Assembly: GCF_900182935.1 (NCBI RefSeq)
Contig: NZ_FXUE01000002.1
Location: 744,001-808,000, forward strand
Source: Fibrobacter sp. UWB10
GTDB lineage: Bacteria; Fibrobacterota; Fibrobacteria; Fibrobacterales; Fibrobacteraceae
Length of the DNA: 64,000 nt
Direction of reading: 5' to 3'
The notes beneath the pieces were generated by a model. It was not told where the DNA came from. It ran no database searches and saw nothing but the letters and a program-made list of their open reading frames with translations. The translations under genes were made by a program, and so were the position numbers. This document shows, in pieces, positions 1 through 64,000 of the stretch; within the stretch, counting starts at the first letter, position 1; each line of letters starts with the position of its first letter.

Positions 1-245
1 TGCCACACAGCCGAAATTTCGATACCGGGAATGATTTCGAGACCGATTTCCTTGGCCGGTTCGACGGCCAGGTTGTAGCTATCCAAGTTGTCGTGGTCAG
101 TAATTGAAATGCAACGCAACCCTTTGCGCTTGCAAAGGGTGAGCAGTTCTTCGACCGAGAGGTTTCCATCCGAAAGCTTGGTGTGCATGTGGAGGTCCGC
201 ATACCCGCCGTTTTCGGTGATGATTGTGGGAAACCCCTTTTGCAT
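1..245 (-). CDS. PHP-domain phosphoesterase, 5' part only
   Basis: The window holds only the first 81 codons of this gene; it runs off the left edge. The visible part reads ...YADLHMHTKLSDG... then SITDHDNLDSYNLA and IIPGIEIS, which are the metal-binding HxH, TDHD and GxE motifs of the PHP (polymerase and histidinol phosphatase) superfamily. Such stand-alone proteins are usually metal-dependent nucleotide or phosphate-ester hydrolases (YciV/RNase AM-like or nucleoside 3',5'-bisphosphate phosphatase); the exact substrate cannot be told from this fragment. The start ATG at 245 overlaps the stop of the upstream gene by one base (TAATG), so the two genes are probably translationally coupled. Confidence 0.8.
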   Translation of the reverse strand, partial: MQKGFPTIITENGGYADLHMHTKLSDGNLSVEELLTLCKRKGLRCISITDHDNLDSYNLAVEPAKEIGLEIIPGIEISAVW

Positions 246-793
246 TACTTGACCCCGTAGTACTGACTAATCAGGGCGGCTTCGCTCATTTTGTTGGGGC
301 GCAGACACACGTTCAGGAACGGGAAGCAGTGTTCTTCTGTAAACCCGATGCGGCAGTTTGCGTTGCTTGTCTTGGCCAGGTAAAGGGTTGGCCAGAATAC
401 TTCGCCAAGGTAAATGCACACTGTCGGGCCGAAGTCTTTGATCTGGTATTGCAATTCTTCGAATGCGGCTTCGCCGAAGCGACATTCGAGGTCGGAATAG
501 TAGATTGCTTTTGCGTGCTTGGCAGAAACCAAAACTTGCTGCGATTCGTGTGCGCAAATGAGGGCGTTCTTGAAGAACGATTCGGGCATGGCATGCATAA
601 ATGCCGCCGATTTATCAAGATCGTGCGCAAGGAATATGAGAGTCTTGGGGTTGCCCTGAAGCGATGCCGGAAAATCGAATTCACCGGATTCTTCACCAGC
701 TTGTTTCAAAAACCAGCGATACAGCTTTTCTGGGCTGTAGAAACGCTTGAAAAAATAACGTAGACGACTTGCAAAATATGGCGATGGTTTCAC
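245..793 (-). CDS. conserved hypothetical protein, coupled to PHP gene
   Basis: A 182-residue soluble protein with no signal peptide. I do not recognise the family. It has a basic N-terminus (residues 1-35), then an alternating strand/helix pattern (TLIFLAHDLD, FFKNALICAHE, PTVCIYLGEVFW), which suggests a Rossmann-like fold; the general look recalls small glycosyltransferase-9-like or DUF6913-type proteins, but this is only an impression. The start is a GTG at 793, chosen because a TATATT -10 box ends exactly 6 nt upstream, the layout seen at many genes here. It forms a two-gene operon with the PHP gene (TAATG overlap) and is divergent from rnhA, only 25 bp away. Confidence 0.6.
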   Translation of the reverse strand: MKPSPYFASRLRYFFKRFYSPEKLYRWFLKQAGEESGEFDFPASLQGNPKTLIFLAHDLDKSAAFMHAMPESFFKNALICAHESQQVLVSAKHAKAIYYSDLECRFGEAAFEELQYQIKDFGPTVCIYLGEVFWPTLYLAKTSNANCRIGFTEEHCFPFLNVCLRPNKMSEAALISQYYGVK

Positions 794-818
794 ACGAAAA
801 ATATACTAATTTTGGGCT
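794..818. promoter_or_regulatory. 25-bp divergent leaderless promoter pair
   Basis: The whole gap between two divergent start codons (GTG at 793 on minus, ATG at 819 on plus) is 25 bp. On the minus strand TATATT lies at 805-800, 6 nt from the GTG. On the plus strand TAATTT lies at 807-812, 6 nt from the ATG. Any -35 contacts must fall inside the opposite gene. Both transcripts are inferred to begin at or next to their start codons. Confidence 0.55.
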
Positions 819-1403
819 ATGCCTAAACAGAAATATTATGCGATAAAGACCCCGAATGAAAGCAAAATTGTCATGACTTGGGCCGAATGCGAAAAATTGA
901 CCCATGGAGTCAAGGGCGTACTTTTTAAGTCGTTCGGTTCGCGTGCCGAGGCCGAAGCCTGGATTTCTGGAATGGAAGCCCCTGTACCCGATGGAATTCG
1001 CGTGTTTGTGGATGGCTCTTTTTCGCCAGATTTCCCGAAATCGGGCTGGGCATTCGTGGTGACTGAAAACGATGTCGAAATCGCCCGCGGTTCTGGCATT
1101 ACCGCTTTCGATGCTGAAAGCCGCAATATCGACGGCGAAGTGATGGCGTCCTTCCAGGCGATGCGCTGGCTCGATTCTAATGATAAGACGGGTACGATTT
1201 GCCACGACTACGAGGGCATTGCCCGTTGGGCTAAGGGTGAATGGCAAGCGAAAAGCAATATTGCCAAGCGCTATGTGGCGGCAGCTCAGCCTTACTTGCA
1301 CCGAGTGAGTTTTGAAAAGGTCGAAGCGCATACCGGTGTCAAGTGGAATGAGCTTGTAGACAAACTAGCGAAAGAAGCGATTGCCCGCGCAAAGAAGAAA
1401 TAA
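819..1403 (+). CDS. rnhA: Ribonuclease HI with N-terminal viroplasmin domain
   Basis: Cleaves the RNA strand of RNA-DNA hybrids (R-loops, Okazaki primers). Residues 1-50 (KYYAIKTPNESKIVMTWAEC...SRAEAEAWI) form the caulimovirus viroplasmin / RNase H1 hybrid-binding domain, as in eukaryotic RNase H1 and some bacterial enzymes. The catalytic domain follows from residue 60, with the DEDD residues D65 (FVDGSF), E107 (DGEVMA), D130 (CHDYEG) and D181 (LVDKLA) all present. The length of 194 residues is normal for this two-domain form. No SD is visible; the -10-like TAATTT sits 6 nt before the ATG. The gene converges on the U32 gene. Confidence 0.93.
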   Translation: MPKQKYYAIKTPNESKIVMTWAECEKLTHGVKGVLFKSFGSRAEAEAWISGMEAPVPDGIRVFVDGSFSPDFPKSGWAFVVTENDVEIARGSGITAFDAESRNIDGEVMASFQAMRWLDSNDKTGTICHDYEGIARWAKGEWQAKSNIAKRYVAAAQPYLHRVSFEKVEAHTGVKWNELVDKLAKEAIARAKKK

Positions 1404-1574
1404 TTTTTTTACGAACTTTTGCAATCGGTTGATTGCACGATTTTAAAATACATAGCCTACATTTGTTTCCGCCGGCGAAAGTCGGCGGTTTGTCGTTCAA
1501 CGACGGCGAACATTCAGTTGGGGAGTCCCGCCAATTCTAGGCGCGGCGGGGCTTCTTTTGAAGGCGTAAGAACA
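1404..1574. other. convergent intergenic region with three hairpins
   Basis: Between rnhA and the U32 gene lie a TACATTTG -10-like box (about 1459) and three stem-loops: CCGCCG/CGGCGG at 1469-1488, GTCGT/ACGAC at 1492-1504, and AGTCCCGCC/GGCGGGGCT at 1524-1553 followed by TCTTTTG. The last can act as the rnhA terminator. The three together could also be a small RNA of about 90-100 nt starting near 1465. It does not match the SRP, 6S, tmRNA or RNase P RNA signatures I know. Confidence 0.4.
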
Positions 1575-4139
1575 TTACTTCTTGCGGTCTTGCCAGGTGC
1601 TTTCGTTAAAGAGCTGGCCTTCGGAAAGACCGTATTTTTCTTGGATGCCCGCTTCACGGATAGCATCTTCGATAGAAATTTTGCCCTGGATAGCCTGCGT
1701 GTAAATGAGCACCTTGCGGCGCACTGTTTCGGCGTCTTCGGTGAGCATTTCGAGGCGGAAGTGATTCACGCCTGCGGTGCGGAGTCGCGGCAAAAGTTTG
1801 AGGGCCGATTGCGGCTTGCCCACAAAGAGCGTGTTGCGGCATTCGGCATCGCTCTGCAAAAAGTGGCGCTCGCCCTTGTGGTCCAAGATTTCGACCTTGT
1901 GCTTGGTGCAAATCTTGTCGCATTCGGGGAAGCGACGGCCTGTGGTAAGCGCACGGGCGAAGGCGCAGTATTCCGAATGGAAGGCGGGCATGTACTGGTG
2001 CAGCGTGAGTTCGAGGCGCTGTCCGTCGATGTTTTCGAGCAAATCAAAGAGCTGCGTGCTGTTGAGGTCCCAAGAGGGGTGGAGCGTCGAGAGGCCCTGC
2101 GAAAGGAGCCAGTCGTAGCTTGCGCTGTTGGCGGCGTTCAGGCTGTAGTCGCCTGTGAGCGGGATTTCACTTTCTTTAAGAATCGAGAGCGCCCCCAGAT
2201 TTCGCACCAGGGCAAAGTCCGGGCAAAGCCGCAGGATATTCTTGAGGTAATGGCTTTCGCCCGGCTTGTGGATGCGAAGCGTCGCCATGCCCGCCTTGAA
2301 TCCGAGTTCGCGGATTTGTTCCAGCGGGGTGTCGTATTTAACGCCCCAGTCGAAATCCATGATGACGTTTTCGATGGCGAGGCCTTCGAGGGCTGCGATT
2401 TGGTCCGGATTGCGGACAAGGACACTGATAATCGGGTGCGCGATTTCTTTGGCGGCAGGAGCACCGCTGCTAGCTGCGCCGGACTTGAACTTGACGTGAA
2501 TCTCGTTCAAGAAGGTTCTGCCGGCCTCAGCGCTCGGATTCAATGTCTTCCATTCGGTGCGCTTTTCATCGAGCTTTTCGATGGCGGCCTGGCGGAGCGT
2601 ACGGAGGATTTTTCCTGGAATGAATGCGCCGCGGTCCACTTGAATGTCCAAGTGCTTTAGCTGGTAGGCTGTGGCGCTCAGGCCCGAAAGTTCTTTTTGG
2701 GCAAGTTCGCGGAGCGCCTTGTCGGCATCGTTTCCTTTGTTGCGGGCTTCTTCGAGGGTAAAATCGGCCTCGACTTCGACGGCGTTTTTCGGCGTGTCGT
2801 AAACGGAAAGCTTGAGCGGGCCGCCGATTTTTCCTGAAAGCGTCATGTGTACCGGCAAGCGCGCGAGTTGTTCGCGGTCGGTAAAAGTCTTGCGCAGTTC
2901 GCGTTCAAGCGCGGGCGAGTCGTTGCGGTAAACTTGCATGCCCACCGCAATCTGGCGGGTGTCGAATTCACGCCCGAATTCAAGCTTCAAGAGCTTGGGG
3001 TCGCCGCGCTTTGCGTGCGGTAAATGAGTGACCTGCGCGGCGTACAAGCGGCTGCCAATGCTTATGCCGAGGGCTGCGTTTTCAAACAGAATGCCATCGC
3101 CTGGCTGCGGGTAGGTGGCGTTTTCGCCGGCATCGGAGATTGCACTGTCGAGACCGACAATGACTTGCCCGCGGTCTGTTTTCACGACTTGCCCGAGGAC
3201 CATACCATGGTGATTGCTGAACGTGCCATCCACCAGCTCTTGGTGGTTATCGCCATCGAGCCATCCGGTGTTGAGACCGCGGCTGAACAGCACTTCCAGG
3301 GGTTCCATGTCCTTGGTGTCAAGCGGAATCCGGTTCAATGCTTTGCGGTAGGCGCGGGATACGGCGGCTACGTATTCGGGGCTCTTGAGGCGACCTTCGA
3401 CTTTGAGCGAATTTACGCCGATTTCTTCGAGTTCGGGGAGCTTCGGGAGGGCGCACAGGTCGCGGGTGCTAAAGAGGTATTGGGCGTTGGTGTCGCGGTA
3501 TTCCTTACCGTCTACAAAAATGCGGTAGGGAAGTCGGCAACTTTGGGCGCACTGGCCGCGGTTGGCGCTACGACCGCCAAAGTTTTCGCTGGTTAGGCAC
3601 TGGCCCGAGTAGCTCACGCAAAGCGCCCCATGAATGAAAACTTCGAGTTCCAGGTCGGTGGCGGCTTTGATGGCGGCAATTTCCTTGACCGAAAGTTCGC
3701 GGGCGAGCACGGCGCGGTTGAATCCGATGGATTTCACTAGGTTCACGCCCTCGGCGCTAGCAAGCGTCATCTGCGTGCTGGCGTGGATTTCCTGGTTCGG
3801 GCAAATGGCGCGAATCAGGCGGGCAAGACCGATGTCCTGGATAATGAAGGCGTCGGGTTCAAGCGAAATGATTTTTTCGAGGAATTCAGGCAGTTCTTGC
3901 AGTTCGCGCTCAAAAACGAGCACGTTCATGGCCAAGAAGGTGCGCACTCCGTGAATGCGGGCGTAGCGTATCATGTCGCGGACATCGTCAAAGGTAAAGT
4001 CTTCGGTGCGGCCGCGGGCGTTCCAATGGGGGACTCCGAAATACACGGCGTCGGCCCCGTTGTTCACGGCGGCTTCGAGCATTTCGCGCGTGCCTACGGG
4101 CAGCAAGAGTTCCGGCGATGTCTGTGCGCTTGAATTCAT
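1575..4139 (-). CDS. Peptidase U32 family protein (RlhA/TrhP-like rRNA or tRNA hydroxylation)
   Basis: An 854-residue protein of the U32 family, long form. The family members studied in E. coli (RlhA, TrhP, UbiU/V) are not proteases but prephenate- or iron-sulfur-dependent hydroxylation factors for 23S rRNA cytidine, tRNA uridine or ubiquinone. The N-terminal region shows the family core (ELLLPVGTREMLEAAVNNGADAVYFG) and the signature region FIHGALCVSYSGQC...NRGQCAQSCRLPY, with four Cys that ligate an Fe-S cluster in studied members. The middle (about residues 290-560) is the DUF3656-like insertion, and the C-terminal half carries a second barrel-like part with another Cys group (EYC..., CDKIC, DAEC). 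The length and DUF3656 layout fit the RlhA branch best. A TATCTT box ends 7 nt before the ATG. Confidence 0.85.
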   Translation of the reverse strand: MNSSAQTSPELLLPVGTREMLEAAVNNGADAVYFGVPHWNARGRTEDFTFDDVRDMIRYARIHGVRTFLAMNVLVFERELQELPEFLEKIISLEPDAFIIQDIGLARLIRAICPNQEIHASTQMTLASAEGVNLVKSIGFNRAVLARELSVKEIAAIKAATDLELEVFIHGALCVSYSGQCLTSENFGGRSANRGQCAQSCRLPYRIFVDGKEYRDTNAQYLFSTRDLCALPKLPELEEIGVNSLKVEGRLKSPEYVAAVSRAYRKALNRIPLDTKDMEPLEVLFSRGLNTGWLDGDNHQELVDGTFSNHHGMVLGQVVKTDRGQVIVGLDSAISDAGENATYPQPGDGILFENAALGISIGSRLYAAQVTHLPHAKRGDPKLLKLEFGREFDTRQIAVGMQVYRNDSPALERELRKTFTDREQLARLPVHMTLSGKIGGPLKLSVYDTPKNAVEVEADFTLEEARNKGNDADKALRELAQKELSGLSATAYQLKHLDIQVDRGAFIPGKILRTLRQAAIEKLDEKRTEWKTLNPSAEAGRTFLNEIHVKFKSGAASSGAPAAKEIAHPIISVLVRNPDQIAALEGLAIENVIMDFDWGVKYDTPLEQIRELGFKAGMATLRIHKPGESHYLKNILRLCPDFALVRNLGALSILKESEIPLTGDYSLNAANSASYDWLLSQGLSTLHPSWDLNSTQLFDLLENIDGQRLELTLHQYMPAFHSEYCAFARALTTGRRFPECDKICTKHKVEILDHKGERHFLQSDAECRNTLFVGKPQSALKLLPRLRTAGVNHFRLEMLTEDAETVRRKVLIYTQAIQGKISIEDAIREAGIQEKYGLSEGQLFNESTWQDRKK

Positions 4140-4195
4140 GTGGCGAAAGATAGAAAATATTGGCTTTGTTCTTTTTTATTTTCTATATTCTACGC

Positions 4196-4420
4196 ATGAA
4201 CCGAAAGATTACTTTGTCTGCAATCCTGTTCGCCGTTTTGGCTGTTTTTTCGCTTTCTGCTTGTACCGACGAGGCGGCTGAGGCCGAAATGAACCGCTTG
4301 AAAGACGAAAATGCGGTGCTCCAGGGCCAGCTGGATTCGTTGCAGAAGAATCTGGATTCGCTGAACGCCTACAATGATTCGGTCAAAAAATCGCTCGAAA
4401 AGCTCGATATGCATCCTTAA
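4196..4420 (+). CDS. small Lpp-like coiled-coil lipoprotein
   Basis: A 74-residue protein with a lipoprotein signal peptide (MNRKITLSAIL... lipobox LSAC, Cys at about residue 22) followed by one long heptad-like helix (AEMNRLKDENAVLQGQLDSLQ...). In design it resembles Braun-type or OprI-type small lipoproteins, which tether or space the outer membrane; it lacks the C-terminal lysine used for peptidoglycan linkage, so a covalent link is not supported. The start is the ATG at 4196, because TATATT at 4184-4189 lies 6 nt upstream and an earlier in-frame ATG would bury the signal peptide. Single gene, followed by a terminator. Confidence 0.7.
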   Translation: MNRKITLSAILFAVLAVFSLSACTDEAAEAEMNRLKDENAVLQGQLDSLQKNLDSLNAYNDSVKKSLEKLDMHP

Positions 4421-4470
4421 ACCGCCACCGGCAGAGCGGTTTTGGGGATATTTCTTAACTGTCAATCCCC
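4419..4470 (+). terminator. two terminator-like hairpins after the small lipoprotein gene
   Basis: AAACCGC (4419-4425) pairs with GCGGTTT (4436-4442) and runs into Ts. Directly after it GGGGAT (4444-4449) pairs with ATCCCC (4465-4470). Confidence 0.6.
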
Positions 4471-4489
4471 AATTATTTAACAGTTTTGT

Positions 4490-4708
4490 TATATTTGCGC
4501 CCGTGGCTCACAATGGCCTTCTGCTGCGGCAGTGGCCCCTTAAATAGTTTCGCTGGCCCAATTTGCCCGAAACCTTATCGCCGTCAAGCCTCTCAGGAGG
4601 CGCTAGTAAGATGGCTTTAAGCACACACAAACACGAACCAGCCACACCGCCTGCGGGTTTATTTCCAGCCTGCACCTGCGGTCAACCCTTACTTATGAGG
4701 TGCCCCGA
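4490..4708 (+). ncRNA. structured RNA leader of unknown class
   Basis: A TATATT box at 4490-4495 predicts a transcript starting near 4502, about 205 nt before the next start codon. The stretch folds into successive hairpins: GGCC-TT-CTGC/GCAG-T-GGCC at 4515-4537, GTTTCG/CGAAAC at 4547-4573, GCCTC/GAGGC at 4588-4601, and TGGCT/AGCCA at 4612-4644, with further GC-rich pairing to 4681. I compared it by eye with SAM, TPP, cobalamin, c-di-GMP, glycine and guanidine riboswitches, and with SRP, 6S and tmRNA, and found no match. It may be a cis-regulatory leader or an independent ncRNA. Confidence 0.5.
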
Positions 4709-5350
4709 ATGGAATACATCGCACTCGCACTCTCACTCGTTGCAGTGATTCTGTGCATCGTTATCCTCTCGAAGGTTAACAAGCTCCTTACCATGCTTCG
4801 TACCCCGATTTTCAAGAAGCTCACCCCGGACATGAACTTGAAGCCGGCTTCCCGTCGCCCGATCAGCGCACAGGAAATGGCTCAGCGCGGTGAACGCAAG
4901 GAAAATCGCCAGAACAACAATGGCAAGGACCGTCCTGCTAAGGAAAATCGCGACAACCGCGCTGCCGACAAACAGCAGCAGCCCGCTCGCGACCGTAATG
5001 AACAACGTGATCGCAACAATCGTCGCGATCGTCGCGACCGCCGCGAAGGCCGCCGCGAACAGAACGTTGAAGCTCAGAACGTAGCTGCCGAAGCCCAGGC
5101 TCCCGCAGCTGCAGCTCCCGCCGTCGAAGCCGCCCCGGCCGCAGCTCCTGAAGCTCGCCGCCCGCTCGCTCCGCGTATTCCGGTTGAAACTCCGGCCGCT
5201 CCTGCCGTTGAAGCTCCGGTCGCTGCCCCTGCAGCACCTGCCGCTGAACCCGCAGTTGAAGCCGTCGAAACCACCTTCGATCCGTCCAAGGTCCGCTATG
5301 GCCGTCGCAACGTGATCAAGAAGGCTCCGGAACTCGCCGACGAAGACTAA
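4709..5350 (+). CDS. membrane-anchored Arg/Asn-rich and Ala/Pro-rich protein
   Basis: A 213-residue protein with one N-terminal membrane helix (MEYIALALSLVAVILCIVIL, residues 1-20), a short folded-looking stretch (residues 25-55), an Arg/Asn/Asp/Gln-rich region (about 60-125), an Ala/Pro/Glu-rich region (about 125-195) and a basic end (RYGRRNVIKKA). The charged middle is likely cytoplasmic and disordered; similar RD-repeat tails occur in RNA-binding proteins, so contact with RNA is possible but not shown. The ATG at 4709 was chosen for the SD GAGGTG about 8 nt upstream. It follows a long structured leader, which may regulate it. Family not recognised. Confidence 0.7.
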   Translation: MEYIALALSLVAVILCIVILSKVNKLLTMLRTPIFKKLTPDMNLKPASRRPISAQEMAQRGERKENRQNNNGKDRPAKENRDNRAADKQQQPARDRNEQRDRNNRRDRRDRREGRREQNVEAQNVAAEAQAPAAAAPAVEAAPAAAPEARRPLAPRIPVETPAAPAVEAPVAAPAAPAAEPAVEAVETTFDPSKVRYGRRNVIKKAPELADED

Positions 5351-5373
5351 TTGAGCACGCGTTTATAACGCTA

Positions 5374-5405
5374 AAAAATCCCTCGGTTCTTACCGAGGGA
5401 TTTTT
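5374..5405. terminator. bidirectional terminator
   Basis: AAAAATCCCTCGG (5374-5386) pairs with CCGAGGGATTTTT (5393-5405). It serves the plus-strand gene before it and can back up rpiA on the minus strand. Confidence 0.85.
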
Positions 5406-5414
5406 AATTTGTAT

Positions 5415-5438
5415 AAAAAATCCCCGCCGAAGCGGGGA
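5415..5438 (-). terminator. rpiA terminator
   Basis: Read on the minus strand, TCCCCGC-TTCG-GCGGGGA (5438-5421) is a stem with a stable UUCG loop followed by TTTTTT. Confidence 0.85.
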
Positions 5439-5464
5439 CAATACTTTTAACAGCCTACTGTCTA

Positions 5465-6154
5465 CTAAAATTCCACGAGGCCCTTGTCGGCGTCGGCGAG
5501 AATCACCTTGGTCGCCATGCCCACGAACAGCCCGTGACCGACGATTCCCACGATGTGTTCCAGGTCGCGGGCGAGCTTGTCGGCGTCTTCGATAATGCCG
5601 AACTTGGCGTCTGCAATCAGGTTGCCGCTGTCGCTAATCACCGGACCGTCCTTGCCGGGAGCGCCCATACGTACCTTCAAGTCGCCGCCGAGTTTCTTCA
5701 CTCGTTCGGTCACCACGGCGATTGCGCCCGGAATGATTTCCAGCGGTACTGCGAACTTTTCGCCGAGCTTGTTCACTTTTTTGCCGCTGTCCGCGATGAT
5801 CACGTAGTTATCCGTCATCGAGGCCACAATCTTTTCGAGCAGGTGGGCAGCGCCACGGCCCTTGATCAAATTGCGCTGGTCGTCAATTTCGTCGGCACCG
5901 TCAATCACCATGTCAAGATGGCTCACTTCGCCCATTTCCTTCAGCGGGATGCCGAGGCTACGGCACTGCAGCGTGGTGCTCCAGCTCGTGCTCACGCCAA
6001 CCACATGCAGGCCTTCTGTCTTGATACGCTCGGCAAGGCGGTTCACCATGTGAGCGGCGGTGCTACCCGTTCCAAGACCCACGGTCATGCCGTCCTTGAT
6101 CATATCTGCCGCGCGAACGCCTGCAGCCTTCTTGAGTTCGTCCATCGATGCCAT
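5465..6154 (-). CDS. rpiA: Ribose-5-phosphate isomerase A
   Basis: Interconverts ribose-5-phosphate and ribulose-5-phosphate in the pentose phosphate pathway. The 229-residue product has the family motifs near the N-terminus (GLGTGSTA, phosphate loop), DGADEID (catalytic Asp region) and KGRGAAHLLEKIVA. The start at 6154 makes a TAATG overlap with the slyD stop, the same coupling seen elsewhere here; an alternative ATG at 6163 would overlap slyD by 10 nt. It is the second gene of a slyD-rpiA operon and ends at a UUCG terminator. Confidence 0.95.
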   Translation of the reverse strand: MASMDELKKAAGVRAADMIKDGMTVGLGTGSTAAHMVNRLAERIKTEGLHVVGVSTSWSTTLQCRSLGIPLKEMGEVSHLDMVIDGADEIDDQRNLIKGRGAAHLLEKIVASMTDNYVIIADSGKKVNKLGEKFAVPLEIIPGAIAVVTERVKKLGGDLKVRMGAPGKDGPVISDSGNLIADAKFGIIEDADKLARDLEHIVGIVGHGLFVGMATKVILADADKGLVEF

Positions 6155-6783
6155 TAGCGCCATCTCCTGTTGTGGTTGTTGTCGTCAAAATCTTCGCCGT
6201 CGGCCCCGTCGAAGCCGTCGTCAAAATGGTCAAAATCATCTTCGCGGTCGGGGTAGCCGGTTTCGAGCTCGGTAAAACTCGGCTGCTCGATGGCGACCAC
6301 CGTCACGTCGAAAGTCAGGTCCTTTCCTGCAAAGGGGTGGTTCCCGTCCACGACCACGGTGTCCTTCTTAATTTCCTTAATCGTGTAAATGCCGTCGGAT
6401 TCGTCGTCATCGTCCAGATTCAGCCCATCCACGAACTCGTCCGCCGTCTCGGGCAGCTGGAATTCGCGCACGTCTTCGTCCATGTACATCTCGAGCTCCA
6501 TGCCGAGCCAAATTTCGCCCACTTCGCGGAGTTCGTCCTTCGGGACCTCCATCACCAAGTCGGGGCGGTAGGGGCCGTAGCCCTGTTCAAACGGAATATC
6601 GACAGTAAAACTTTCATTCAAGTGACGGCCTTCCAGCGCGTCTTCAAGCCCCGGAATAATATTGTTGAACCCGTGAATGTACACGAACGGGTAGCTCGCG
6701 GGCACTTCTTCGAGAATCTTTCCGGTGCGTTCCTTCAAGGAATAGGCAATGCTGACCTTCAGCTTGTCTTGAATAATTTCCAT
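6154..6783 (-). CDS. slyD: FKBP-type peptidyl-prolyl isomerase, SlyD-like
   Basis: A 209-residue cytoplasmic prolyl isomerase/chaperone. The FKBP part shows YSLKERTGKILEE and YIHGFNNIIPGLEDALEG (active-site loop), followed by the 'insert-in-flap' chaperone domain (FTVDIPFEQGYGPYRPDLVMEV...) and the return strand VDGNHPFAGKDLTFDVTVVAI, as in SlyD. The C-terminal tail (about residues 175-209) is Asp-rich with only two His, unlike the His/Cys-rich nickel-binding tail of E. coli SlyD, so a metallochaperone role is not supported. Upstream TATATT lies 9 nt before the ATG. First gene of the slyD-rpiA operon. Confidence 0.88.
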   Translation of the reverse strand: MEIIQDKLKVSIAYSLKERTGKILEEVPASYPFVYIHGFNNIIPGLEDALEGRHLNESFTVDIPFEQGYGPYRPDLVMEVPKDELREVGEIWLGMELEMYMDEDVREFQLPETADEFVDGLNLDDDDESDGIYTIKEIKKDTVVVDGNHPFAGKDLTFDVTVVAIEQPSFTELETGYPDREDDFDHFDDGFDGADGEDFDDNNHNRRWR

Positions 6784-7129
6784 ACGCGCCCAAATATAGT
6801 TAAAAATGGGGGGAAGTTTCCCCCTGCTTGCAGCCCCGGCTATAAATCAAGCAATGGCCTTCACGATGTTTTTACCCGCTCACTACCACGGAAAAACCCG
6901 TGAATCGTTTGCTTGCTAAAAACATTCGCTTCGGCCATTAGCATTTTTCGCCGGGTCTTCCAGCACCCCCTCTAACGGGCGCTCAGTCGCCGCGCCCGTA
7001 ACGCCCCGGCTTCTCTTCTCCCATCCCTGAAAAAACAGCGCTCTGGCTCAGCCTGCTCCGCACGCGGACACATTACGGCCTTCGGCCTTTACTGTCCGCT
7101 TAGCGGCCAGTCATTCGCCGTCGCTTTCT
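6784..7129. other. GC-rich intergenic stretch without a gene
   Basis: No frame with coding character and no SD-start pair was seen. It contains a compound hairpin, GCGGACA (7064-7070) with TGTCCGC (7093-7099) enclosing GGCC-TTC-GGCC (7077-7087), and other short inverted repeats. The style resembles the gaps at 27740-28159 and 62310-62470 next to other accessory genes. It lies directly downstream of the LEPR mini-ORF. Confidence 0.5.
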
Positions 7130-7225
7130 TTAGGCGTCCATCATCAGGCGCGGTTCAAGAGCTTCGATTTTGTAGTTCTTGCGGGTGGAATTTTTCTTGT
7201 TATTCTTGATGTTCTTCTTGGACAT
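7130..7225 (-). CDS. 31-residue mini-protein ending in a LEPR-type motif
   Basis: A short frame (31 codons plus TAA) starting MSKKNIKNNKKN and ending YKIEALEPRLMMDA-stop. The motif LEPR-x-(L/M)(L/M) after a basic N-terminus is the hallmark of the LEPR-XLL domain, normally found at the very N-terminus of giant repeat-rich surface proteins and followed by hundreds to thousands of residues. Here the frame stops right after the motif. The SD GGGAG lies 7 nt before the ATG, which argues for real translation. It sits 80 bp downstream of the FISUMP lipoprotein gene on the same strand. It could be a remnant of a lost giant gene or a stand-alone peptide; nothing recognisable continues downstream. Confidence 0.5.
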   Translation of the reverse strand: MSKKNIKNNKKNSTRKNYKIEALEPRLMMDA

Positions 7226-7238
7226 AATAACTCCCAAT

Positions 7239-7267
7239 GGCATTCCCCCCAGGAATGCCTATTTTTT
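7239..7267 (+). terminator. terminator-like hairpin before the LEPR mini-ORF
   Basis: GGCATTCC (7239-7246) pairs with GGAATGCC (7252-7259), and TATTTTTTT follows on the plus strand. No plus-strand gene precedes it, so on the minus strand it may instead be an upstream RNA structure next to the mini-ORF's SD. Confidence 0.5.
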
Positions 7268-7305
7268 TGTTTTTTATTTAAAATTTTACAGTTTGAAAGT
7301 AATGG

Positions 7306-8457
7306 TTATTCAACCATTACACAACGGACGGAAAATCCATGCGTTTTATACACTTCATATTTTGGATTGCCTGTCGACGACCTACTTTGCGCAGATGCAT
7401 AAACAAACAATTCTCCGTCGTTAGATGATTCTGCTGGATAATACCAATATGTGGTTTCACCGACATTCGATGACGTATGATCCCAAAGATACCCAGCACC
7501 AATAAGGCTATAGCCACTATCATTGCTACCGCCAAAGCCATAAGTAGAACGAGTTCCCTTAACCCCATCTTCATTGTTATCGGCATGCACCACAATGTAG
7601 TAATCATTATAAGTCAGCAAGCGCCAACCATCAGGGCAAATTCCTTGGTGATTCGGCTTGATTAAATCGGCACAGCTTTCGGTGTTGCAACGACTCGGCA
7701 GTTGCATCATTTCGGCCCACTGATACAGGCCCCCGTACTTATTGCAGTTAGCAGTATCGTTTTTGTAACAGTAGCGTTCTATTTTAGAATCATCTTCTTG
7801 ATCCTCAAAGCCCCAAACGAATTCGCCGACATTCAGGTTTTCAGCCATCACCTTGATTGAGGCGGCCTTGCCAGCCGTATCTTTGCCGGTAATTTGGATA
7901 TAGTAATACTCTCGGTTGTCGCGAGAGTCTATAAACTTAGCATACATATCCTTTAAATCACCATTCAAAGGATACCAATGCTGATACGTTTCGCTACTAC
8001 TTGACTTCGGTGAGACGCTGGAGGAAGACTTTACGCTACTGCTCGAAGCAACAGCACTCGAAGAAGATTGTTTAACCTCCTCGCTGCTGCTCGACTTCGG
8101 CGTTACACTAGAGGAAGAGGCAATCTCCACGCTACTGCTGGAATCTTCTTTTTTGATTGAAGAACTACTCTTGTTGTCGCCAGCAGAACTAGAAGAATTT
8201 TTCACGGTTGCAGCTGAAGAGCTAGATTCCTTCGCGTTCTTCTCGCTAGAAGAAGACTTGCCCTTATCGGCACTCTTTTGCGAACTAGAAGAATTTTTGG
8301 AAATTTTTTCACTGCTAGAACTTACGTCATCGCAGTCATCGCCCTGTTCCTCGCACTGGCGGGGTTCTGGCGAAACAGAAGAAGAGGATTCATCGCCACA
8401 TGCTGCAAGCAGGGCTAGGAGAATGGACAGAGCCAAAGCGTTTGCAAAAATCTTCAC
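7306..8457 (-). CDS. FISUMP-domain lipoprotein with poly-Ser linker
   Basis: A 383-residue exported lipoprotein. Residues 1-20 form a signal peptide with lipobox LLAAC. Residues about 25-160 are a very Ser-rich linker (blocks of SSSS separated by K/E/P), typical of Fibrobacter secreted proteins. The C-terminal 220 residues form the Fibrobacter major paralogous domain: FIDSRDNREYYYIQI, MAENLN, YGGLYQWAEMMQLP, CNTESCADL..HQGICPDGW and the end KTHGFSVRCVMVE. Similar domains are thought to be surface-exposed; the function is unknown. The start codon is GTG at 8457, with SD GGAGG 6 nt upstream. A paralogue lies at 26471-27739 with an almost identical translation start region. Confidence 0.88.
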   Translation of the reverse strand: MKIFANALALSILLALLAACGDESSSSVSPEPRQCEEQGDDCDDVSSSSEKISKNSSSSQKSADKGKSSSSEKNAKESSSSAATVKNSSSSAGDNKSSSSIKKEDSSSSVEIASSSSVTPKSSSSEEVKQSSSSAVASSSSVKSSSSVSPKSSSSETYQHWYPLNGDLKDMYAKFIDSRDNREYYYIQITGKDTAGKAASIKVMAENLNVGEFVWGFEDQEDDSKIERYCYKNDTANCNKYGGLYQWAEMMQLPSRCNTESCADLIKPNHQGICPDGWRLLTYNDYYIVVHADNNEDGVKGTRSTYGFGGSNDSGYSLIGAGYLWDHTSSNVGETTYWYYPAESSNDGELFVYASAQSRSSTGNPKYEVYKTHGFSVRCVMVE

Positions 8458-8532
8458 AGAAGACCTCCAATAACCTCAAATATAAAAATAAGTTGTGTAT
8501 AGAATAGGCGGCCTTTCGACCGCCTGAAGTAA

Positions 8533-8838
8533 CTATACCGGAGCTGCGTCCAGGATTTCGTTCATGAGAGTCTGGTATTTGACGCCGGTTGCAGATGCTC
8601 GGCGCTTGTAACGTTCTATCACGCGTACAGGCACGCGCAACGTAATGGGCTTTGTAGCATTCGCCGCCCGTTTTGCCCTGATTTCTTCCATCGTCTCGTG
8701 CGCAGCCTGCTGAAGTTGCGCAATACGCTCTGCGGAATGCTCGTCTTCCTTTAACAAGCCTGCTTCAGATGCCGCAAGAATTTCTTGTTCATATTCGTCT
8801 AATTCGTACTTCTTGACATGTTCTTCAAAAGTAAGCAT
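8533..8838 (-). CDS. CopG/BrnA-like antitoxin
   Basis: A 101-residue protein with a helical N-terminal part and a C-terminal ribbon-helix-helix-like region (ITLRVPVRVIERYKRRASATGVKYQTLMNEIL), as in BrnA/CopG-type antitoxins that bind operator DNA and neutralise the toxin. It lies directly downstream of the toxin gene, overlapping it by one base (8838), so the order is toxin then antitoxin as in brnTA and higBA systems. Autoregulation is likely through the repeats at 9125-9161. Confidence 0.75.
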   Translation of the reverse strand: MLTFEEHVKKYELDEYEQEILAASEAGLLKEDEHSAERIAQLQQAAHETMEEIRAKRAANATKPITLRVPVRVIERYKRRASATGVKYQTLMNEILDAAPV

Positions 8839-9113
8839 TATACACCTCCATGTTTCTTTGTTGCCACTCTACTCGGAAAAGCTGTCTTAAGAAACAGAGT
8901 TCCGTCTGGTTGAATTACATATGGCACTTGCCACACATAATCCCTGAAAAACACCCACGCGATAAATTGATTCGGATATTTTTCCTGATTTGGGTGTGGA
9001 AAATCTCTGATGATTTTTCCATTTTCCATTGCCTCGGAAATTTCTTCGAAAGATACGCTTCGCTGTCCTTTTTTCAATAGTTCATTTTTTTCTGGATTCC
9101 AGTTATACCTCAT
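8838..9113 (-). CDS. BrnT-like toxin of a type II toxin-antitoxin pair
   Basis: A 91-residue protein starting MRYNWNPEKNELLKKG, the (Y/W)-(E/N)-WDPEK-type opening of BrnT-like RNase toxins, then VSFEEISEAMENGKII. The second half (NQFIAWVFFRDYVWQVPYV...FLKTAFPSRVATKK) is typical of small CopG-paired toxins; it differs from Brucella BrnT, so the subfamily is uncertain. The ATG at 9113 was chosen over one 8 codons upstream because TATATT (9124-9119) ends only 5 nt before it, so the upstream codons would not be transcribed. Likely activity is ribosome-independent mRNA cleavage, by family analogy only. Confidence 0.65.
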   Translation of the reverse strand: MRYNWNPEKNELLKKGQRSVSFEEISEAMENGKIIRDFPHPNQEKYPNQFIAWVFFRDYVWQVPYVIQPDGTLFLKTAFPSRVATKKHGGV

Positions 9114-9118
9114 ATACA

Positions 9119-9161
9119 AATATATTTCTGTATGCACAAAAAGTCAATACTTTCTGTATGC
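9119..9161 (-). promoter_or_regulatory. toxin-antitoxin promoter with repeated operator
   Basis: On the minus strand TTGACT (9147-9142), 17 nt, TATATT (9124-9119), then 5 nt to the toxin ATG. The 11-mer GCATACAGAAA occurs twice, just upstream of the -35 (9161-9151) and inside the spacer (9135-9125), 26 bp apart. This is a good place for antitoxin binding. Confidence 0.65.
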
Positions 9162-9360
9162 TGTTTTTTGCAAGAAAGCTTCCCGCGAGCGAATAGAGAC
9201 CGCCCCTATTCCATTATATACACGCTTTTTTAGGGAGTTTGAATACCATTCCTGCTTGTAAAATTTTTATAACGGGGCGGAGGTGCGTGATTGGGGGAGA
9301 AGGGCGCTTGATATTATTTTTGTATTAAAGCAAAACACGTTTTATTACTATATTACAGCC

Positions 9361-10089
9361 ATGCTTTACGGTATTTGTTCTGATATCCATTCTAACGCGG
9401 TGGCTTTCGAGGCGGTTCTTGCCTCTATGAAGGACAACGGGGTAGAACGGAGGGTTTGTCTTGGTGATTTAGTGGGTTATGGAGCCGATCCAGACGAATG
9501 CGTTCGTCTTGCTCGCGAAAATATGGACATTTGCATTATCGGTAACCACGACAGCGTGGCGATTAAGCATGAGTCCAGCGCCGGGTTCAACCCCTATGCT
9601 AAGCAGGCCATCGAATGGACGCAGAACCACTTGTCGGACGATTCTATTTCGTATCTGCGTTCGCTGCCGTATGTTTGCGAAGAAAACGACATTTGCTTTG
9701 TACATGCCTCTCCGCTTTCGCCTGCGGACTGGGTGTACGTGACCGAGCTCGAAGATGCCCTCGACGCCTTTGAACATTTCAAGGGCCGCTACTGCTTTGT
9801 GGGCCATACGCATAGTCCGGTGATTGTGGCAAGCCGCCCGAACGCTATTCCCAAGATTCTGGACGAATACGAATACAGGATCGAGGATACGGAACGCCTG
9901 TTGGTGAACGTGGGCAGCGTGGGACAGCCGCGTGACCGCGACCCGCGCTCTTGCTGGTGCCTGCTGGATACCGAGACCATGTGCGTGCGTCTGATTCGCG
10001 TTGATTACGACGTGTTCGAAACGCAGGAACGCATGAAAAAGGCCGGCATGCCGAGTTTCTTGATTGACCGCCTGAGTGTAGGCCGCTAG
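9361..10089 (+). CDS. metallophosphoesterase (YfcE/MJ0936-type)
   Basis: A 242-residue calcineurin-like phosphoesterase. The di-metal site motifs are all present: DIHSN (residues 8-12), GDLVGYG, GNHD, and GHTHSP with the upstream VHASP. The family hydrolyses phosphodiesters or phosphomonoesters; members of this length with the YGADPDEC segment are usually annotated as phosphodiesterases or serine/threonine phosphatases, and the substrate is open. The start is at 9361, with TATATT ending 6 nt upstream. It is followed after 4 bp by rlmH, so the two form an operon. Confidence 0.85.
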   Translation: MLYGICSDIHSNAVAFEAVLASMKDNGVERRVCLGDLVGYGADPDECVRLARENMDICIIGNHDSVAIKHESSAGFNPYAKQAIEWTQNHLSDDSISYLRSLPYVCEENDICFVHASPLSPADWVYVTELEDALDAFEHFKGRYCFVGHTHSPVIVASRPNAIPKILDEYEYRIEDTERLLVNVGSVGQPRDRDPRSCWCLLDTETMCVRLIRVDYDVFETQERMKKAGMPSFLIDRLSVGR

Positions 10090-10093
10090 CCCC

Positions 10094-10555
10094 ATGAAAT
10101 GGGTCTTAGCTGTTTTTGGTAAGGCTGGTTCGCCGTTCATTGCCGACGAGGTCGACAAGTATGTCAAGCGTTTGCGTGGGGGAATGTTCCCGCTCGAAGT
10201 CGTGGAACTCAAGGAGTCCAAGATAGACGACCGTGTGCAGGCGTTGGCTCAAGAAGCGACACTTTTTGACAAGAAGTTCCCGAAATCCGAATACAAGCGC
10301 GTTATTTTGTCTGAAGAAGGCAAGCTGATGGACACCGTCAAGCTGTCGGACACCTTGCGCGACCGTTTTCCGGGGAATATCGTGTTTTTGATCGGGTCGG
10401 CGTACGGCATCGACGAGAATCTGAAAAAGACCGCCGACTTGCTCCTTTCTCTTTCGCCGTTGACGTTTACCCATGACCATGCACGCGTGCTTTTCGCTGA
10501 ACAGCTTTACCGCGTGCAGATGGTCATGCAAAACCACCCCTATCATCATAGATAA
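10094..10555 (+). CDS. rlmH: 23S rRNA (pseudouridine1915-N3)-methyltransferase RlmH
   Basis: A SPOUT-class methyltransferase acting on pseudouridine 1915 in helix 69 of assembled 70S ribosomes. The 153-residue protein shows the conserved C-terminal knot: NIVFLIGSAYGID, LSLSPLTFTHDHARVLFAEQLYRVQMV and the terminal PYHHR, where the last residues (YHH-) are typical. The expected first glycine motif (IGG) reads IGSAYG. The gene starts 4 bp after the phosphoesterase stop. Confidence 0.93.
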   Translation: MKWVLAVFGKAGSPFIADEVDKYVKRLRGGMFPLEVVELKESKIDDRVQALAQEATLFDKKFPKSEYKRVILSEEGKLMDTVKLSDTLRDRFPGNIVFLIGSAYGIDENLKKTADLLLSLSPLTFTHDHARVLFAEQLYRVQMVMQNHPYHHR

Positions 10556-10649
10556 AAATTCAAAATATTGTGTAAAATGCAAGTGAGAATGACGTTGATG
10601 AAAATCAATGTTGTATATCGTTGTGGAAGCAATAGCGTTGGCCAAGGAT

Positions 10650-10665
10650 GGGGAGGGTGCAGGGA
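10650..10665 (+). repeat. short G-rich intergenic repeat
   Basis: GGGGAGGGTGCAGGGA occurs here and, on the opposite strand, at 62384-62399. Both copies lie in gaps after operons, beside other GC-rich sequence. Confidence 0.5.
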
Positions 10666-10729
10666 TGCCCCGCCCGCATCAAAAAAAGTTTTTTTCTTGA
10701 TTTTTTATAAAAAAAGCTCGAATATCCCC

Positions 10730-10758
10730 TTGACGGAGTCAAAAATCTTTTCTATTAT
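10730..10758 (+). promoter_or_regulatory. tRNA-Lys promoter
   Basis: TTGACG (10730-10735), a 17-nt spacer and TATTAT (10753-10758), a near-consensus housekeeping sigma promoter, 22 bp before the tRNA. Confidence 0.8.
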
Positions 10759-10780
10759 TGTGCGCGTCCTAAGTGACTAT

Positions 10781-10853
<73 letters not shown>

Positions 10854-10858
10854 CGAAG

Positions 10859-10887
10859 ACCTCTCCTCACGGAGAGGTTTTTCTTTT
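10859..10887 (+). terminator. tRNA-Lys terminator
   Basis: ACCTCTCC-TCAC-GGAGAGGT (10859-10878) followed by TTTTCTTTT. Confidence 0.92.
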
Positions 10888-10982
10888 ATACCGGCAACAC
10901 ATTCATGTCTTACGCTGGAATCTGCATCTTTAATCAGGTTCACATTATTTCTATATTTGCCGCCGTAAAAAACGGATAAATC

Positions 10983-12548
10983 ATGAACGCAGAAATCGAA
11001 AAACGCCGCACTTTTGCTATTGTCAGTCACCCTGACGCGGGTAAGACCACCATCACCGAAAAGTTCCTGTGGTACGGAAACGTGATTCGCGAAGCGGGCC
11101 ACGTGCGCGCCAAGGCAAACCGCAGCTATACGGTGAGTGACTGGATGAAGATTGAACAGCAGCGTGGTATTTCGGTTTCGAGTTCCGTGCTGAATTTCCC
11201 GTTCGAAGGTTGCATGTTCAACCTGGTCGATACCCCGGGGCACCAGGACTTCTGCGAAGACACCTACCGCGCCCTGACCGCCGTCGATGCCGCCCTCGTG
11301 CTTATTGATAGCGTGAACGGTGTAGAAAAGCAGACGATCAAGCTCATGGATGTGTGCCGCATGCGCCATACGCCGATCATCACGTTCATCAACAAGATGG
11401 ACTTGGATGGCCGCCATGTGCTCGACCTGCTCGACGAAATCGAAAGCATTTTGAAAATCAAGGTTGCCCCTTTTACGCTCCCGATTGGCGTGGGTAAGCT
11501 GTTCAAGGGCGTGTATTCCATCGCTGAAAACACCTTCCACACCTTCAATAAAGAAGAAGGCCATCAGGAAATCATCCAGATGGAAGGCCCGGACGATCCG
11601 CGCCTTGTAGAAATGTGCGGCGAAAACTGGGTCGCCCAGTTCAAGGAAGAATACGAAATGGTGACCGGTGCCATGGATCCGTTCGACCACGAAAAGTTCC
11701 TGAAGGGTGAAATGTGCCCCGTGTTCTTCGGTTCTGCGGTGAATAACTTCGGTGTGCGTCAGCTGTTGAACGCTTTTGCAAAACTTGCGCCGCCTCCGAT
11801 GGTGCGCGAAACCGATAAGCGCCCGGTGAGCCCCGACGAAAACGACTTTAGTGCCTTCGTGTTCAAGATTCAGGCCAATATGGACCCCAAGCACCGCGAC
11901 CGTACGGCATTCCTGCGCATTTGCTCGGGCAGCTTTACCCGTGGAGAAAAGGTTTATCATGTGCGCACTGGCCGCGAAATCCGCTTGGCTGCCCCGACGG
12001 CATTCCTCGCGAAGGACAAGGAAGTGATTGACCACGCCTGGGCAGGCGACATCGTGGGTATCAACGACCCGGGCCTGTTCCGCATCGGCGATACCTTGAC
12101 CGACGGCGAAAAAATCAACTTTACCGGCATCCCGGACTTTGCTCCGGAACACTTCGCCCGCGTAACGCTTTTGAACCCGCTTAAGTCTAAGCAGATGGCG
12201 AAGGGCCTTGCCGAACTGAGCGAAGAAGGCGCAACCCAGCTGTACGAACCGCTCAAGTCTGCCATCCCTGTGATTGGCGTGGTGGGTGAGTTGCAGTTTG
12301 ACGTGCTCAAGTTCCGCCTGCAGAGCGAATACGGCGCCGATGTGTCGCTGGACCGAGTGCCCGCTCACGGCATCCGCTGGGTGTCTGGCCCCGAAAAGGA
12401 TGTGGCCAAGTTCGCCGAAGAATACGCGATGGACTGCATGATGGACAAGGAACGCAACCTCGTTTGCCTGTTCCCGAACGAATACCGCCTGAACCTCGCC
12501 ATCAAGAATTACAAGAACCTGACCTTCGCCGCCACTTCGCAGGGGTAA
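10983..12548 (+). CDS. prfC: Peptide chain release factor 3
   Basis: A ribosome-bound translational GTPase that recycles RF1/RF2 after termination. Over 521 residues it has the P-loop SHPDAGKTT, switch II DTPGHQDF, NKMD, and the RF3-typical stretch RGISVSSSVLNF in the G2 region, followed by EF-G-like domains II and III (LLNAFAKLAPPP, VIGVVGELQFDVLKFRL). A TATATTTG box at about 10951 gives a leader of roughly 20-25 nt that can form CCGT/ACGG pairs. Single gene with its own terminator. Confidence 0.97.
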   Translation: MNAEIEKRRTFAIVSHPDAGKTTITEKFLWYGNVIREAGHVRAKANRSYTVSDWMKIEQQRGISVSSSVLNFPFEGCMFNLVDTPGHQDFCEDTYRALTAVDAALVLIDSVNGVEKQTIKLMDVCRMRHTPIITFINKMDLDGRHVLDLLDEIESILKIKVAPFTLPIGVGKLFKGVYSIAENTFHTFNKEEGHQEIIQMEGPDDPRLVEMCGENWVAQFKEEYEMVTGAMDPFDHEKFLKGEMCPVFFGSAVNNFGVRQLLNAFAKLAPPPMVRETDKRPVSPDENDFSAFVFKIQANMDPKHRDRTAFLRICSGSFTRGEKVYHVRTGREIRLAAPTAFLAKDKEVIDHAWAGDIVGINDPGLFRIGDTLTDGEKINFTGIPDFAPEHFARVTLLNPLKSKQMAKGLAELSEEGATQLYEPLKSAIPVIGVVGELQFDVLKFRLQSEYGADVSLDRVPAHGIRWVSGPEKDVAKFAEEYAMDCMMDKERNLVCLFPNEYRLNLAIKNYKNLTFAATSQG

Positions 12549-12582
12549 TGCGTTAACGCAGTCTAATGTTTTCAATTTTTTA

Positions 12583-12606
12583 CAGCATCTTCGGGTGCTG
12601 TTTTTT
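12583..12606 (+). terminator. prfC terminator
   Basis: CAGCATC-TTCG-GGTGCTG (12583-12600) with a UUCG loop, then TTTTTT. Confidence 0.9.
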
Positions 12607-12730
12607 ATTGTCGTAAAAAGCGCATTTGCCGTTTTTTTAACGCATTTGAACTTGAGTCTATTTTATATATTTCCCCTACACAGGTAAGTATGGCGCTTAC
12701 CCAGGATTTTTTAACATCAAAAGGAAAAAC

Positions 12731-13465
12731 ATGAAACGTCTCCCCATTGTTGCTCTCGCAGTATGTTTCGCTGGTCTCGTTGCCTGCAATCAGGCTTCCG
12801 CCGGCGGTTCGTTCAACCAGCAGGCCAGGCTTGATAACCTCGAAAAGGATTTCAAGCAGGTCAAGGAAGAATTCGAAATCATCAAGTATGCCCTCGACAA
12901 GCGCGGCATCTCCCTGGAACAGGCCCGCGCCGAAATGGAAGCGGACAACAAGGTTTGGGACATCCCCGACGAAGACAGCCCGGTCTTTGGTAACACCAAG
13001 AACCCGAAGCTCACCATTGTTGAATTTACCGAATTCCAGTGCCCGTACTGCTCCCGTATCGCTCCGGTCATGAAGGAACTCAACGAAAAGTATCCGGACA
13101 AGATCAAGTTCGTGTACAAGCACTTCCCGCTCAGCTTCCACTCCAACGCCCGCTCTGCAGCAGCCTCTTCTATCGCAGCACACAAGCAGGGCAAGTTCTG
13201 GGAATACCGCTACGCCCTCGCTCCGCATAGCCGCGAACTCGGTGATTCCATCTATGTCGAAGTGGCCAAGCAGATTGGTTTGAACGTGGAACAGTTCAAG
13301 AAGGACATGGTTCTCGATTCTGCCATGAACGCCCGTATCGACAAGGACTTCCAGCTCGGTACCGAAGTCGGCGTGCAGGGTACTCCGAACTTCTACATCA
13401 ACGGCAAGCGTCAGGACCGTTTCAGCCCGGACCTCGTCGAAAAGCTCCTCAAGGAAGCCAAGTAA
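12731..13465 (+). CDS. DsbA-like thioredoxin-fold lipoprotein
   Basis: A 244-residue exported thiol oxidoreductase. The signal peptide ends in lipobox LVAC (Cys at about 19). Residues 30-70 form a charged helix (RLDNLEKDFKQVKEEFEII) likely to act as a stalk. The DsbA-type domain follows, with the redox motif C104-P-Y-C107 (EFTEFQCPYCSRI), the inserted helical domain and the cis-Pro loop GVQGTPNFYING. CPYC resembles disulfide-forming/isomerising members of the Com1/BdbD type. It probably forms or repairs disulfides in the many Cys-containing secreted proteins of this organism. The codon use is that of a well-expressed gene. Confidence 0.88.
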   Translation: MKRLPIVALAVCFAGLVACNQASAGGSFNQQARLDNLEKDFKQVKEEFEIIKYALDKRGISLEQARAEMEADNKVWDIPDEDSPVFGNTKNPKLTIVEFTEFQCPYCSRIAPVMKELNEKYPDKIKFVYKHFPLSFHSNARSAAASSIAAHKQGKFWEYRYALAPHSRELGDSIYVEVAKQIGLNVEQFKKDMVLDSAMNARIDKDFQLGTEVGVQGTPNFYINGKRQDRFSPDLVEKLLKEAK

Positions 13466-13490
13466 TTACTGAAGCGGTTCAATCTGTAAA

Positions 13491-13518
13491 CGCGACTTTA
13501 AGTCGCGTGCTCCCTTTT
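13491..13518 (+). terminator. palindromic terminator after the DsbA-like gene
   Basis: CGCGACTT-T-AAGTCGCG is a perfect palindrome (13491-13507) followed by TGCTCCCTTTTT. Confidence 0.75.
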
Positions 13519-13579
13519 TGAACGCGAAAATTTTAATTTCAAAATCAAACTAAAAAACACAAAAAAAGGACACGATCAT

Positions 13580-16500
13580 ATGATGAAGCGTACATTGACT
13601 GCCGCTACCGTCGCCCTCCTCGGCTTCGGTGTCACGGCTACAATGGCTCAGCCGAAAGCTCCGCGTGTAGTTCCTTACAAGTTCTTCGACGAACAGTATC
13701 GTCCGGGGGGCTTTGACTACGCTTACGGCGGCAAGAGCAAAGGTATCACCATCACTAAAGACGGCGGCTACAAGTCTAAGGCTGCCTTGAACATCAAGCT
13801 CGACCCGAGCGAATATTCGGGCGCTTCTGTTTGCTTGTACAACGAAACCTTCGACCTCAACAAGTTCATGCTCGACTCCAAGCTCGAATTCATGATCAAG
13901 GGTAAGAAGGGTGGCGAAGCCGTTAAGGTCGGCCTTTTGGATGAAGAAGTTTCTGACGGCAAGAAGACTCAGGTCGTTCTCCCGATGAACAAGTACATCC
14001 AGGGCGGTGCCGTGACGACGGATTGGAAGAAGGTTTCCATTCCTCTCGTGGACTTCCCGGACCGTGGTCTCTACTGGGACAACACCCGTAAGTCCGAATT
14101 CCCGGCTCGCATTGACTGGGACAAGATTGCTGAAATCCGCTTCTCTATCGACAAGAGCGGCGCTTCTGACTTTGAAATCTGGGTCGACAACATCGAAATC
14201 GTGAAGGGCAACAAGAAGGCCGCTCCGAAGAAGAAAGTTGTCTACTGGGATGAAAACAACGACGTCATTGACGGCCCGAAGAACCCCGAAAAGCTCGACG
14301 GCAAGGCTAAGCCTGTCAAGAACGGTACGTTCTACGATAACCAGCTCAAGGGCTTCAGCTACAGCTACGGTGGTCTCTCTGCCCAGCGCGAAGCTGACTC
14401 CAAGACTCAGGGCAACCCGAACGTGCTCGCCCTGTACATCGATAACAACGACTGGTCCGGCGTGACCTACTCTCTTGGCGAAGGCAAGTACATTGACCTC
14501 TCCAAGGTGCGCAACAAGGGCGGTCTCTACTTCTGGATCAAGGGTAAGCTCGGCGGCGAAAAGGTCTACGTGGGTATCCTCGACAACCAGGGTAATGACA
14601 TCAAGAGCCAGACCAAGATCAGCCTGAACGACTGGATCGAAGGCTCCAAGGTCAGCAAGGACTGGAAGCTCGTTAAGATTCCTCTGAAGAAGTTCGGTGA
14701 CAAGGGTAAGGCTTGGGACGCTAACAAGCAGGCCGAAGTTGCTAAGGACGTGCAGTGGAACAAGATTCAGGAAATCCGTTTCTCTGTGGGCAAGGGTGAA
14801 AACCAGGGCGAACCGGGCAAGCCGGCTCCTGTGACCATCTTCGTCGATCAGATTACCTTCACTGAAAATATTGACTGGGTTGACCCGGATATCAAGTGGG
14901 ATAACTGGAAGTCCAAGGCTCCGGATGTCGTGATTTCTGACTTCGAAGGCAAGTTTGGCAAGGACAACTGGGAACCGTCTTTCGGTCCGAAGTCCAAGGC
15001 CGAAATCGAAATGCCGTACAAGACCTCCAAGCTCGACGGCAACAGCCTTTACATCAAGCACTTCGAAATGTCCGACTGGGTGGACTTCGTTCTTGACTTT
15101 ACCAAGAACGGTGCCGCTCACGACGCTAAGCAGCGCGACTGGACGAACCACTGGGGCATCATGTTCGACGTTTACTCCGAACGTGCATGGCAGTCCATTA
15201 CGGTTCAGATCGGTGACGCTGGCAACGAACTCTTCGTTTCCAACACCGGTGTACCTCGCGGTCGCACCACGGTGATCGTGCCGTTCCGCACGTTCTCCAA
15301 GTTCCCGTACTACCAGCCGCCTAACGCTAAGGAAAACGGCGTGTTCGACCTCAAGAACGTCGTTTCTCTCGACTTCAAACCGGGTGGAGAAGGTTCTAAC
15401 GGTAGCTTCGAAATCGACAACATTAAGCTCACCAACCAGAAGGAAGTCAAGGCTGCTCAGCGTCCGGCTCTCGTGAAGGTTGAAGTTAAGGGTACCGGCG
15501 ACGTGATCAACCCGAACATCTCGGGCGGCCTCTTCGGTATCAACGCTGCACTTTGGGATGGCGACATGCTCGACAATCCGAAGTTCAAGGTTCAGACTGC
15601 TGAATACGCCAAGCGCATCAACCACGGCATCATCCGTTATCCGGGTGGTCTCCGTGCCGATGACGACCACTGGAAGGAAATCCTCGACAACCACGACTGG
15701 ATGGTCGATACCGACGAATTCCTCGCTTGGTTGAAGAAGACTGGTTCTAACGCCATGTTCACTGTGAACTTCGGTTCCGGCACTGAAAAGGAAGCCGCTG
15801 ACTGGGTGAAGCACACGAACATCGACAAGAAGGCAGGCATCGTTTACTGGGAAATCGGTAACGAAGTCTATGGTAACTGGCACCCGTACTATGAAAAGTA
15901 TGGTAAGGACGGCGGTACCATTTATGGTAAGCGCGCCCGTAAGTTCATCGAAGCCATGAAGAAGGTTGACCCGACTATTAAGGTCGCAGTCCTCGGCGTG
16001 CTCGATGGCCAGTGGAATGACAACGTGCTCAAGGAAACCGGCGACATTGCCGACGGTCTCATTGTTCACCACTATCCGCAGCACTTCGGTGAAGAAAACG
16101 ACTTCGCCCTCCTCTCTGCTCCGCAGGACCTCGTTCCTATCTACAGCCGTCTCCATAAGGTTGTGGACAAGTGGACCAGCCACTTCAAGAAGGACAAGAA
16201 GATCGAACTCTGGCTCACCGAATGGAACTCCGTGGACTTCAACCCGGGTCCGCAGACCATCTCTCTCGAAAACGGTCTGTTCGTTGCTGACTACCTCGCT
16301 ATGCTCGCCACTGAAAATGTGGACAACGCACAGTACTGGGATATCCACAACGATATCACTCCGGAAGGCGGTGACTACGGTTACCTGACCCGTTCTGCAG
16401 AAGAATGCATGAACTGCCCGCGTCCGAGCTACTGGGCATTCCAGATGGCTTCTGACGCTCTCCGCGGCAAGCTCCTCAAGACCGAAATCTCCGGTGACAA

Positions 16501-16768
16501 GGAATCGCTCATCACGACCTACTACACCGAAAACGGCAAGAAGAAGAGCCTCCTCGTGATTAACAAGAGCCCGTACAGCGACTACGAACTCAAGTTGAAC
16601 ATTCCTGGCTTCAAGGGCAAGGCCACTGTCCAGACGCTCGACCGCAGCACTGAAAAGCTGAAGGAAGGCTGGGCAAACGATCCGTCCAAGAAGGCCAAGA
16701 AGGGTGTTGACGTGAGCAAGCCGATCAAGGTCGGCAAGCGCACTGTCACCCTCATCACGGTGGAATAA
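13580..16768 (+). CDS. GH51 endoglucanase-type enzyme with three N-terminal CBM11/30-like modules (Cel51A/EGF-like)
   Basis: A 1062-residue secreted glycoside hydrolase. After a signal peptide (to about residue 23, ATMA-Q) there are three related beta-sandwich modules, about residues 30-205, 245-430 and 450-620, each starting with an FxYxYGG or VVISDFEG-type strand and ending FEIWVDNIEI / ITIFVDQITF / FEIDNIKL, the pattern of CBM11/CBM30 modules. The catalytic domain (about 640-960) has the clan GH-A pair: acid/base Glu in YWEIGNE (about residue 761) and nucleophile Glu in LTEWNS (about residue 880), typical of GH51. A C-terminal beta domain follows. Size and layout match F. succinogenes endoglucanase F/Cel51A, a known cellulose-binding protein. 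Codon bias is very strong, which suggests high expression. Confidence 0.87.
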   Translation: MMKRTLTAATVALLGFGVTATMAQPKAPRVVPYKFFDEQYRPGGFDYAYGGKSKGITITKDGGYKSKAALNIKLDPSEYSGASVCLYNETFDLNKFMLDSKLEFMIKGKKGGEAVKVGLLDEEVSDGKKTQVVLPMNKYIQGGAVTTDWKKVSIPLVDFPDRGLYWDNTRKSEFPARIDWDKIAEIRFSIDKSGASDFEIWVDNIEIVKGNKKAAPKKKVVYWDENNDVIDGPKNPEKLDGKAKPVKNGTFYDNQLKGFSYSYGGLSAQREADSKTQGNPNVLALYIDNNDWSGVTYSLGEGKYIDLSKVRNKGGLYFWIKGKLGGEKVYVGILDNQGNDIKSQTKISLNDWIEGSKVSKDWKLVKIPLKKFGDKGKAWDANKQAEVAKDVQWNKIQEIRFSVGKGENQGEPGKPAPVTIFVDQITFTENIDWVDPDIKWDNWKSKAPDVVISDFEGKFGKDNWEPSFGPKSKAEIEMPYKTSKLDGNSLYIKHFEMSDWVDFVLDFTKNGAAHDAKQRDWTNHWGIMFDVYSERAWQSITVQIGDAGNELFVSNTGVPRGRTTVIVPFRTFSKFPYYQPPNAKENGVFDLKNVVSLDFKPGGEGSNGSFEIDNIKLTNQKEVKAAQRPALVKVEVKGTGDVINPNISGGLFGINAALWDGDMLDNPKFKVQTAEYAKRINHGIIRYPGGLRADDDHWKEILDNHDWMVDTDEFLAWLKKTGSNAMFTVNFGSGTEKEAADWVKHTNIDKKAGIVYWEIGNEVYGNWHPYYEKYGKDGGTIYGKRARKFIEAMKKVDPTIKVAVLGVLDGQWNDNVLKETGDIADGLIVHHYPQHFGEENDFALLSAPQDLVPIYSRLHKVVDKWTSHFKKDKKIELWLTEWNSVDFNPGPQTISLENGLFVADYLAMLATENVDNAQYWDIHNDITPEGGDYGYLTRSAEECMNCPRPSYWAFQMASDALRGKLLKTEISGDKESLITTYYTENGKKKSLLVINKSPYSDYELKLNIPGFKGKATVQTLDRSTEKLKEGWANDPSKKAKKGVDVSKPIKVGKRTVTLITVE

Positions 16769-16790
16769 TTCTCGCTTAAAAGCGAAAAAA

Positions 16791-16816
16791 GGGACCGCAG
16801 CAATGCGGCCCTTTTT
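16791..16816 (+). terminator. GH51 gene terminator
   Basis: GGGACCGCA-GCAA-TGCGGCCC (16791-16811) then TTTTT. A smaller CGCTT/AAGCG stem precedes it. Confidence 0.92.
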
Positions 16817-16857
16817 GTATTGTGTGGGCATTCTTTTAAACTGTTGAAAATCTCTAC

Positions 16858-17056
16858 GTACAGGCTAATTCACGTTTTAGTTTTCTTTTGGCCTGTACAT
16901 TTATGTCAAGAAAAGAATGTTTTGGTGTCTTGTACAGGCTAAACTCATTCATAAATGATATCTGGCCGGTACAAAGCATTTGTAGACAAAGTAATTTTTG
17001 AAAAAAACAAAAAAAATACAGGCTAAATCGACTTGAATTCTCGTTTTAGCCTGTAT
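16858..17056. repeat. three successive TACAGGCTAA inverted repeats
   Basis: Three imperfect hairpin units lie in the convergent gap. Unit 1: GTACAGGCTAA (16858-16868) with GCCTGTAC (16891-16898). Unit 2: GTACAGGCTAAA (16932-16943) with GGCCGGTAC (16964-16972). Unit 3: ATACAGGCTAAA (17016-17027) with a perfect TTTAGCCTGTAT (17045-17056). On the minus strand unit 3 is followed by TTTTTTTTGTTTTTTT and so serves as the glgB terminator. The unit spacing is 74 and 84 bp. Confidence 0.8.
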
Positions 17057-17090
17057 AATTTGATTTATCTGTGCTTTCTGGGCTTGAAAC

Positions 17091-19307
17091 CTATCGTTCC
17101 AGGCGGAAGTACACGGCAGCAAGCGGCGGAAGCTTGATATTCAGGCTCCACTGGCGATTCTGCCACGGAATGTCCTGCGTCCAGACTTCGCCGAAGTTGC
17201 CTACGTTAGAGCCGCCAAACATGGCTGCATCAGTGTTGAAGATTTCTTTCCACTTGCCGCGAGTCGGAGCGCCTAGGCGGTAGTCGTTGCGAACCACCGG
17301 CGTGAAGTTGAACACGCAAAGGATTTCATTCCCGTGGTCATCCTTACGCACGAAGCTTACGATGGAATTGTCGGCATCGTCGCACCAGATCCATTCAAAG
17401 CCTGTGTAGTAGTGGTCGATTTCCCAGAACGGGGCGTTTTCCTTGTACAGGTGGTTCAGAACCTTCATCATCTGCAAGAGCTTGCCGTGGCTATCCCAGC
17501 TGATCAAGTGCCAGTCGAGGGAGCGCTTTTCGTTCCATTCGCGGAACTGACCGAAATCGTTGCCCATGAAGTTGAGCTTCTTGCCCGGATGCGCATACTG
17601 GAAGGCGTAGGTGAGGCGGAGGTTTGCAAACTTCTGCCAGTTGTCGCCCGGCATCTTGCCAAGCATTGAACCCTTGCCGTGCACCACTTCGTCGTGGCTG
17701 AACACCTGAATGAAGTTTTCGCTGTAAGCGTACACCATGCTGAAAGTCAACTGGTTGTGGTGGTACTTACGGTGAACCGGTTCGTGCTGAATGTAGCTGA
17801 GGAAGTCATTCATCCAGCCCATGTTCCACTTGTAGTGGAATCCGAGGCCGCCCTGCTCAGGCGGACGCGTAATGCTCGGGAAACTAGTGGATTCTTCGGC
17901 AATTAAAATCGCATGCGGCGTGAGTCGACCCATGATGCTGTTCAGGTGCTTCAGGAATTCGAGCGTATCGTAGTTGATGTTGCCGCCGTCTTTGTTCGGC
18001 ACCCACTGGCCGGGGCCCTTACCGTAGTCGAGGTAAAGCATCGATGCCACGGCGTCGACGCGCAGGCCGTCGCAGTGGAATTCCTTGAGCCAGTACATGG
18101 CGTTAGCAATGAGGAAGTTCTTGACTTCGTTACGGCCCAGGTTAAAGATGTAGGTGCCCCAGTGCGGGTGTTCACCCTGGCGCGGGTCGGCATGTTCGTA
18201 ACAGGCGGTGCCGTCGAAACGTCCGAGAGCGTGGGCGTCTTTCGGAAAGTGTGCCGGAACCCAGTCCACAATCACGCCGATTTCGTTCTGGTGGCAGAGG
18301 TCCACAAAGTGGCGGAACTGGTCGGGTGTGCCGTAGCGGCTCGTGGGGGAATAGTAACCAGTCACCTGGTAGCCCCAAGATTCATCGAGCGGGTGTTCGG
18401 CAAGCGGCAAGAATTCCACGTGGGTGTAGCCCATTTCCTTGAGGTAAGGAATCAAGGTTTCTGCAAGTTCGTCCCAGTTCAAGAATCGGTCCGGATTTGC
18501 GGGGTCGCGACGCCAAGAGCCGGCGTGGACTTCGTAAATGTTCATGGGCGAACCGAAGACCTTGGTTGCCCAATGCGTGGTCATGTAAAGGTCGTCGCCC
18601 CATTCGTAGCCGTCGAGGTGAGTGGTAATGGAGGCGGTTGCCGGTCGGACTTCGCTGAGCTTCGCAAGTGGGTCCACCTTCACGTGCAGGTTGCCGTCGG
18701 CACCATGAATTTCGAAGCGGTAGAGTTCGCCTTCGCCAATGTTCGGAATAAAGATTTCCCAAATGCCGGTGCTGCCGAGCATGCGCATCTGGTGGCGGCG
18801 GCCGTCCCAGCTGTTAAAGCTGCCGACCACGGAGACCGCGTGGGCGTTCGGAGCCCAAACGGCAAAGTGTACGCCTTTAAAGCCCTGGTGTTCTACAAGG
18901 TTTGCGCCCAGTTTGCGGTACAGTTCATAGTGCGTGCCGCTCGTAATCAAGTGGCGGTCAAAGTCACTAAGTACAGGGAGGAATGCATACGGGTCGGTCA
19001 GCGTGTATTCGTTGCCGTCGTCTTGGCGAATGACCAAGTTATAAAAGAAAGGTTCGTATTCCTTGTCGAGAATGGCTTCGAAAAATCCTGTGTTACCAAG
19101 CTTCATGAAGTCGAACTCGAACTCGCCGTCGCAAGATTCACCACGAATAAAACTTGCCTGCGGCTGGTAAGTGCGAATCACCGTCTTCACGCCGCGGTCC
19201 GTATTCAGCGGATGCAAACCCAAAATTGAAAAAGGATCCTTTGTATTAAAATCCCAAATGGCACGCATGTCTTCCGAAGTCAAGCTCGTGAAGTCATTCC
19301 ATTCCAT
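17091..19307 (-). CDS. glgB: 1,4-alpha-glucan branching enzyme
   Basis: Introduces alpha-1,6 branches into glycogen, which Fibrobacter stores in large amounts. The 738-residue product has an N1/CBM48 region (about 1-220, GLHPLNTDRGVKTVIRTYQPQA and VHFAVWAPNAHAVSVVGSFNSWDGR), then the GH13 barrel with DWVPAHFP, GLRVDAVASMLY (nucleophile Asp), AEEST (acid Glu) and SHDEVVHGKGS, and an all-beta C-terminal domain ending PPLAAVYFRLER. The start at 19307 was chosen for the SD AGGAG 6 nt upstream; upstream in-frame codons lack one. Single gene, divergent from the pyridoxamine kinase gene. Confidence 0.97.
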   Translation of the reverse strand: MEWNDFTSLTSEDMRAIWDFNTKDPFSILGLHPLNTDRGVKTVIRTYQPQASFIRGESCDGEFEFDFMKLGNTGFFEAILDKEYEPFFYNLVIRQDDGNEYTLTDPYAFLPVLSDFDRHLITSGTHYELYRKLGANLVEHQGFKGVHFAVWAPNAHAVSVVGSFNSWDGRRHQMRMLGSTGIWEIFIPNIGEGELYRFEIHGADGNLHVKVDPLAKLSEVRPATASITTHLDGYEWGDDLYMTTHWATKVFGSPMNIYEVHAGSWRRDPANPDRFLNWDELAETLIPYLKEMGYTHVEFLPLAEHPLDESWGYQVTGYYSPTSRYGTPDQFRHFVDLCHQNEIGVIVDWVPAHFPKDAHALGRFDGTACYEHADPRQGEHPHWGTYIFNLGRNEVKNFLIANAMYWLKEFHCDGLRVDAVASMLYLDYGKGPGQWVPNKDGGNINYDTLEFLKHLNSIMGRLTPHAILIAEESTSFPSITRPPEQGGLGFHYKWNMGWMNDFLSYIQHEPVHRKYHHNQLTFSMVYAYSENFIQVFSHDEVVHGKGSMLGKMPGDNWQKFANLRLTYAFQYAHPGKKLNFMGNDFGQFREWNEKRSLDWHLISWDSHGKLLQMMKVLNHLYKENAPFWEIDHYYTGFEWIWCDDADNSIVSFVRKDDHGNEILCVFNFTPVVRNDYRLGAPTRGKWKEIFNTDAAMFGGSNVGNFGEVWTQDIPWQNRQWSLNIKLPPLAAVYFRLER

Positions 19308-19394
19308 ATCATACTCCTGTAAAACACCTAGTTGTAATGTCATAAATATAACTTAATCAAAAAAAATGGGGCTTTGCAATTCTATATTTGGGGC

Positions 19395-20228
19395 ATGTAC
19401 AGGCGAGTCCTTACGATTCAAGATATTTCGTGCTTTGGACAGTGCTCCCTCACGGTGGCACTGCCGATTATTTCTGCGTGCGGTGTCGAGACGGCGGTGT
19501 TGCCGTCGGCGATTCTTTCGACCCATACGGGCGGCTTTACGGGCTGGACATTCCAGGACCTGACTAAAGAAATGTTGCCGATTAGCGAGCACTGGCGCGT
19601 GGCTGATATCCGCTTCGATGCTTTCTATACCGGTTATCTGGGTTCTATCGAGCAAATCAACATGGTTCAGCACATTATGGACACCAACGGTGTCGATGGT
19701 GCGATTCGGGTGGTAGACCCTGCCATGGCTGACAACGGGGCGCTTTACCCCGGCTTTAACATGGAATTTGTCGCTGCCATGAAGGATTTGTGCGCCCATG
19801 CCGATGTTTTGCTCCCGAACATGACCGAAGCTTGTATGCTCACCGATACAGAGTATAGCGAAAACATTGACCGCGAAACGGTCGAAATGCTGTGCAAAAA
19901 GCTCTGCGCATTGGGCACCAAGTCGGTGGTGCTGACCGGTGTCGGGTTCCGCGCGGGATACACGGGCGTGATGCTTTACGACGGTAAGGATTTCAATTAC
20001 TACGAACACAAGAAGATTACCAAGGGCTTTAACGGCACGGGTGACTGCTATGCCTCGGCATTTGTGGGTGCTATGCTCCGTGGCCGTTCCATGGTCGATG
20101 CAGCCCGAATTGCGGCTGACTTTGTGTTGGAATGTATCGAAAAAACGTACGAAGACAAGTTTCACTGGTATGGAGTCAAGTTTGAACTTGCGCTCCCGAG
20201 CTTGATTAAAAATTTAGCAGACGAGTAG
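19395..20228 (+). CDS. pyridoxamine/pyridoxal kinase
   Basis: A 277-residue ribokinase-fold enzyme of the PdxK/PdxY group that phosphorylates vitamin B6 vitamers. The N-terminus (VLTIQDISCFGQCSLTVALPIISACGVE...LSTHTGGF) is highly typical, followed by VVDPAMAD, LLPNMTEACMLT and the anion-hole loop GFNGTGDCYASAF with the catalytic Asp. The ATG at 19395 lies 6 nt after TATATT (19383-19388); an ATG upstream of the -10 was rejected. The thioesterase gene follows after 6 bp, so the two may be one unit. Confidence 0.9.
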   Translation: MYRRVLTIQDISCFGQCSLTVALPIISACGVETAVLPSAILSTHTGGFTGWTFQDLTKEMLPISEHWRVADIRFDAFYTGYLGSIEQINMVQHIMDTNGVDGAIRVVDPAMADNGALYPGFNMEFVAAMKDLCAHADVLLPNMTEACMLTDTEYSENIDRETVEMLCKKLCALGTKSVVLTGVGFRAGYTGVMLYDGKDFNYYEHKKITKGFNGTGDCYASAFVGAMLRGRSMVDAARIAADFVLECIEKTYEDKFHWYGVKFELALPSLIKNLADE

Positions 20229-20234
20229 GTTCTT

Positions 20235-20666
20235 ATGGCAATTGCGATGGAAGAAACGGTTGACCCGATGCAGTTTACGCAGGTGTTCAAGGTAACGCCT
20301 GAGATGATTGACGACAACCACCATTTCAACAATGTGTGGTCGGTGCAGTGGATACAGGATATCGCGATTGCCCATTCCGATTCCGTGGGCGGTACGCAGC
20401 TGATGCGTGACCTGGGTGCTGGCTGGATGATTCACGTGCAGCACGTGGAATACAAGAACCAGGCTTTCCTCGGCGATGAAATTCGCGGAACCACGTGGGT
20501 GGCTGCCTACGGTAAAGTGGCCAGCTTACGCAAATGCCGTTTTGAACGCGTCTCTGACGGCAAGGTGATTTTTGAATCGGAAACCCAGTGGGTGCTTGTC
20601 GACATGAAACGCGGCCGTCCCATGGCCATTTCCGACGAAATGAAACGCCTGTACGTCGGACACTAG
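20235..20666 (+). CDS. hotdog-fold acyl-CoA/acyl-ACP thioesterase
   Basis: A 143-residue 4-hydroxybenzoyl-CoA-thioesterase-like protein. It shows the family opening TPEMIDDNHHFNNVWSVQWIQD (the D-x-N/HHFN active-site segment), the long helix, WMIHVQHVEYKNQAFLGDEIRGTTWV and the return strands to WVLVDMKRGRPMAI. Such enzymes release fatty or other acids from CoA or ACP; the substrate is unknown. It starts 6 bp after the kinase stop and ends before a pair of hairpin repeats. Confidence 0.82.
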   Translation: MAIAMEETVDPMQFTQVFKVTPEMIDDNHHFNNVWSVQWIQDIAIAHSDSVGGTQLMRDLGAGWMIHVQHVEYKNQAFLGDEIRGTTWVAAYGKVASLRKCRFERVSDGKVIFESETQWVLVDMKRGRPMAISDEMKRLYVGH

Positions 20667-20678
20667 TCACCCTGAATG

Positions 20679-20747
20679 TCATCCTGAGGACGCTCAGGAT
20701 CAGCATTTCAATCCACATTGTCATCCTGAACTTGGTTCAGGATCAGC
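20679..20747 (+). repeat. two GTCATCCTGA hairpin repeats
   Basis: Unit 1: GTCATCCTGA..TCAGGATCAGC at 20679-20705. Unit 2: GTCATCCTGAACTTGG followed by TTCAGGATCAGC at 20720-20747, then TTTTATTTT. They resemble the widespread bacterial intergenic palindromes built on CCTGAAC/GTTCAGG, and the second can act as a terminator. Confidence 0.7.
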
Positions 20748-20749
20748 TT

Positions 20750-22186
20750 TTATTTTAAGAAATACTCTGCAATCCGTTGGATTCTTGCCCGGAGGCTTTT
20801 TTCGTTGCCTTTGTGGTACGGCGGGTACAGGAATGTCATGGTGTCGAGGGCACTCTGCCGCATTACGTTGCGTTCGTGGCTGAATGTCTTGAATCCGTAA
20901 ATCCCGTGGTAATTGCCGGTACCGCTCATGCCCACGCCGCCAAACGGAACCGACTGATTTGCAATCTGCAAAATGCAATGGTTTACGCAAGTAGAGCCCG
21001 AGGTCGTGCGGGCGATGACTTCGTTGATTTTCACTTCGGACTTTCCGAAAATGTAGAGTGCCAGCGGCTTCGGACGCGCTTGAACGAAGGCAATTGCCTC
21101 TTCTAATGAATCGTAGGCGATAATTGGGAGAATCGGTCCGAAAATTTCGGATTCCATAATGCGCATGTCGGGCTTGACATCTGTCAGCACGGTTGCGGGC
21201 GTGTAACGGTTTTCAATATCTTCGGGGCTGAATTGTGCGCCCAAGACAGCTTTCGCGCCGTTGTCCAAGGCGTCCTTGATGAGAGCTTGATGGCGTTCGA
21301 CAGAACGACTTTCTACAATGTGCACAAAAATCTCGGAGTTACGGCGGGCCTCATCGGTATCGCCATACATCTTCTTTATGTTGTCTGCAATGGCTTCGGC
21401 CAGCGGTTGCATTAAACGTTGCGGGCAAAGCATGTAGTCGGGAGCAATACAGGTCTGGCCTGCATTCAGGCACTTGCCCCAAGCAAGTTTCTTCGCAGCA
21501 TCCTTGATTTTGACATCATCCAGAACAATCACCGGCGATTTTCCGCCGAGCTCAAGTGTAACGCCGGCATGAATTTTTGCAGCTTCTTCTGCCACATGGG
21601 CACCCACGTTCGGGCTACCCGTAAAGAACACATGGTCGAAGGGGAGAGCGAGCAACTGGTCGCCAATTTCGGCACCTGCGCCCTGCACGACGGCCACTTC
21701 GTTTGGCGGGAATACATCTTTAATAATCGATTCTAGAACTTCGGCGACATGAGGAGTCTTGTGGCTCGGCTTCGCAATCACCACGTTGCCCGCGGCGACC
21801 GCTGCAACAATCGGCGAAATAAACAGCAAGAACGGATAATTCCACGGGGCCATAATCAGCACGCGGCCCTTGGGCTCAAAGTGACTCACGCTTGAATTCA
21901 GCGGGAACAGAAAACTCCAGCTACCGTTTTGGTCTTCGACCCAATCGGGCAAATGATTCACGGTATGATTGATTTCTTGCAGAGCAGGGTAGACTTCGGT
22001 GAGCCATGCTTCGGTCTTCGGCTTATGAAAGTCGGCCCATACGGCATCGTAAAATTCCTGTTGTCTCGTTTCAATCGCCTTGTGAAGTTTTAGTAACTTG
22101 GCGATGCGTTCTTTCACGCTTGATTGTGCAATTTTCCAGCGGTTTTCACCCTGCGCATCAAAAAGAGTTTTCAAGGAATCGTTCAT
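20750..22186 (-). CDS. aldehyde dehydrogenase (class 3-like)
   Basis: A 478-residue NAD(P)-dependent aldehyde dehydrogenase. Motifs: MAPWNYPF, AKPSHKTPHVAEVL, FFTGSPNVGAHV (nucleotide binding), the catalytic Glu in TLELGGKSP and the catalytic Cys in NAGQTCIAPDY, and the class 3-like C-terminus NHCILQIANQSVPFGGVGMSGTGNYHG. It has no transit or membrane tail that I can see. It likely oxidises medium or long aliphatic or aromatic aldehydes. The start at 22186 lies 6 nt after TATATT with TTGAGT 18 nt further up; an ATG 12 codons upstream would lie before the -10. Confidence 0.92.
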   Translation of the reverse strand: MNDSLKTLFDAQGENRWKIAQSSVKERIAKLLKLHKAIETRQQEFYDAVWADFHKPKTEAWLTEVYPALQEINHTVNHLPDWVEDQNGSWSFLFPLNSSVSHFEPKGRVLIMAPWNYPFLLFISPIVAAVAAGNVVIAKPSHKTPHVAEVLESIIKDVFPPNEVAVVQGAGAEIGDQLLALPFDHVFFTGSPNVGAHVAEEAAKIHAGVTLELGGKSPVIVLDDVKIKDAAKKLAWGKCLNAGQTCIAPDYMLCPQRLMQPLAEAIADNIKKMYGDTDEARRNSEIFVHIVESRSVERHQALIKDALDNGAKAVLGAQFSPEDIENRYTPATVLTDVKPDMRIMESEIFGPILPIIAYDSLEEAIAFVQARPKPLALYIFGKSEVKINEVIARTTSGSTCVNHCILQIANQSVPFGGVGMSGTGNYHGIYGFKTFSHERNVMRQSALDTMTFLYPPYHKGNEKSLRARIQRIAEYFLK

Positions 22187-22285
22187 AACGAAAATATAAG
22201 TTTTTTGTTGATACAAACTCAACTATTATCGAATGAGTATAAGCAGACTAATGACTTTATCAATCTTTTTTTATAGATTATAGAC

Positions 22286-22798
22286 ATGGCATCTTTAATT
22301 GAATACAAAGGTAAACGTCCGGTCTTGGGCGAACGCGTTTTTATCGCCGATGGTGCAAAAGTCATTGGCGATGTCGAAATCGGAGATGATTCTTCGGTGT
22401 TCTATAACGCTGTCATTCGCGCAGACCTTGCTGAAATTCGAATCGGCAAACGTACCAATATTCAAGACAATGTAACAGTCCATCTTTCGACTGGGGTTGG
22501 CGTGCATGTGGGCGACAATGTAACCGTTGGCCACAATGCCATTTTGCATGCCTGCGATGTAGACGATAACGTGCTGATTGGCATGGGTGCAATCCTTATG
22601 GACGGCGTGCATATCAAGTCGGACAGTGTAGTTGCTGCCGGTGCCGTTGTCACGCAGAACAAGGAATTTCCGGAACGCAGTCTGATTGTGGGCGCTCCGG
22701 CGCATGTGGTACGCGAACTGACCGAAGACGAAATTCGCAAATTCCACGAAAATGCAGAACATTATTTGATTGTGAAAGACGAATTGATGAAGGTGTAG
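22286..22798 (+). CDS. gamma-carbonic-anhydrase-like left-handed beta-helix protein
   Basis: A 170-residue hexapeptide-repeat protein of the YrdA/PaaY/CamH group. Repeats run from residue 15 to about 135 (FIADGAKVIGDVEIGDD, VIRADLAEIRIGKRTNIQDN). The metal-binding His positions are visible in VTVHLS, VGHNAILHAC. The C-terminal helix (LTEDEIRKFHENAEHYLIV) is typical. Members may be carbonic anhydrases or acyl-CoA-binding proteins. A lipid kinase gene follows after 3 bp, forming the start of a likely operon through lpxD. Confidence 0.88.
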   Translation: MASLIEYKGKRPVLGERVFIADGAKVIGDVEIGDDSSVFYNAVIRADLAEIRIGKRTNIQDNVTVHLSTGVGVHVGDNVTVGHNAILHACDVDDNVLIGMGAILMDGVHIKSDSVVAAGAVVTQNKEFPERSLIVGAPAHVVRELTEDEIRKFHENAEHYLIVKDELMKV

Positions 22799-22801
22799 AC
22801 C

Positions 22802-23764
22802 ATGTATAAATTTGTCTTTCTCATAAATCCAATCAGTGGCGGCGGCCAGGGCAAGGTGATTCACCAATTCTTGCCCGAAATTATGGCGTCGCTCAATTAT
22901 ACGGAAGACCAGTGGAAGGCCGAATTTACAACGATCGATGGCCTTGAAAAGCAGATTAGCGATGCGCTTGCCAATACCGAAAAGTTGGTTGCCGTCGGTG
23001 GCGATGGCACCGTGTCTTCCGTGCTTTCGGTCATGGTCTCTTCGGAATACGCGAAATCCGTAAAAATCGGCCTGATTCCCCTTGGTACGGGTAACGATCT
23101 TGCCCGCGTTTTGAACCTTTACAAGCCCTATGTGGACAAGGGTCTTCTGTTCCTGGTGCGCAGGCTTTTGCAGGCCAAGGCACGACCCTTCGATATCTGG
23201 AAGGTGAACGGGAAAATCGCTTTTGCGAACTATTTTTCGGGCGGAATCGATGCCCGAATTGCTCACGATTTTAACCGTGCCCGTGCCAATGGCGAATTCA
23301 ATTCGAATTCTGTGCTCGTGAACAAGCTGCACTATGTCAAGAGTTTCTTTGCGGACCGTTCTTACGCCCTCAAGAAAGGCAAACTTTCGTTTGTGGATGC
23401 TGAAGGCCGTCGTTGGCAAAAGATTCTGGATGGTCACCGCACCGTGATTGTGGGCAATATCCCGAGTTTTGCAAGTGGCGCAAATCCGTTCTACAAGTCC
23501 GACATGGCGGACGGCCTGCTCGAAATTGTATGCGTGCCGAACATGTTCAGGTTCTTGCTGGCCATTGCCGTCGGAAACTTGCCTGTAATCGGAAATCTGG
23601 TCAAGAAGTATTTTATCAAGACTCGCAAGGCAAAATCCGTTAAGCTTGAATTTGCCGAAGACGAATTCTTGCAGCTCGATGGCGAAGATCTGAGCGGTAA
23701 ACTCGGCGGCCATGTAGACATTGACTTTGCCTGCAAGGTGCAGATTATGGCGCTGGGGGAATAA
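22802..23764 (+). CDS. diacylglycerol/lipid kinase family protein
   Basis: A 320-residue DAGK-catalytic-domain protein (DgkB/YegS type) that phosphorylates a lipid, probably diacylglycerol or a related molecule. Motifs: FLINPISGGGQGK at the N-terminus, VAVGGDGTVSSV (nucleotide-binding GGDGT), GLIPLGTGNDLARVL, and the C-terminal D-G-LLEIVCVPN. No membrane helix is seen. The stop overlaps the lpxD start (TAATG at 23764), which suggests co-translation with lipid A synthesis and perhaps a link to envelope lipid recycling. Confidence 0.9.
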   Translation: MYKFVFLINPISGGGQGKVIHQFLPEIMASLNYTEDQWKAEFTTIDGLEKQISDALANTEKLVAVGGDGTVSSVLSVMVSSEYAKSVKIGLIPLGTGNDLARVLNLYKPYVDKGLLFLVRRLLQAKARPFDIWKVNGKIAFANYFSGGIDARIAHDFNRARANGEFNSNSVLVNKLHYVKSFFADRSYALKKGKLSFVDAEGRRWQKILDGHRTVIVGNIPSFASGANPFYKSDMADGLLEIVCVPNMFRFLLAIAVGNLPVIGNLVKKYFIKTRKAKSVKLEFAEDEFLQLDGEDLSGKLGGHVDIDFACKVQIMALGE

Positions 23765-24837
23765 TGTTCTCCGTTCGCGCCTCAGACATTGTCGATTACC
23801 TGCAAAACATATCCCAAATTGAATGTCGCGTCTTGCGCGAATCGCCAGAGGTTACTTTGACGGGCTTTGCGGCACTTACGCAGGCTCGCGAAAACGACGT
23901 GAGTTTCTGGGTGGGTCGCGTCGAGAGCGTGACGCATGCGAACGGTCCTTCGAACGATGATTTGAAAAAGACGGCTGCCGGCCTCCTATTCGTGCCTTCT
24001 GTGGCTGCGCAATCGGGCGAGGTTTCGTTCACCGAGATTTTCCCGAATGCAAAGAACATTATTGCTGTCGCTGAACCTTACCATGCCATGGTCAAGTTTC
24101 TGGAGCATTTCGAGGGCAACGGATTCACCGACAATATGGAATCGGGTGTGCATTTTGACTGCGACTACATGGGCGTGGGCTATGGCGAAAACGGCCCCTG
24201 GATTCACCCGTCGGCGGTTGTCGAAGGCTTTGTTGACGAAGGCTGCTTTGTCGGGCCCGGCTGCGTCGTGATGCGCGGTGCAAGCGTCGGGCGAGGCTGC
24301 CGCCTAGAATCAAACGTGACCATTTACCCGAATGTCATCGTGGGCGAGGGCTGCATTTTTCAAGCGGGCGTCGTGGTCGGTAGCCGCGGGTTCGGGTTTT
24401 ACGAGCACGAAGGCGAGCGCCGCATGGTGCCGCATTTTGCAGGAGTGCGCATCGGGAACCGCTCAAGCTTTGGCGCGAACACGGTCGTGGCGGCCGGATT
24501 CATTTCTCCGACGACCATCGGTGACAATTGCCATCTGGATTCCATGGTGCAGATTGCACACAACTGCGTTCTCGGCAATAACATTTACATGGCCTCGCAG
24601 ACGGCGCTTGGCGGCACGACGATCCTCGAAGACGGTGTGCAGTTTGCGGGCGGCGCAAAGGCGGCGGGGCACTTGACCGTGGGCAAGAATGCGATTGTGA
24701 CGGCGAAAGCGGGCGTGACCAAGAGCGTTCCCGCTGGCAAGACCGTTGCTGGGTTCCCCGCAATTGACATCGACATCTGGCGTCGTCAAATGGTCGAGCT
24801 CCGCGTCATGGCGAAGAAGAGTAAAAATGTGAAATGA
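23764..24837 (+). CDS. lpxD: UDP-3-O-acylglucosamine N-acyltransferase
   Basis: The third step of lipid A synthesis: N-acylates UDP-3-O-acyl-glucosamine using acyl-ACP. The 357-residue protein has the N-terminal uridine-binding domain (about 1-115, LTQARENDVSFWV), a left-handed beta-helix of hexapeptide repeats (VHFDCDYMGVG... to about 310) with the catalytic-His region MVQIAHNCVLGNN, and the C-terminal helices (MVELRVMAKK). It is coupled to the lipid kinase gene by TAATG and followed after 113 bp by lpxC, so the lipid A genes are clustered. Confidence 0.93.
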   Translation: MFSVRASDIVDYLQNISQIECRVLRESPEVTLTGFAALTQARENDVSFWVGRVESVTHANGPSNDDLKKTAAGLLFVPSVAAQSGEVSFTEIFPNAKNIIAVAEPYHAMVKFLEHFEGNGFTDNMESGVHFDCDYMGVGYGENGPWIHPSAVVEGFVDEGCFVGPGCVVMRGASVGRGCRLESNVTIYPNVIVGEGCIFQAGVVVGSRGFGFYEHEGERRMVPHFAGVRIGNRSSFGANTVVAAGFISPTTIGDNCHLDSMVQIAHNCVLGNNIYMASQTALGGTTILEDGVQFAGGAKAAGHLTVGKNAIVTAKAGVTKSVPAGKTVAGFPAIDIDIWRRQMVELRVMAKKSKNVK

Positions 24838-24840
24838 GAA

Positions 24841-24895
24841 ATGTGGAATGTGAGATTATTTATTTCACATTTGTCATTACACAATTTCACATTGC
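24841..24895. repeat. CACATT/AATGTG intergenic hairpin element, copy 1
   Basis: AATGTGAGAT pairs with ATTTCACATT across a TATTT loop, and TTTCACATT recurs downstream. A second, longer copy with the shared segment GTGAGATTATT lies at 56298-56385. Confidence 0.6.
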
Positions 24896-24950
24896 ATCTG
24901 TGTCATCCTAATCGAAAGCTAGGGTCTCTTATTTTATATTTGTTGCCGTA

Positions 24951-25853
24951 ATGAGTGGCATTTTGAATTTTACATCTCCCAGCTTAAGCTTTGGTTCGAC
25001 TTCAGTTTCTGTCGAGCCTCTGGAAAAGGACCCGCAGAAGGTTCCCTTTGTGGCTTGGTATGTGGGCGAAAAGCTTTTTTACCGCAGCGATGCGTGTCAT
25101 TGTTTTGAGGAACTGGAATTTTTTGCGAAGCGCACCGCTGGCTACAAGTTGAGCGAATCTGGCTTGGAACTTTTGTCGCCGGAGCATTTGGCTCCCGTGT
25201 TCCTGATGTGGCCGCACCGGCGCTTTAACGTGCGACTCTCTGATGCGGCCAAGCCCGAAGTCCCGATGATGGACGGTTCTGCGATTCCGTTCTTCTGCGA
25301 AATGCGAAAATTCTGCGGTGCGCCCGAAGAGCTGGTCTTCTTCGATGCGCCTGTGCATGCCGAGTGGGACTTGGGTAGCGATGCCGCGGTTTACGGCCAT
25401 GTCCGCATTACGCCGGCGGAAACTTTCGAAGTCGAATACGTTCTCGATCGCAATACCGCCCGCGACGGTTACGACCTGAAGTCGGCGGCGTCCGTCTCCA
25501 TTTATTCGCCCGAGAACTTGTACCAAATTTTCATGGCGCGCACCTTCATTCACCAGGTGGAACTGGAGCGCGCTCAAGCGGCAGGGCTCCTCGCCGGAGT
25601 CGATGAATCTTGCGGACTCCTGCTCAAAGCGGGGGATTGCGCGACTCAAAACAGCGCCTGTTCGCCTAAATTCCGCATCGCAAACGAACCCGCGATGCAT
25701 AAAATACTAGATTTGATTGGAGACCTGAGTTTTATCTGTCCGGCCCTTCCGAGGGTCCGAATCGAAATCACCAACGGTGGGCATGTGTCCCACCACCAAA
25801 TCATGGAGAAAATCATTCCTTATGTCAATGCTGGAATCTTTACCCAAGTCTAA
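24951..25853 (+). CDS. lpxC: UDP-3-O-acyl-GlcNAc deacetylase (divergent)
   Basis: The committed zinc-dependent step of lipid A synthesis. The 300-residue protein keeps the zinc and catalytic residues: H79 (LSPEHLAP), H250 and D254 (MHKILDLIGDL), plus EVPMMDGSAIPF, the RTF motif (ARTFIHQ) and the GGHVSHH His near the end. The first 75 residues (N-terminal sub-domain) are much diverged from E. coli LpxC and lack the usual GxGLHSG opening. A TATATT box lies 10 nt before the ATG. It overlaps fabZ by 32 nt, echoing the LpxC-FabZ fusion protein of Bacteroidota. Confidence 0.87.
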   Translation: MSGILNFTSPSLSFGSTSVSVEPLEKDPQKVPFVAWYVGEKLFYRSDACHCFEELEFFAKRTAGYKLSESGLELLSPEHLAPVFLMWPHRRFNVRLSDAAKPEVPMMDGSAIPFFCEMRKFCGAPEELVFFDAPVHAEWDLGSDAAVYGHVRITPAETFEVEYVLDRNTARDGYDLKSAASVSIYSPENLYQIFMARTFIHQVELERAQAAGLLAGVDESCGLLLKAGDCATQNSACSPKFRIANEPAMHKILDLIGDLSFICPALPRVRIEITNGGHVSHHQIMEKIIPYVNAGIFTQV

Positions 25854-26313
25854 CGTCGATGGAATCCTCTACGATGCCGAAGTCGTCCACAGCGTGCTTC
25901 CGCAGAAGGCCCCGTTTGCCTTTGTCGATGAAATCTTGAGCCTCGACGCAGAAAACATGGAAATCGTTGCCAAGTGGCACTTGACCGGTGAAGAAGGTTT
26001 TCTCAAGGGACATTTCCCGGGCAATCCGGTACTCCCCGGCGTGATTCAGATTGAATCCATGGCCCAGGCCGCTACGCTTCTCACCATGATCGGTCGCGAA
26101 GCCGAAACCACGGGCAAGCGCCCGGCATTCATGGGAGTCGAAAACTGCCGTTTCCGTGCTCCGGTGATTCCGAAGGCCGAAATTGTCCTGAAGGCCAAGC
26201 TCATCATGGCCCGCCACGGCATTTACAAGTACAGCGGCGAACTCCTGACCGTCGATGCCGAAGGCAAGGAAACCCTCTGCACCAAGGCCGACTTTAGCGC
26301 CGCCATGGTGTAA
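25822..26313 (+). CDS. fabZ: (3R)-hydroxyacyl-ACP dehydratase FabZ
   Basis: Dehydrates 3-hydroxyacyl-ACP in fatty acid elongation; 3-hydroxyacyl-ACP is also the donor for lipid A acylation, so its pairing with lpxC balances the two pathways. The 163-residue hotdog protein shows LPQKAPFAFVDEI, the catalytic His segment GHFPGNPVLPGVIQIESMAQA with the Glu following, and AFMGVENCRFRAPVIP. The start is ATG 25822 (or 25828), inside the 3' end of lpxC in another frame. Two hairpin terminators follow. Confidence 0.93.
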   Translation: MSMLESLPKSNVDGILYDAEVVHSVLPQKAPFAFVDEILSLDAENMEIVAKWHLTGEEGFLKGHFPGNPVLPGVIQIESMAQAATLLTMIGREAETTGKRPAFMGVENCRFRAPVIPKAEIVLKAKLIMARHGIYKYSGELLTVDAEGKETLCTKADFSAAMV

Positions 26314-26330
26314 TTATTTATGCCCGAGTC

Positions 26331-26356
26331 ATGCTGACGAAAGTCAGCATCAGCTT
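26331..26356 (+). terminator. fabZ terminator hairpin
   Basis: ATGCTGAC (26331-26338), 5-nt loop, GTCAGCAT (26344-26351), then CAGCTTTTC. Confidence 0.7.
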
Positions 26357-26397
26357 TTCATACCTGAGAAAAATAGACTTTATTGTCACGCTGATTG

Positions 26398-26425
26398 GGA
26401 ATCACTAACGTGATTCCTTTTTTTA
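26398..26425 (+). terminator. GGGAATCAC terminator, copy 1
   Basis: GGGAATCAC, loop TAAC, GTGATTCC, then seven Ts. The same hairpin with similar flanks recurs at 30677-30703. Confidence 0.9.
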
Positions 26426-26470
26426 TAATTTAAATTTGGCAAAAAAGATTGAGGTTCCAGGAGGTTTTCT

Positions 26471-27739
26471 GTGAAATATTTTGCTGCGTTGTTGATTTCT
26501 GCGGTTTTGTTTGTTGCCTGCGGCGATGAATCGAGTAGCTCTGCGCCTGCCCCAGACCCGAGCGAAGAATCGTCTTCGTCCGTGGAAAAGACGAAGGAAT
26601 CTAGCTCTTCCGTTAAGCCCACTTCTAGCGATGGCAAACAGTCTTCTTCTTCTACAAAAAAAGATGAATCCAGCAGCAGTGTTGTGAAATCTTCTTCTTC
26701 GAAAAATAAGTCGAGTAGTAGTGTGTCGAATCCTGCTTCTAGTAGCAGTTTTGATATAAATGCTCCTTGTACCTATGGTGATATATACATAGAAGAATTT
26801 CCTGATTATAGAAATGGGTATATCTGTTATGAGGATGGCTGGAAACTGTATGTAGAGAAAACAATTTTAGGAATGTCTTGCCCGGAAGATGGTGATTTTA
26901 AAAGAAACCAAGGTGTTGTTTATGAATGCGTTGATGGCCGATGGCTGAAATATGAGTATTCATCCTCTAGTTCCACACCCAAGAGTAGCAGTAGCCAGGG
27001 GTACAAATCTTTGCCGAGTCCGTTGCACTATAATATGAGCTATGGCGAATTTACGGATACTCGTGACGGTACAAAGTACGCCACAATCGATATCGATAAT
27101 GAGTATGGCCCCGATAGTGTCCATCTAGCTTTTACTGTATTTGCCCAGAATCTTAAATATCATGAAAAAATGGTTACTGGTACAGAAGAGCAAGATGACG
27201 ACACAAAAGTTGAAATGTACTGCTATAACGACAGCATTGAGTATTGCAAAGACTGGTGGGGCGGCTTGTACCAGTGGGCTGAAATGATGGCTTTGCCGTA
27301 TGAATGTAACAGTAAAAACTGTGCCGATTTGATTGATACGGATGGAGACGGTTTCCATCAAGGTATTTGCCCGAGTGGCTGGCATGTAATGACCGAAAGG
27401 GAATTGCTTGCGGCATCTTATGCTTCAGACGTTGGCGTAAGTGAAATTGAAAGATCGAATACTATAAAATCAGAAATTTCCTTTTCGTTGGTCGGAGGAA
27501 GAAATCTTACCGGAATGAGCCTAATTGCAACAGGCTATCGTTTGAATAGAATGGATGGAAATAAATTGGTAGTGTTCAAAAACCTTCGAAATGGAACTTT
27601 TTTTGATTTTCCTGCAGAATATGAAGCCGTGGATGCTGCTACATGTAGAGGTGGAGCTGTGTATTCTGATGATGCTTATTTGGCATGGGGTAATCAAAAA
27701 AGGTACGGCGCTTCCGTTCGCTGCGTTAAGGACTATTAA
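26471..27739 (+). CDS. FISUMP-domain lipoprotein with extra Cys module
   Basis: A 422-residue exported lipoprotein, paralogous to the one at 7306-8457. GTG start with SD AGGAGG 6 nt upstream; signal peptide with lipobox LFVAC; Ser-rich linker (about 22-95). Between linkers sits a Cys-containing module of about 70 residues (CTYGDIYIEEFPDYRNGYICYEDGW, then CPEDGDF...VYECVDGRWLKYE), a C-x(n)-C-x-(D/E)-G-x-W pattern also repeated in the lipoprotein at 57734-58672. The FISUMP domain follows (FTDTRDGTKYATIDI, FAQNLKY, WWGGLYQWAEMMALP, GICPSGWHVMT, GASVRCVKDY). Function unknown; probably surface-located. Confidence 0.87.
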   Translation: MKYFAALLISAVLFVACGDESSSSAPAPDPSEESSSSVEKTKESSSSVKPTSSDGKQSSSSTKKDESSSSVVKSSSSKNKSSSSVSNPASSSSFDINAPCTYGDIYIEEFPDYRNGYICYEDGWKLYVEKTILGMSCPEDGDFKRNQGVVYECVDGRWLKYEYSSSSSTPKSSSSQGYKSLPSPLHYNMSYGEFTDTRDGTKYATIDIDNEYGPDSVHLAFTVFAQNLKYHEKMVTGTEEQDDDTKVEMYCYNDSIEYCKDWWGGLYQWAEMMALPYECNSKNCADLIDTDGDGFHQGICPSGWHVMTERELLAASYASDVGVSEIERSNTIKSEISFSLVGGRNLTGMSLIATGYRLNRMDGNKLVVFKNLRNGTFFDFPAEYEAVDAATCRGGAVYSDDAYLAWGNQKRYGASVRCVKDY

Positions 27740-28159
27740 TTCTTTTCCTCTGAAGGGGTTTGCTTTGAGGAAAGCGGAGGGGAGTGCCTGACCGCAAAGC
27801 GAACATTCCGGAACGGCCATGTGAGCGTGCGGTGTAGGCAGAGACGAAGCGCTATTCGTTATAAGTAACACCTTCTGTGTCTAAAAATAGATTTTGCGTT
27901 AGCAAAATCCGATAAATGCGTAAGGCGAATATTGCAGGGCTGCTTGCAGACCTATAAGTGAGCCTAGCATTTAACGCCGTTGGCGTTCGTGGCTACGGTT
28001 ATGCCATAACAGAAAACAAGTTTTCTGCTGCGTCATAACCTTGCACACTTTTAGTACTTTAGTACAATCCGTGTGGCTTTTGGGGTTTTAGGGGCTAAGC
28101 CCCTAGGCGAGAGGGTGGAGAGCAACGAAGTGCGAACCAGGGGGAGACTTCCCCCTTTT
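27740..28159. other. 420-bp gap with hairpins and no gene
   Basis: No convincing coding frame. It holds several palindromes: GATTTTGC/GCAAAATC (27890-27909), AGAAAAC-AA-GTTTTCT (28011-28026), GGGGC-TAA-GCCCC (28091-28103) and, at the end, GGGGGA-GACT-TCCCCC followed by TTTTTT (28140-28161), a plus-strand terminator overlapping the stop codon of the convergent YrdC gene. A 20-nt repeat (28065-28084) recurs at 30735-30754. Confidence 0.5.
28065..28084 (+). repeat. 20-nt exact repeat, copy 1
   Basis: CAATCCGTGTGGCTTTTGGG, identical to 30735-30754. Both lie downstream of an operon in hairpin-rich DNA. Confidence 0.75.
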
Positions 28160-28753
28160 TTACGGGTCTAGCAACTCGCCACGAATCACTTCGACCTGAT
28201 CCCCAATCAAACTGATGATGTTGGTCGGATTGATTTCGATGGGGCCGCAGTCGACCATCATGTCGACGGAATGCTCAAATGTCTTCCAGATATCGTCCGG
28301 CTCGTACATGTCTTCTTCGGTGAGCTTGGCGGCCGTACTCAGAATCGGCTTGTCGAAATGCTGGAAAAGTTCCTTGAAGAACGGGTGCGTCGGCATTCTC
28401 ACGCCGATTTCCGGGCGCTTGACGTCCAGGCGGCGGGCGATATGCGGGTCGGCGGGCAAAATAAACGTGTACGGCCCGGGCACGCGCGGCTTCATGATAT
28501 TGAATGCAAAGTTGTCTACACGGGCGTAATCGGTCGCCTTGCGAATATCCGGAATGATGAGCGCCATGAAGAACTTCTTCATCGGCTTCTTGAGGGCATA
28601 AAGCTTGTGGATTGCCTTGGGCGATTCGGCGTTGCAGCCAATTGCGTAACCAGATTCAGTGGGGTAGAGAACAAGACCGTCGTCTTCGAGGGCGGCTGCG
28701 GCAAGCTTCACGATTCTCGCTTGCGGATTTACAGGGTGAACTTCAAAACGCAT
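28160..28753 (-). CDS. L-threonylcarbamoyladenylate synthase-type protein (Sua5/YciO/YrdC family)
   Basis: A 197-residue YrdC-fold protein. In the family, TsaC/Sua5 makes threonylcarbamoyl-AMP for the universal t6A37 tRNA modification, while YciO is a paralogue with a weaker role. Visible: LVLYPTESGYAIGC (P-T-E/D-T/S-x-Y-x-GC motif), KLYALKKPMKKFF, VPGPYTFILPA, VKRPEIGVRMPTHPF and ILSTAAKLTEED. The KR-x-S of TsaC reads KKPMKK. The length and the 'ADPHIARRLDVKRPEIGVRMP' segment fit the YciO/TsaC-like subgroup. Start at 28753, with TATTTT ending 6 nt upstream. Confidence 0.85.
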   Translation of the reverse strand: MRFEVHPVNPQARIVKLAAAALEDDGLVLYPTESGYAIGCNAESPKAIHKLYALKKPMKKFFMALIIPDIRKATDYARVDNFAFNIMKPRVPGPYTFILPADPHIARRLDVKRPEIGVRMPTHPFFKELFQHFDKPILSTAAKLTEEDMYEPDDIWKTFEHSVDMMVDCGPIEINPTNIISLIGDQVEVIRGELLDP

Positions 28754-28800
28754 GGCGATAAAATAGTAAAAACATAGGAAATTGCAATAGCTGATTTTAA

Positions 28801-28844
28801 GGGCTAAAAACTCAAAATTCCTGCTGTTTAGCCTGTCTTTTTTC
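28801..28844 (+). terminator. GGCTAAA hairpin in the divergent yrdC-gatB gap
   Basis: GGCTAAA (28802-28808) pairs with TTTAGCC (28827-28833), followed by TGTCTTTTTTC. It shares the CTAAA core and the ...TTTAGCCTGT end with the repeats at 16858-17056. As a terminator upstream of gatB it could attenuate or block read-through. Confidence 0.5.
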
Positions 28845-28878
28845 TATTTTGTATGCCGTAAAATAATACGGAGTTTTT

Positions 28879-30333
28879 ATGTCCAATTATTGTCCTGTTA
28901 TCGGTCTTGAAATCCATTGTCAGCTCGCGACTAAAACCAAGATGTTCTGCGGCTGCGAAATCGAAGTGAATACGACCCCGAACAAGCACGTTTGCCCTGT
29001 TTGCCTCGGTATGCCGGGTGCCATGCCCGTGCCGAACAAGAAGGCGGTGGAATATGCAATTCGCCTGGGCCTCGCCCTGAACTGCGAAATCGACCTGAAC
29101 GCGATGTGGACCCGCAAGAACTACTTCTACCCGGACTTGCCGAAGGGCTACCAGATTACCCAGACGGGCGGACTTCCGGTGTACGACCACCCGATTTGCA
29201 AGAACGGCTGGCTCGAAATTGTCAAGGAAGACGGCACCAAGAAGCGCGTGGGCATTACCCGTATCCACATGGAAGAAGACGCCGGTAAGCTCATCCACGA
29301 CATGAGCCCGACCGATTCCCACTTCGACGCGAACCGCTGCGGCACTCCGCTCTGCGAAATCGTGACTGAACCGGATATCCGTAGCCCCGAAGAAGCCGTG
29401 CTCGTGCTGAAGAAGATCAAGCAGACGCTGGAATACACCCGCGTGTCCAACGCCAACATGGAAAACGGCAACATGCGCTGCGACGGCAACATCTCTCTGC
29501 GTGCCAGCGAAGACGCTCCGTTCGGTATCCGCGCCGAAATTAAGAACTTGAATAGCTTTACGAACCTCGAAAAGGCTCTCTACTGCGAAATGAACCTGCA
29601 GGCCTCGACCCTCGACGCCGGTAAGGAAGTGGAACAGTGCACCAAGCGTTACGACCCCAACGCGGACAAGACCATCGTCATTCGCTCCAAGGAAGACGCC
29701 CACGACTATAAGTATTTCCCGGAACCGGACATGGTCCGCCTCGTGACTGACCCGGCCTTTGTGGAAGAAATCCGTCGCACGCTTCCGGAACTGCCGGATG
29801 CCCGCCGCAAGCGCTTCATGGACGACTTCGGTGTTTCCGAATATGACGCCATGGTGCTGACCGAAGACCGCGACGTGAGCGAATGGTACGACACCGCCGC
29901 GAAGAATTGCAAGAACGGCAAGGTATTGGCCAACTGGGTGATTACCGAACTTTTGGCCAAGGTGAAGGAACTGGAAGGCGGCCTCAGCGCCCTCAAGATC
30001 AAGCCCGAAGACCTCTGCAAGCTCGTGAACCTCATCGCCGATAACACCATCAACGGTAAGATTGCAAAGACCGTCTTCGCCGAGATGTTCGAAACCGGCA
30101 AGGATCCTGAAGCTATCGTGAAGGAAAAGGGTCTCGTGCAGGTGACCGACACCGGCGCCATCGAAGAAGTGGTCCGCGCCGTCTGTGCCGAAAACGCTGC
30201 CCAGTTTGCCGAATTCAAGGCAGGTAAGGTTGCTCTGAAGGGCTTCTTGGTCGGTATGACCATGCGCAAGTCCGGTGGTAAGGCTAACCCGGGCCTCGTG
30301 AACCAGATTCTCGACAAGCTCGCTAAGGAATAA
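28879..30333 (+). CDS. gatB: Asp-tRNA(Asn)/Glu-tRNA(Gln) amidotransferase subunit B
   Basis: The kinase/tRNA-binding subunit of GatCAB, which converts misacylated Glu-tRNA(Gln) or Asp-tRNA(Asn). The 484-residue product has YCPVIGLEIHCQLATKTKMFCGC, VCPVCLGMPGAMPVPN (Cys zinc site), YPDLPKGYQITQ, and the C-terminal YqeY-like tail (KLVNLIADNTINGKIAKTVFAEM...GKANPGLVNQILDKLA). A short leader containing CCGT/ACGG pairs and the SD CGGAG precedes the ATG. A small membrane protein gene follows after 7 bp. gatA and gatC are not in this window. Confidence 0.97.
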   Translation: MSNYCPVIGLEIHCQLATKTKMFCGCEIEVNTTPNKHVCPVCLGMPGAMPVPNKKAVEYAIRLGLALNCEIDLNAMWTRKNYFYPDLPKGYQITQTGGLPVYDHPICKNGWLEIVKEDGTKKRVGITRIHMEEDAGKLIHDMSPTDSHFDANRCGTPLCEIVTEPDIRSPEEAVLVLKKIKQTLEYTRVSNANMENGNMRCDGNISLRASEDAPFGIRAEIKNLNSFTNLEKALYCEMNLQASTLDAGKEVEQCTKRYDPNADKTIVIRSKEDAHDYKYFPEPDMVRLVTDPAFVEEIRRTLPELPDARRKRFMDDFGVSEYDAMVLTEDRDVSEWYDTAAKNCKNGKVLANWVITELLAKVKELEGGLSALKIKPEDLCKLVNLIADNTINGKIAKTVFAEMFETGKDPEAIVKEKGLVQVTDTGAIEEVVRAVCAENAAQFAEFKAGKVALKGFLVGMTMRKSGGKANPGLVNQILDKLAKE

Positions 30334-30340
30334 TGCCTTA

Positions 30341-30652
30341 ATGCGTTTTGCATTTGCAATTCTTCTCGCGTTATTTCTCGCTTTGCCCGCAGCAGCTGCC
30401 GACACTCCAAACAAGTGCGACAGCCTGCGCGTGAGCACGCTGAATATGACCGAGGAGCAGATTGCTGAAATTTGTGGCATCGATTCTGCGAAGCTAGCTG
30501 AAGGGCCGACTCTCCAGGAACTCAACGAAGAGGACCCTAAGTATATCAAGCGTGAATATAACCACCGCCAGCAAGTCATTGTGGGTAGCGTGGTGATGCT
30601 CTGCGTTGCGTTGGCCATGGTCCTGATGAACAACTACAACCCGAAGCGGTGA
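30341..30652 (+). CDS. small membrane protein with signal peptide and C-terminal helix
   Basis: A 103-residue protein of unknown family. Residues 1-20 are a signal peptide (LFLALPAAAA-D), the middle is acidic with two Cys (NKCDSLRV, IAEICGID), and residues about 80-97 form a membrane helix (VIVGSVVMLCVALAMVLM) before a short basic tail. It is thus an inner-membrane protein with a periplasmic N-terminal part. It follows gatB by 7 bp and is probably co-transcribed, with no evident functional link. Confidence 0.65.
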   Translation: MRFAFAILLALFLALPAAAADTPNKCDSLRVSTLNMTEEQIAEICGIDSAKLAEGPTLQELNEEDPKYIKREYNHRQQVIVGSVVMLCVALAMVLMNNYNPKR

Positions 30653-30676
30653 GTCAAGCATAATTATCACACTGAT

Positions 30677-30703
30677 GGGAATCACTAACGTGATTCCTTT
30701 TTT
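30677..30703 (+). terminator. GGGAATCAC terminator, copy 2
   Basis: GGGAATCAC, TAAC, GTGATTCC, then TTTTTT; the same hairpin as at 26398-26425, including similar upstream sequence (ATTATCAC-ACTGAT versus ATTGTCAC-GCTGATT). Confidence 0.9.
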
Positions 30704-30734
30704 AATGTTAAACTGAAATGCCGTTAGGCATTTC

Positions 30735-30754
30735 CAATCCGTGTGGCTTTTGGG
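30735..30754 (+). repeat. 20-nt exact repeat, copy 2
   Basis: CAATCCGTGTGGCTTTTGGG, identical to 28065-28084; preceded by the hairpin AAATGCC-GTTA-GGCATTT (30717-30734). Confidence 0.75.
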
Positions 30755-30769
30755 CTTTATTATACAGTC

Positions 30770-30884
30770 TGTATAGTATTTTTAAATCTACTGATTGAAA
30801 TTGCATAAAAATTGAGAAATTTTTATAAAAATCTTGATTTTGTATAGTATTTTTATTGACTTATCGAAAGTAAAAATATATCTT
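30770..30884 (+). promoter_or_regulatory. promoter and candidate operators of TIGR02147 module 1
   Basis: TTGACT (30856-30861), 17 nt, TATCTT (30879-30884), 7 nt, ATG. The 15-mer TGTATAGTATTTTTA occurs at 30770-30784 and again at 30841-30855 immediately before the -35. The layout matches module 2 (50512-50554), where the boxes read TGTATCATA. Confidence 0.7.
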
Positions 30885-30891
30885 AGTGTAT

Positions 30892-31725
30892 ATGAAATCG
30901 ATACTCGAATATAAGGATTATCGCCTGTATATACAGGATTACTACGACGAACGCAAGCGTTTGGGCGCGTTCTCGTGGCGAGAGTTCTGCAAGAGTGCCG
31001 GCTTTACTTCGCCGAATTTTTTGAAGCTCGTTTGCCTGGGTGAAAGCAGGTTGGGCGCACCGAAAATTGAAAAAGTCGCGAATGCTATGGGGCTTCTCGG
31101 TTACGAAAAAGATTATTTCCGCGAAATGGTAACGTTTTGCAATGCCAAGAAGGATTCCGTCAAAAAGGCCGCTCTGCTTGAAATGCAGAAAATTGCGACG
31201 GAGCACAAAATGCGCGTTATTGACGGTGACGCCTTTCAGTATTATGAATCGTGGAAATACCCTGTAATGAGGGAACTTGCTCCGATGATGCCGGGTGCCA
31301 ACCCGAGTGATATTGCAGAAGAATGCAAAGAGCACGTGTCGGCTGAAGAGGTTCGCGATATCCTGAGTTTTCTGGTCAAGGCCGGGTTCCTGAAGAAGGA
31401 CGGGGACAAGGTCTATTCGCAGACGGAGCAGAACGTTATCGGGTCGAAGGAGGCTCTGCCTATTGCAATCCGTTCCATGCACAAGGAAATGGCGAACATG
31501 GCTGCGCGGGCTGTAGATCGCTATTCCCCAAGCGAACGCTATTTTACGGGGTTGACAGTCGGCGTGACCGAAGAGGCAAGCAAGAGGATTGTCGAAGAAA
31601 TAGACGCTTGTTGCAAGAAGGTGCTCTCCATTGTGAACGAGTATAAGGATTCAGACCAGGTCTGTCGAATCAATTTCCAGTTTTTCCCGTTTACGGACAA
31701 GATTAAGGAGGCGTCCCATGCTTAA
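30892..31725 (+). CDS. TIGR02147 family regulator-like protein (module 1)
   Basis: A 277-residue cytoplasmic protein of the Fibrobacter paralogous family TIGR02147 (DUF4423-like). It opens with the family signature ILEYKDYRLYIQDYYDERKR, followed by an HTH-like segment (FSWREFCKSAGFTSPNFLKLVCLGESRLGAPKIEKVANAMGL), then a mostly helical C-terminal region that includes a wHTH-like stretch (VRDILSFLVKAGFLKKDGDKVYSQ) and ends CRINFQFFPFT. No enzyme motif is seen, so a DNA-binding role is inferred. The last codons encode KEASHA-stop and contain the SD and ATG of the next gene (8-nt overlap, ATGCTTAA). The paralogue at 49665-50504 does the same. The start at 30892 is set by the -10 box. Confidence 0.85.
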   Translation: MKSILEYKDYRLYIQDYYDERKRLGAFSWREFCKSAGFTSPNFLKLVCLGESRLGAPKIEKVANAMGLLGYEKDYFREMVTFCNAKKDSVKKAALLEMQKIATEHKMRVIDGDAFQYYESWKYPVMRELAPMMPGANPSDIAEECKEHVSAEEVRDILSFLVKAGFLKKDGDKVYSQTEQNVIGSKEALPIAIRSMHKEMANMAARAVDRYSPSERYFTGLTVGVTEEASKRIVEEIDACCKKVLSIVNEYKDSDQVCRINFQFFPFTDKIKEASHA

Positions 31726-32293
31726 GAAGTTTGCTCTTGTCTCAGGTTCTCTGTTTTTGATACTTGTGATTGCGTGTTCCGGTGGAGGAACGGTGGATCC
31801 CAATACCTTGGCTGAAAACAGTAACTCGTTGAGTTCGTCGAGCAACGGTCTCTCTGAAACAGAAAACGGGATGGATATCAAGCCGGTAGAAGTGTCTTCG
31901 TCATCTGAGATATCCGATATGATCGATGGAGGTATTGCACATACGAAGGACTTTTCGCTCCAGTGTTTGGACAATGTGGATCCTTTGAGCAATTCGGCAG
32001 AACTTTCGGACGATACAGAGAGGGATTCTGTTGCCAGTCGAAAGGTTGGTGACGACGGTTTTGATACTATCGTTATTCCCCAAATGTACATGTCTTGCGG
32101 AGCTGTTTTTGAACGTTTCGATGTCTATGCATCCGATGGAACTCTCTATGTTGATGTGGTCGAGGCTGCGGATAGCCCGATAACCAATTGTGTTTGCCCG
32201 ACACGAGTGTCTTTCAGAATTGAGCACAACGAGGCGTTCTTCAATACGCAATATCTCGTGTTTGGCAGACAAAAGTTTGTTATTGAAGATTAA
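31718..32293 (+). CDS. lipoprotein with C-x-C module, coupled to TIGR02147 gene
   Basis: A 191-residue exported lipoprotein: signal peptide MLKKFALVSG... with lipobox VIAC, a short Ser-rich linker (about 30-65), then one copy of a roughly 110-residue Cys-patterned domain (FSLQC..., MSCGAVFERFDVY, GTLYVDV, NCVCPTRVSFRIEHNEAFF). The same domain is repeated in the next gene. Family not recognised. Translation is very probably coupled to the upstream regulator: AAGGAGG lies 6 nt before the ATG, which itself overlaps the regulator's stop. Confidence 0.75.
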   Translation: MLKKFALVSGSLFLILVIACSGGGTVDPNTLAENSNSLSSSSNGLSETENGMDIKPVEVSSSSEISDMIDGGIAHTKDFSLQCLDNVDPLSNSAELSDDTERDSVASRKVGDDGFDTIVIPQMYMSCGAVFERFDVYASDGTLYVDVVEAADSPITNCVCPTRVSFRIEHNEAFFNTQYLVFGRQKFVIED

Positions 32294-32317
32294 CTTTAGT
32301 TAAAGAGGAGAATGAAT

Positions 32318-33739
32318 ATGAAAAAGTATCTTGCATGCGCGGCAGCGCTTTCGCTTATGATGGTTGCCTGCGGGGACGATTCGTCTTCGAACGCCAAAGG
32401 CGGCGAAAAGGGAGGAACTCCCGCAGGAAAGGATATCGCACACGCTGGAAATTGCGGCGTCTTTACTCCCTGGGAAGGGGAGGGCGAGGCCTTCGTGATA
32501 GGATCTAAAGATGAAGGCTACCAAGTTCTTCTTCCGAAGATGGAATACGATGTCGAATTGTGCAATGAATGCCTGTACGAACGTTCCGGCGATACCCTGC
32601 ATATCTGGAATTCGGATTCGACGAGTGAGGCTTTGAACTGGATCTGCACTACGGACTTTACGTTCGATATCTCTGATGCAGATGCCGATATCAAGTATTT
32701 CTCGTACGAGAATTCGGTTTTCAAGATTGTGGAAGGCCCTGCTCCGGAAAAGATTTCTTCGGGTATGGTCAATACATCGTCGTCGAGCGAGAATCCGTCT
32801 TCGAGCGGGAATGAGCAATCTTCCTCGAGTGAGTCGATTGAATCGTCCAGTTCACAAGATGTATCGTCCTCAAGTGAACCAGGCTCTTCGTCGAGCGAGA
32901 TTCCGCCGAGTTCTTCTTCTAGGCGTGAATATAACGGTCCTGTACCACTGAAAAGCATTACGGCGACCTGCCAGGAAAAAGTATGGACGAATGAACCGGT
33001 TGTTGATCCCGTGCTGCCTGCGGCGTATCTCAGCATTTCCAACAGCTATGCGCAAATTGACTTGGAGAATGTCAAGTTGAGTTACGCCTGCGATTCCGCT
33101 TTGCAGAAAGCTTTCTTTGATAGCCTGAAAGCGGATAATACCGTGGCGTCGGTTATCGGGGATACGCTCTTTGTGAATTTCCAGCGTTTCGAAGAAAAGG
33201 GGGTGGAATTCAGGTGTGGCTGCACGGCCGATGTGCAATTCACGTTTGACGAAAACTACAACGTCTTCGACTACACGGCGTTCGAAAACAACAGGCCACC
33301 GCTGGAACTGAAGCATAAATTGATAAACCAGCCGGATCCGGGCTATCAGAAGATTTCCAATGCCGATTTGCAGTGCATGGGTAATGCTTTCTCCGAAGAT
33401 CCGATGGTCGATGCCGCTATCCCGCCTGTGGCGCACATGTACTGGGACGGTGATTCAGCGCAGGTTGTCATAGAAAGTATTTCGCTTACTTGCGGGTCGG
33501 TAATCGAAAGCATCGAAACTCAGGTAAAGGACAGTATATTTTATGTGACTCCGCATTACGATACTTCAGCCCCGCTGGCAGATTGCATTTGCAATACAAG
33601 GGTCAGCTTCAACGTGGAGCTTAGAGACCCGTTTACCGAAGCGACCATGCTGGTGTATGACAATGATCTTGGCAACAAAATGCGGCTGATAAAGGAAGTT
33701 ATGCCGTATGACATCCAGTTGAACGCAGGGCAACGTTAA
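32318..33739 (+). CDS. lipoprotein with repeated C-x-C modules
   Basis: A 473-residue exported lipoprotein: MKKYLACAAALSLMMVAC lipobox, then a first, weaker Cys module (FTPWEGEGEAF..., VELCNECLYERSGDTLHIW...WICTTDFTFDI), a Ser/Glu/Pro linker (about 150-210), and two clearer copies (LSYACDSALQ...GDTLFVNF...CGCTADVQFTFD; LTCGSVIES...DSIFYVTP...DCICNTRVSFNVE). The modules align with the one in the preceding 191-residue protein. The start at 32318 was chosen by the SD AGAGGAG 7 nt upstream rather than ATG 32312. It is the third gene of module 1. Probably an outer-membrane or surface sensor/binding protein; the function is not known. Confidence 0.75.
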   Translation: MKKYLACAAALSLMMVACGDDSSSNAKGGEKGGTPAGKDIAHAGNCGVFTPWEGEGEAFVIGSKDEGYQVLLPKMEYDVELCNECLYERSGDTLHIWNSDSTSEALNWICTTDFTFDISDADADIKYFSYENSVFKIVEGPAPEKISSGMVNTSSSSENPSSSGNEQSSSSESIESSSSQDVSSSSEPGSSSSEIPPSSSSRREYNGPVPLKSITATCQEKVWTNEPVVDPVLPAAYLSISNSYAQIDLENVKLSYACDSALQKAFFDSLKADNTVASVIGDTLFVNFQRFEEKGVEFRCGCTADVQFTFDENYNVFDYTAFENNRPPLELKHKLINQPDPGYQKISNADLQCMGNAFSEDPMVDAAIPPVAHMYWDGDSAQVVIESISLTCGSVIESIETQVKDSIFYVTPHYDTSAPLADCICNTRVSFNVELRDPFTEATMLVYDNDLGNKMRLIKEVMPYDIQLNAGQR

Positions 33740-33790
33740 TCTTGGCGACGAGTGCGGTTGATAAAGGAATATTTTTCTATATTTCGGGCC

Positions 33791-34525
33791 ATGAAATACA
33801 CAGACGAAGCAAAACAGAATTTCAAGGCCCTCTCCAATAACCCGTATCCTGGTCGTGGCATTGTGCTCGGCGAAAGCGCCGATGGCAAGTCCTACGTGCA
33901 GGTCTACTGGATTATGGGCCGTAGCGTTAACAGCCGTAACCGCGTTTTCGAAATGGAAGCCAAGACCGGCTTCATGAAGACGAAGGCCTTCGACGAATCC
34001 AAGCTCACCGACCCGCACCTGATTATCTACTACCCGGCTCGCCACACGGCCGACGTGCAGATTATCACCAACGGTGACCAGACCGATACGATTTATAACG
34101 CTATCAAGCTCGGCGGTACTTTCGAAAGCGCTCTCGCTACGCGCCAGTACGAAGACGACGCTCCGAACTTCACACCGCGTATTTCCGGTATTCACTACAA
34201 GAACGCCCAGCCCGCCGTGTACAAGCTCTCCATTCTCAAGAGCCGTAACAATAGCGAAGAAGCTGGTTGCGAACGCATGACGTTTGAATACGAAAAGGCT
34301 CTGCCGGGCCTCGGCCACTTCATCAGCACTTACGAAACCGATGGCAACCCGATTCCGTCTTTCAGCGGTTTCCCGAAACTGATGCCGATTTTTGACAATG
34401 CCGAAGACACGCTCAAGAAGTATTGGGCCGCTCTCGACAAGGACAATAAGGTGTCTCTGATGGTCAAGTGGATTGACAAGAAGACCTTCAAGGCCAAGAC
34501 CTTGATCGTCAATAAAAACAAGTAA
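33791..34525 (+). CDS. purO: IMP cyclohydrolase, archaeal PurO type
   Basis: Closes the ring of FAICAR to IMP in the last purine step. The 244-residue protein begins with the PurO signature NPYPGRGIVLGESADGKSYVQVYWIMGRSVNSRNRVF, then IIYYPARHTADVQIITNGDQTDTI, and ends with the NTN-hydrolase-like strands. PurO is an alternative to the cyclohydrolase half of PurH; it was first defined in archaea but occurs in some bacteria. TATATT ends 7 nt before the ATG. Strong codon bias suggests high expression. The terminator lies inside the converging regulator gene. Confidence 0.88.
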   Translation: MKYTDEAKQNFKALSNNPYPGRGIVLGESADGKSYVQVYWIMGRSVNSRNRVFEMEAKTGFMKTKAFDESKLTDPHLIIYYPARHTADVQIITNGDQTDTIYNAIKLGGTFESALATRQYEDDAPNFTPRISGIHYKNAQPAVYKLSILKSRNNSEEAGCERMTFEYEKALPGLGHFISTYETDGNPIPSFSGFPKLMPIFDNAEDTLKKYWAALDKDNKVSLMVKWIDKKTFKAKTLIVNKNK

Positions 34526-34538
34526 TTATTATTGTCTT

Positions 34539-35930
34539 CTATTTTTCCACCACGTTCCCGAGGATGTGGTGGATTTTTTTTATGCCATCGAATGCCGAGG
34601 GGCTGCTGATATAGTAGAAGATTTGCTCCACCAGCGCATCGGTGTTGAAGTCGTAAGAGGGAATGCGCAGCAGATAGCTTTCCATGGAGTTGTCGAAGGC
34701 AATGTAGGTCGGACCAATATTTGGCTGCGGAATTTCCATGTTGTTTTCTTCGACCATTTCCATAAAGATGCCTGCGACTTCGTCGTTCACGCAAATCCAG
34801 GGCATGTTGTTGCCGTTTTTCGCCTGGAATTCGAGGGCGCGTTCAGCGAGCGTTTTGAGTTTTTCTTTTTCGAGGGTACGCGCCATGATTTCCACGGAAA
34901 GTTTTTCGACTTTCTTGCGGGCAATTTGTTTGTAATCCCAGGGACTTGCGAATTCCGCATCCACGTAGGGGTGCACCACCAGGCCCGATTCTTCGAGGCC
35001 GGTCAAGCGGTCCTTGGACCAGGAACTGTTGTGGTACGGCGAAAAGTATCCGACTTCGGTCACGCCAAGGCCGAGCAGGTAGCGGCCGATTTCTTTGCCG
35101 GGGTTCTTGCCGAAGGTGGAGTTAAAGAATATCCAGTTGTCCTTGCGCAAAAAGCTGCGGGGTACTGCGTCGATGGGGTGTTCCCACCACACGGCCACGG
35201 GGAACTTGGCGTCTGCAAAAAACGTCAGGAGGGGCCTAAAGTTCTGCACCAAAAGCGTCGAAAGCACGGCCCCCACGGCGTTCGGGTGTTCCGAAAGCTT
35301 GCATGGCTTTCCGCTTCGGTCAATGAGTTTGCCCGAGGCATCGTTGATGCCGAACAGGGTCAGCTTGTAATGGTTTTTACCTGCGGTCTTGTACACGAGC
35401 CGCAAAAAATCCAGTTCGCGTTCGCTTTCGGCGCTGAATCCGCCCCAGCTGTTGCAGCGCGTCACGAAGATGAGTTCGCTGAGCGGCGCGTCGTCTTTCT
35501 TTTGCTGTTTGCGGTAAAAGAGGTACTGGCGGCCTTCTTTTTTCAGGATGTTGCGAGCCACCTTTTCTTCCAAGAACTTGCGGAGCGTGCCCTGCGACAC
35601 GTTGTAGCGGGCAGAAAGTTCCTTGGAAAGTGGAAGCGGTTGCGAGGGCTTCAGATAGCCTTGCGCAAAGTCGCGTTCGAAAGCCTTGGCGAGCTTTTCG
35701 GAAACCGTCTCGTGAATAAAGGGAACCTTGGTCCGTAGGGGAGACGTGCCCCAGAAACAGCCTTTACCCTGAATCTTGCAAATTTTTCCGTTGGATTCCA
35801 GCTCGGCAAGCGCAGCCTGCACTGTGCCCGACGAAGCGCCGAAACTCTTGATCATGGAACGCACCGACGGGAGTCGGTCGCCCTCGGCGAGGTTCATGTC
35901 GAGCAAAGCCTTGATAATCCGCTGTTTCAT
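34539..35930 (-). CDS. GntR-type regulator with two HTH segments and LacI-like sensor domain
   Basis: A 463-residue transcription factor. Residues about 1-68 are a GntR winged helix (GDRLPSVRSMIKSFGASSGTVQAALAELESNGKICKIQGKGCF). Residues about 72-145 form a second GntR-like winged helix (SEKLAKAFERDFAQGYLKPSQPLPLSKELSARYNVSQGTLRKFLEE...ILKKEGRQYLFY). The rest resembles a periplasmic-binding-protein/LacI effector domain (ELIFVTRCNSWGG, GAVLSTLLVQNF, VTEVGYFSPYHNSSWSKDRLTGLEESGL, ICVNDEVAGIFMEMVEENN). It probably senses a sugar or other small ligand; no target can be named. Two adjacent HTHs in one chain are unusual for GntR proteins. Confidence 0.82.
   Translation of the reverse strand: MKQRIIKALLDMNLAEGDRLPSVRSMIKSFGASSGTVQAALAELESNGKICKIQGKGCFWGTSPLRTKVPFIHETVSEKLAKAFERDFAQGYLKPSQPLPLSKELSARYNVSQGTLRKFLEEKVARNILKKEGRQYLFYRKQQKKDDAPLSELIFVTRCNSWGGFSAESERELDFLRLVYKTAGKNHYKLTLFGINDASGKLIDRSGKPCKLSEHPNAVGAVLSTLLVQNFRPLLTFFADAKFPVAVWWEHPIDAVPRSFLRKDNWIFFNSTFGKNPGKEIGRYLLGLGVTEVGYFSPYHNSSWSKDRLTGLEESGLVVHPYVDAEFASPWDYKQIARKKVEKLSVEIMARTLEKEKLKTLAERALEFQAKNGNNMPWICVNDEVAGIFMEMVEENNMEIPQPNIGPTYIAFDNSMESYLLRIPSYDFNTDALVEQIFYYISSPSAFDGIKKIHHILGNVVEK
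34547..34580 (+). terminator. purO terminator inside the 3' end of the GntR gene
   Basis: CCACCAC (34547-34553) pairs with GTGGTGG (34566-34572), followed by ATTTTTTTT. The hairpin is built from the last codons of the converging gene. Confidence 0.85.
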
Positions 35931-35968
35931 GCCTAAATATTAATAAAATATAATCTGCAATTGAGCCG

Positions 35969-36071
35969 AGCGGTCTGTGTGAGCCACAAAACCCCAAGCG
36001 TTAAGCTGGGGCGGTGGCGAGAGCGAGGCGACGTCACATTTTAATGTTTGAAACAGAGCCGAGCGGTCTGT
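35969..36071. repeat. about 100-bp intergenic repeat, copy 1
   Basis: GAGCGGTCTGTGTGAGCCAC, then ACCCCA...TGGGGC hairpin, GCGAGAGCGAGG, and after about 35 bp a second GAGCGGTCTGT. Copy 2 lies at 50744-50840 with the same order of blocks (TGTGAGC, CCCCA/TGGGG hairpin, GCGAGAGCGAG, GAGCGGTCT). Confidence 0.75.
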
Positions 36072-36110
36072 AAACAAAAGACCTGCGCAGGGGAGGTTCC
36101 TGCACAGGTC
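36072..36110 (-). terminator. lichenase gene terminator
   Basis: On the minus strand GACCTGTGCAGG (36110-36099) pairs with CCTGCGCAGGTC (36091-36080), then TTTTGTTT. Confidence 0.88.
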
Positions 36111-36136
36111 GGGGTTGTTTGGGGTTGGATGAATTT

Positions 36137-37201
36137 CTAGAAGTTGAAGTCAACCTGATAGTTGGCCTTGTTGCTCGGGTTCACGCGAGCGCCCTTGGCA
36201 TTCACGGTACCGCGGATTTCCTTGTTCTGGAGCTTGGCGCGGTTCTGGAGAATGCCGGTGTTCTGATCGCTGCTAGAGCTTACCGGATTGTATTGGCTGC
36301 TGGAGCTCGGAGCTACGCTAGAAGACGATGCGATGCTCGAAGAGCTCTGGACGCTGCTCGAAGACTGGGGGGCCGGACCAACACTATTGAATTCGGCGTC
36401 TCCGGCAGCGTCTTGAGGAACCTGACCGTTGAAGTTTTCCTGACCCTTGCGAGTGAGGGCCAAAATCAACATGCCGTTCCTAGAATAAATATTCTTGTCA
36501 GTGAGATCCACGCGGTTTCCGTCAAAGGTCCAGTCGCCCTTGCCCCAGCGGGAACTATTGAAATTCTCGAAATTGTCAGACCAGTCGAGCGTAAAGTCGC
36601 TGCCGTTCGGACCCTGGCCCGGAGTATACTTGTAAGCCTTAACCCAGTTGATGAACTGGAAAAGCGGAAGCTTGGATTCGTCGAAATTACCGACCCATTC
36701 GGCACTTTCAGAAGACCAAAGGTTAAAGCGCAGCCCCTGCGTTCCAATCAGGTTTTCGACCTGGTTCTTGCTGTCGTTCTGACCCTTGGTGGTCTTGCGG
36801 ACTTCGACACCGTCGACAGTCCAACGCACATAATCAGGAGTCCATTCGATTGCGTAGGTATGGAAAGACTGGTCTGCAGCAGGATCGACTTTGTGGTGCT
36901 TTTCGCTAGTGACCTGAGCGCCGGCCTTACCGGTAATAATGTTGGACTGGAAGCTGCTCGGGCTCTTGCCGAGAACTTCGATATCGACTTCGACCCAACG
37001 GGGGGCGCTAGCCTGTTCGGAACCGTTCTGGTAGAGGAACATGGAACTGACGGTACCGGAGGCTGCCGCCATCTTCATGCGGGCTTCATACTTGCCATAC
37101 GTATATTCTTTCAGAGTATAGAGTTCTGCGCCGCTAAAGTCTTTTGCCATGGTTGCTACCGCCGCGATTGCGAGTACGGAAAGAGTCGTTTTGAGATGCA
37201 T
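36137..37201 (-). CDS. circularly permuted GH16 lichenase (1,3-1,4-beta-D-glucanase)
   Basis: A secreted 354-residue mixed-linkage beta-glucanase. After the signal peptide (...AAVATMA-KDFSGAELYT) comes the catalytic jelly roll, in which the strand order is permuted relative to Bacillus lichenases: the catalytic segment WVEVDIEVLG (ExDxxE) lies near the N-terminus and the part corresponding to the Bacillus N-terminus (FTLDWSDNFENFNSSRWGKGDWTFDGN...NIYSRNGMLILALTRKG) follows at about residues 200-260. This is the known arrangement of the F. succinogenes enzyme. A Ser-rich linker (about 285-325) and a basic C-terminal tail (NAKGARVNPSNKANYQVDF) complete it. Compared with my memory of the S85 enzyme it has a small insertion near KGQNDSKNQVEN. 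The ATG at 37201 has SD GGAGG 4 nt upstream. Confidence 0.93.
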   Translation of the reverse strand: MHLKTTLSVLAIAAVATMAKDFSGAELYTLKEYTYGKYEARMKMAAASGTVSSMFLYQNGSEQASAPRWVEVDIEVLGKSPSSFQSNIITGKAGAQVTSEKHHKVDPAADQSFHTYAIEWTPDYVRWTVDGVEVRKTTKGQNDSKNQVENLIGTQGLRFNLWSSESAEWVGNFDESKLPLFQFINWVKAYKYTPGQGPNGSDFTLDWSDNFENFNSSRWGKGDWTFDGNRVDLTDKNIYSRNGMLILALTRKGQENFNGQVPQDAAGDAEFNSVGPAPQSSSSVQSSSSIASSSSVAPSSSSQYNPVSSSSDQNTGILQNRAKLQNKEIRGTVNAKGARVNPSNKANYQVDFNF

Positions 37202-37317
37202 CATGCCTCCAATAAACACATCCAAATCACCAATAGTGAATTTATAAAGAAAATGCAGACGTTACAACGCCTGCAAATATCAAAATAAAACAAGTGTATC
37301 AGTTGTTTTGTTGTGTT

Positions 37318-38361
37318 TTACAAATCCAGCGATTCCTGTGCCGACGCTTCGGCAAGAGCCTTCGGAATGCTGCGATGAAGCATCTCGTAGGCGGTGCGCG
37401 TGGCGGTACGGCCACGCGGCGTTCGCGCGAGGAGCCCCTTGCGAATCAAGTACGGCTCGTAGACTTCTTCGAGGGTGTCCGGCTCCTCGCCGAGCGCTGC
37501 CCCGATGGTGCCCAGCCCCACGGGGCCACCGCCAAACTTGTCGATAATCATGGACAGAATCTTTCTGTCCATGTGGTCAAGGCCTTCGCCATCGATTCCA
37601 AGCATTTCAAGCGTCTTGCTTGCCGACATCAAGTCGATGACGCCGGTGCCACGCACCTGGGCGACATCTCGGCAGCGCCTTAATACTCGGTTTGCAATAC
37701 GCGGCGTGCCTCGGCAACGCCCGCTCAAAAGCTTGGCCGCATCTTCTTCGAGCCCCACATTCAAAATCTTCGCGCTGCGCATCAAAATGCTCTTGATGTC
37801 GTCTTCGTCGTAAAGTTCCAAGCGATAATGTAGTCCGAATCGGTCGCGCAACGGGCTTGTCAAAAGTCCACTGCGGGTCGTTGCGCCCACAAGCGTAAAA
37901 TGCTTGAGCGGTAAATTCACGCTGCGAGCTGCCGGCCCGGAATCCAGCATAATGTCGAGCCTAAAATCTTCCATGGCGGGGTAGAGGTATTCCTCCACCA
38001 CACGATTCAGACGATGAATTTCATCGATAAACAAGATGTCATTCTCTTGCAGACTCGTCAAAAGCCCCGCAAGATCGCTCGCTTTTTCGAGCACAGGACC
38101 GCTCGTAATGTGGATATTCACGCCCATTTCTTTGGCAATGATTCCGGCCAAAGTCGTCTTGCCAAGACCCGGAGGCCCGCAGAATAAGCAATGGTCTAGC
38201 GAATCGCCACGATGCTTCGCGGCTTCAATCGCAATCGAAAGGCTTTCTTTAATGTTCTTCTGGCCGGTAAATTCTGCAAGGCTAGGCGGGCGGAGTGTGC
38301 GTTCTACATCGCTTTCGTCGCCCGTTCTACGTTCCGGAGAAATAATGCGCTGGTCGTCCAT
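37318..38361 (-). CDS. ruvB: Holliday junction branch migration helicase RuvB
   Basis: The hexameric AAA+ motor of RuvABC. The 347-residue product shows Walker [12 protein letters not shown], Walker [10 protein letters not shown], sensor 1 [17 protein letters not shown], the arginine-finger region and the C-terminal winged helix ([34 protein letters not shown]...[15 protein letters not shown]). It lies 38 bp downstream of ruvA, same strand. Confidence 0.98.
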
Positions 38362-38399
38362 TTTCGATTGTCATGCCCGGCGGAACCGGGCATCTCCTC

Positions 38400-39008
38400 T
38401 TATAAATATTTCAAAGCCTCGGGGATAAGTGTTGCGGCATCTGCCGAATCGCCCAAGATTTCAGCCGCCTTCATCACGGCCTTTTCTGCCGCCGGATCCT
38501 TCACGCCGAGTGTATGCAAGGCCAGAACCGCTTCCATCTTCGGGCCCGTCAGGGCTCCCATTCCGGTAATTCCGGAGCCTTCCACGTCGCCCAAAGCTTG
38601 CAGCATGGCGCCCGCCTTATCCTTCAGCGAAAGCACCATCTGTTCGCAAGTCTTTTTGCCGAGCCCCTTGATTTTGCCCAGGGCGCTCTTGTTGTCGCTT
38701 GCAATCATGTTCAAAAGGTCTGCGGGGGAGCTTCCGCTCAGAATACGCTGAGCAAGCTTTGGCCCCACGCCATTCACTTCGAGCAGCATGATAAAGGAGT
38801 CTTTCTCGGTCTTGTCCGCAAAACCGAACAGCGTCATGGAATCTTCGCGCACCACCAGGTTCGTGTAGAGCGTTACTTCGCTTTCTACCTCGGGCAACTT
38901 GCCCGCTGTGTAGGCCGAAATATTTACGCCATAACCCACGCCGTTCACGTCTACAACCACGAAAGTGGGGGACTTTTCAATCAAAATTCCGCGAATCCGT
39001 TCAATCAT
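38400..39008 (-). CDS. ruvA: Holliday junction DNA-binding protein RuvA
   Basis: A tetrameric junction-binding partner of RuvB. The 202-residue protein has the OB domain (MIERIRGILIEKSPTFVVVDVNGVGYGVNIS), two helix-hairpin-helix motifs (LLEVNGVGPKLAQRIL, GKIKGLGKKTCEQMVL) and the mobile C-terminal domain III (ALHTLGVKDPAAEKAVMKAAEIL). First gene of the ruvAB unit, divergent from the C25-like protease gene. ruvC is not in the window. Confidence 0.97.
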   Translation of the reverse strand: MIERIRGILIEKSPTFVVVDVNGVGYGVNISAYTAGKLPEVESEVTLYTNLVVREDSMTLFGFADKTEKDSFIMLLEVNGVGPKLAQRILSGSSPADLLNMIASDNKSALGKIKGLGKKTCEQMVLSLKDKAGAMLQALGDVEGSGITGMGALTGPKMEAVLALHTLGVKDPAAEKAVMKAAEILGDSADAATLIPEALKYL

Positions 39009-39173
39009 TGCCTACAATGCCTCAAAACAGTTCTAAATCATAAACATCTGTTCACTGCACAAATATATACTATTTTAGCCAATTTTGTCAAGCCAAATCA
39101 CATTTTTTACAAAAAAATTATATATTTTCTCCAAAAAGTGGTTTTGTCTTTAATGAAGTTTAGGGGGGCTTTC

Positions 39174-40940
39174 ATGAAAAATACACTTAAATATTTTTTG
39201 GGGGTATTTCTCCTATTTTCTGTTTGCGCATGGAGTAAAGCATCAGACATTCTCATCGTCGTTGACGACGAAATGATAAAAGACAACGAAATCAGGGATG
39301 CCATCAACACCTATACAGATGACATTTGGAATACTTATCAAGTAAATGCCTCTGTCATATCTTTCAAATCCCAGAAGAACGGCGGGAAAGTCACCGACCT
39401 AAAAGAAATACTCGTAAGCAAGAAGGATTCCATCGCGGGAGCCATTTTCGTTGGAGACATTCCGCGCGCTCAATTTGAATTCTACCAGAAAACAGAAGAA
39501 GGATTCCGATACCAACGTTGGGTAACAGACTTATACTTCATGGATCTTGACGGTATTTGGAAAGACACTGCTGCCGGAGGCCCCGAAGCCTATGGCGGAA
39601 AGTTGTTTGAAACCACCACGACAACATTAAACTTTGATGTACGCGATGGTTCTCCGGTACCAGGGAAAGTACCGGCAGATAGTTTTTCAATTGCATATTC
39701 CGGATACATCAAATCTCCAGTCACCGCACTTTGTTCCCTGCAGCTTACCACGGACAATGACAGACGCCTTTGGATTAACGATTCCCTGCTCATTGACGCA
39801 TGGTTCAACAACTGGGACATTCCCTATTACAGCGCTTTTCAATTCCAAAAAGACAGTCTCTACAAATTCAAACTGAACTATGCAGAAGAATTTGGCGACG
39901 CTTATCTTACCCTAAAATGGAAATGCGGGGATAATGCCTCCTATCAACCAATCCCTGATTCCGTTTGGCGTCAAAATGACAAGAGCACACGCGGTCTCAA
40001 TCAAACCTATTACGGAAATATTTTCATGATAGATTCGCTCCCCGAAGAGGACATAAAGCACCTTTGGATTTCTGGAAAATCCAATGGAGTTTTTGACGGG
40101 CACTATTCCAAAAGTGGCGCAGTTTCTGATTCCTTTGAAATATGGGTTTCTCGAATTGACCCCAACACGGCCGGTTTCTACGGTAACCCCAAAACACTTT
40201 TATTGAACTATTTCGAGAAAATCCACAACTACTATCTCGGTTTGTTCAAGAAAGCTACGCGTAGCGCCATGTTCCTAACTGAGGAAGGAGGCCTAGACAA
40301 TCCTCTCGACCAGAAATTCGTTGATGGCTTGAGCGTTCTTTATTCACCAGACTCCCTTGATAAGTCCATCGCTGACGGGCAGGAATATCTAGACAACATT
40401 AAATCAGACAAGTATGATTGGGCCCTTTACGGTGGGCACGGAGGCCAGACTGGCCTTGGAAACGGGCTGGATATAACACGAGTGGAAAGAAACATGTGCG
40501 TGTCACCGAGATTCTTCCACTTTGCCTGCTGTGGTCCACTTACCTGCTATGATTTCTACGGCAACGCCAATAGTGCCTCTGTTGGAAGCGAGCATATCTT
40601 TAACACGATTAACGGCGGTTTTGTAAGTATTGGTTCATCCAAAACCAGTGGAAGTGACCAAATGGATGGTTTCATGTATTACGCCTTTGAGCACAAATTC
40701 ATTGGCGAATCGTTCCTGGAATGGGTAAACGAAAGGGTGAAAAGGAACCAGTACAGTCACAAGGAAGACCTTTTCGATTGGTTCTATGGAGAATCGATTA
40801 TCGGAGATCCGATGCAAAAACTGGAAGTGCCAGAACAAAAAACGATTCACATCCATAAAGTCAAAGCACAACGGATGCCACAAAAAAACGGCAAACTGTA
40901 CGACCTTTTGGGAAGAACCAAAGGCTATTACATCCAGTAA
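39174..40940 (+). CDS. secreted C25 (gingipain-like) cysteine protease with PA14 insert
   Basis: A 588-residue exported protein. Signal peptide MKNTLKYFLGVFLLFSVCAWSKA. Then a caspase/gingipain-like fold: DILIVVDDEMI, VSKKDSIAGAIFVGDIPRA, and downstream the dyad-like H422 (WALYGGHGGQTG) and C452/C453 (FHFACCGPLTCYDF), followed by VGSEHIFN. The 30-residue His-Cys spacing is close to that in gingipains. Between these parts (about 165-265) sits a PA14-like beta domain (IAYSGYIKSP...DNDRRLWINDSLLIDAWF). The C-terminus KLYDLLGRTKGYYIQ resembles a short T9SS-type tail. Likely a surface protease or peptidase, perhaps carbohydrate-targeted through PA14; activity is inferred. Confidence 0.7.
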   Translation: MKNTLKYFLGVFLLFSVCAWSKASDILIVVDDEMIKDNEIRDAINTYTDDIWNTYQVNASVISFKSQKNGGKVTDLKEILVSKKDSIAGAIFVGDIPRAQFEFYQKTEEGFRYQRWVTDLYFMDLDGIWKDTAAGGPEAYGGKLFETTTTTLNFDVRDGSPVPGKVPADSFSIAYSGYIKSPVTALCSLQLTTDNDRRLWINDSLLIDAWFNNWDIPYYSAFQFQKDSLYKFKLNYAEEFGDAYLTLKWKCGDNASYQPIPDSVWRQNDKSTRGLNQTYYGNIFMIDSLPEEDIKHLWISGKSNGVFDGHYSKSGAVSDSFEIWVSRIDPNTAGFYGNPKTLLLNYFEKIHNYYLGLFKKATRSAMFLTEEGGLDNPLDQKFVDGLSVLYSPDSLDKSIADGQEYLDNIKSDKYDWALYGGHGGQTGLGNGLDITRVERNMCVSPRFFHFACCGPLTCYDFYGNANSASVGSEHIFNTINGGFVSIGSSKTSGSDQMDGFMYYAFEHKFIGESFLEWVNERVKRNQYSHKEDLFDWFYGESIIGDPMQKLEVPEQKTIHIHKVKAQRMPQKNGKLYDLLGRTKGYYIQ

Positions 40941-41069
40941 TCAACGAACCGAAAAACCAAAGATTTTCGACTTTGGGCCGTTTGTGACATTTTATCCAAA
41001 GAAATTGAGAGATTTTGTTTAAACTCCTTTATTTGAATTATATTTTTATTGGAAAAGAAGGAGAATAAA

Positions 41070-43661
41070 ATGTCACATTTAACACGTAAGCTGTCTTACA
41101 TTGCGTTTTTTGTACTTGTGGCAGCCATTTCGGCAAACGCCTATACCATCAAGTATAACTTGAACGGGGGAGTCAATGATCCGGACAACCCGACAAGCTA
41201 TGTTCAGGACAAAACAGACCTTTTTTTGAAGGACCCGACTCGCGAAGGATATTCCTTCTTAGGGTGGTATGTTGTCGCGTCTAGTTCGAGTGATTTTCGA
41301 GATGCTATGTATTTTGGATACTATCAAGGTAAAACGACGCACACTGTTGGCTATTACCTTGGAAGTTTTACCGTGGAAGCGAGATGGGGGCTTATTCCGG
41401 AGACCCCAAAACAGGATGAGCGAGGCTGTTACCTAATTCATAATGCCAATGAACTTTACGGCATAGCGTCGGTCTCTACTCCCAATAGGGATTCTTACAG
41501 CAAGCCACGTTACCTTTTTAACGGCTGCATTTCGCTCCAGAATGACATTGTTGTAAATGAAAATCTCCTGGACGAAAAGGGTGATGTTGCCTTGGATAAC
41601 CCTGTTTGGTGGATTATGCTTGGCTTTCAGGGAGAATTTGAAGGCAACGGCTTCAAGATTTCTGGTCTTGTGGGCGAAGGAGGCTTTTTTGTTGAACTTG
41701 GCAATGAAATGTATAGTTGGCTCGGGAACATCACTCGTGTAAGGAATTTCGGAATAGAGGATTCCTACTTTTTCGGGTCTACCGCGGGGAGTATTGCGGC
41801 TGAAGCAGTCGGTCCGGTGCGACTGAACAATGTCTATTCAAATGCGACGGTTCATGCTTCTTCAGGGATTGCAGGCGGTTTAATCGGCGTTATTAATGTA
41901 ACGAATGACGCTTGCCCGACGGCTGCCCCTTCGCCGACAGGTTCTGCGAAGTCTCTTTCGAAGGCGCAGAATATTGATTCATCGAGAGTTTCCATTATCG
42001 AAAATGCCTACAGCAAGGGAATTATCAAAGGGCATTATGTCGGAGGAATTGTTTCGGAAATGGATGCCGCCATTTTGAGAAACGTCTATTTTGCTGGCGA
42101 ACTGGATGGAAATTTTTCGGACTGCATTGTGGAAAAGAAGGGCTTTACTTGCTATGCTAGCGAAAGCATTTTTGAAATGGAAAACGCTCTGTGCATGAAT
42201 TCCAAGGATACGAGCGTTTCGCAGGCGAAATCGCTTAGTGCATCGCAGTTTGCGGACGGAACGGCTCTGGAAATTCTTTCGAAGGGGGAGAACGGTTTTC
42301 GCTGGGTTCAAAAAGTGGGTTCCGAAGCGTTCCCTCGTCTTGATAATTTCCTGTTTGGAATCCATTATGTGCTGAATGGCGGCAAGAATAGCACGTTGAA
42401 TCCGGATAGCTATACGAAAAATGACAGCCCATTTGCTTTGCAAGACGCTGTACGTGATGGTGATGAATTCGAAGGTTGGTTTACGGATGAATTCTTTACG
42501 CAAAAGGTCGATTCCATAAATACAAGCCTTTATGGCGAATGGACGCTTTATGCCAAATGGAAAAGCTACTTTGCCATCTATATCGACTTGAATGGCGGTA
42601 ATCGCTATAAAGGGAATCTCGAATATGAAAATCTGATGTTCCCTTGGTCTGCGGATTCTTCGACATTTGTATTTGAGAGAGCTTCGCGCGACGGGTATGA
42701 ATTTGAGGGCTGGTATACGGATACCCTCTTTACGAATAAGATTACGGAAGTCCCTGCCGGGAATACAGAAGATGTTACGGTGCATGCCAAGTGGAAAATG
42801 CTGGATTACACGATAACGTACCATTTGAACGGAGGTGTCAATGATTCAGAAAATCCAACTCGGTTTACGGTTCTTGATACTGGCTTTGTCTTTAAGGAAC
42901 CGACACGAGAGGGTGCAAAATTCTTGTATTGGGGTAACAGTCCACTCGGGTATTCTGTGAATCAAAAAATAGATAAAGCAAAAAATTATACTTTGTACGC
43001 AGAATGGATTCCGGTCCCGCAACAACCGAAAAAGAATTCGAAGGGGTGCTATCTTATTACGACTAAGGAAGAACTGTATTGGCTTGCTGAACTCGTCAAT
43101 GGAGGAATAGAGGGGATGAGTGGTTATGAAACATGCGCCTCCCTCCAGAACGATATTGTCGTTAATGAAAATGTGCCGAAGAAATCTGTGGATGAACTTG
43201 ACAGTATGGTTTACTTTAACTGGAAACCATTTGGGATTTTTGAAGGAACGTTTGCAGGGAACGGTCATTCTATTTCGGGATTATTGGTGGATGATTATTG
43301 TGGCAATGAAGAATATTATGGAGGATTATTTGATGAAGTGTGGGGCGAAAATACAGTAACGGGTGTTACGGTTAAGAACACGTATACTACGCGTTATGGC
43401 TATATAGACAGCCTCCGGATTACAGGGGATCGCATGGCCCTTCCGAGCGTTGCTGCGAAAAGTAGCTGGCGCGTCGATGTACAAGGAAGCCGTGTAGCTC
43501 TCTCCGGGCTTGTTTCGGGTAAACCGCTCCTTGTGATGGATGTGCAAGGCCGTGTCTTACGCAAAATGACGACGCAGCCCTCGATGACTGTGGAATTGCC
43601 GAAATCGGGGCGTTTCTTGATTCGTTATGGTCGCGAAACCAAGATTGTCACGATCCGTTAA
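41070..43661 (+). CDS. large secreted protein with InlB B-repeats, GLUG regions and T9SS-like tail
   Basis: An 863-residue exported protein. SD AAGGAG 6 nt before ATG 41070; signal peptide to about residue 25 (AAISANA). Four InlB B-repeat/Flg_new units are seen: YTIKYNLNGGVNDPDNPTSY..GYSFLGWYV, FGIHYVLNGGKNSTLNPDSY..FEGWFTD..LYAKW, FAIYIDLNGG..EFEGWYTD..HAKW and YTITYHLNGGVNDSENPTRF..LYAEW. Two copies of a GLUG-like beta region follow a shared lead-in (CYLI...ELY.., ASLQNDIVVNEN, GNGHSISGL). The C-terminus (VALSGLVSGKPLLVMDVQGRVLRKM...GRFLIRYGRETKIVTI) is like a type IX secretion sorting domain. Probably an adhesin or surface protein; the function is not known. Confidence 0.75.
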   Translation: MSHLTRKLSYIAFFVLVAAISANAYTIKYNLNGGVNDPDNPTSYVQDKTDLFLKDPTREGYSFLGWYVVASSSSDFRDAMYFGYYQGKTTHTVGYYLGSFTVEARWGLIPETPKQDERGCYLIHNANELYGIASVSTPNRDSYSKPRYLFNGCISLQNDIVVNENLLDEKGDVALDNPVWWIMLGFQGEFEGNGFKISGLVGEGGFFVELGNEMYSWLGNITRVRNFGIEDSYFFGSTAGSIAAEAVGPVRLNNVYSNATVHASSGIAGGLIGVINVTNDACPTAAPSPTGSAKSLSKAQNIDSSRVSIIENAYSKGIIKGHYVGGIVSEMDAAILRNVYFAGELDGNFSDCIVEKKGFTCYASESIFEMENALCMNSKDTSVSQAKSLSASQFADGTALEILSKGENGFRWVQKVGSEAFPRLDNFLFGIHYVLNGGKNSTLNPDSYTKNDSPFALQDAVRDGDEFEGWFTDEFFTQKVDSINTSLYGEWTLYAKWKSYFAIYIDLNGGNRYKGNLEYENLMFPWSADSSTFVFERASRDGYEFEGWYTDTLFTNKITEVPAGNTEDVTVHAKWKMLDYTITYHLNGGVNDSENPTRFTVLDTGFVFKEPTREGAKFLYWGNSPLGYSVNQKIDKAKNYTLYAEWIPVPQQPKKNSKGCYLITTKEELYWLAELVNGGIEGMSGYETCASLQNDIVVNENVPKKSVDELDSMVYFNWKPFGIFEGTFAGNGHSISGLLVDDYCGNEEYYGGLFDEVWGENTVTGVTVKNTYTTRYGYIDSLRITGDRMALPSVAAKSSWRVDVQGSRVALSGLVSGKPLLVMDVQGRVLRKMTTQPSMTVELPKSGRFLIRYGRETKIVTIR

Positions 43662-43680
43662 CCAAGTTTTTACCCCTTAA

Positions 43681-44640
43681 ATGGCGATTTTTCCAACTTG
43701 GAATAATCGCCATGTGTTTTTTCGTCCAAAAAGATGTATTTTCTCTTTAGTGGACGCTTTAGTGACATTTTTGATTATTTTGGGGTCAATTCTGATGGTG
43801 GTAAACATCGTCAGGTATTTCATTTTTGTCAAAAGTACCCACGATGTGCTTTCGGCAGGAAGTCATCGTGACCGCGTCTGGAAAATTATTGCCGGAAGCT
43901 TGCTGTGTTTTTTCTTGATGGGCTACCTGTTCTGTGCGTTTGTGGGGGAGCCGGACTTTGTGATGGCGCTGATCCTCTTTGGCGGGAGCGTCTTTGTAGC
44001 GATTGTCCTTACGCTCATGTTCAATTTGCTCGATACGGCAAAGTCCAGGAGTATTGATATTGCTGAGGTCCTGGTGGGCGTGATTGATGCCCGAGACCCG
44101 AACTTGAACGGCCACAGCCGCCATGTGCAACGCCTGACCATGCTTTTCTTTGAATATTTGCCGGCGTCTATCAAACGTGGTATCAATCCGGTTAGCTTGG
44201 AATATGCAGCCCTGATGCACGATGTGGGCAAATTAGGCGTTCCTGAATCAATTCTGAACAAACCCGCTAAATTAGATCCAGAAGAATGGGTAATCATGAA
44301 GCGTCACCCCAAAGTTGGCGTCAAGATTTTGCAACCGCTCCAGACTTTTGGGCATATCATGAGCTGGATTCTTTACCATCATGAACGAATCGATGGCCAC
44401 GGTTATTACAGCTGTCCAGGTGACAAAATCCCGTTGCCCGCTCGAATTATTTCCATCGCGGACACTTATTCGGCCATTACCATGCGTCGCTCGTACAAAG
44501 CGCCCAAGACTCACGAAGACGCTCTCCAGATTATTAAGGATGTTGCTGGCACGCAGCTAGACGCCGAACTCGTCAAGTATTTCTTGACAATCCCCAAAGA
44601 ACGCCTGATTCAGTGCATTCCCGAACAGGTGAAATACTAA
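43681..44640 (+). CDS. membrane HD-GYP-type phosphodiesterase
   Basis: A 319-residue protein with three or four N-terminal membrane helices (about residues 22-48, 68-88, 93-115) and a C-terminal HD-GYP domain: HSRHVQRL, ALMHDVGKLGVPESILNKP (HD), MKRHPKVGVKIL, ILYHHERIDGHGYYSCP and ARIISIADTYSAIT. The GYP position reads GYY, so the loop that recruits GGDEF partners in some enzymes is altered, while the metal-binding His and Asp residues are present. It is predicted to hydrolyse c-di-GMP. It starts 19 bp after the preceding stop and may be in the same transcript. The window also encodes two diguanylate cyclases. Confidence 0.85.
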   Translation: MAIFPTWNNRHVFFRPKRCIFSLVDALVTFLIILGSILMVVNIVRYFIFVKSTHDVLSAGSHRDRVWKIIAGSLLCFFLMGYLFCAFVGEPDFVMALILFGGSVFVAIVLTLMFNLLDTAKSRSIDIAEVLVGVIDARDPNLNGHSRHVQRLTMLFFEYLPASIKRGINPVSLEYAALMHDVGKLGVPESILNKPAKLDPEEWVIMKRHPKVGVKILQPLQTFGHIMSWILYHHERIDGHGYYSCPGDKIPLPARIISIADTYSAITMRRSYKAPKTHEDALQIIKDVAGTQLDAELVKYFLTIPKERLIQCIPEQVKY

Positions 44641-44654
44641 GAAACCTTATAGAT

Positions 44655-44677
44655 GGGCGGGAATCCGCCTTCTTTCC
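44655..44677 (+). terminator. terminator-like hairpin after the HD-GYP gene
   Basis: GGCGG-GAAT-CCGCC (44656-44669) followed by TTCTTT. The next 170 bp hold no recognisable gene. Confidence 0.6.
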
Positions 44678-44842
44678 AGTTTCTTTAGTTTACATAATCT
44701 ACATTATCGGCAATAAAGGGACGGAGGGTAGACGGGGTGAAAGACTGAGGAAAATCACAGGATTTCTGCATTGCAGCCTTATTGGAGCCTTGCGCTAAAC
44801 CCATTTTATTATATTGTACTTGAACCTGGTTTACAATAACAC

Positions 44843-45490
44843 ATGCGAAGAATTTTTATAACATTTGCCTGTCTAGCGCTGCTTTTTTCGGGCTGCGCGA
44901 TGACCAAGAAACTTTCGGCGGCTGATATCCTCTCCAAGACCAAGCTCGAATTCGTGAGTCTGTCGCTGGATTCAGCAACCATCAACAAGGATTTATTTCC
45001 GAAATCGGAAGATTTGATGAAGGGCTTGTTGCCGAACCCGCACGTGGTCGCCCTGGTGCAAGATTTTGCCCGAGGAATCCTGGAAAAAGAAATTGGCAAG
45101 GCTCATTTGACCGCTGGTCTCATTGCTCGAAATACAGGCGAGGATACGCTCTGGATTCGTGGCCTAACGGCTAGTCTTGTACTTGATTCTTTGATGGAGC
45201 TCCCTGTGGCGCTCCTTGATACAGTCAAACTAGTCCCTGGCGACAACAAGGTGGTTCTCAAGACAGAAATGCCTATCGATCGCCGGATTTTCAAGCTCAT
45301 GGATGTGAACGTGGTTCATATCGTAGGCCACATGGAAGTCTCGCTTAAGGCAGGGGATGAAGCTTTCTCGCTCAACTTTGACCAGGACCGCAAAATCACT
45401 CAAGAAGAAAAGCAGGCGCTTGCAGACAAGGCCCGCACCTCGGTTCTGGACAACATTGTAAGCGACTGGGTTGGAGCGATATCTTTTTAG
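44843..45490 (+). CDS. lipoprotein, possible LEA14-like fold
   Basis: A 215-residue exported lipoprotein. MRRIFITFACLALLFSGC is a clear lipobox (LFSGC, Cys 18). The mature part has a beta-rich region in which AGLIARNTGEDTLWIRGLTASLVLDSLMELPVALLDTVKLVPGDNKVVLKTEMPI resembles the WHy/LEA2 domain (a short fibronectin-like sandwich seen in stress and secretion proteins); this is a tentative match. The C-terminus is helical (ITQEEKQALADKARTSVLDNIVSDWV). It lies 32 bp upstream of the M3 peptidase gene, same strand. Confidence 0.6.
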   Translation: MRRIFITFACLALLFSGCAMTKKLSAADILSKTKLEFVSLSLDSATINKDLFPKSEDLMKGLLPNPHVVALVQDFARGILEKEIGKAHLTAGLIARNTGEDTLWIRGLTASLVLDSLMELPVALLDTVKLVPGDNKVVLKTEMPIDRRIFKLMDVNVVHIVGHMEVSLKAGDEAFSLNFDQDRKITQEEKQALADKARTSVLDNIVSDWVGAISF

Positions 45491-45522
45491 ACGATAGATT
45501 TTAACTAATAACCAATGATTAT

Positions 45523-47217
45523 ATGACAAAAAGAACATTTGTACCTGAAAATTTAAATGTAGACAGCGTAGAAGACGTCACTCGCCTTTTCAAGACTCTT
45601 CTCGATGAAAATGTCCCGAACTCCCCCGATGCCCTGCGCACCTGGATTTTAAAATGGAGCGAACTCGGCTCCGTTTTAGCTGAAGTTTCTAGCCGCCGCT
45701 ACGTGGCCATGACCGTAAATACAAAAGATGAAGCGGCTGCCAAGGCATACGAAGACTTTGTCGGAAATATTGACCCCGTGATGAGCGAATATGACGACAA
45801 GTTGAATAAGAAACTGATGGCTCACCCCGCCAAGGACCAGCTGAAAGACGAATTCGGCGTATGGTTCAAGAGCGTGCAGGTTTCTTTGGACCTTTTCTCC
45901 CCCGCAAATATTCCGCTCGAAACCGAAGAAACTATGGCCGTTCAGGCCTACCAGAAGATTACTGGCGGCATGAGCGTAGAATTTGACGGTGGCGTTAAGA
46001 CCATGCAGCAAATGAGCGCTTATCTTGAAAAGACGGATCGCGACTTGCGCGAAAAGGCCTTCCGCACTATGTGGGATCGCCGCCTTAAAGATAAAGACGC
46101 TCTGGACGCCTCTTTTGACAAGTTGTTCCAGATTCGCAACAAAATTGCCAAAAATTCGGGTTGCAAGAACTTTATCGACTACATTTTCTTGGCCAAGCGC
46201 CGTTTCGACTACTCCCCTGCTGACTGCAAGGCTTTCCACGAAAGCGTTGAAAAGCTGGTGCTCCCGCTCCTTAAGGAAGTCTACAAGAAGCGCGCCGAAA
46301 AGATGAATCTCAAGACGCTTCGCCCGTGGGATTTGAGTGTGGATCCGCTTTCACGCCCACCCCTCAAACCGTATCAGAATGGCGAAGAATTGATTGAAAA
46401 AGTCGACCAGATTTTCGAATCGATTCACCCGCAGGCTGGCAAGTGGGCCCGCGAAATGCAGGCCATGAAGCTGATTGATCCGGATAGCAGGCTCGGTAAG
46501 GCTCCGGGTGGCTACCAGATTGGCTTTGACGAAAGCCGCCTCCCCTTCATTTTCATGAATTCGGCCGAAACCGACCGCGACATTTACACGCTGTTGCATG
46601 AATCGGGCCATTCGTTCCACCAGTATGCGCTCGCAAACCAGCCGATTTTGGCTTATCGCGACGTGCCTTCGGAATTCGCCGAAGTCGCCAGCATGAGTAT
46701 GGAATTAATCGGCATGAGCAACCTCAAACCCTTCTACGGCAACGATTCCGAGGCGATTCGCAGAAGTATCGAAGGCGAACTGGAAGACGTAATTTGGCTG
46801 TTCCCGTGGGTGGCAAGCATCGACAGCTTCCAGCATGAACTTTACAGCCGTCCGAACCATACGGCCAAGGACCGCGAACAAATTTGGAAGGGTATCATGG
46901 ACCGCTACGACGCGGGCGTGGACTACTCCGGATTCGAATCGGTTCGCAATAACCTGTGGCAAAAGCAGTTGCACCTGTTCGAATGCCCGTTCTACTACAT
47001 CGAATACGGAATTGCACAGCTTGGAGCGCTCCAGGTGTGGGCAAACTTCAAAAAAGACCCGAAAAAGGCCATTGATGACCTGTTTAAGGCCGAAAGTTTG
47101 GGCGACAGCCGCCCGTTGCCGGAGCTTTTTGCCGCTGCAAACATCAAGTTTGACTTCACCGCGAAGACGATTGAACCGCTTATGCAGGTCGTGTGGGACG
47201 AGTTAAACAGATCGTAG
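45523..47217 (+). CDS. M3 family oligoendopeptidase (PepF-like)
   Basis: A 564-residue zinc metallopeptidase with no signal peptide, so cytoplasmic. The active site reads TLLHESGHSFHQY (HExxH-like HESGH), with the third ligand Glu in VPSEFAEVASMSMELI, and the substrate-binding end YYIEYGIAQLGALQVW with Tyr/His residues. The family degrades oligopeptides of about 6-20 residues. The sequence fits the bacterial 'M3 family oligoendopeptidase' group rather than thimet oligopeptidase. It is followed by a tRNA-Ser under its own promoter. Confidence 0.92.
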   Translation: MTKRTFVPENLNVDSVEDVTRLFKTLLDENVPNSPDALRTWILKWSELGSVLAEVSSRRYVAMTVNTKDEAAAKAYEDFVGNIDPVMSEYDDKLNKKLMAHPAKDQLKDEFGVWFKSVQVSLDLFSPANIPLETEETMAVQAYQKITGGMSVEFDGGVKTMQQMSAYLEKTDRDLREKAFRTMWDRRLKDKDALDASFDKLFQIRNKIAKNSGCKNFIDYIFLAKRRFDYSPADCKAFHESVEKLVLPLLKEVYKKRAEKMNLKTLRPWDLSVDPLSRPPLKPYQNGEELIEKVDQIFESIHPQAGKWAREMQAMKLIDPDSRLGKAPGGYQIGFDESRLPFIFMNSAETDRDIYTLLHESGHSFHQYALANQPILAYRDVPSEFAEVASMSMELIGMSNLKPFYGNDSEAIRRSIEGELEDVIWLFPWVASIDSFQHELYSRPNHTAKDREQIWKGIMDRYDAGVDYSGFESVRNNLWQKQLHLFECPFYYIEYGIAQLGALQVWANFKKDPKKAIDDLFKAESLGDSRPLPELFAAANIKFDFTAKTIEPLMQVVWDELNRS

Positions 47218-47280
47218 GGGGTCCGTTGTCATTATTTTTTGCTTTTTTTGCAAAAAATTGCAAAAAAACGGCAAAAATGG

Positions 47281-47309
47281 TTGACAAACGAAAAATAAAA
47301 TGGTATATT
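47281..47309 (+). promoter_or_regulatory. tRNA-Ser/rpoZ promoter
   Basis: TTGACA (47281-47286), exactly 17 nt, TATATT (47304-47309); near-perfect housekeeping consensus, 13 bp before the tRNA. Confidence 0.9.
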
Positions 47310-47322
47310 TGGCGCACATCCT

Positions 47323-47407
47323 GGAGGGATGGCCGAGTGGTTGAAGGCGCACGCTTGGAAAGCGTGTTTACCTCACGGTAACGAGGGTTCGAATCCCTCT
47401 CCCTCTT
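47323..47407 (+). tRNA. tRNA-Ser (anticodon GGA)
   Basis: A class II cloverleaf of 85 nt: acceptor GGAGGGA/TCCCTCT, D arm GCCGAGTGGTTGAAGGC, anticodon stem CACGC/GCGTG with loop TTGGAAA (GGA), long variable arm TTACC-TCAC-GGTAA, T arm GAGGG-TTCGAAT-CCCTC. The acceptor ends with a G1-T72 wobble and a T discriminator, unusual for tRNA-Ser. CCA is not encoded. Co-transcribed with rpoZ, 25 bp downstream. Confidence 0.95.
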
Positions 47408-47431
47408 CTAAACATTTTCAGAGGTACCTAG

Positions 47432-47749
47432 ATGGCTGAAGAACAGAGAGTCTATCTTGATGACATTTACGCTAACGAACAATGTCAAGGCTCCGTTTTC
47501 CGCGCAGTGGTCATGATGGCCCAGGAAGCCCGCTTCGTTAACAAGCAGGCAACTCAGGGTTATATCACTCTTACCAAGAAGCCGACCACCATCGCCATGT
47601 ACAAGTTCAAGGAAGGCAAGCTTTCCATTTCCGAAAAGAAGGCTGGCGAACAGTTTGATAACGAAGCTGTTGCAGCTGCCGAACCGGAAATGACTTCCGA
47701 AAACGTGGCTCAGGTATCTGCTGCTGCTGACGACGCCTTCGGCGTATAA
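47432..47749 (+). CDS. rpoZ: RNA polymerase omega subunit (probable)
   Basis: A 105-residue protein whose core (residues 18-65: GSVFRAVVMMAQEARFVNKQATQGYITLTKKPTTIAMYKFKEGKL) follows the Rpb6/omega pattern: helix with R-A-x(n)-A-R, then a basic turn and K-P-T-T-I-A-x-x-E/K-x-x-x-G. The C-terminal 35 residues are acidic and Ala-rich, as in longer omegas. Omega aids folding of beta-prime and contributes to ppGpp binding in many bacteria. The gene shares a transcript with tRNA-Ser and ends at a strong terminator. The match is by pattern only. Confidence 0.75.
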   Translation: MAEEQRVYLDDIYANEQCQGSVFRAVVMMAQEARFVNKQATQGYITLTKKPTTIAMYKFKEGKLSISEKKAGEQFDNEAVAAAEPEMTSENVAQVSAAADDAFGV

Positions 47750-47787
47750 GCAAAGAATTTCGTCTAAAAACGAATCCTTGTTGAAAA

Positions 47788-47819
47788 AGCGACCTCAATT
47801 CGAGGTCGCTTTTCTTTTC
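47788..47819 (+). terminator. rpoZ terminator
   Basis: AGCGACCTC-AATTC-GAGGTCGCT (47788-47810) followed by TTTCTTTT. Confidence 0.93.
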
Positions 47820-47861
47820 TCCTTCCCTGCTCGTTCTCCACCGAGCTACCAAAAAGCTCAA

Positions 47862-48353
47862 TTACATCTGAGCACTTTTAGCATAGAATGTTTCGGGGAA
47901 CGCCTTGGCGGCGCAATGATTGCACAACATGCGAAGCCTGGTTTCGGCTACAGATGTCACGCGGATCTGCGCACCGCAGTCGGCGCACTTTGCCAGGAAC
48001 ACCACGGAAAGCGGAGTGGTCGCCACGTTGGCAGCCTTGCCCTCGCCCACCTTGTGTACCGTATTGCGGAATATGATTTCGCCATCGGCATTCTGGATGA
48101 TTTCGCGCGTGATGCAGCAATCAAAACTGCGTCCACGGCGGTTACGCATGCGCATGTTGAAGCTAGCGCTCACGGTGTCATTCCGGAATGCGTTCCAGTC
48201 GCTTGCGTAGCGGTACAGGTCCGTGACGTAATGCCACTGCAGTTCCGATGGCTCGAAACCGAACATGCGGCAGAATCGTCTGTTTCCGCTGAGCAGACGG
48301 CCATGTTGGTTGACCTCAAAGTAGGCCAATTCGATAGAGTTCTCTGTCATCAT
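47862..48353 (-). CDS. PAS-domain protein with C-terminal zinc-ribbon-like motif
   Basis: A 163-residue soluble protein. Residues about 5-105 form a PAS domain (IELAYFEVNQHGRLLSGNRRFCRMFGFEPSELQ...RNRRGRSFDCCITREIIQNADGEIIFRNTV). Residues about 118-155 hold CADC-x(18)-CNHC (CADCGAQIRV...RMLCNHCAAKAFPE), a likely structural zinc site. No catalytic output domain is present, so it may sense a ligand or redox state and act by protein or DNA contact. It is the third gene of module 2, with a 4-nt ATGA overlap with the LamG lipoprotein gene (48350-48353). Confidence 0.7.
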   Translation of the reverse strand: MMTENSIELAYFEVNQHGRLLSGNRRFCRMFGFEPSELQWHYVTDLYRYASDWNAFRNDTVSASFNMRMRNRRGRSFDCCITREIIQNADGEIIFRNTVHKVGEGKAANVATTPLSVVFLAKCADCGAQIRVTSVAETRLRMLCNHCAAKAFPETFYAKSAQM

Positions 48354-49672
48354 TGTGCGCCTCCTTTTAGATAGTGCCGGTACAAGACATCGGCAGAACT
48401 GATCGCTTTATTCCCCAATCGCGCATCTATAATAGAGATATCCCAATCCTTGTCGCCGAATATGAACGGCGTTTCGATAATGTCGTCTTCAGTAATGTAG
48501 TTGATGTCTCCAATCTTGGTGAGTGTCTGTTCGGCAATCAAGAAGCCTTCCATATAAAGCATCACATGCTTTCCGTCCCAGACGCCAGTCACTGTAATTT
48601 CTTTTCCTGCTTCAAGAGTCGCCGAAGATACAACAGCCTTGTCGTAGCAAGAAGTGTATTCAAATCCGTTTCCGATAAAGAAGGACAGAGCCGGTTGGAT
48701 AACATGGCATGCCGACCTTGTAATGGCAATGTTGAACAATCCCTTCTTGCCGAAAATATTCTTGCTGTAGTAGTAACTTTCCGGGAATGAATTGACTTTG
48801 AACGTCACTTCGAATGTCAGTTCTTCAAGATTTTTAGCAAAGACAAGCGTGTCTTGTACAATCGATTCCATTGCAGGAACATTGCTGCCTTCCCAGCTAT
48901 ATACAATACCGTAATCCAATTCGTGCGGCAATTCGACCGTAATCTCTTTTTCGCCGCCTTTGTCCGTAGGAATGGTGTCTTTCGGTTCGTCGCAACCTGG
49001 TTCAGGCTCAATCGGATCTGGATCCGGGCTCGGAGTGCATCCGATTACATCGGGCATCTCGACTGTTTGAACCGGAGGTGCAATCAAGTCATCTGCATCG
49101 ACGTTGCCTGCCAAATCTGTAGGAACAGGCCCCAACACATATGTGGATGTAGAATCGCGTTGGATAAAGTATGATGTTTCAGAAACAGATCCGTTACCCA
49201 CCGTTTTTAAGACGAAAGAGTACGTTCCGTCGGGCAAGTCCTTAATTTCAAATGCTCCATTTGCGCCGGATTCAATGTGTATTACGGAATCCTTCACAGA
49301 AAGATCCATAGAGGCATTCTTAGAACCATTGTTGATCACGTACAGTTTAAGAGTCCTCTGTTCAAGATGAGGAATGTCATCTTGTCGCGATGGATCCGGA
49401 ACGACATAAACAGGGTCGGTTCTAACCACTGTATCGACAAGATCGACACCGCCCGGAGCAATACCTGTGGGCTCCCCAGTAACGGGGGCGGGATCATTTC
49501 CAGCCGGAAGGTTGGTTTGAGGATCCGTAGAATTGTCTTCTTCGCTTGTACCAGCAACGGTATTTGTTTCTTCGTCTACGCCGCCTGCCCAGAAAATACC
49601 GCATGCAGACATAGAGAATGCGACAGAAGCAAAAGTCCAAAGACGGAGGCCATTTTTAAATTGCTTAAGCAT
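48350..49672 (-). CDS. lipoprotein with LamG-like domain, coupled to TIGR02147 gene
   Basis: A 440-residue exported lipoprotein: signal peptide with lipobox SMSAC (Cys about 24), an acidic Pro/Asp/Thr-rich linker (to about 90), a carboxypeptidase-regulatory-like beta domain (LKLYVINNGSKNASMDLSV...GANGAFEIKDLPDGTYSFVLKT), a second linker with Pro/Asp/Cys, and a C-terminal LamG/concanavalin-like sandwich (LTFEVTFKVNSFPESYYYSKNIFGKKGLFNIAI...VTGVWDGKHVMLYMEGFLIAEQTL...DISIIDARLGNKAI). LamG domains often bind glycans. The ATG lies inside the end of the regulator gene (ATGCTTAA overlap) with AAGGAGG 6 nt upstream, as in module 1. Confidence 0.8.
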   Translation of the reverse strand: MLKQFKNGLRLWTFASVAFSMSACGIFWAGGVDEETNTVAGTSEEDNSTDPQTNLPAGNDPAPVTGEPTGIAPGGVDLVDTVVRTDPVYVVPDPSRQDDIPHLEQRTLKLYVINNGSKNASMDLSVKDSVIHIESGANGAFEIKDLPDGTYSFVLKTVGNGSVSETSYFIQRDSTSTYVLGPVPTDLAGNVDADDLIAPPVQTVEMPDVIGCTPSPDPDPIEPEPGCDEPKDTIPTDKGGEKEITVELPHELDYGIVYSWEGSNVPAMESIVQDTLVFAKNLEELTFEVTFKVNSFPESYYYSKNIFGKKGLFNIAITRSACHVIQPALSFFIGNGFEYTSCYDKAVVSSATLEAGKEITVTGVWDGKHVMLYMEGFLIAEQTLTKIGDINYITEDDIIETPFIFGDKDWDISIIDARLGNKAISSADVLYRHYLKGGAQ

Positions 49673-50504
49673 GGTGTTCCTCCTTGGGCAATGTGTTGGT
49701 CAAGGGGAACAACTGAATGTTGAGCCTGTAAACGCGTTCTTCGCCAGAATCTTCCATCACGATCGAGCTGATACGACGGCGGAATTCGGCGATTTCTTTA
49801 GTGATTTTCTCGAAAGCATTATCGGAAATGCCAATTGTAAGGCCCGAAATGTCTCGTTCATTAATAGGAACTTGGTCAAGGCTTTGAACGCCGAGCTCGC
49901 CCATCTGGCGGTGCATTTCACGAATGGCGAGCGAGGCGACATCGAGACTGCCCGTAGTCACGGAACGGCTGCTCTGGCTGTAACGGCCCTGCTCGTCTTT
50001 TTCGAGGAATCCGTTCTTTTCCAGAAGCTTCAAGGAATTCTTGACATTTGCAGCATCGCTATCAAAGACGAGCTCCCCCGCCATTTGGGCGGGTGTCGCG
50101 CCATTCAGGCGCGGGGCCATTTCGCGGAGAACCGGATTCAGCCAGCTGCCATAATAGTCGTACTGGTCTTCGCCCACAAGCGCAAATGCGTTTTCGTTGG
50201 CAATTTTGCGCAGTTCAGCAAAAATCTTTTTCTTTGTAGCAGAAGATTTTTCCTGATTGAAGGCCACTAATTGCCTAAAGTACTGCAAGTCAACACCGAC
50301 AAGGCCCATGGCAGAAGCGACGCGTTCGACACCCGCTTCGCTCAAGTTAGCCTTGCTGTCGCAAACAAGCTTCAAAAACACCGGCGAGGAATACCCGGCA
50401 GCCTTCGCGAAATCACGCCACGTAAAACCGTTGCGCTCCTTGCGCTCGGCATAGTAGTCGCGAATATAGACGCGATAGCTGGTGTATTCCATTACGGGTT
50501 TCAT
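49665..50504 (-). CDS. TIGR02147 family regulator-like protein (module 2)
   Basis: A 279-residue paralogue of the protein at 30892-31725. Signature MEYTSYRVYIRDYYAERKER, HTH-like FTWRDFAKAAGYSSPVFLKLVCDSKANLSEAGVERVASAMGL, wHTH-like VKNSLKLLEKNGFLEKDEQGRYSQ, and C-terminal VYRLNIQLFPLT. Identity to the paralogue is moderate and runs over the full length. The last codons (KEEHHA-stop) encode the SD and ATG of the next gene, exactly as in module 1. The start at 50504 was chosen because TATATT ends 7 nt upstream, although an ATG 17 codons earlier exists beyond the promoter. Inferred role: transcriptional regulator, perhaps of its own operon. Confidence 0.85.
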   Translation of the reverse strand: MKPVMEYTSYRVYIRDYYAERKERNGFTWRDFAKAAGYSSPVFLKLVCDSKANLSEAGVERVASAMGLVGVDLQYFRQLVAFNQEKSSATKKKIFAELRKIANENAFALVGEDQYDYYGSWLNPVLREMAPRLNGATPAQMAGELVFDSDAANVKNSLKLLEKNGFLEKDEQGRYSQSSRSVTTGSLDVASLAIREMHRQMGELGVQSLDQVPINERDISGLTIGISDNAFEKITKEIAEFRRRISSIVMEDSGEERVYRLNIQLFPLTNTLPKEEHHA

Positions 50505-50511
50505 GTTCTTG

Positions 50512-50733
50512 AATATATAATCTTTTCTTAACAAAGTCAATAACCTATGATACAAAAATTCAATTTTTTATTAAAAAATCGTGTAAATGGCGTTTTTTAC
50601 CCAATTTTCAACGATAAATTATGATACAAGCATGCAAAAAAGATTGATACAAGTCAACGAAATTGCGTTTTTTCGCCGAATTTCCAAAAAAAATGCCCCC
50701 GGACATCATCCGAGGGCAAAATCTTGTATCATA
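50512..50733 (-). promoter_or_regulatory. promoter and TGTATCATA boxes of TIGR02147 module 2
   Basis: On the minus strand TTGACT (50540-50535), 17 nt, TATATT (50517-50512), 7 nt, ATG. The box TGTATCATA occurs at 50554-50546 (just upstream of the -35), at 50628-50620, and inverted at 50725-50733, with a variant TGTATCAAT at 50651-50643. The layout equals module 1. Confidence 0.7.
50684..50718 (-). terminator. terminator of the tandem GGDEF operon
   Basis: On the minus strand TGCCCTCGG (50718-50710) pairs with CCGGGGGCA (50702-50694; one mismatch), followed by TTTTTTTT. It lies between the GGDEF operon and module 2, both on this strand. Confidence 0.8.
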
Positions 50734-50743
50734 GATGAATGTC

Positions 50744-50840
50744 TATGTGAGCAACAAAGCCCCAATTATTAAACTGGGGCGGTTGCGAGAGCGAGCGCTC
50801 TGGGTACGTACTTAGTATGATTGGGCGCGAGCGGTCTTGT
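50744..50840. repeat. about 100-bp intergenic repeat, copy 2
   Basis: TATGTGAGCAACAAAG, a CCCCA/TGGGG hairpin (50760-50779), GCGGTTGCGAGAGCGAGCG, and GAGCGGTCTTGT at 50829-50840. Block order matches copy 1 at 35969-36071. Confidence 0.75.
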
Positions 50841-50843
50841 GTT

Positions 50844-52250
50844 TTAACCACGGCTGTGGGCGTAGTTAGCCTTCTTGTCTTCGTACATGAGGGCATCGGC
50901 TTCGCGCATCGCCTTACGGATGTCTCCCGCGTTTTCGTCGTGGTAGAACCCGATAGCGAAACTCACGTTGCCTTTGACCTTGGATTTTTCGCGGAGCGTT
51001 TCGACTCTAGCTTCAAGGCTATCCTTGGCAACGTCGATGGCCACGACGACAAATTCGTCGCCGCCGGCGCGGTAAATCTCGCAATCAGTGAAGGTCTGCT
51101 TCAGAATTTCTGCGGCGTTCTTCAAGAGGGCGTCGCCGGCATTGTGGCCTTCGTTGTCGTTAATGGGCTTAAGCCCGTTCAAGTCGGCGAAGACCACGGA
51201 AATCGTCCTGTAGTTGACTTCGCGGCTTACAAACTGAAGAACTCTGTTGTTCATGGCATTGCGGTTATTCACGCCAGTCAGGAGATCTTCATTGCTCAAG
51301 AACCTAAGGCGCTGCACCAGCTTGTAGCTGGCCACTTCAGAGGCAATAAAGAAGGTCACCAGTTCAAGGGTTTCCTTAATGCGCAGGACTCTGGAGGTAT
51401 CAAAGTTTGTCGCCCAAATGAATCCGACAAATTCGTTGTTGTGCGTCAACGGCAGCAGAACCAGGCTTTCAACACCGGCTTCCATCATGGTTTTATGCCA
51501 GACTGGATTTCTCTGACGAATAATTTCCATGTCTGCTTCGTTCTGGATAATCAAACAGTTGCTCCCTTTAAGCGTTTCTATCCAGGATTCCGCGATATAG
51601 ATATATTCGTTGTTGAATACCCTATCAAGATCCAGCGGAGGCATTCCTTGCCTTCGGGCACAGCTCAAAATGGAGCAAGTTCTCTCCTTGAAGTCGGTCA
51701 AAAGAACGCTGCAGGTGCTCGCTTTGCAAATAATGCGAACGTCTTCAATCACCTCGTCCATGGTTTTCTTGAAATCCTTTGAACCGCGCAGCTTGATGCA
51801 TGCCTTGAGCACGTTTTGCGAAATTTCAGAAGAAAGCCTTGTGGAAGTGTCAAGGTCTTCTTCGGGCTGGATTTCAAGCGTAAAGACGCAATAGCCTTTT
51901 TCGTCGTCTTCGACATCGACGGGCATCAAGAACTGATTAATGCAAAAATTAAAGCGTTCCGGGCGAATGTAAGCGTGAACCGGTTTATGCAGAATGGCGC
52001 TCTGGTAAACGAACTTCTCGAAGTTCAGTTCCTTTTCCATGTACCGTTCATAATTGGAGCCAGGGACAAAAGTTTCAGTGAATACAGAATTGCCGTCCTC
52101 GTCTTTTCTTTCCATGGACTTGATATAGATCTGGTTACCCGCTTCGATGCGGATAGTCCCGATGCCCCCATCTGCGTTTTTTTCAACAGAAAGGATGCTT
52201 GACATCGTCGGAAATGATTCAACGAAATTTTGCAATTCTTCTTTTTTCAT
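50844..52250 (-). CDS. GAF-GGDEF diguanylate cyclase (tandem copy B)
   Basis: A 468-residue soluble protein. An N-terminal region of unknown family (about 1-125) is followed by a GAF-like domain (about 140-300: TMDEVIEDVRIICKASTCSVLLTDFKERTC..., LVLLPLTHNNEFVGFIWATNFD) and a GGDEF domain (DLLTGVNNRNAMNNR, VVFADLNGLKPINDNEGHNAGDALL, YRAGGDEFVVVAI). The active site is intact, so c-di-GMP synthesis is predicted. The RxxD inhibitory site normally five residues before GGDEF is absent. It overlaps the upstream paralogue by 4 nt (ATGA at 52247-52250); the SD GAGGAG lies in the upstream gene's last codons. Confidence 0.9.
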   Translation of the reverse strand: MKKEELQNFVESFPTMSSILSVEKNADGGIGTIRIEAGNQIYIKSMERKDEDGNSVFTETFVPGSNYERYMEKELNFEKFVYQSAILHKPVHAYIRPERFNFCINQFLMPVDVEDDEKGYCVFTLEIQPEEDLDTSTRLSSEISQNVLKACIKLRGSKDFKKTMDEVIEDVRIICKASTCSVLLTDFKERTCSILSCARRQGMPPLDLDRVFNNEYIYIAESWIETLKGSNCLIIQNEADMEIIRQRNPVWHKTMMEAGVESLVLLPLTHNNEFVGFIWATNFDTSRVLRIKETLELVTFFIASEVASYKLVQRLRFLSNEDLLTGVNNRNAMNNRVLQFVSREVNYRTISVVFADLNGLKPINDNEGHNAGDALLKNAAEILKQTFTDCEIYRAGGDEFVVVAIDVAKDSLEARVETLREKSKVKGNVSFAIGFYHDENAGDIRKAMREADALMYEDKKANYAHSRG

Positions 52251-53662
52251 TTTCTCCTCGATTCTGGGAATCGATCGTAGTATTGCTTTTTGTCTTCGTA
52301 CATTAGGGCGTCGGCTTCGCGCATTGCAGCACGAATGTCTCCCCCCTTGTCGTCGTAGTAAAAGCCTATTGCGAAACTAACATTTTCTGGCTTCGAAGAA
52401 TCCTGACGGATCTTTTCAACAATCTTTTCAAGCTCATTTTTGGGCTTGTCCAGGGCAACGATGACAAATTCATCGCCTCCGGCACGATAAATTTCGCAAC
52501 CTTCAAACGACAATTTGAGAATCAAGGCCGCTTCTTTAAGCAGGCAGTCTCCAGCATTATGGCCTTCGTTGTCGTTTATCGGCTTGAGCCCGTTCAAATC
52601 GGCAAAGACAATACCGATTGATTGGGGTGCCCGTTCGCGGCCGGATACCATACGAAGGACCCTGTTGTTCATTGCGTTACGGTTCAAGACGCCTGTCAGC
52701 AAGTCTGTCGAACTCAACATTTCAAGACGTTGTAGAAGTTGATAGTTGGCAATTTCTGAAGCAATGAAGAATGTCGTAAGTTCAAGGGTTTCTTTAATAT
52801 GATCGGTATCTTTGGTGTCAAAGTTGGTTGCCCAAATAAACCCGACCGTTTCGCCATTGTACTGAAGCGGGAACAGAACAATGCTATTCACTTCAGCACT
52901 CTTCAGAGACCTGTACCAGTTAGGGTTGCGCAGTTTGACTTCGTTCATGTCTTCGTCGTTACGAATAACTAGACAATTGCTACCATCAATGGTTTCTAGC
53001 CACGATTTTGCGTAATTAATGAACGAATCATCCAAATAATTCTTGAGAGAACGCTGCGAGCCCCCTTCCGCAATGTCTTCGCTTAGAAGCCTGCAAGTCT
53101 TTTCCTTGAAATCTGTTAGCATGACACAGCAATAGCTAGCTTCGCATGTAACGCGAATGTCATGGATGATTTCATCCATCGTTTTCAAGAAATTCGTAGA
53201 ACCGCGAAGCTTGATACAGGTCTGCAAGACTTGCGAAGTTGCCTTGGCCGACAAATTGGTCATCTGCTCGGTATTTGCTTCGCTCGACAGTTCTTGAGTG
53301 TAGGTGCAGTAATACTTGTCTGGATCGTCGATATTCAGTGGCAGGCTGAAAATATTGAACCAGATTGGAAAACGTTCCGGATGAATGTAGGCATGCATCG
53401 GCTTTTTTTCGACTGCGCTTGCAACGATAAAATGCTCAAAATTAAGGTCTCTCGGAAGATACTGGGTGTATTCAAGTCCCGGAGTAAAACCGTTTCCATC
53501 ATTCATGGTCGCTTGAGATTCGTCGCTTTTTTCAAAAGTGGAAAGGTAAGCCTTGTTCCCCACTTCGATACAGATTTTCCCGACTGATCCATCGGGATTT
53601 TTCTCGACCGACATGATACAGGTCATCGAGTCGAAATGATCGACATATTCCTGTAAATCCAT
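52247..53662 (-). CDS. GAF-GGDEF diguanylate cyclase (tandem copy A)
   Basis: A 471-residue paralogue of the next gene, similar throughout (for example CIMSVEKNPDGSVGKICIEVGN versus SILSVEKNADGGIGTIRIEAGN; DLLTGVLNRNAMNNRVL in both). Same layout: unknown N-terminal region, GAF-like domain, GGDEF with YRAGGDEFVIVAL, no RxxD inhibitory site. SD AAGGAG before ATG. This is a tandem duplication kept as a translationally coupled pair. The N-terminal regions have diverged more than the GGDEF parts, so the two may sense different signals or form heterodimers. Confidence 0.9.
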   Translation of the reverse strand: MDLQEYVDHFDSMTCIMSVEKNPDGSVGKICIEVGNKAYLSTFEKSDESQATMNDGNGFTPGLEYTQYLPRDLNFEHFIVASAVEKKPMHAYIHPERFPIWFNIFSLPLNIDDPDKYYCTYTQELSSEANTEQMTNLSAKATSQVLQTCIKLRGSTNFLKTMDEIIHDIRVTCEASYCCVMLTDFKEKTCRLLSEDIAEGGSQRSLKNYLDDSFINYAKSWLETIDGSNCLVIRNDEDMNEVKLRNPNWYRSLKSAEVNSIVLFPLQYNGETVGFIWATNFDTKDTDHIKETLELTTFFIASEIANYQLLQRLEMLSSTDLLTGVLNRNAMNNRVLRMVSGRERAPQSIGIVFADLNGLKPINDNEGHNAGDCLLKEAALILKLSFEGCEIYRAGGDEFVIVALDKPKNELEKIVEKIRQDSSKPENVSFAIGFYYDDKGGDIRAAMREADALMYEDKKQYYDRFPESRRK

Positions 53663-53717
53663 AGAATCTCCTTCTTAAGCATTCCAATAAGGACACTTAT
53701 AATTAGTAATTAATATA

Positions 53718-53746
53718 ATAGCACTTTTTTCGTGAAAAAGTGCTAT
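53718..53746. terminator. perfect inverted repeat between the GH5 and GGDEF genes
   Basis: ATAGCACTTTTT (53718-53729) and AAAAAGTGCTAT (53735-53746), 12-bp arms, 5-nt loop. It can terminate the GH5 gene on the minus strand, but it also sits at the promoter of the GGDEF pair and could be an operator. Confidence 0.6.
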
Positions 53747-53806
53747 CATGATAAATTTTTCAGATTTTTTTTAGTTCAAATTGGAATAATATAAGGCGTG
53801 AAACGC

Positions 53807-55429
53807 TTATTTGGACAGGTCCTTGACGACCATAATCCCGCTTCGCTCGATCTTCGGGTACTGGCGCATGCCTTCACCGCCATGACCTTTATCCAGCACC
53901 TCCAGAAGGTCGCCCTTGGTAGAATACAAATGCAGTTCCCAGGGGCCATTCGGAGCATTGAAATAGCCCGAATTCTTTTGTACGTTGCGCTGGAAGGTGC
54001 GGTTGAGGCGGTCTTCTACACTGCGGGCCTGCACAAGCGATATGTCGCTAAGTTCCCAAGAAATGGGGACTCCGCCCATGTCGTAAATCAGCAGGGCTTC
54101 CGCATCGGAATCTTCTTTCATGGTGAACTTCCAGCTAAAGCTCTGCCAGCTGGTGCTCAAGTCCAAAATACGACCGTTGGCATACGGCGTGTATTCTTCG
54201 GAATCTTTCTTGATGTTCACGTTCAAGGTTCGAGGCTTGTCGGCCTTGGCGCGCATACTGAAAATGTAGGTAACGCCTTCGCGCAGAGCAAGCTTTTGCT
54301 TGAACTGCAGGTTCCAGGATTCCTTGCCGGCCTTCTTGATGTCAAAGCGGACAACGCCGTCGTTGACCTTGACATCGCCCTTGCCGCCCCAGAAGTCTAC
54401 TTGCCAGTTGGCCAAGGGATCTTCGCCCGAGAATTCGCCATTCTGGATTAAGTTGGCATCAATAGCCTGAGAACCGGTGTCAAAATTCCTTTCTTGAATG
54501 AAAGTCGGAATAACGCTTGTATTCTGGATGCCGTTCGGATTGTCCACGCAGACATCTTTGCCCCAGCCCACCAAGGTATTAAAGGAGCTATGGACAGTCA
54601 TGTCCATTTCAGGGCTATCAAAGTTACCCGGGCCCCAGCTCCAGGCGAGCCAGCCGATATTCAAGCGTTCGGCTTCAGACAAAATAAACTTGTACGGAAT
54701 TTCCCTCACGTCGCCAGCTGCAACAGGCGCGAACTCGCCCACAATCAAGGGGAGATTCTTTTCGACCGACGCTTCAAGTACGCCGCGAATGCGGTCCTGG
54801 ACAGTTGCGTAGCCAGTTGCCTTGGGGTCGTGGCGTTCCGTGGGCCACCACATGTGCAATGAGAACAACAGATTGTGTTCCGGGTCGGCCTGCAAAAGCT
54901 TGGGACCCACCTTCAGCAAGTTCTTTTCGCTTTGGCCCCACTGGTCAGCGTCAATCATCAAGGGAATGCGGATGTTTGCCGCACGCATTCTTGTGACAAT
55001 GGAATTGTACACGGTAAAGAATTCGTCTGCAGACTTTGCTTCGGCGCCCGGTTCGTTACCGATGTTCAGAATCAGATACTGCTGGTGATTCGAAATCATC
55101 TGCACCGTTTCTTCGCGAAGCCAGAAATCAACGGCATCGCTCAAACGTTCCCAGTTGCCGGTTGTGTCGTGAATTTCGGGAATGGGAATCATTCCGTTGC
55201 TAATGCACTGTGCAATGATATTGTCGAGGTCACTGACTCGGCCGCGAGTGTTCCAAACGATTCTAACGCAGTTTGCGCCCGTTTTTGCAATTTCAGGAAT
55301 AGTTTTTCCTTCGCGGTCGGTCCAAATAAACATGTGGTTAACGCCACGAAGCACAACCTTTTCGTTGTCTTTGCTATATAAAAAGCGATCTTGTACAAAA
55401 AAGCCCGGTTTTGCCGAAACCATATTCAT
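53807..55429 (-). CDS. GH5 glycoside hydrolase (mannanase-like) with CBM4/9-like module, no signal peptide
   Basis: A 540-residue glycanase. GH5 motifs: VVLRGVNHMFIW, TGANCVRIVWNTRG, IPIPEIHDTTG, LILNIGNEPGA (acid/base Glu), LHMWWPTE, LIVGEFAPVAAG (nucleophile Glu), WLAWSWGPGN; the loop pattern is close to bacterial beta-mannanases (GH5_8-like). A CBM4/9-like sandwich follows (about residues 320-460: LIQNGEFSGEDPLANWQVDFWGGKGDV...WSFTWKF-type strand), then a C-terminal domain. With the start at 55429 or 55423 (SD GGAG about 9-11 nt upstream), the N-terminus MNMVSAKPGFFVQDRF has no signal peptide, unusual for a polysaccharide-degrading enzyme. A cytoplasmic role on imported oligosaccharides or non-Sec export is possible. 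Confidence 0.82.
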   Translation of the reverse strand: MNMVSAKPGFFVQDRFLYSKDNEKVVLRGVNHMFIWTDREGKTIPEIAKTGANCVRIVWNTRGRVSDLDNIIAQCISNGMIPIPEIHDTTGNWERLSDAVDFWLREETVQMISNHQQYLILNIGNEPGAEAKSADEFFTVYNSIVTRMRAANIRIPLMIDADQWGQSEKNLLKVGPKLLQADPEHNLLFSLHMWWPTERHDPKATGYATVQDRIRGVLEASVEKNLPLIVGEFAPVAAGDVREIPYKFILSEAERLNIGWLAWSWGPGNFDSPEMDMTVHSSFNTLVGWGKDVCVDNPNGIQNTSVIPTFIQERNFDTGSQAIDANLIQNGEFSGEDPLANWQVDFWGGKGDVKVNDGVVRFDIKKAGKESWNLQFKQKLALREGVTYIFSMRAKADKPRTLNVNIKKDSEEYTPYANGRILDLSTSWQSFSWKFTMKEDSDAEALLIYDMGGVPISWELSDISLVQARSVEDRLNRTFQRNVQKNSGYFNAPNGPWELHLYSTKGDLLEVLDKGHGGEGMRQYPKIERSGIMVVKDLSK

Positions 55430-55528
55430 AACAACAAATTCTCCATTATTTCCAAAAGAAAAATACAATTATTTGCCGAAACAGGGGCCTTTTTTTTGAA
55501 AATCTGCAAAAAATTGGTTGGAAGAACG

Positions 55529-56287
55529 TCAACACGGGGCAATTTGTCTTTCTGGCAGGTGTTTCCAATAGCGAACCGGCAGGCAACGCCGCATAAGTTT
55601 AGGGTTTTCACGCTCCTTGATGGCGATAGACTTGTAGTAATCCTGCCACAGCCGCACGAATTCATCGGGGCTTGAGACCGAGGCGCTCACCTGTTTCAGG
55701 TTTGGAATCGTAATTTCGACTGGACTATGACCGTCATAATACACGCCATAACCGCGCTTGGAATCGTATATCGCCCACTTTTCATTCGCAAAACGCCCAC
55801 GGAAATGCCCAATCATCATCTCCAGAATATCGTACTTGGGCTCGATTTCGGCAAAATACGTGCCGTCGGCGGTTTTGCTGAAGCGGACCATGCCAAGCAT
55901 GCCGCCCTCTTCGTGCCGAACAGCGCGTGCAATCAAGAACAGCGGGAGCATTTCGTCGGAAGTCGGATTCTTGGCGTAATGCGGGTCGTTGCCTTCGAAG
56001 ACCTTGCGGAGGTAGGCAAGAATCTTCATTTCGACGCCGTCTTCTTCGGAGCGGAACGCCACATGCAAAAGCTCAAGAATCTCGTTGCTCGCCTGATTGA
56101 TGATGGCGCGCTTGAGCCTTTGGGCGGATTCTTCGGAGGTCTCGACGCGGAAAGGCTGCATGAACAGGTTGCAAGGGGCCTCGCTACGGTCGGGGTGAAT
56201 CTCCCCCACATCCAGGTGCTGGCGGTAAATCTCGAAGACTACGCTTAGGAATCCGTCAAATGTTGAATCGTATGAAATGGAAAGCAT
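55529..56287 (-). CDS. DUF4130/TIGR03915 DNA-metabolism protein
   Basis: A 252-residue protein of the 'probable DNA metabolism protein' family (TIGR03915), typically encoded next to the radical SAM protein TIGR03916; in some genomes the partner is fused to uracil-DNA glycosylase. Visible: SISYDSTFDGFLSVVFEIY at the start, LLHVAFRSEEDGVEMKILAYLRKVF, ARAVRHEEGGMLGMVRFSKTADGTYFAEIEPKYDIL, HFRGRFANEKWAIYDSKRGYGVYYDG, and LWQDYYKSIAIKERENPKLMRRCLPVRYWKHLPE. Function is not established; a DNA repair or modification role is inferred from the partner. It is separated from the radical SAM gene by a hairpin repeat (56298-56385). Confidence 0.85.
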   Translation of the reverse strand: MLSISYDSTFDGFLSVVFEIYRQHLDVGEIHPDRSEAPCNLFMQPFRVETSEESAQRLKRAIINQASNEILELLHVAFRSEEDGVEMKILAYLRKVFEGNDPHYAKNPTSDEMLPLFLIARAVRHEEGGMLGMVRFSKTADGTYFAEIEPKYDILEMMIGHFRGRFANEKWAIYDSKRGYGVYYDGHSPVEITIPNLKQVSASVSSPDEFVRLWQDYYKSIAIKERENPKLMRRCLPVRYWKHLPERQIAPC

Positions 56288-56297
56288 GGGGTAAGGA

Positions 56298-56385
56298 TGT
56301 GAGATGAGTGATGTGGGATGAGAGATGTGATGTGTGTAGTGTGAGATTATTCATTACTCATTTCACATTACACATTTAACATTAT
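56298..56385. repeat. CACATT/AATGTG intergenic hairpin element, copy 2
   Basis: Many GATG/GTG units lead into TGTGTAGTGTGAGAT, which pairs with ATTTCACATTACACA. It shares GTGAGATTATT and the TTTCACATT arms with copy 1 at 24841-24895. It lies inside the gap of a two-gene unit. Confidence 0.6.
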
Positions 56386-56391
56386 ATGCAA

Positions 56392-57648
56392 TTAACCGGC
56401 GGCGGGGAGTGCGAGGGGTTGGTTGGCGAATAGGTCTAGCTGCAGGGATTTGGGCTTGGGGAGCAGTAAGGGGCGCACCATTTCAGGATAAAGCCTGCGC
56501 AAGCTGGCGGGCGTATCGGGGTGGTAAATAAAGTACTGCGCACGCTTGAGGACAACGCCCATCTTTTTCAATTGCTCCAGACGGATTTTAGAGAATCGAC
56601 GGCCCGAGACAATCAATTGCGCAGACTTGACGCCGATTCCTGGCACACGCAAGAGCATTTCGTAGTCGGCTGTTTGAATATCAATCGGGAAAAATTCCGG
56701 ATGCCTGAGCGCCCAAGCGGCTTTCGGGTCTAGTTCCAAGTCTAAATTCGGGTGCGCTTGGTCGACTACTTCGTCGTAGCCGAACTTGTAGAATCGCATG
56801 AGCCAGTCTGCTTGGTAAAGCCTGTGCTCGCGTACCAGAGGGGGCTTGGTCGTAAGCGCCGGAAGGCGTTTGTCGGCATTGAGCGGTACATAGCCCGAAA
56901 AGTACACGCGCTTCATTTGCTGTTGCTTGTAGAATCCGTTAGAAAGCGTGAGAATCTGTAAGTCAGTCTCCCCTGCTGCCCCCACAATCATTTGCGTGCT
57001 TTGGCCTGCAGGTAAAAACTTGGGCGAATAGCGGGAGCGCTCACCGTGATATTCCAGCTTGCGTTCGGCCAGAAAGTTCATGGGTGCAAGAATCGAGGCG
57101 TGATTCTTTTCGGGGGCTAGGTATTGTAACGCTCTGTCGGTCGGGATTTCGATATTCACGCTGCTGCGGTCGGCATAAAGCCCCGCTTGAAACAGAAGCT
57201 CGCGGCTAGCCCCAGGAATCGCCTTGAGGTGAATGTAGCCGCCAAATTTGTGCACTGTACGCAATTCCTTGGCAACCTGAATCAGCATTTCCATGGTGCG
57301 GTCAGGACTGCCCACGACCGCTGAACTTAAGAAAAGCCCCTCGATGTAGTTGCGACGGTAAAACTCAAGAGTCAAGTTGATGAGTTCTTTAGGCGTAAAT
57401 GTGGCGCGGGGAATGTCGTTGCTGCGGCGATTGATGCAGTAGGCGCAATCGTACTTGCAGGCATTGCTCAAGAGCACCTTCAAAAGCGAAATGCAGCGCC
57501 CGTCAGAGGACCAAGTGTGGCAAATGCCGGCGCTACAGGCGCTCCCTAACCCGCCCTTAGGCGCTTGTCTGCCAGAACCGCTAGAAGAACACGAAACATC
57601 GTATTTGGCTGCGGCCGAAAGAATGTTCAGTTTTTCGCGAACGTCCAT
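56392..57648 (-). CDS. radical SAM protein linked to DNA modification/repair (TIGR03916)
   Basis: A 418-residue radical SAM enzyme. The start (MDVREKLNILSAAAKYDVSCSSSGSGR) and the SAM cluster motif CKYDCAYC (in LLSNACKYDCAYCINRRSND) match the family 'putative DNA modification/repair radical SAM protein'. The C-terminal part has a helix-hairpin-helix (LLRVPGIGVKSAQLIVSGRRF), supporting DNA contact. The ATG at 57648 was chosen because homologues begin at this point; an ATG 8 codons upstream exists. It forms a pair with the TIGR03915 gene downstream. Reaction unknown. Confidence 0.88.
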   Translation of the reverse strand: MDVREKLNILSAAAKYDVSCSSSGSGRQAPKGGLGSACSAGICHTWSSDGRCISLLKVLLSNACKYDCAYCINRRSNDIPRATFTPKELINLTLEFYRRNYIEGLFLSSAVVGSPDRTMEMLIQVAKELRTVHKFGGYIHLKAIPGASRELLFQAGLYADRSSVNIEIPTDRALQYLAPEKNHASILAPMNFLAERKLEYHGERSRYSPKFLPAGQSTQMIVGAAGETDLQILTLSNGFYKQQQMKRVYFSGYVPLNADKRLPALTTKPPLVREHRLYQADWLMRFYKFGYDEVVDQAHPNLDLELDPKAAWALRHPEFFPIDIQTADYEMLLRVPGIGVKSAQLIVSGRRFSKIRLEQLKKMGVVLKRAQYFIYHPDTPASLRRLYPEMVRPLLLPKPKSLQLDLFANQPLALPAAG

Positions 57649-57733
57649 AAATGCCTTTTTGTTTAGCTGCACCTTTGTTCACTACTAAATATAAGTACAA
57701 CTGCACAAAAAAGCAAGATGTCGGTAAATTATT

Positions 57734-58672
57734 TTACTTTTTTTCGATGGTTATCTTTTTCCATTCACCATATTCACATGTATAATATTCATCTTCAGAT
57801 TCGACAAAATATTTATCTAGAGCAATGTCAATGGGGCAATAACCCAATTTGGGGTCAAAGTTGCTTTTCTGCCATGCTTTTTCGCCATTCCGGCTCTTTT
57901 GTTCATACAAATAGTAATTCATTTGACCGTCTATTTCATATGAACACGTATCTCTAGCAGACATGTTTTCAGTTGGACAATAATATTCCAATTCAGTTAT
58001 TTTGCCCCAAGCTCCATCAAAACAACGATGGTAAATGGTTACCTTGTTAGGATCTTCTCCATAAGTCAGTTTTTGCTTTAAGCTGTCATTTTCAGCATTG
58101 CATTCTGGATTTGCGTTTGCAAGACTATCAATATCGTACCAGGCTCCATTACCGGCGTATACGTATCTTTCAGTGGGAATGCCATTTTTGGAAAGGATAC
58201 AAACATCCCCTTCCGATTTATTAATGGTATCGCAGTGAACACTTGAATTCCTTTCTACCCAGGAACCTTGCTCACATTGGTAATATGTTGGAGGTTCCGT
58301 CATGAAAAATGTTGAATCGATCAGGCCTTCATTTTCAGCATTGCATTCCGGGAACTCGTCCACGAATCTATTCATGTAACAATAAATTCTTCCTATCGAT
58401 GGACCTTCCATGCAATTTTTGCGATAGAGGGAACTCTCAGTTTCCAAAGACGAACTGGATTCAATTTCGTCATCGTAACTAGAAGAGCTTATTTCATCAT
58501 CACTAGATGAGGTCAATTCTTCGAAATAGGACGAACTTGAGGGGGTACCAATTGGTTCCGGCGAAACAATCGTTTTTTCGTCGCCGCAAGCAGTAAAAAA
58601 GAGTGAAAAACCGAAGGCGGCCATACAAGCCGATTTAAGCATAATAAAACTTTTATCTGCTGATAAAAGCAT
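57734..58672 (-). CDS. Cys-repeat lipoprotein with Ser-rich linker
   Basis: A 312-residue exported lipoprotein. The SD GGAGG lies 7 nt before the ATG at 58672, giving a long n-region before the hydrophobic stretch and lipobox FFTAC; an alternative ATG at 58642 (MLKSACMAAFG) has no SD. The Ser-rich linker spans about 40-85. The mature part contains about five short Cys-patterned units of the type (P/E)EC-N-A-E-N...YYQCE-x-G-S-W, such as FPECNAENEGLID..YYQCEQGSWVE, NPECNAENDSLKQ..IYHRCFDGAWGK and GYCPIDIALDK..YYTCEYGEWKK. The same unit occurs in the FISUMP lipoprotein at 26471-27739. Function unknown; probably surface-located. Confidence 0.75.
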   Translation of the reverse strand: MLLSADKSFIMLKSACMAAFGFSLFFTACGDEKTIVSPEPIGTPSSSSYFEELTSSSDDEISSSSYDDEIESSSSLETESSLYRKNCMEGPSIGRIYCYMNRFVDEFPECNAENEGLIDSTFFMTEPPTYYQCEQGSWVERNSSVHCDTINKSEGDVCILSKNGIPTERYVYAGNGAWYDIDSLANANPECNAENDSLKQKLTYGEDPNKVTIYHRCFDGAWGKITELEYYCPTENMSARDTCSYEIDGQMNYYLYEQKSRNGEKAWQKSNFDPKLGYCPIDIALDKYFVESEDEYYTCEYGEWKKITIEKK

Positions 58673-58775
58673 AAATCATCCTCCAATTCCTGTGTAATTG
58701 TTCTAAACATACAAAAATTCATGAGCGTACAGACTAAACAATTCATTAAAAATTTCTTTTTTGTATTTTTGGGGT

Positions 58776-60311
58776 ATGCAATTCGTCGATAAGTTGCGGG
58801 AAAAGCCCGCGGTTCAAAAATTAGAGAAGTTTTTTCCGGCTATAGCATTCTTGGGCGGTTTTGCGTGGGATTCCATTACGCTTGGCCAGATGGTCTATGG
58901 CACCGATATTTTGATATTGCTCGCCTACTACACCGGCGCGCTTATTCTAGTGATCTTGCTTTCGGCGCAGTTGGAACATCCCGAAGGCTGGACAAAAGAA
59001 CGCTTGCAGGCGCTCGCCAAGGCGCAAGCGAAACCCGCTGTAGCAAAAACAGCCGCTCTGCAAACGGCTCCCGTCCAAAAATCGGCAAAGCAAGTCGAAC
59101 CAGCTGCCGAAAAAACTGTTCAGAACCCTGTTGAAGAATCTGCGGCCGACCCCGAAATAAAGACGGAAGAATCTCGCTTCAGAAGGGCTGCCGCATTTAT
59201 TGCAGAAAAAACGCCCGCCCGCGCCAAGGAAGCCGCCAACCGCGCCGCCCTTGAAGCTAAAGAAGCGACTGCCAAGGCCGCGGCCCTTGCATCTGCAAAA
59301 GCCAAGGAAGCGGCAAGCCGTGCCGCCATCGAAGCGAAAGATGCCGCAGTCAAGGCAAAAGGTGCTGCAACCAAGTTTGCCAAGAATGTGGGCTACGAAT
59401 CGACCGCGATTCCAGAAAATGCGATTGTTGTACGCCACCGTTTCTTAGACCGTGAATGGAGCGAAACCTGGAAACAGCGCTTTACTTGGGCTGTTCAGTT
59501 CTTCTTTGGCGGTTTGTTTAGCGCCCTGGTAGTCTGCTACTTTAAGAGCAGCGGCTCGCTCGCCTCGTTCTTGCTTGTGATTTTGCTTGCCATTTTGCTT
59601 GTCGGTAACGAATTCCTGCAAAAGAAGTACGAAAGCTTTGGCGTAAGCCTTGCGTTCTTCTGTTTGCTGGGTACCATGTTCATGAACTTTGCGATTCCGC
59701 ACTTGGTTCACCGAATCGGATTCATCTGGTTCTTGATTAGCACGGTGCTTTCGTTTGGCTTGTGCCTGTTTATCTGGAAGATTTCGCACCGCAAGAAGAG
59801 CATTCTTGTCGCCCCCGCCCTCATTAGTATCTTCTTGATTGTTGCCTACATTATGAACTGGGTGCCGCCTGTACCGCTGGTGCTCAAGCAAAAGCTCGCC
59901 TGCCAGAACTTCGATAAGGTGAGCTACAGCTGCGATGTCGACGATCCTAGCCTGCTGCAGATGATTGGCCTCAAGATTCCGAGCGTACATCGTGTCGACA
60001 GCAGCGAAGTCTACTTCTTGACCTCGGTCTATGCGCCGGCAAAGCTCAAGGCTGAACTGGAATACCTGTGGTATTACCAGGACCCGAAAACGGGCAAGTA
60101 CATGCTGACGGACCGTATTTCTTCGGGCCGCATGATGATTAACGGCGGCCGTGAATCTGGATTCAGGACTTTCACGCGTAAGAAGAATACTCCTCCGGGC
60201 AAGTACCGTGTAGAAATTGCTTACAAGAACGGGGCCGTGATTGGCTCGGGTACATTCGAAGTCTTTAACGAAGCGCCTGAAGACGGCTTTGTGCGCGATA
60301 CGTTGAGGTAG
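58776..60311 (+). CDS. membrane protein with DUF2914 domain and Ala/Lys-rich insert
   Basis: A 511-residue inner-membrane protein. Two helices at the N-terminus (about 20-70), then a long Ala/Lys/Glu-rich region (about 80-205: repeated AKEAANRAALEAKEATAKAAALASAKAKEAASRAA), likely a charged helix in the cytoplasm, then five or six helices (about 235-370) and a C-terminal soluble DUF2914 domain (VDSSEVYFLTSVYAPAKLKAELEYLWYYQ...GGRESGFRTFTRKKNTPPGKYRVEIAYKNGAVIGSGTFEVF). DUF2914 is a beta-sandwich of unknown function. The ATG at 58776 lies 6 nt after TATTTT. Confidence 0.8.
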   Translation: MQFVDKLREKPAVQKLEKFFPAIAFLGGFAWDSITLGQMVYGTDILILLAYYTGALILVILLSAQLEHPEGWTKERLQALAKAQAKPAVAKTAALQTAPVQKSAKQVEPAAEKTVQNPVEESAADPEIKTEESRFRRAAAFIAEKTPARAKEAANRAALEAKEATAKAAALASAKAKEAASRAAIEAKDAAVKAKGAATKFAKNVGYESTAIPENAIVVRHRFLDREWSETWKQRFTWAVQFFFGGLFSALVVCYFKSSGSLASFLLVILLAILLVGNEFLQKKYESFGVSLAFFCLLGTMFMNFAIPHLVHRIGFIWFLISTVLSFGLCLFIWKISHRKKSILVAPALISIFLIVAYIMNWVPPVPLVLKQKLACQNFDKVSYSCDVDDPSLLQMIGLKIPSVHRVDSSEVYFLTSVYAPAKLKAELEYLWYYQDPKTGKYMLTDRISSGRMMINGGRESGFRTFTRKKNTPPGKYRVEIAYKNGAVIGSGTFEVFNEAPEDGFVRDTLR

Positions 60312-60313
60312 TT

Positions 60314-60475
60314 ATGAACGATTTAGAAAATGATCCGATTCTTAACGCGAGTTCTATCAATAGTGAAGACTATTGGTTCTTGAAGTTGAACAATAATAAT
60401 CTAAATTTGGACCATGAACAAAATCAAGACAGCAACACTGCAGGGCAAGTGGACGGGCAACAGCCAAACCAATAA
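60314..60475 (+). CDS. 53-codon frame overlapping the start of aguB (doubtful)
   Basis: Two bases after the DUF2914 stop an ATG opens a frame (MNDLENDPILNASSINSED...) that continues 62 nt into aguB in another frame and ends GQQPNQ. There is no SD, and the second half follows aguB's codon pattern. It may be a short peptide or chance. Confidence 0.2.
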   Translation: MNDLENDPILNASSINSEDYWFLKLNNNNLNLDHEQNQDSNTAGQVDGQQPNQ

Positions 60476-61280
60476 CCAATGGTACGTTGATCAGGCGCTT
60501 GCACTTAAGGGCAAGGGAATCGACTTGGTCGTTCTCCCCGAAATGTTCCATACGCCGTATTTTCCGTTCGAAGAAAATGCCGACTTTTTTGACATGGCCA
60601 TCGAAAAAGATAGCCCGCTGGTAAAGCAGTGGCAGGGCATTGCCAAAGAAATTAACGCCGTTGTCGTTTTCCCATTCTTTGAAAAACGTGCACGCGGCAT
60701 TTACCACAACAGCGCCTTCGTTTTTGAACGCGATGGTTCTATTGCCGGTCTTTACCGCAAGAGCCACATTCCCGACGATCCGGCCTTTTACGAAAAGTAC
60801 TACTTTATTCCGGGCGACACGGGTTTTGAACCCATCAAGACGAGCGCCGGTACACTCGGTGTGCTGATTTGCTGGGACCAGTGGTTCCCCGAAGCAGCTC
60901 GCATTATGAGCCTGAAGGGTGCAGACATTCTTATCTACCCCACTGCAATTGGTTGGATGAAGTCTGAACCGGCTGAAATTTACCCGCGCCAGCAGGACAG
61001 CTGGGTCACGGTGATGCGTGGACACGCCATTGCAAACCGCACCTTTGTTCTTTCGGCAAACCGCATTGGTACCGAAGGCGAACTCACCTTCTGGGGAACG
61101 TCTTTCGTGGCTGCACCCGATGGCTACATCATTCACAAGAACGACACCGATTTCCTGGGCGCAAGCATTGTCGAAATTGACCTTGCTGAAACCGAAGAAA
61201 ATCGCCGCTGGTGGCCGCATTTCCGCGACCGTCGCGTAGACCTATACGGGGACATTCTCAAGATTTGGTGTAAGGATTAA
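60414..61280 (+). CDS. aguB: N-carbamoylputrescine amidase
   Basis: A nitrilase-fold amidase that hydrolyses N-carbamoylputrescine to putrescine, CO2 and ammonia. The 288-residue protein has the Glu-Lys-Cys triad: VVLPEMFHTPYF (Glu), LYRKSHIPDDPAFYEKYYF (Lys) and GVLICWDQWFPEAAR (Cys), with the AguB-typical WMKSEPAEIYPRQQDSWVTVMRGHAIAN and ENRRWWPHFRDRR end. TAAATT ends 6 nt before the ATG. It is followed after 3 bp by aguA, which makes its substrate, so the order is the reverse of the pathway. Confidence 0.95.
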   Translation: MNKIKTATLQGKWTGNSQTNNQWYVDQALALKGKGIDLVVLPEMFHTPYFPFEENADFFDMAIEKDSPLVKQWQGIAKEINAVVVFPFFEKRARGIYHNSAFVFERDGSIAGLYRKSHIPDDPAFYEKYYFIPGDTGFEPIKTSAGTLGVLICWDQWFPEAARIMSLKGADILIYPTAIGWMKSEPAEIYPRQQDSWVTVMRGHAIANRTFVLSANRIGTEGELTFWGTSFVAAPDGYIIHKNDTDFLGASIVEIDLAETEENRRWWPHFRDRRVDLYGDILKIWCKD

Positions 61281-61283
61281 GAT

Positions 61284-62309
61284 ATGCCAAAAGCAAAAGT
61301 ACGTTATCCTGCGGAATGGGAAGATCAAGCAGCCACATGGCTCGCTTTTCCGCATAACAAAAAGAACTGGTACGGCGAACGCGGAGAAATGATCCGCAAG
61401 TTCTATATCGATTTAATTCGCACGATTAGCGAATTTCAGCCCGTGAATGTGCTGGTTCCTAAAAAAGATTTTCTGACGACGCCGGAAAAAATCGCTGTAG
61501 CCGACCGCCCTTTCCCGGCTAGTTTCTTTACCATTAAGACGGATGACATCTGGATCCGCGATTACGGTCCGTTCTTCTTGAAAAAGGGGAAAGAAACGAT
61601 TGTTTCGGAAACAGTCTTTAACGCCTGGGGTGCAAAATTTCCGCCTTGGAAAAACGACAACCAGATTCCGGCCCGCATTGCTGACATTTTCGAATACCAG
61701 AAAGGCTCGAGTGTTCCTTACATTTTTGAAGGCGGTGCAATCGAAGTCAACGGTGACGGCCTCGCCATTACCACGCTGGATTGCTTGACGGGCAAGAACC
61801 GCAACGATGCAAAAGACGTCAAGAAGGTGGTCAAGGCGCTTTGCAAGGCCTTTGGCTTGCGTGACATGTTGGTGCTCCCCCACGGGCTCCACGGCGACCA
61901 TACGGACGGCCATATCGATAACGTGGCTCGTTTTGTGGCGAAAGACCGCATCGTGATGTGCGAAGCGACCGACAAGCGCTCTCCGAATAACATTATTCTG
62001 TCGGAAGCAAAGTATTTGATTGAAACCTGGCTCAAAAGCCATTATGGCAAGAATGCCAAGGTCGATACATTGCCGCTTCCGCCACAGCGTAAGCTTGACG
62101 ATGGTCAGATTTTGCCGGCCAGCTACATGAACTTTATTTATGCAAATGGTGCGCTGATTTTCCCGAAGTACAAGTCTCCGAATGATGCGAAGGCGAAGGC
62201 TTACTTTGAAAGCGTGTACCCGGACCGTAAGGTTATCGGGCTAGATTGCCGCACTGTGATTGAAGAGGGCGGCAGCCTGCATTGCATGAGCAAGCATGAA
62301 AGTTTTTAA
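61284..62309 (+). CDS. aguA: Agmatine deiminase
   Basis: Converts agmatine to N-carbamoylputrescine and ammonia. The 341-residue peptidylarginine-deiminase-like protein has TWLAFPHNKKNWYG, DDIWIRDYGPFF, PYIFEGGAIEVNGDG, GDHTDGHIDNVARFV (catalytic His/Asp region) and the catalytic Cys in EEGGSLHCMSKHES. It acts with aguB to make putrescine from arginine-derived agmatine. No arginine decarboxylase is in this window. Confidence 0.95.
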   Translation: MPKAKVRYPAEWEDQAATWLAFPHNKKNWYGERGEMIRKFYIDLIRTISEFQPVNVLVPKKDFLTTPEKIAVADRPFPASFFTIKTDDIWIRDYGPFFLKKGKETIVSETVFNAWGAKFPPWKNDNQIPARIADIFEYQKGSSVPYIFEGGAIEVNGDGLAITTLDCLTGKNRNDAKDVKKVVKALCKAFGLRDMLVLPHGLHGDHTDGHIDNVARFVAKDRIVMCEATDKRSPNNIILSEAKYLIETWLKSHYGKNAKVDTLPLPPQRKLDDGQILPASYMNFIYANGALIFPKYKSPNDAKAKAYFESVYPDRKVIGLDCRTVIEEGGSLHCMSKHESF

Positions 62310-62533
62310 GGGAAACCCTTAAAAATCTTTTTTATAATGCGGGAGGGGCCCCAGCTCGGAGTTGCGAAGGCCGCCCGGTCCCCTCCCTGCACCCTCCCCT
62401 TCCCTGGCCGACGCAGCCAGGACCTTGTCGATGAAGAACATTTGTTCTTTTTAACTATTTATCCTCACAACAAAAAAACTGTGACTTGAAAATCACAGTT
62501 TTTATAGAGTTCTAATTACAAGAATTACATGAT
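62310..62533. other. intergenic region with G/C-rich repeat
   Basis: No coding frame. It contains GGGAAACCC/GGG-type short inverted repeats, a minus-strand copy of GGGGAGGGTGCAGGGA (62384-62399, also at 10650-10665) and CTGGC-CGACGCA-GCCAG (62404-62419), followed by the bidirectional terminator. Confidence 0.45.
62472..62503. terminator. bidirectional terminator of aguBA and murC
   Basis: ACTGTGA (62478-62484) and TCACAGT (62493-62499), with TTTT after it on the plus strand and TTTTTTTG on the minus strand. Confidence 0.88.
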
Positions 62534-63940
62534 TTATTGTTCTAGTAATTTTTGAACATGTTGCGCGAAGGCTTGGAGGCTGGGGTCGCGGGCACCCATT
62601 AAGAGGATGGTATCGCCGGGCTGAGCCACTTCAACCATTTTCTCAGCGCACTTGTCGCGATCTTCGATGTAGATGGCTTCGCAGCCCTTCAGAAGCAAAT
62701 CATCGGCGAGGTCACCGGCGCTGATGTCGCGGGTGACGGTGCCGCCAGCATAGTAAATCTGGCTGAAGAAGATGACGTCGTTGTCGCGGTCGTCGTCAAA
62801 GTCCTTCGGGCGAAGCGTCTTCGAGATGAATTCGACAAGGTCATTGCGGAGGAATCGCGTGGGGCCAAAGCCGTGAGGCTGGAACCAGGCGATGACGCGG
62901 CCTTCAGTAAAGTCCTGTGCGCTCTTGATGCTGGCAGCAATTTTCGCCGGATTGTGGGCGAAGTCGTCTACGAGAGTCACGCCGTTGAAGGTTCCGAGAA
63001 TCTGGTGACGGCGGAATACGCCTGGGAATGTGGCAAGGGCGTCGGCGCAGGTGTGCAGTGTTACGCCTGCGCGGAGAGCGGCAGCCGTTGCGGCCAGGGC
63101 ATTTTCCATATTGTGCTTGCCCGGGAGCGGCACGACGAATTTTACCAGTTCTGCCTGGTGGCGCACACGGAACTGAATCGAGGTTCCGACAGACTTGAAG
63201 TCTGTGCCCTGCACGCCTACATAGTTTTCGAATCCGAAGTCGAATTCACGGCCGGCGCTGAATTTCTTAGCGAGCGGATGCGCGTCGTTCACGATCAGAA
63301 TCTTGCCGTTGTCCAAAATGTTGTGGCTGAACTTGAGGAAGATTTCTTGGAGTTCGTTCATTTCCTTGTGGTCCTTGTCCACATTCAGAATCAAACCGAT
63401 TTCGGGTTCGTAGCGGACCAGCGTTCCGTCGCTTTCGTCTGCTTCGACAACGAGCCATTCACCCTTGCCCGAAACGGCGTTACCAATCTTGCCTTCTTTC
63501 TGCAAGTTCACGAGGCCAGCACCCGTCATCACGGAAGGCTGGAGGCCTGCATACTGCAAAATGTGATAAATCATGGCGGTCACGGTAGACTTTCCGCTGG
63601 TGCCCGAAACGGCGATGGTCTTTGCTTCTTTAGAAATCTTTGCGAGCATTTCGCTGCGGTGCATCACCGGGATTCCGAGCTCTTTGGCGCGCTTGAGGTC
63701 CGGATTCGAGTCTTCAATGGCGGTACTTACCACCACTGCATTCAAGCCTTCTACAACGCCAGAGCCGTCCTGCGGAAAGCACTTAACGCCACATTCTTCA
63801 AGCTGATTCATAACGAGGGGCTTTTCTGCCGCACTAAACTGGCGGTCCGAACCGCTAATTGCTACACCCTTGCCAACAAGATACTGGGCAATGGCACTCA
63901 TGCCTACGCCCGCAACACCGATAAAAAAATAAGATTCCAT
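62534..63940 (-). CDS. murC: Mur ligase, UDP-N-acetylmuramate-L-alanine ligase type
   Basis: A cytoplasmic ATP-dependent ligase of peptidoglycan synthesis. The 468-residue protein has the N-terminal UDP-binding domain (YFFIGVAGVGMSAIAQYLVGKGVAISGSD), the P-loop TIAVSGTSGKSTVTAMI, WLVVEADESDGTLVRYEP, VPLPGKHNMENALAATAAA and the C-terminal domain with LVDDFAHNPAKIAAS and ILLMGARD. The VDDFAHNP and GTSGKST motifs are as in MurC; some features (EADESDGTL, NVDKDHKEM) also fit MurC-like paralogues such as Mpl, so the assignment as the essential MurC is likely but not certain. A TACATT box ends 7 nt before the ATG. Confidence 0.85.
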   Translation of the reverse strand: MESYFFIGVAGVGMSAIAQYLVGKGVAISGSDRQFSAAEKPLVMNQLEECGVKCFPQDGSGVVEGLNAVVVSTAIEDSNPDLKRAKELGIPVMHRSEMLAKISKEAKTIAVSGTSGKSTVTAMIYHILQYAGLQPSVMTGAGLVNLQKEGKIGNAVSGKGEWLVVEADESDGTLVRYEPEIGLILNVDKDHKEMNELQEIFLKFSHNILDNGKILIVNDAHPLAKKFSAGREFDFGFENYVGVQGTDFKSVGTSIQFRVRHQAELVKFVVPLPGKHNMENALAATAAALRAGVTLHTCADALATFPGVFRRHQILGTFNGVTLVDDFAHNPAKIAASIKSAQDFTEGRVIAWFQPHGFGPTRFLRNDLVEFISKTLRPKDFDDDRDNDVIFFSQIYYAGGTVTRDISAGDLADDLLLKGCEAIYIEDRDKCAEKMVEVAQPGDTILLMGARDPSLQAFAQHVQKLLEQ

Positions 63941-64000
63941 GCGAGGAAATGTAGTAAATCAGGATAGTTTTAATTGAAATTTTTTGATGATCACACGGAT

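Follow-up and report, generated by a model that had tools for sequence, protein, structure and literature searches.

Coupled TIGR02147 regulator and lipoprotein genes in Fibrobacter sp. UWB10 point to an undescribed many-copy system linking gene control to the cell surface

The window, that is, the whole stretch of 64,000 nucleotides of Fibrobacter sp. UWB10 analysed here, holds two modules in which the gene of a TIGR02147 regulator overlaps that of a lipoprotein. The features of module 1 and of its surroundings are:

30677-30698, plus strand: intrinsic-terminator-like hairpin of the preceding unit, from a consensus scan (7 found against 4.5 expected in shuffles, weak alone)
30838-30849, plus strand: operator-like element TTTTGTATAGTA, just 5' of the -35, picked by eye
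30856-30884, plus strand: inferred sigma-70-like promoter TTGACT-17-TATCTT (scan with 6 found against 5.3 expected in shuffles)
30892-31725, plus strand: module 1 regulator, TIGR02147/DUF4423, ATG at 30892 and TAA at 31723-31725
31705-31725, plus strand: coupling cassette AAGGAGG-N6-ATGCTTAA, with SD, start codon and 8-nt overlap within the last codons of the regulator
31718-32293, plus strand: partner lipoprotein 1, 191 aa, ATG at 31718, lipobox ending at Cys20
31781-31816, plus strand: motif of lipoprotein 1, GGGTVDPNTLAE, residues 22-33, a degenerate form of AGGTIDPNxxAE
31937-32287, plus strand: C-terminal domain of lipoprotein 1, predicted beta-rich, with invariant C127, C158 and C160
32312-33739, plus strand: next lipoprotein gene of the apparent operon, 18 nt beyond lipoprotein 1, without the motif
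33752-34525, plus strand: IMP cyclohydrolase-like gene, the last gene ahead of the terminator
34546-34573, plus strand: terminator-like hairpin of 12 pairs followed by T8, from a consensus scan

Those of module 2 are:

48350-49672, minus strand: partner lipoprotein of 440 aa, in which LamG-like and carboxypeptidase-regulatory-like stretches score below the Pfam cut-off
49550-49588, minus strand: motif of this lipoprotein, AGGVDEETNTVAG, residues 29-41, recognised by eye
49665-49685, minus strand: copy of the cassette, arranged as in module 1
49665-50504, minus strand: module 2 regulator, TIGR02147, by profile match
50546-50557, minus strand: TTTTGTATCATA element 5' of the regulator, by motif match

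Read directly from the sequence, AAGGAGG in module 1 occupies 31705-31711 and is followed by 6 nt and the ATG at 31718, and the overlap ATGCTTAA covers 31718-31725. The sequence-only reading from which this work started had the coordinates, the SD spacing and the 8-nt overlap exactly right, and the paralogous locus that it had placed at 49665-49685 does show the same layout, on the minus strand. A search of 80 Fibrobacter genomes with the 15 specified bases of the cassette returned 30 occurrences, compared with 0 for the reversed pattern used as control, and 28 of the 30 are joints between a TIGR02147 gene and a lipoprotein gene. The cassette is not due to chance. Because it is present in only 21 of the 80 genomes, it identifies near paralogues of the window's two modules and not the whole system, and as a universal signature the exact cassette was rejected; it is a subfamily trait, and elsewhere the overlap is mostly ATGA (-4). 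The conservation asked about in the sequence-only reading thus holds at regulator/lipoprotein joints, but only within this subfamily.

Both window regulators match TIGR02147 (Fsuc_second) well above its cut-off of 50 bits, with E 4.7e-85 and 285 bits for module 1 and E 2.9e-82 and 276 bits for module 2, and both contain DUF4423 (88 and 117 bits, cut-off 30). In the AF2 model of the module 1 regulator (pLDDT 85), a Cro/XRE-like HTH at residues 8-89 is followed by a winged helix at 108-184 and by C-terminal helices. The first part gives Z up to 8.7 to Cro/XRE domains, with P22 c2, HigA and DdrO at Z of about 7-8, and the second gives Z up to 7.9 to ArsR/MarR-type winged helices (range about 6.5-8), while a Foldseek search with the model gave no match at E<=0.001. 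A double-HTH fold is likely on the basis of this model. No transmembrane stretch was found in any of the 28 paralogues of the genome, the maximum hydropathy over 19 residues being 1.43. An anti-phage defence system was rejected, since PADLOC gave no defence-family match for five window proteins.

The predicted promoter of module 1 ends 7 nt before the regulator ATG, and a similar layout in several paralogues suggests that the regulator mRNA may be leaderless in these cases; other paralogues carry an SD ahead of the regulator. Elements resembling TTTTGTATCATA are found near -54 in close paralogues. With at most 2 mismatches, the upstream element occurs in 10 of the 28 regulator upstream regions, compared with a Markov mean of 0.9 and a maximum of 5 in 300 draws; the element was picked by eye, and only those 10 regions show it clearly. 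It is a possible, putative operator. The promoter-proximal TTTTGTATCATA-like element is accompanied by -35 and -10 hexamers in the window (30838-30884) and upstream of L013, L017, L020, L022 and L023, the hexamers ending in several cases a few nt ahead of the ATG, and upstream of module 2 two such elements lie in opposite orientation about 165 nt apart (50546-50557, minus strand, and 50722-50733, plus strand).

At its 3' side, module 1 is probably co-transcribed with the IMP cyclohydrolase-like gene, and the hairpin at 34546-34573 is the probable end of the transcription unit. A distant copy of the C-terminal domain of lipoprotein 1 (33299-33658, 25% identity, E 1.7e-9) is present in the gene that follows, and runs of lipoproteins in related species contain the domain as well, so that module 1 apparently opens a short lipoprotein operon, whose probable end is behind the IMP cyclohydrolase-like gene. 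A Foldseek search with the domain returned nothing at E<=0.001, nothing in the PDB resembled it clearly, and its window copy matches no Pfam or NCBIfam family. In Fibrobacter species, a beta-rich domain of about 110 residues with three invariant Cys repeats in consecutive lipoprotein genes (L286-L313).

The genome contains 28 TIGR02147 genes, of which 0 are interrupted, and for 27 of them the next gene, in the same orientation, encodes a lipoprotein and starts between -17 and +26 nt from the regulator stop. The single exception, L010, has a divergent lipoprotein of the same kind (L038:7740-9371), with VAGNSAETGSPEL and a LamG domain. A closely coupled lipoprotein, starting within -40 to +15 nt, follows 0 of 246 other genes in 334 kb sampled from the same genome with a simple ORF caller, and a lipoprotein at any distance is next for 13 of the 246. 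All 27 downstream partners have a lipobox-like Cys and are predicted to be lipidated and surface-located. Two tandem arrays of three pairs each, near C1:640-647 kb and C1:722-729 kb, indicate that the pair duplicates as a unit. The genes around the pairs are mixed, some being CAZymes and some housekeeping genes, and a conserved CAZyme neighbourhood was rejected, the surroundings differing between pairs. Single pairs adjoin a pectinesterase and a pectate lyase (L034:673-4522), a GH26 with CBM35 (L048:2242-3888) and a GH43 with CBM6 (L029:6065-8380), which are candidate targets.

The pairing extends across the phylum. Of 121 Fibrobacterota genomes, 111 have TIGR02147 (77 of the 83 of high quality), with up to 55-88 first-look candidates per genome in some of them, and it was absent from all 14 control genomes. 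Among the 56 loci of relatives that formed a first set, all regulators have a close partner except L099, which lies at a contig end, L104, which is partnerless, and L095, whose partner is 565 nt away. Of 40 further regulators, a second set drawn from distant families, 38 have a lipoprotein or lipoprotein-like gene next; the exceptions are L186 and L191, and in the genome of L186 a motif search gave a lipoprotein with the motif at the same place, 112 nt past the stop of a regulator (L232). When the pairs of the genome itself and of the second set are taken together, 62 of 65 start within -20 to +15 nt and 41 overlap, and the commonest offset outside the genome itself is -4 (ATGA). The proposal of a selected partnership between a cytoplasmic HTH protein and an envelope lipoprotein is thus strongly supported (27/28 in the genome itself and 38/40 in the distant set, against 0/246 controls). 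Most TIGR02147 genes do have a lipoprotein gene next to them, and the overlap is not unique to the two window loci.

The partner lipoproteins share a motif, roughly AGG(S/T)(E/D)TxN, just after the lipid-bearing Cys. The shared segment lies some 1-12 residues from this Cys and takes forms such as VAGTVTDTGNTIA, AGGTEAESTIA, AGATSETTNGIAG, AGIEIGNP and AGGTIDPNTVAE. In module 2 the Cys is followed by WAGGVDEETNTVAG, and GGGTVDPNTLAE of lipoprotein 1 is a worn form of the VAGGTIDPNTVAE of its close relatives. The two window partners had been described as unrelated, which is wrong at the N-terminus, where module 2 shows this diagnostic motif by eye and module 1 the worn form of it. The region just past the lipidated Cys is usually a variable linker; among 23 orthologues, no other stretch of ten residues in the lipoprotein is conserved as well as the motif. 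A motif profile built from 44 loci outside this genome scored the 28 partners of the genome over 19 other lipoproteins with a Mann-Whitney p of 7e-7, a value that is somewhat favourable because the training set holds orthologues of some of these partners; 16 of the 28 lie above the best control lipoprotein and 12 do not. The window copies score low (1.6 for module 2 and 0.0 for module 1); by eye the motif is plain in module 2 and in relatives of module 1.

The reciprocal search with the motif only is a stronger test than this p-value. With alignment A3, 30 loci were fetched from six distant genomes, and in 28 of these a same-strand TIGR02147 gene lies immediately upstream, two of the 28 being judged by regulator match alone. 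In the genome itself the above-noise sites are all regulator-linked, but these are the training rows of A3. In 7 Fibrobacterota genomes that lack TIGR02147, no match better than E 0.14 was obtained. The motif predicts which lipoproteins belong to the TIGR02147 system, and its likeness between loci tracks that of the regulators (Mantel rho 0.29, p 5e-4).

Beyond the motif the partner bodies differ, and include CBM_4_9, pectate lyase, LamG, CarboxypepD_reg repeats, lectin, beta-helix and FISUMP. The FISUMP (TIGR02145) domain, which relates 4 of the 27 partners in the genome to known FISUMP lipoproteins, was found in neither of the two window partners. In the proteome of Fibrobacter succinogenes, four lipoproteins with a "carboxypeptidase regulatory-like domain" are listed under peptidoglycan biogenesis and are scarcer on cellulose than on glucose (PMC6851124). 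Judged by domain, these four could be candidate partners of the TIGR02147 system.

Outside Fibrobacterota, B. bacteriovorus has 16 TIGR02147 matches, and in Bdellovibrio the gene after TIGR02147 usually encodes an exported protein, often with a -4 overlap and mostly not a lipoprotein. The system had been called typical of Fibrobacter; it is indeed present there, but it spans Fibrobacterota, and in Bdellovibrio too the regulators are coupled to exported proteins. Two lipoproteins of Bdellovibrionota start with CQxKSENTTTGNP, which recalls the IEIGNP type of Fibrobacter, and many non-lipidated partners have a GNGG-like segment after the signal peptide. N-termini of the GNGG/GNP type are found in 9 of 14 partners in six genomes, and in B. 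bacteriovorus in 2 of 9 partners compared with 3 of 111 other exported proteins. An extension of the motif to Bdellovibrio was rejected, as these N-termini are only a trend with weak statistics and the likeness rests on few residues. GNGG or TTGNP after the signal peptide was noted in the TIGR02147-coupled exported proteins of L131, L132, L134, L135, L137, L140, L148, L151 and L153; VIGNGG has no mention in the literature searched. At three loci of Bdellovibrionota (L146, L152 and L162) a lipoprotein gene that converges on the regulator and encodes a GGGN-like segment ends at about the regulator stop.

The computation itself shows that the genes pair, with what geometry they are coupled, and that the partners share a motif which co-occurs with the regulator family; autoregulation, surface display, substrate sensing and a common factor are what we infer. 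The explanation that we favour, with a confidence a little above even, is a many-copy module that consists of an autoregulated double-HTH regulator and a surface lipoprotein that binds substrates and bears a recognition tag dedicated to the system. The soluble two-HTH regulator would most likely control its own operon from the adjacent promoter, and the lipoprotein gene would be translationally coupled to that of the regulator. The lipoprotein would probably be displayed at the cell surface, where its body, which may swap freely between copies, would bind plant or other polymers. The segment after the lipidated Cys would mark membership of the system and would probably be read by a factor common to all copies, acting in sorting, processing or signal relay; since the motif differs little between many of the copies in a cell, a shared reader is preferred over each regulator reading its own. 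As the neighbouring genes are mixed, carbohydrate sensing is not proven. Within the window, the worn motif of lipoprotein 1 (score about 0) and its domain without a fold match speak against this explanation, as do the 12 partners that the profile places no higher than the best control and the eye-picked operator element. The signalling or surface-variation role proposed in the sequence-only reading is a conjecture.

A further step, which we put forward tentatively as one possible outcome, is a new kind of signalling from envelope to genes, in which soluble double-HTH regulators throughout the phylum work with obligate surface lipoprotein sensors whose segment next to the lipid anchor passes on their state via a shared relay, the pair itself operating without a sigma factor, kinase or transmembrane partner. 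FecIR-type cell-surface signalling and the ECF sigma/anti-sigma systems of polysaccharide degraders also have many paralogous pairs of a gene regulator and a surface substrate-binding protein. The modules described here differ in having no sigma factor and no transmembrane anti-sigma, and instead a soluble HTH regulator and a lipoprotein; no transmembrane (anti-sigma) relay gene accompanies the window module, and no match to a sigma or anti-sigma family was found.

The pairs may also be plain regulator-target pairs, in which the regulator answers a cytoplasmic ligand and controls the adjacent lipoprotein, and the motif is a sorting signal with no feedback. A regulator adjoining its own target is common, and some pairs adjoin CAZyme genes. 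The position of the motif is moreover that of lipoprotein sorting signals in other phyla, such as the Bacteroidetes lipoprotein export signal, which is a short motif directly after the lipidated Cys on surface lipoproteins in general, whereas the Fibrobacterota motif is limited to TIGR02147 partners. A general sorting signal would be expected on other surface lipoproteins; it is not on the 19 controls, nothing better than the E value above was seen in the regulator-less genomes, and almost all motif loci are regulator-linked. The motif as a general sorting signal is therefore disfavoured, and we regard plain pairs as a rather unlikely account.

Alternatively, the regulator could bind the N-terminal segment of its own new preprolipoprotein and be released or activated on export. 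In its favour are translational coupling, by which the two proteins are made in the same place, the motif, which emerges before the rest of the mature protein, the solubility of the regulator, and the Bdellovibrio partners, which are exported yet mostly not lipoproteins. The Mantel correlation between motif and regulator also fits, but is expected from joint inheritance alone, and a near-identical motif in many paralogues would not insulate 28 pairs from each other, so that such export-coupled sensing appears improbable. RRNPP regulators, for example PrgX/cCF10, likewise combine an HTH regulator with a lipoprotein-derived pheromone, but there the signal peptide is the pheromone, whereas the conserved part here lies past the lipidated Cys; the C-terminal TPR array is not evident in the predicted model of the regulator, a missing structural match that is no proof. 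That the copies are alternately switched lipoprotein coats, as in surface-antigen variation, would suit the many copies with exchangeable ectodomains and the tandem regulator-lipoprotein arrays, but is very improbable, as every lipoprotein comes with a regulator and an apparent promoter of its own and an unsystematic look noticed no invertible promoter or shared expression site.

TIGR02147 has no mention in the literature searched, where DUF4423 turns up in a single table; no function is attached to the family, and neither its obligate lipoprotein partner nor the motif is described there. Fibrobacter is a leading rumen cellulose degrader, and to our knowledge its substrate sensing is poorly known. 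Our favoured reading would give TIGR02147, a family without an assigned function, a testable role, and the motif provides a sequence tag that predicts the member lipoproteins. With 28 pairs in this genome and about 50-90 candidate regulators in some relatives, the system would amount to a major layer of regulation in the phylum.
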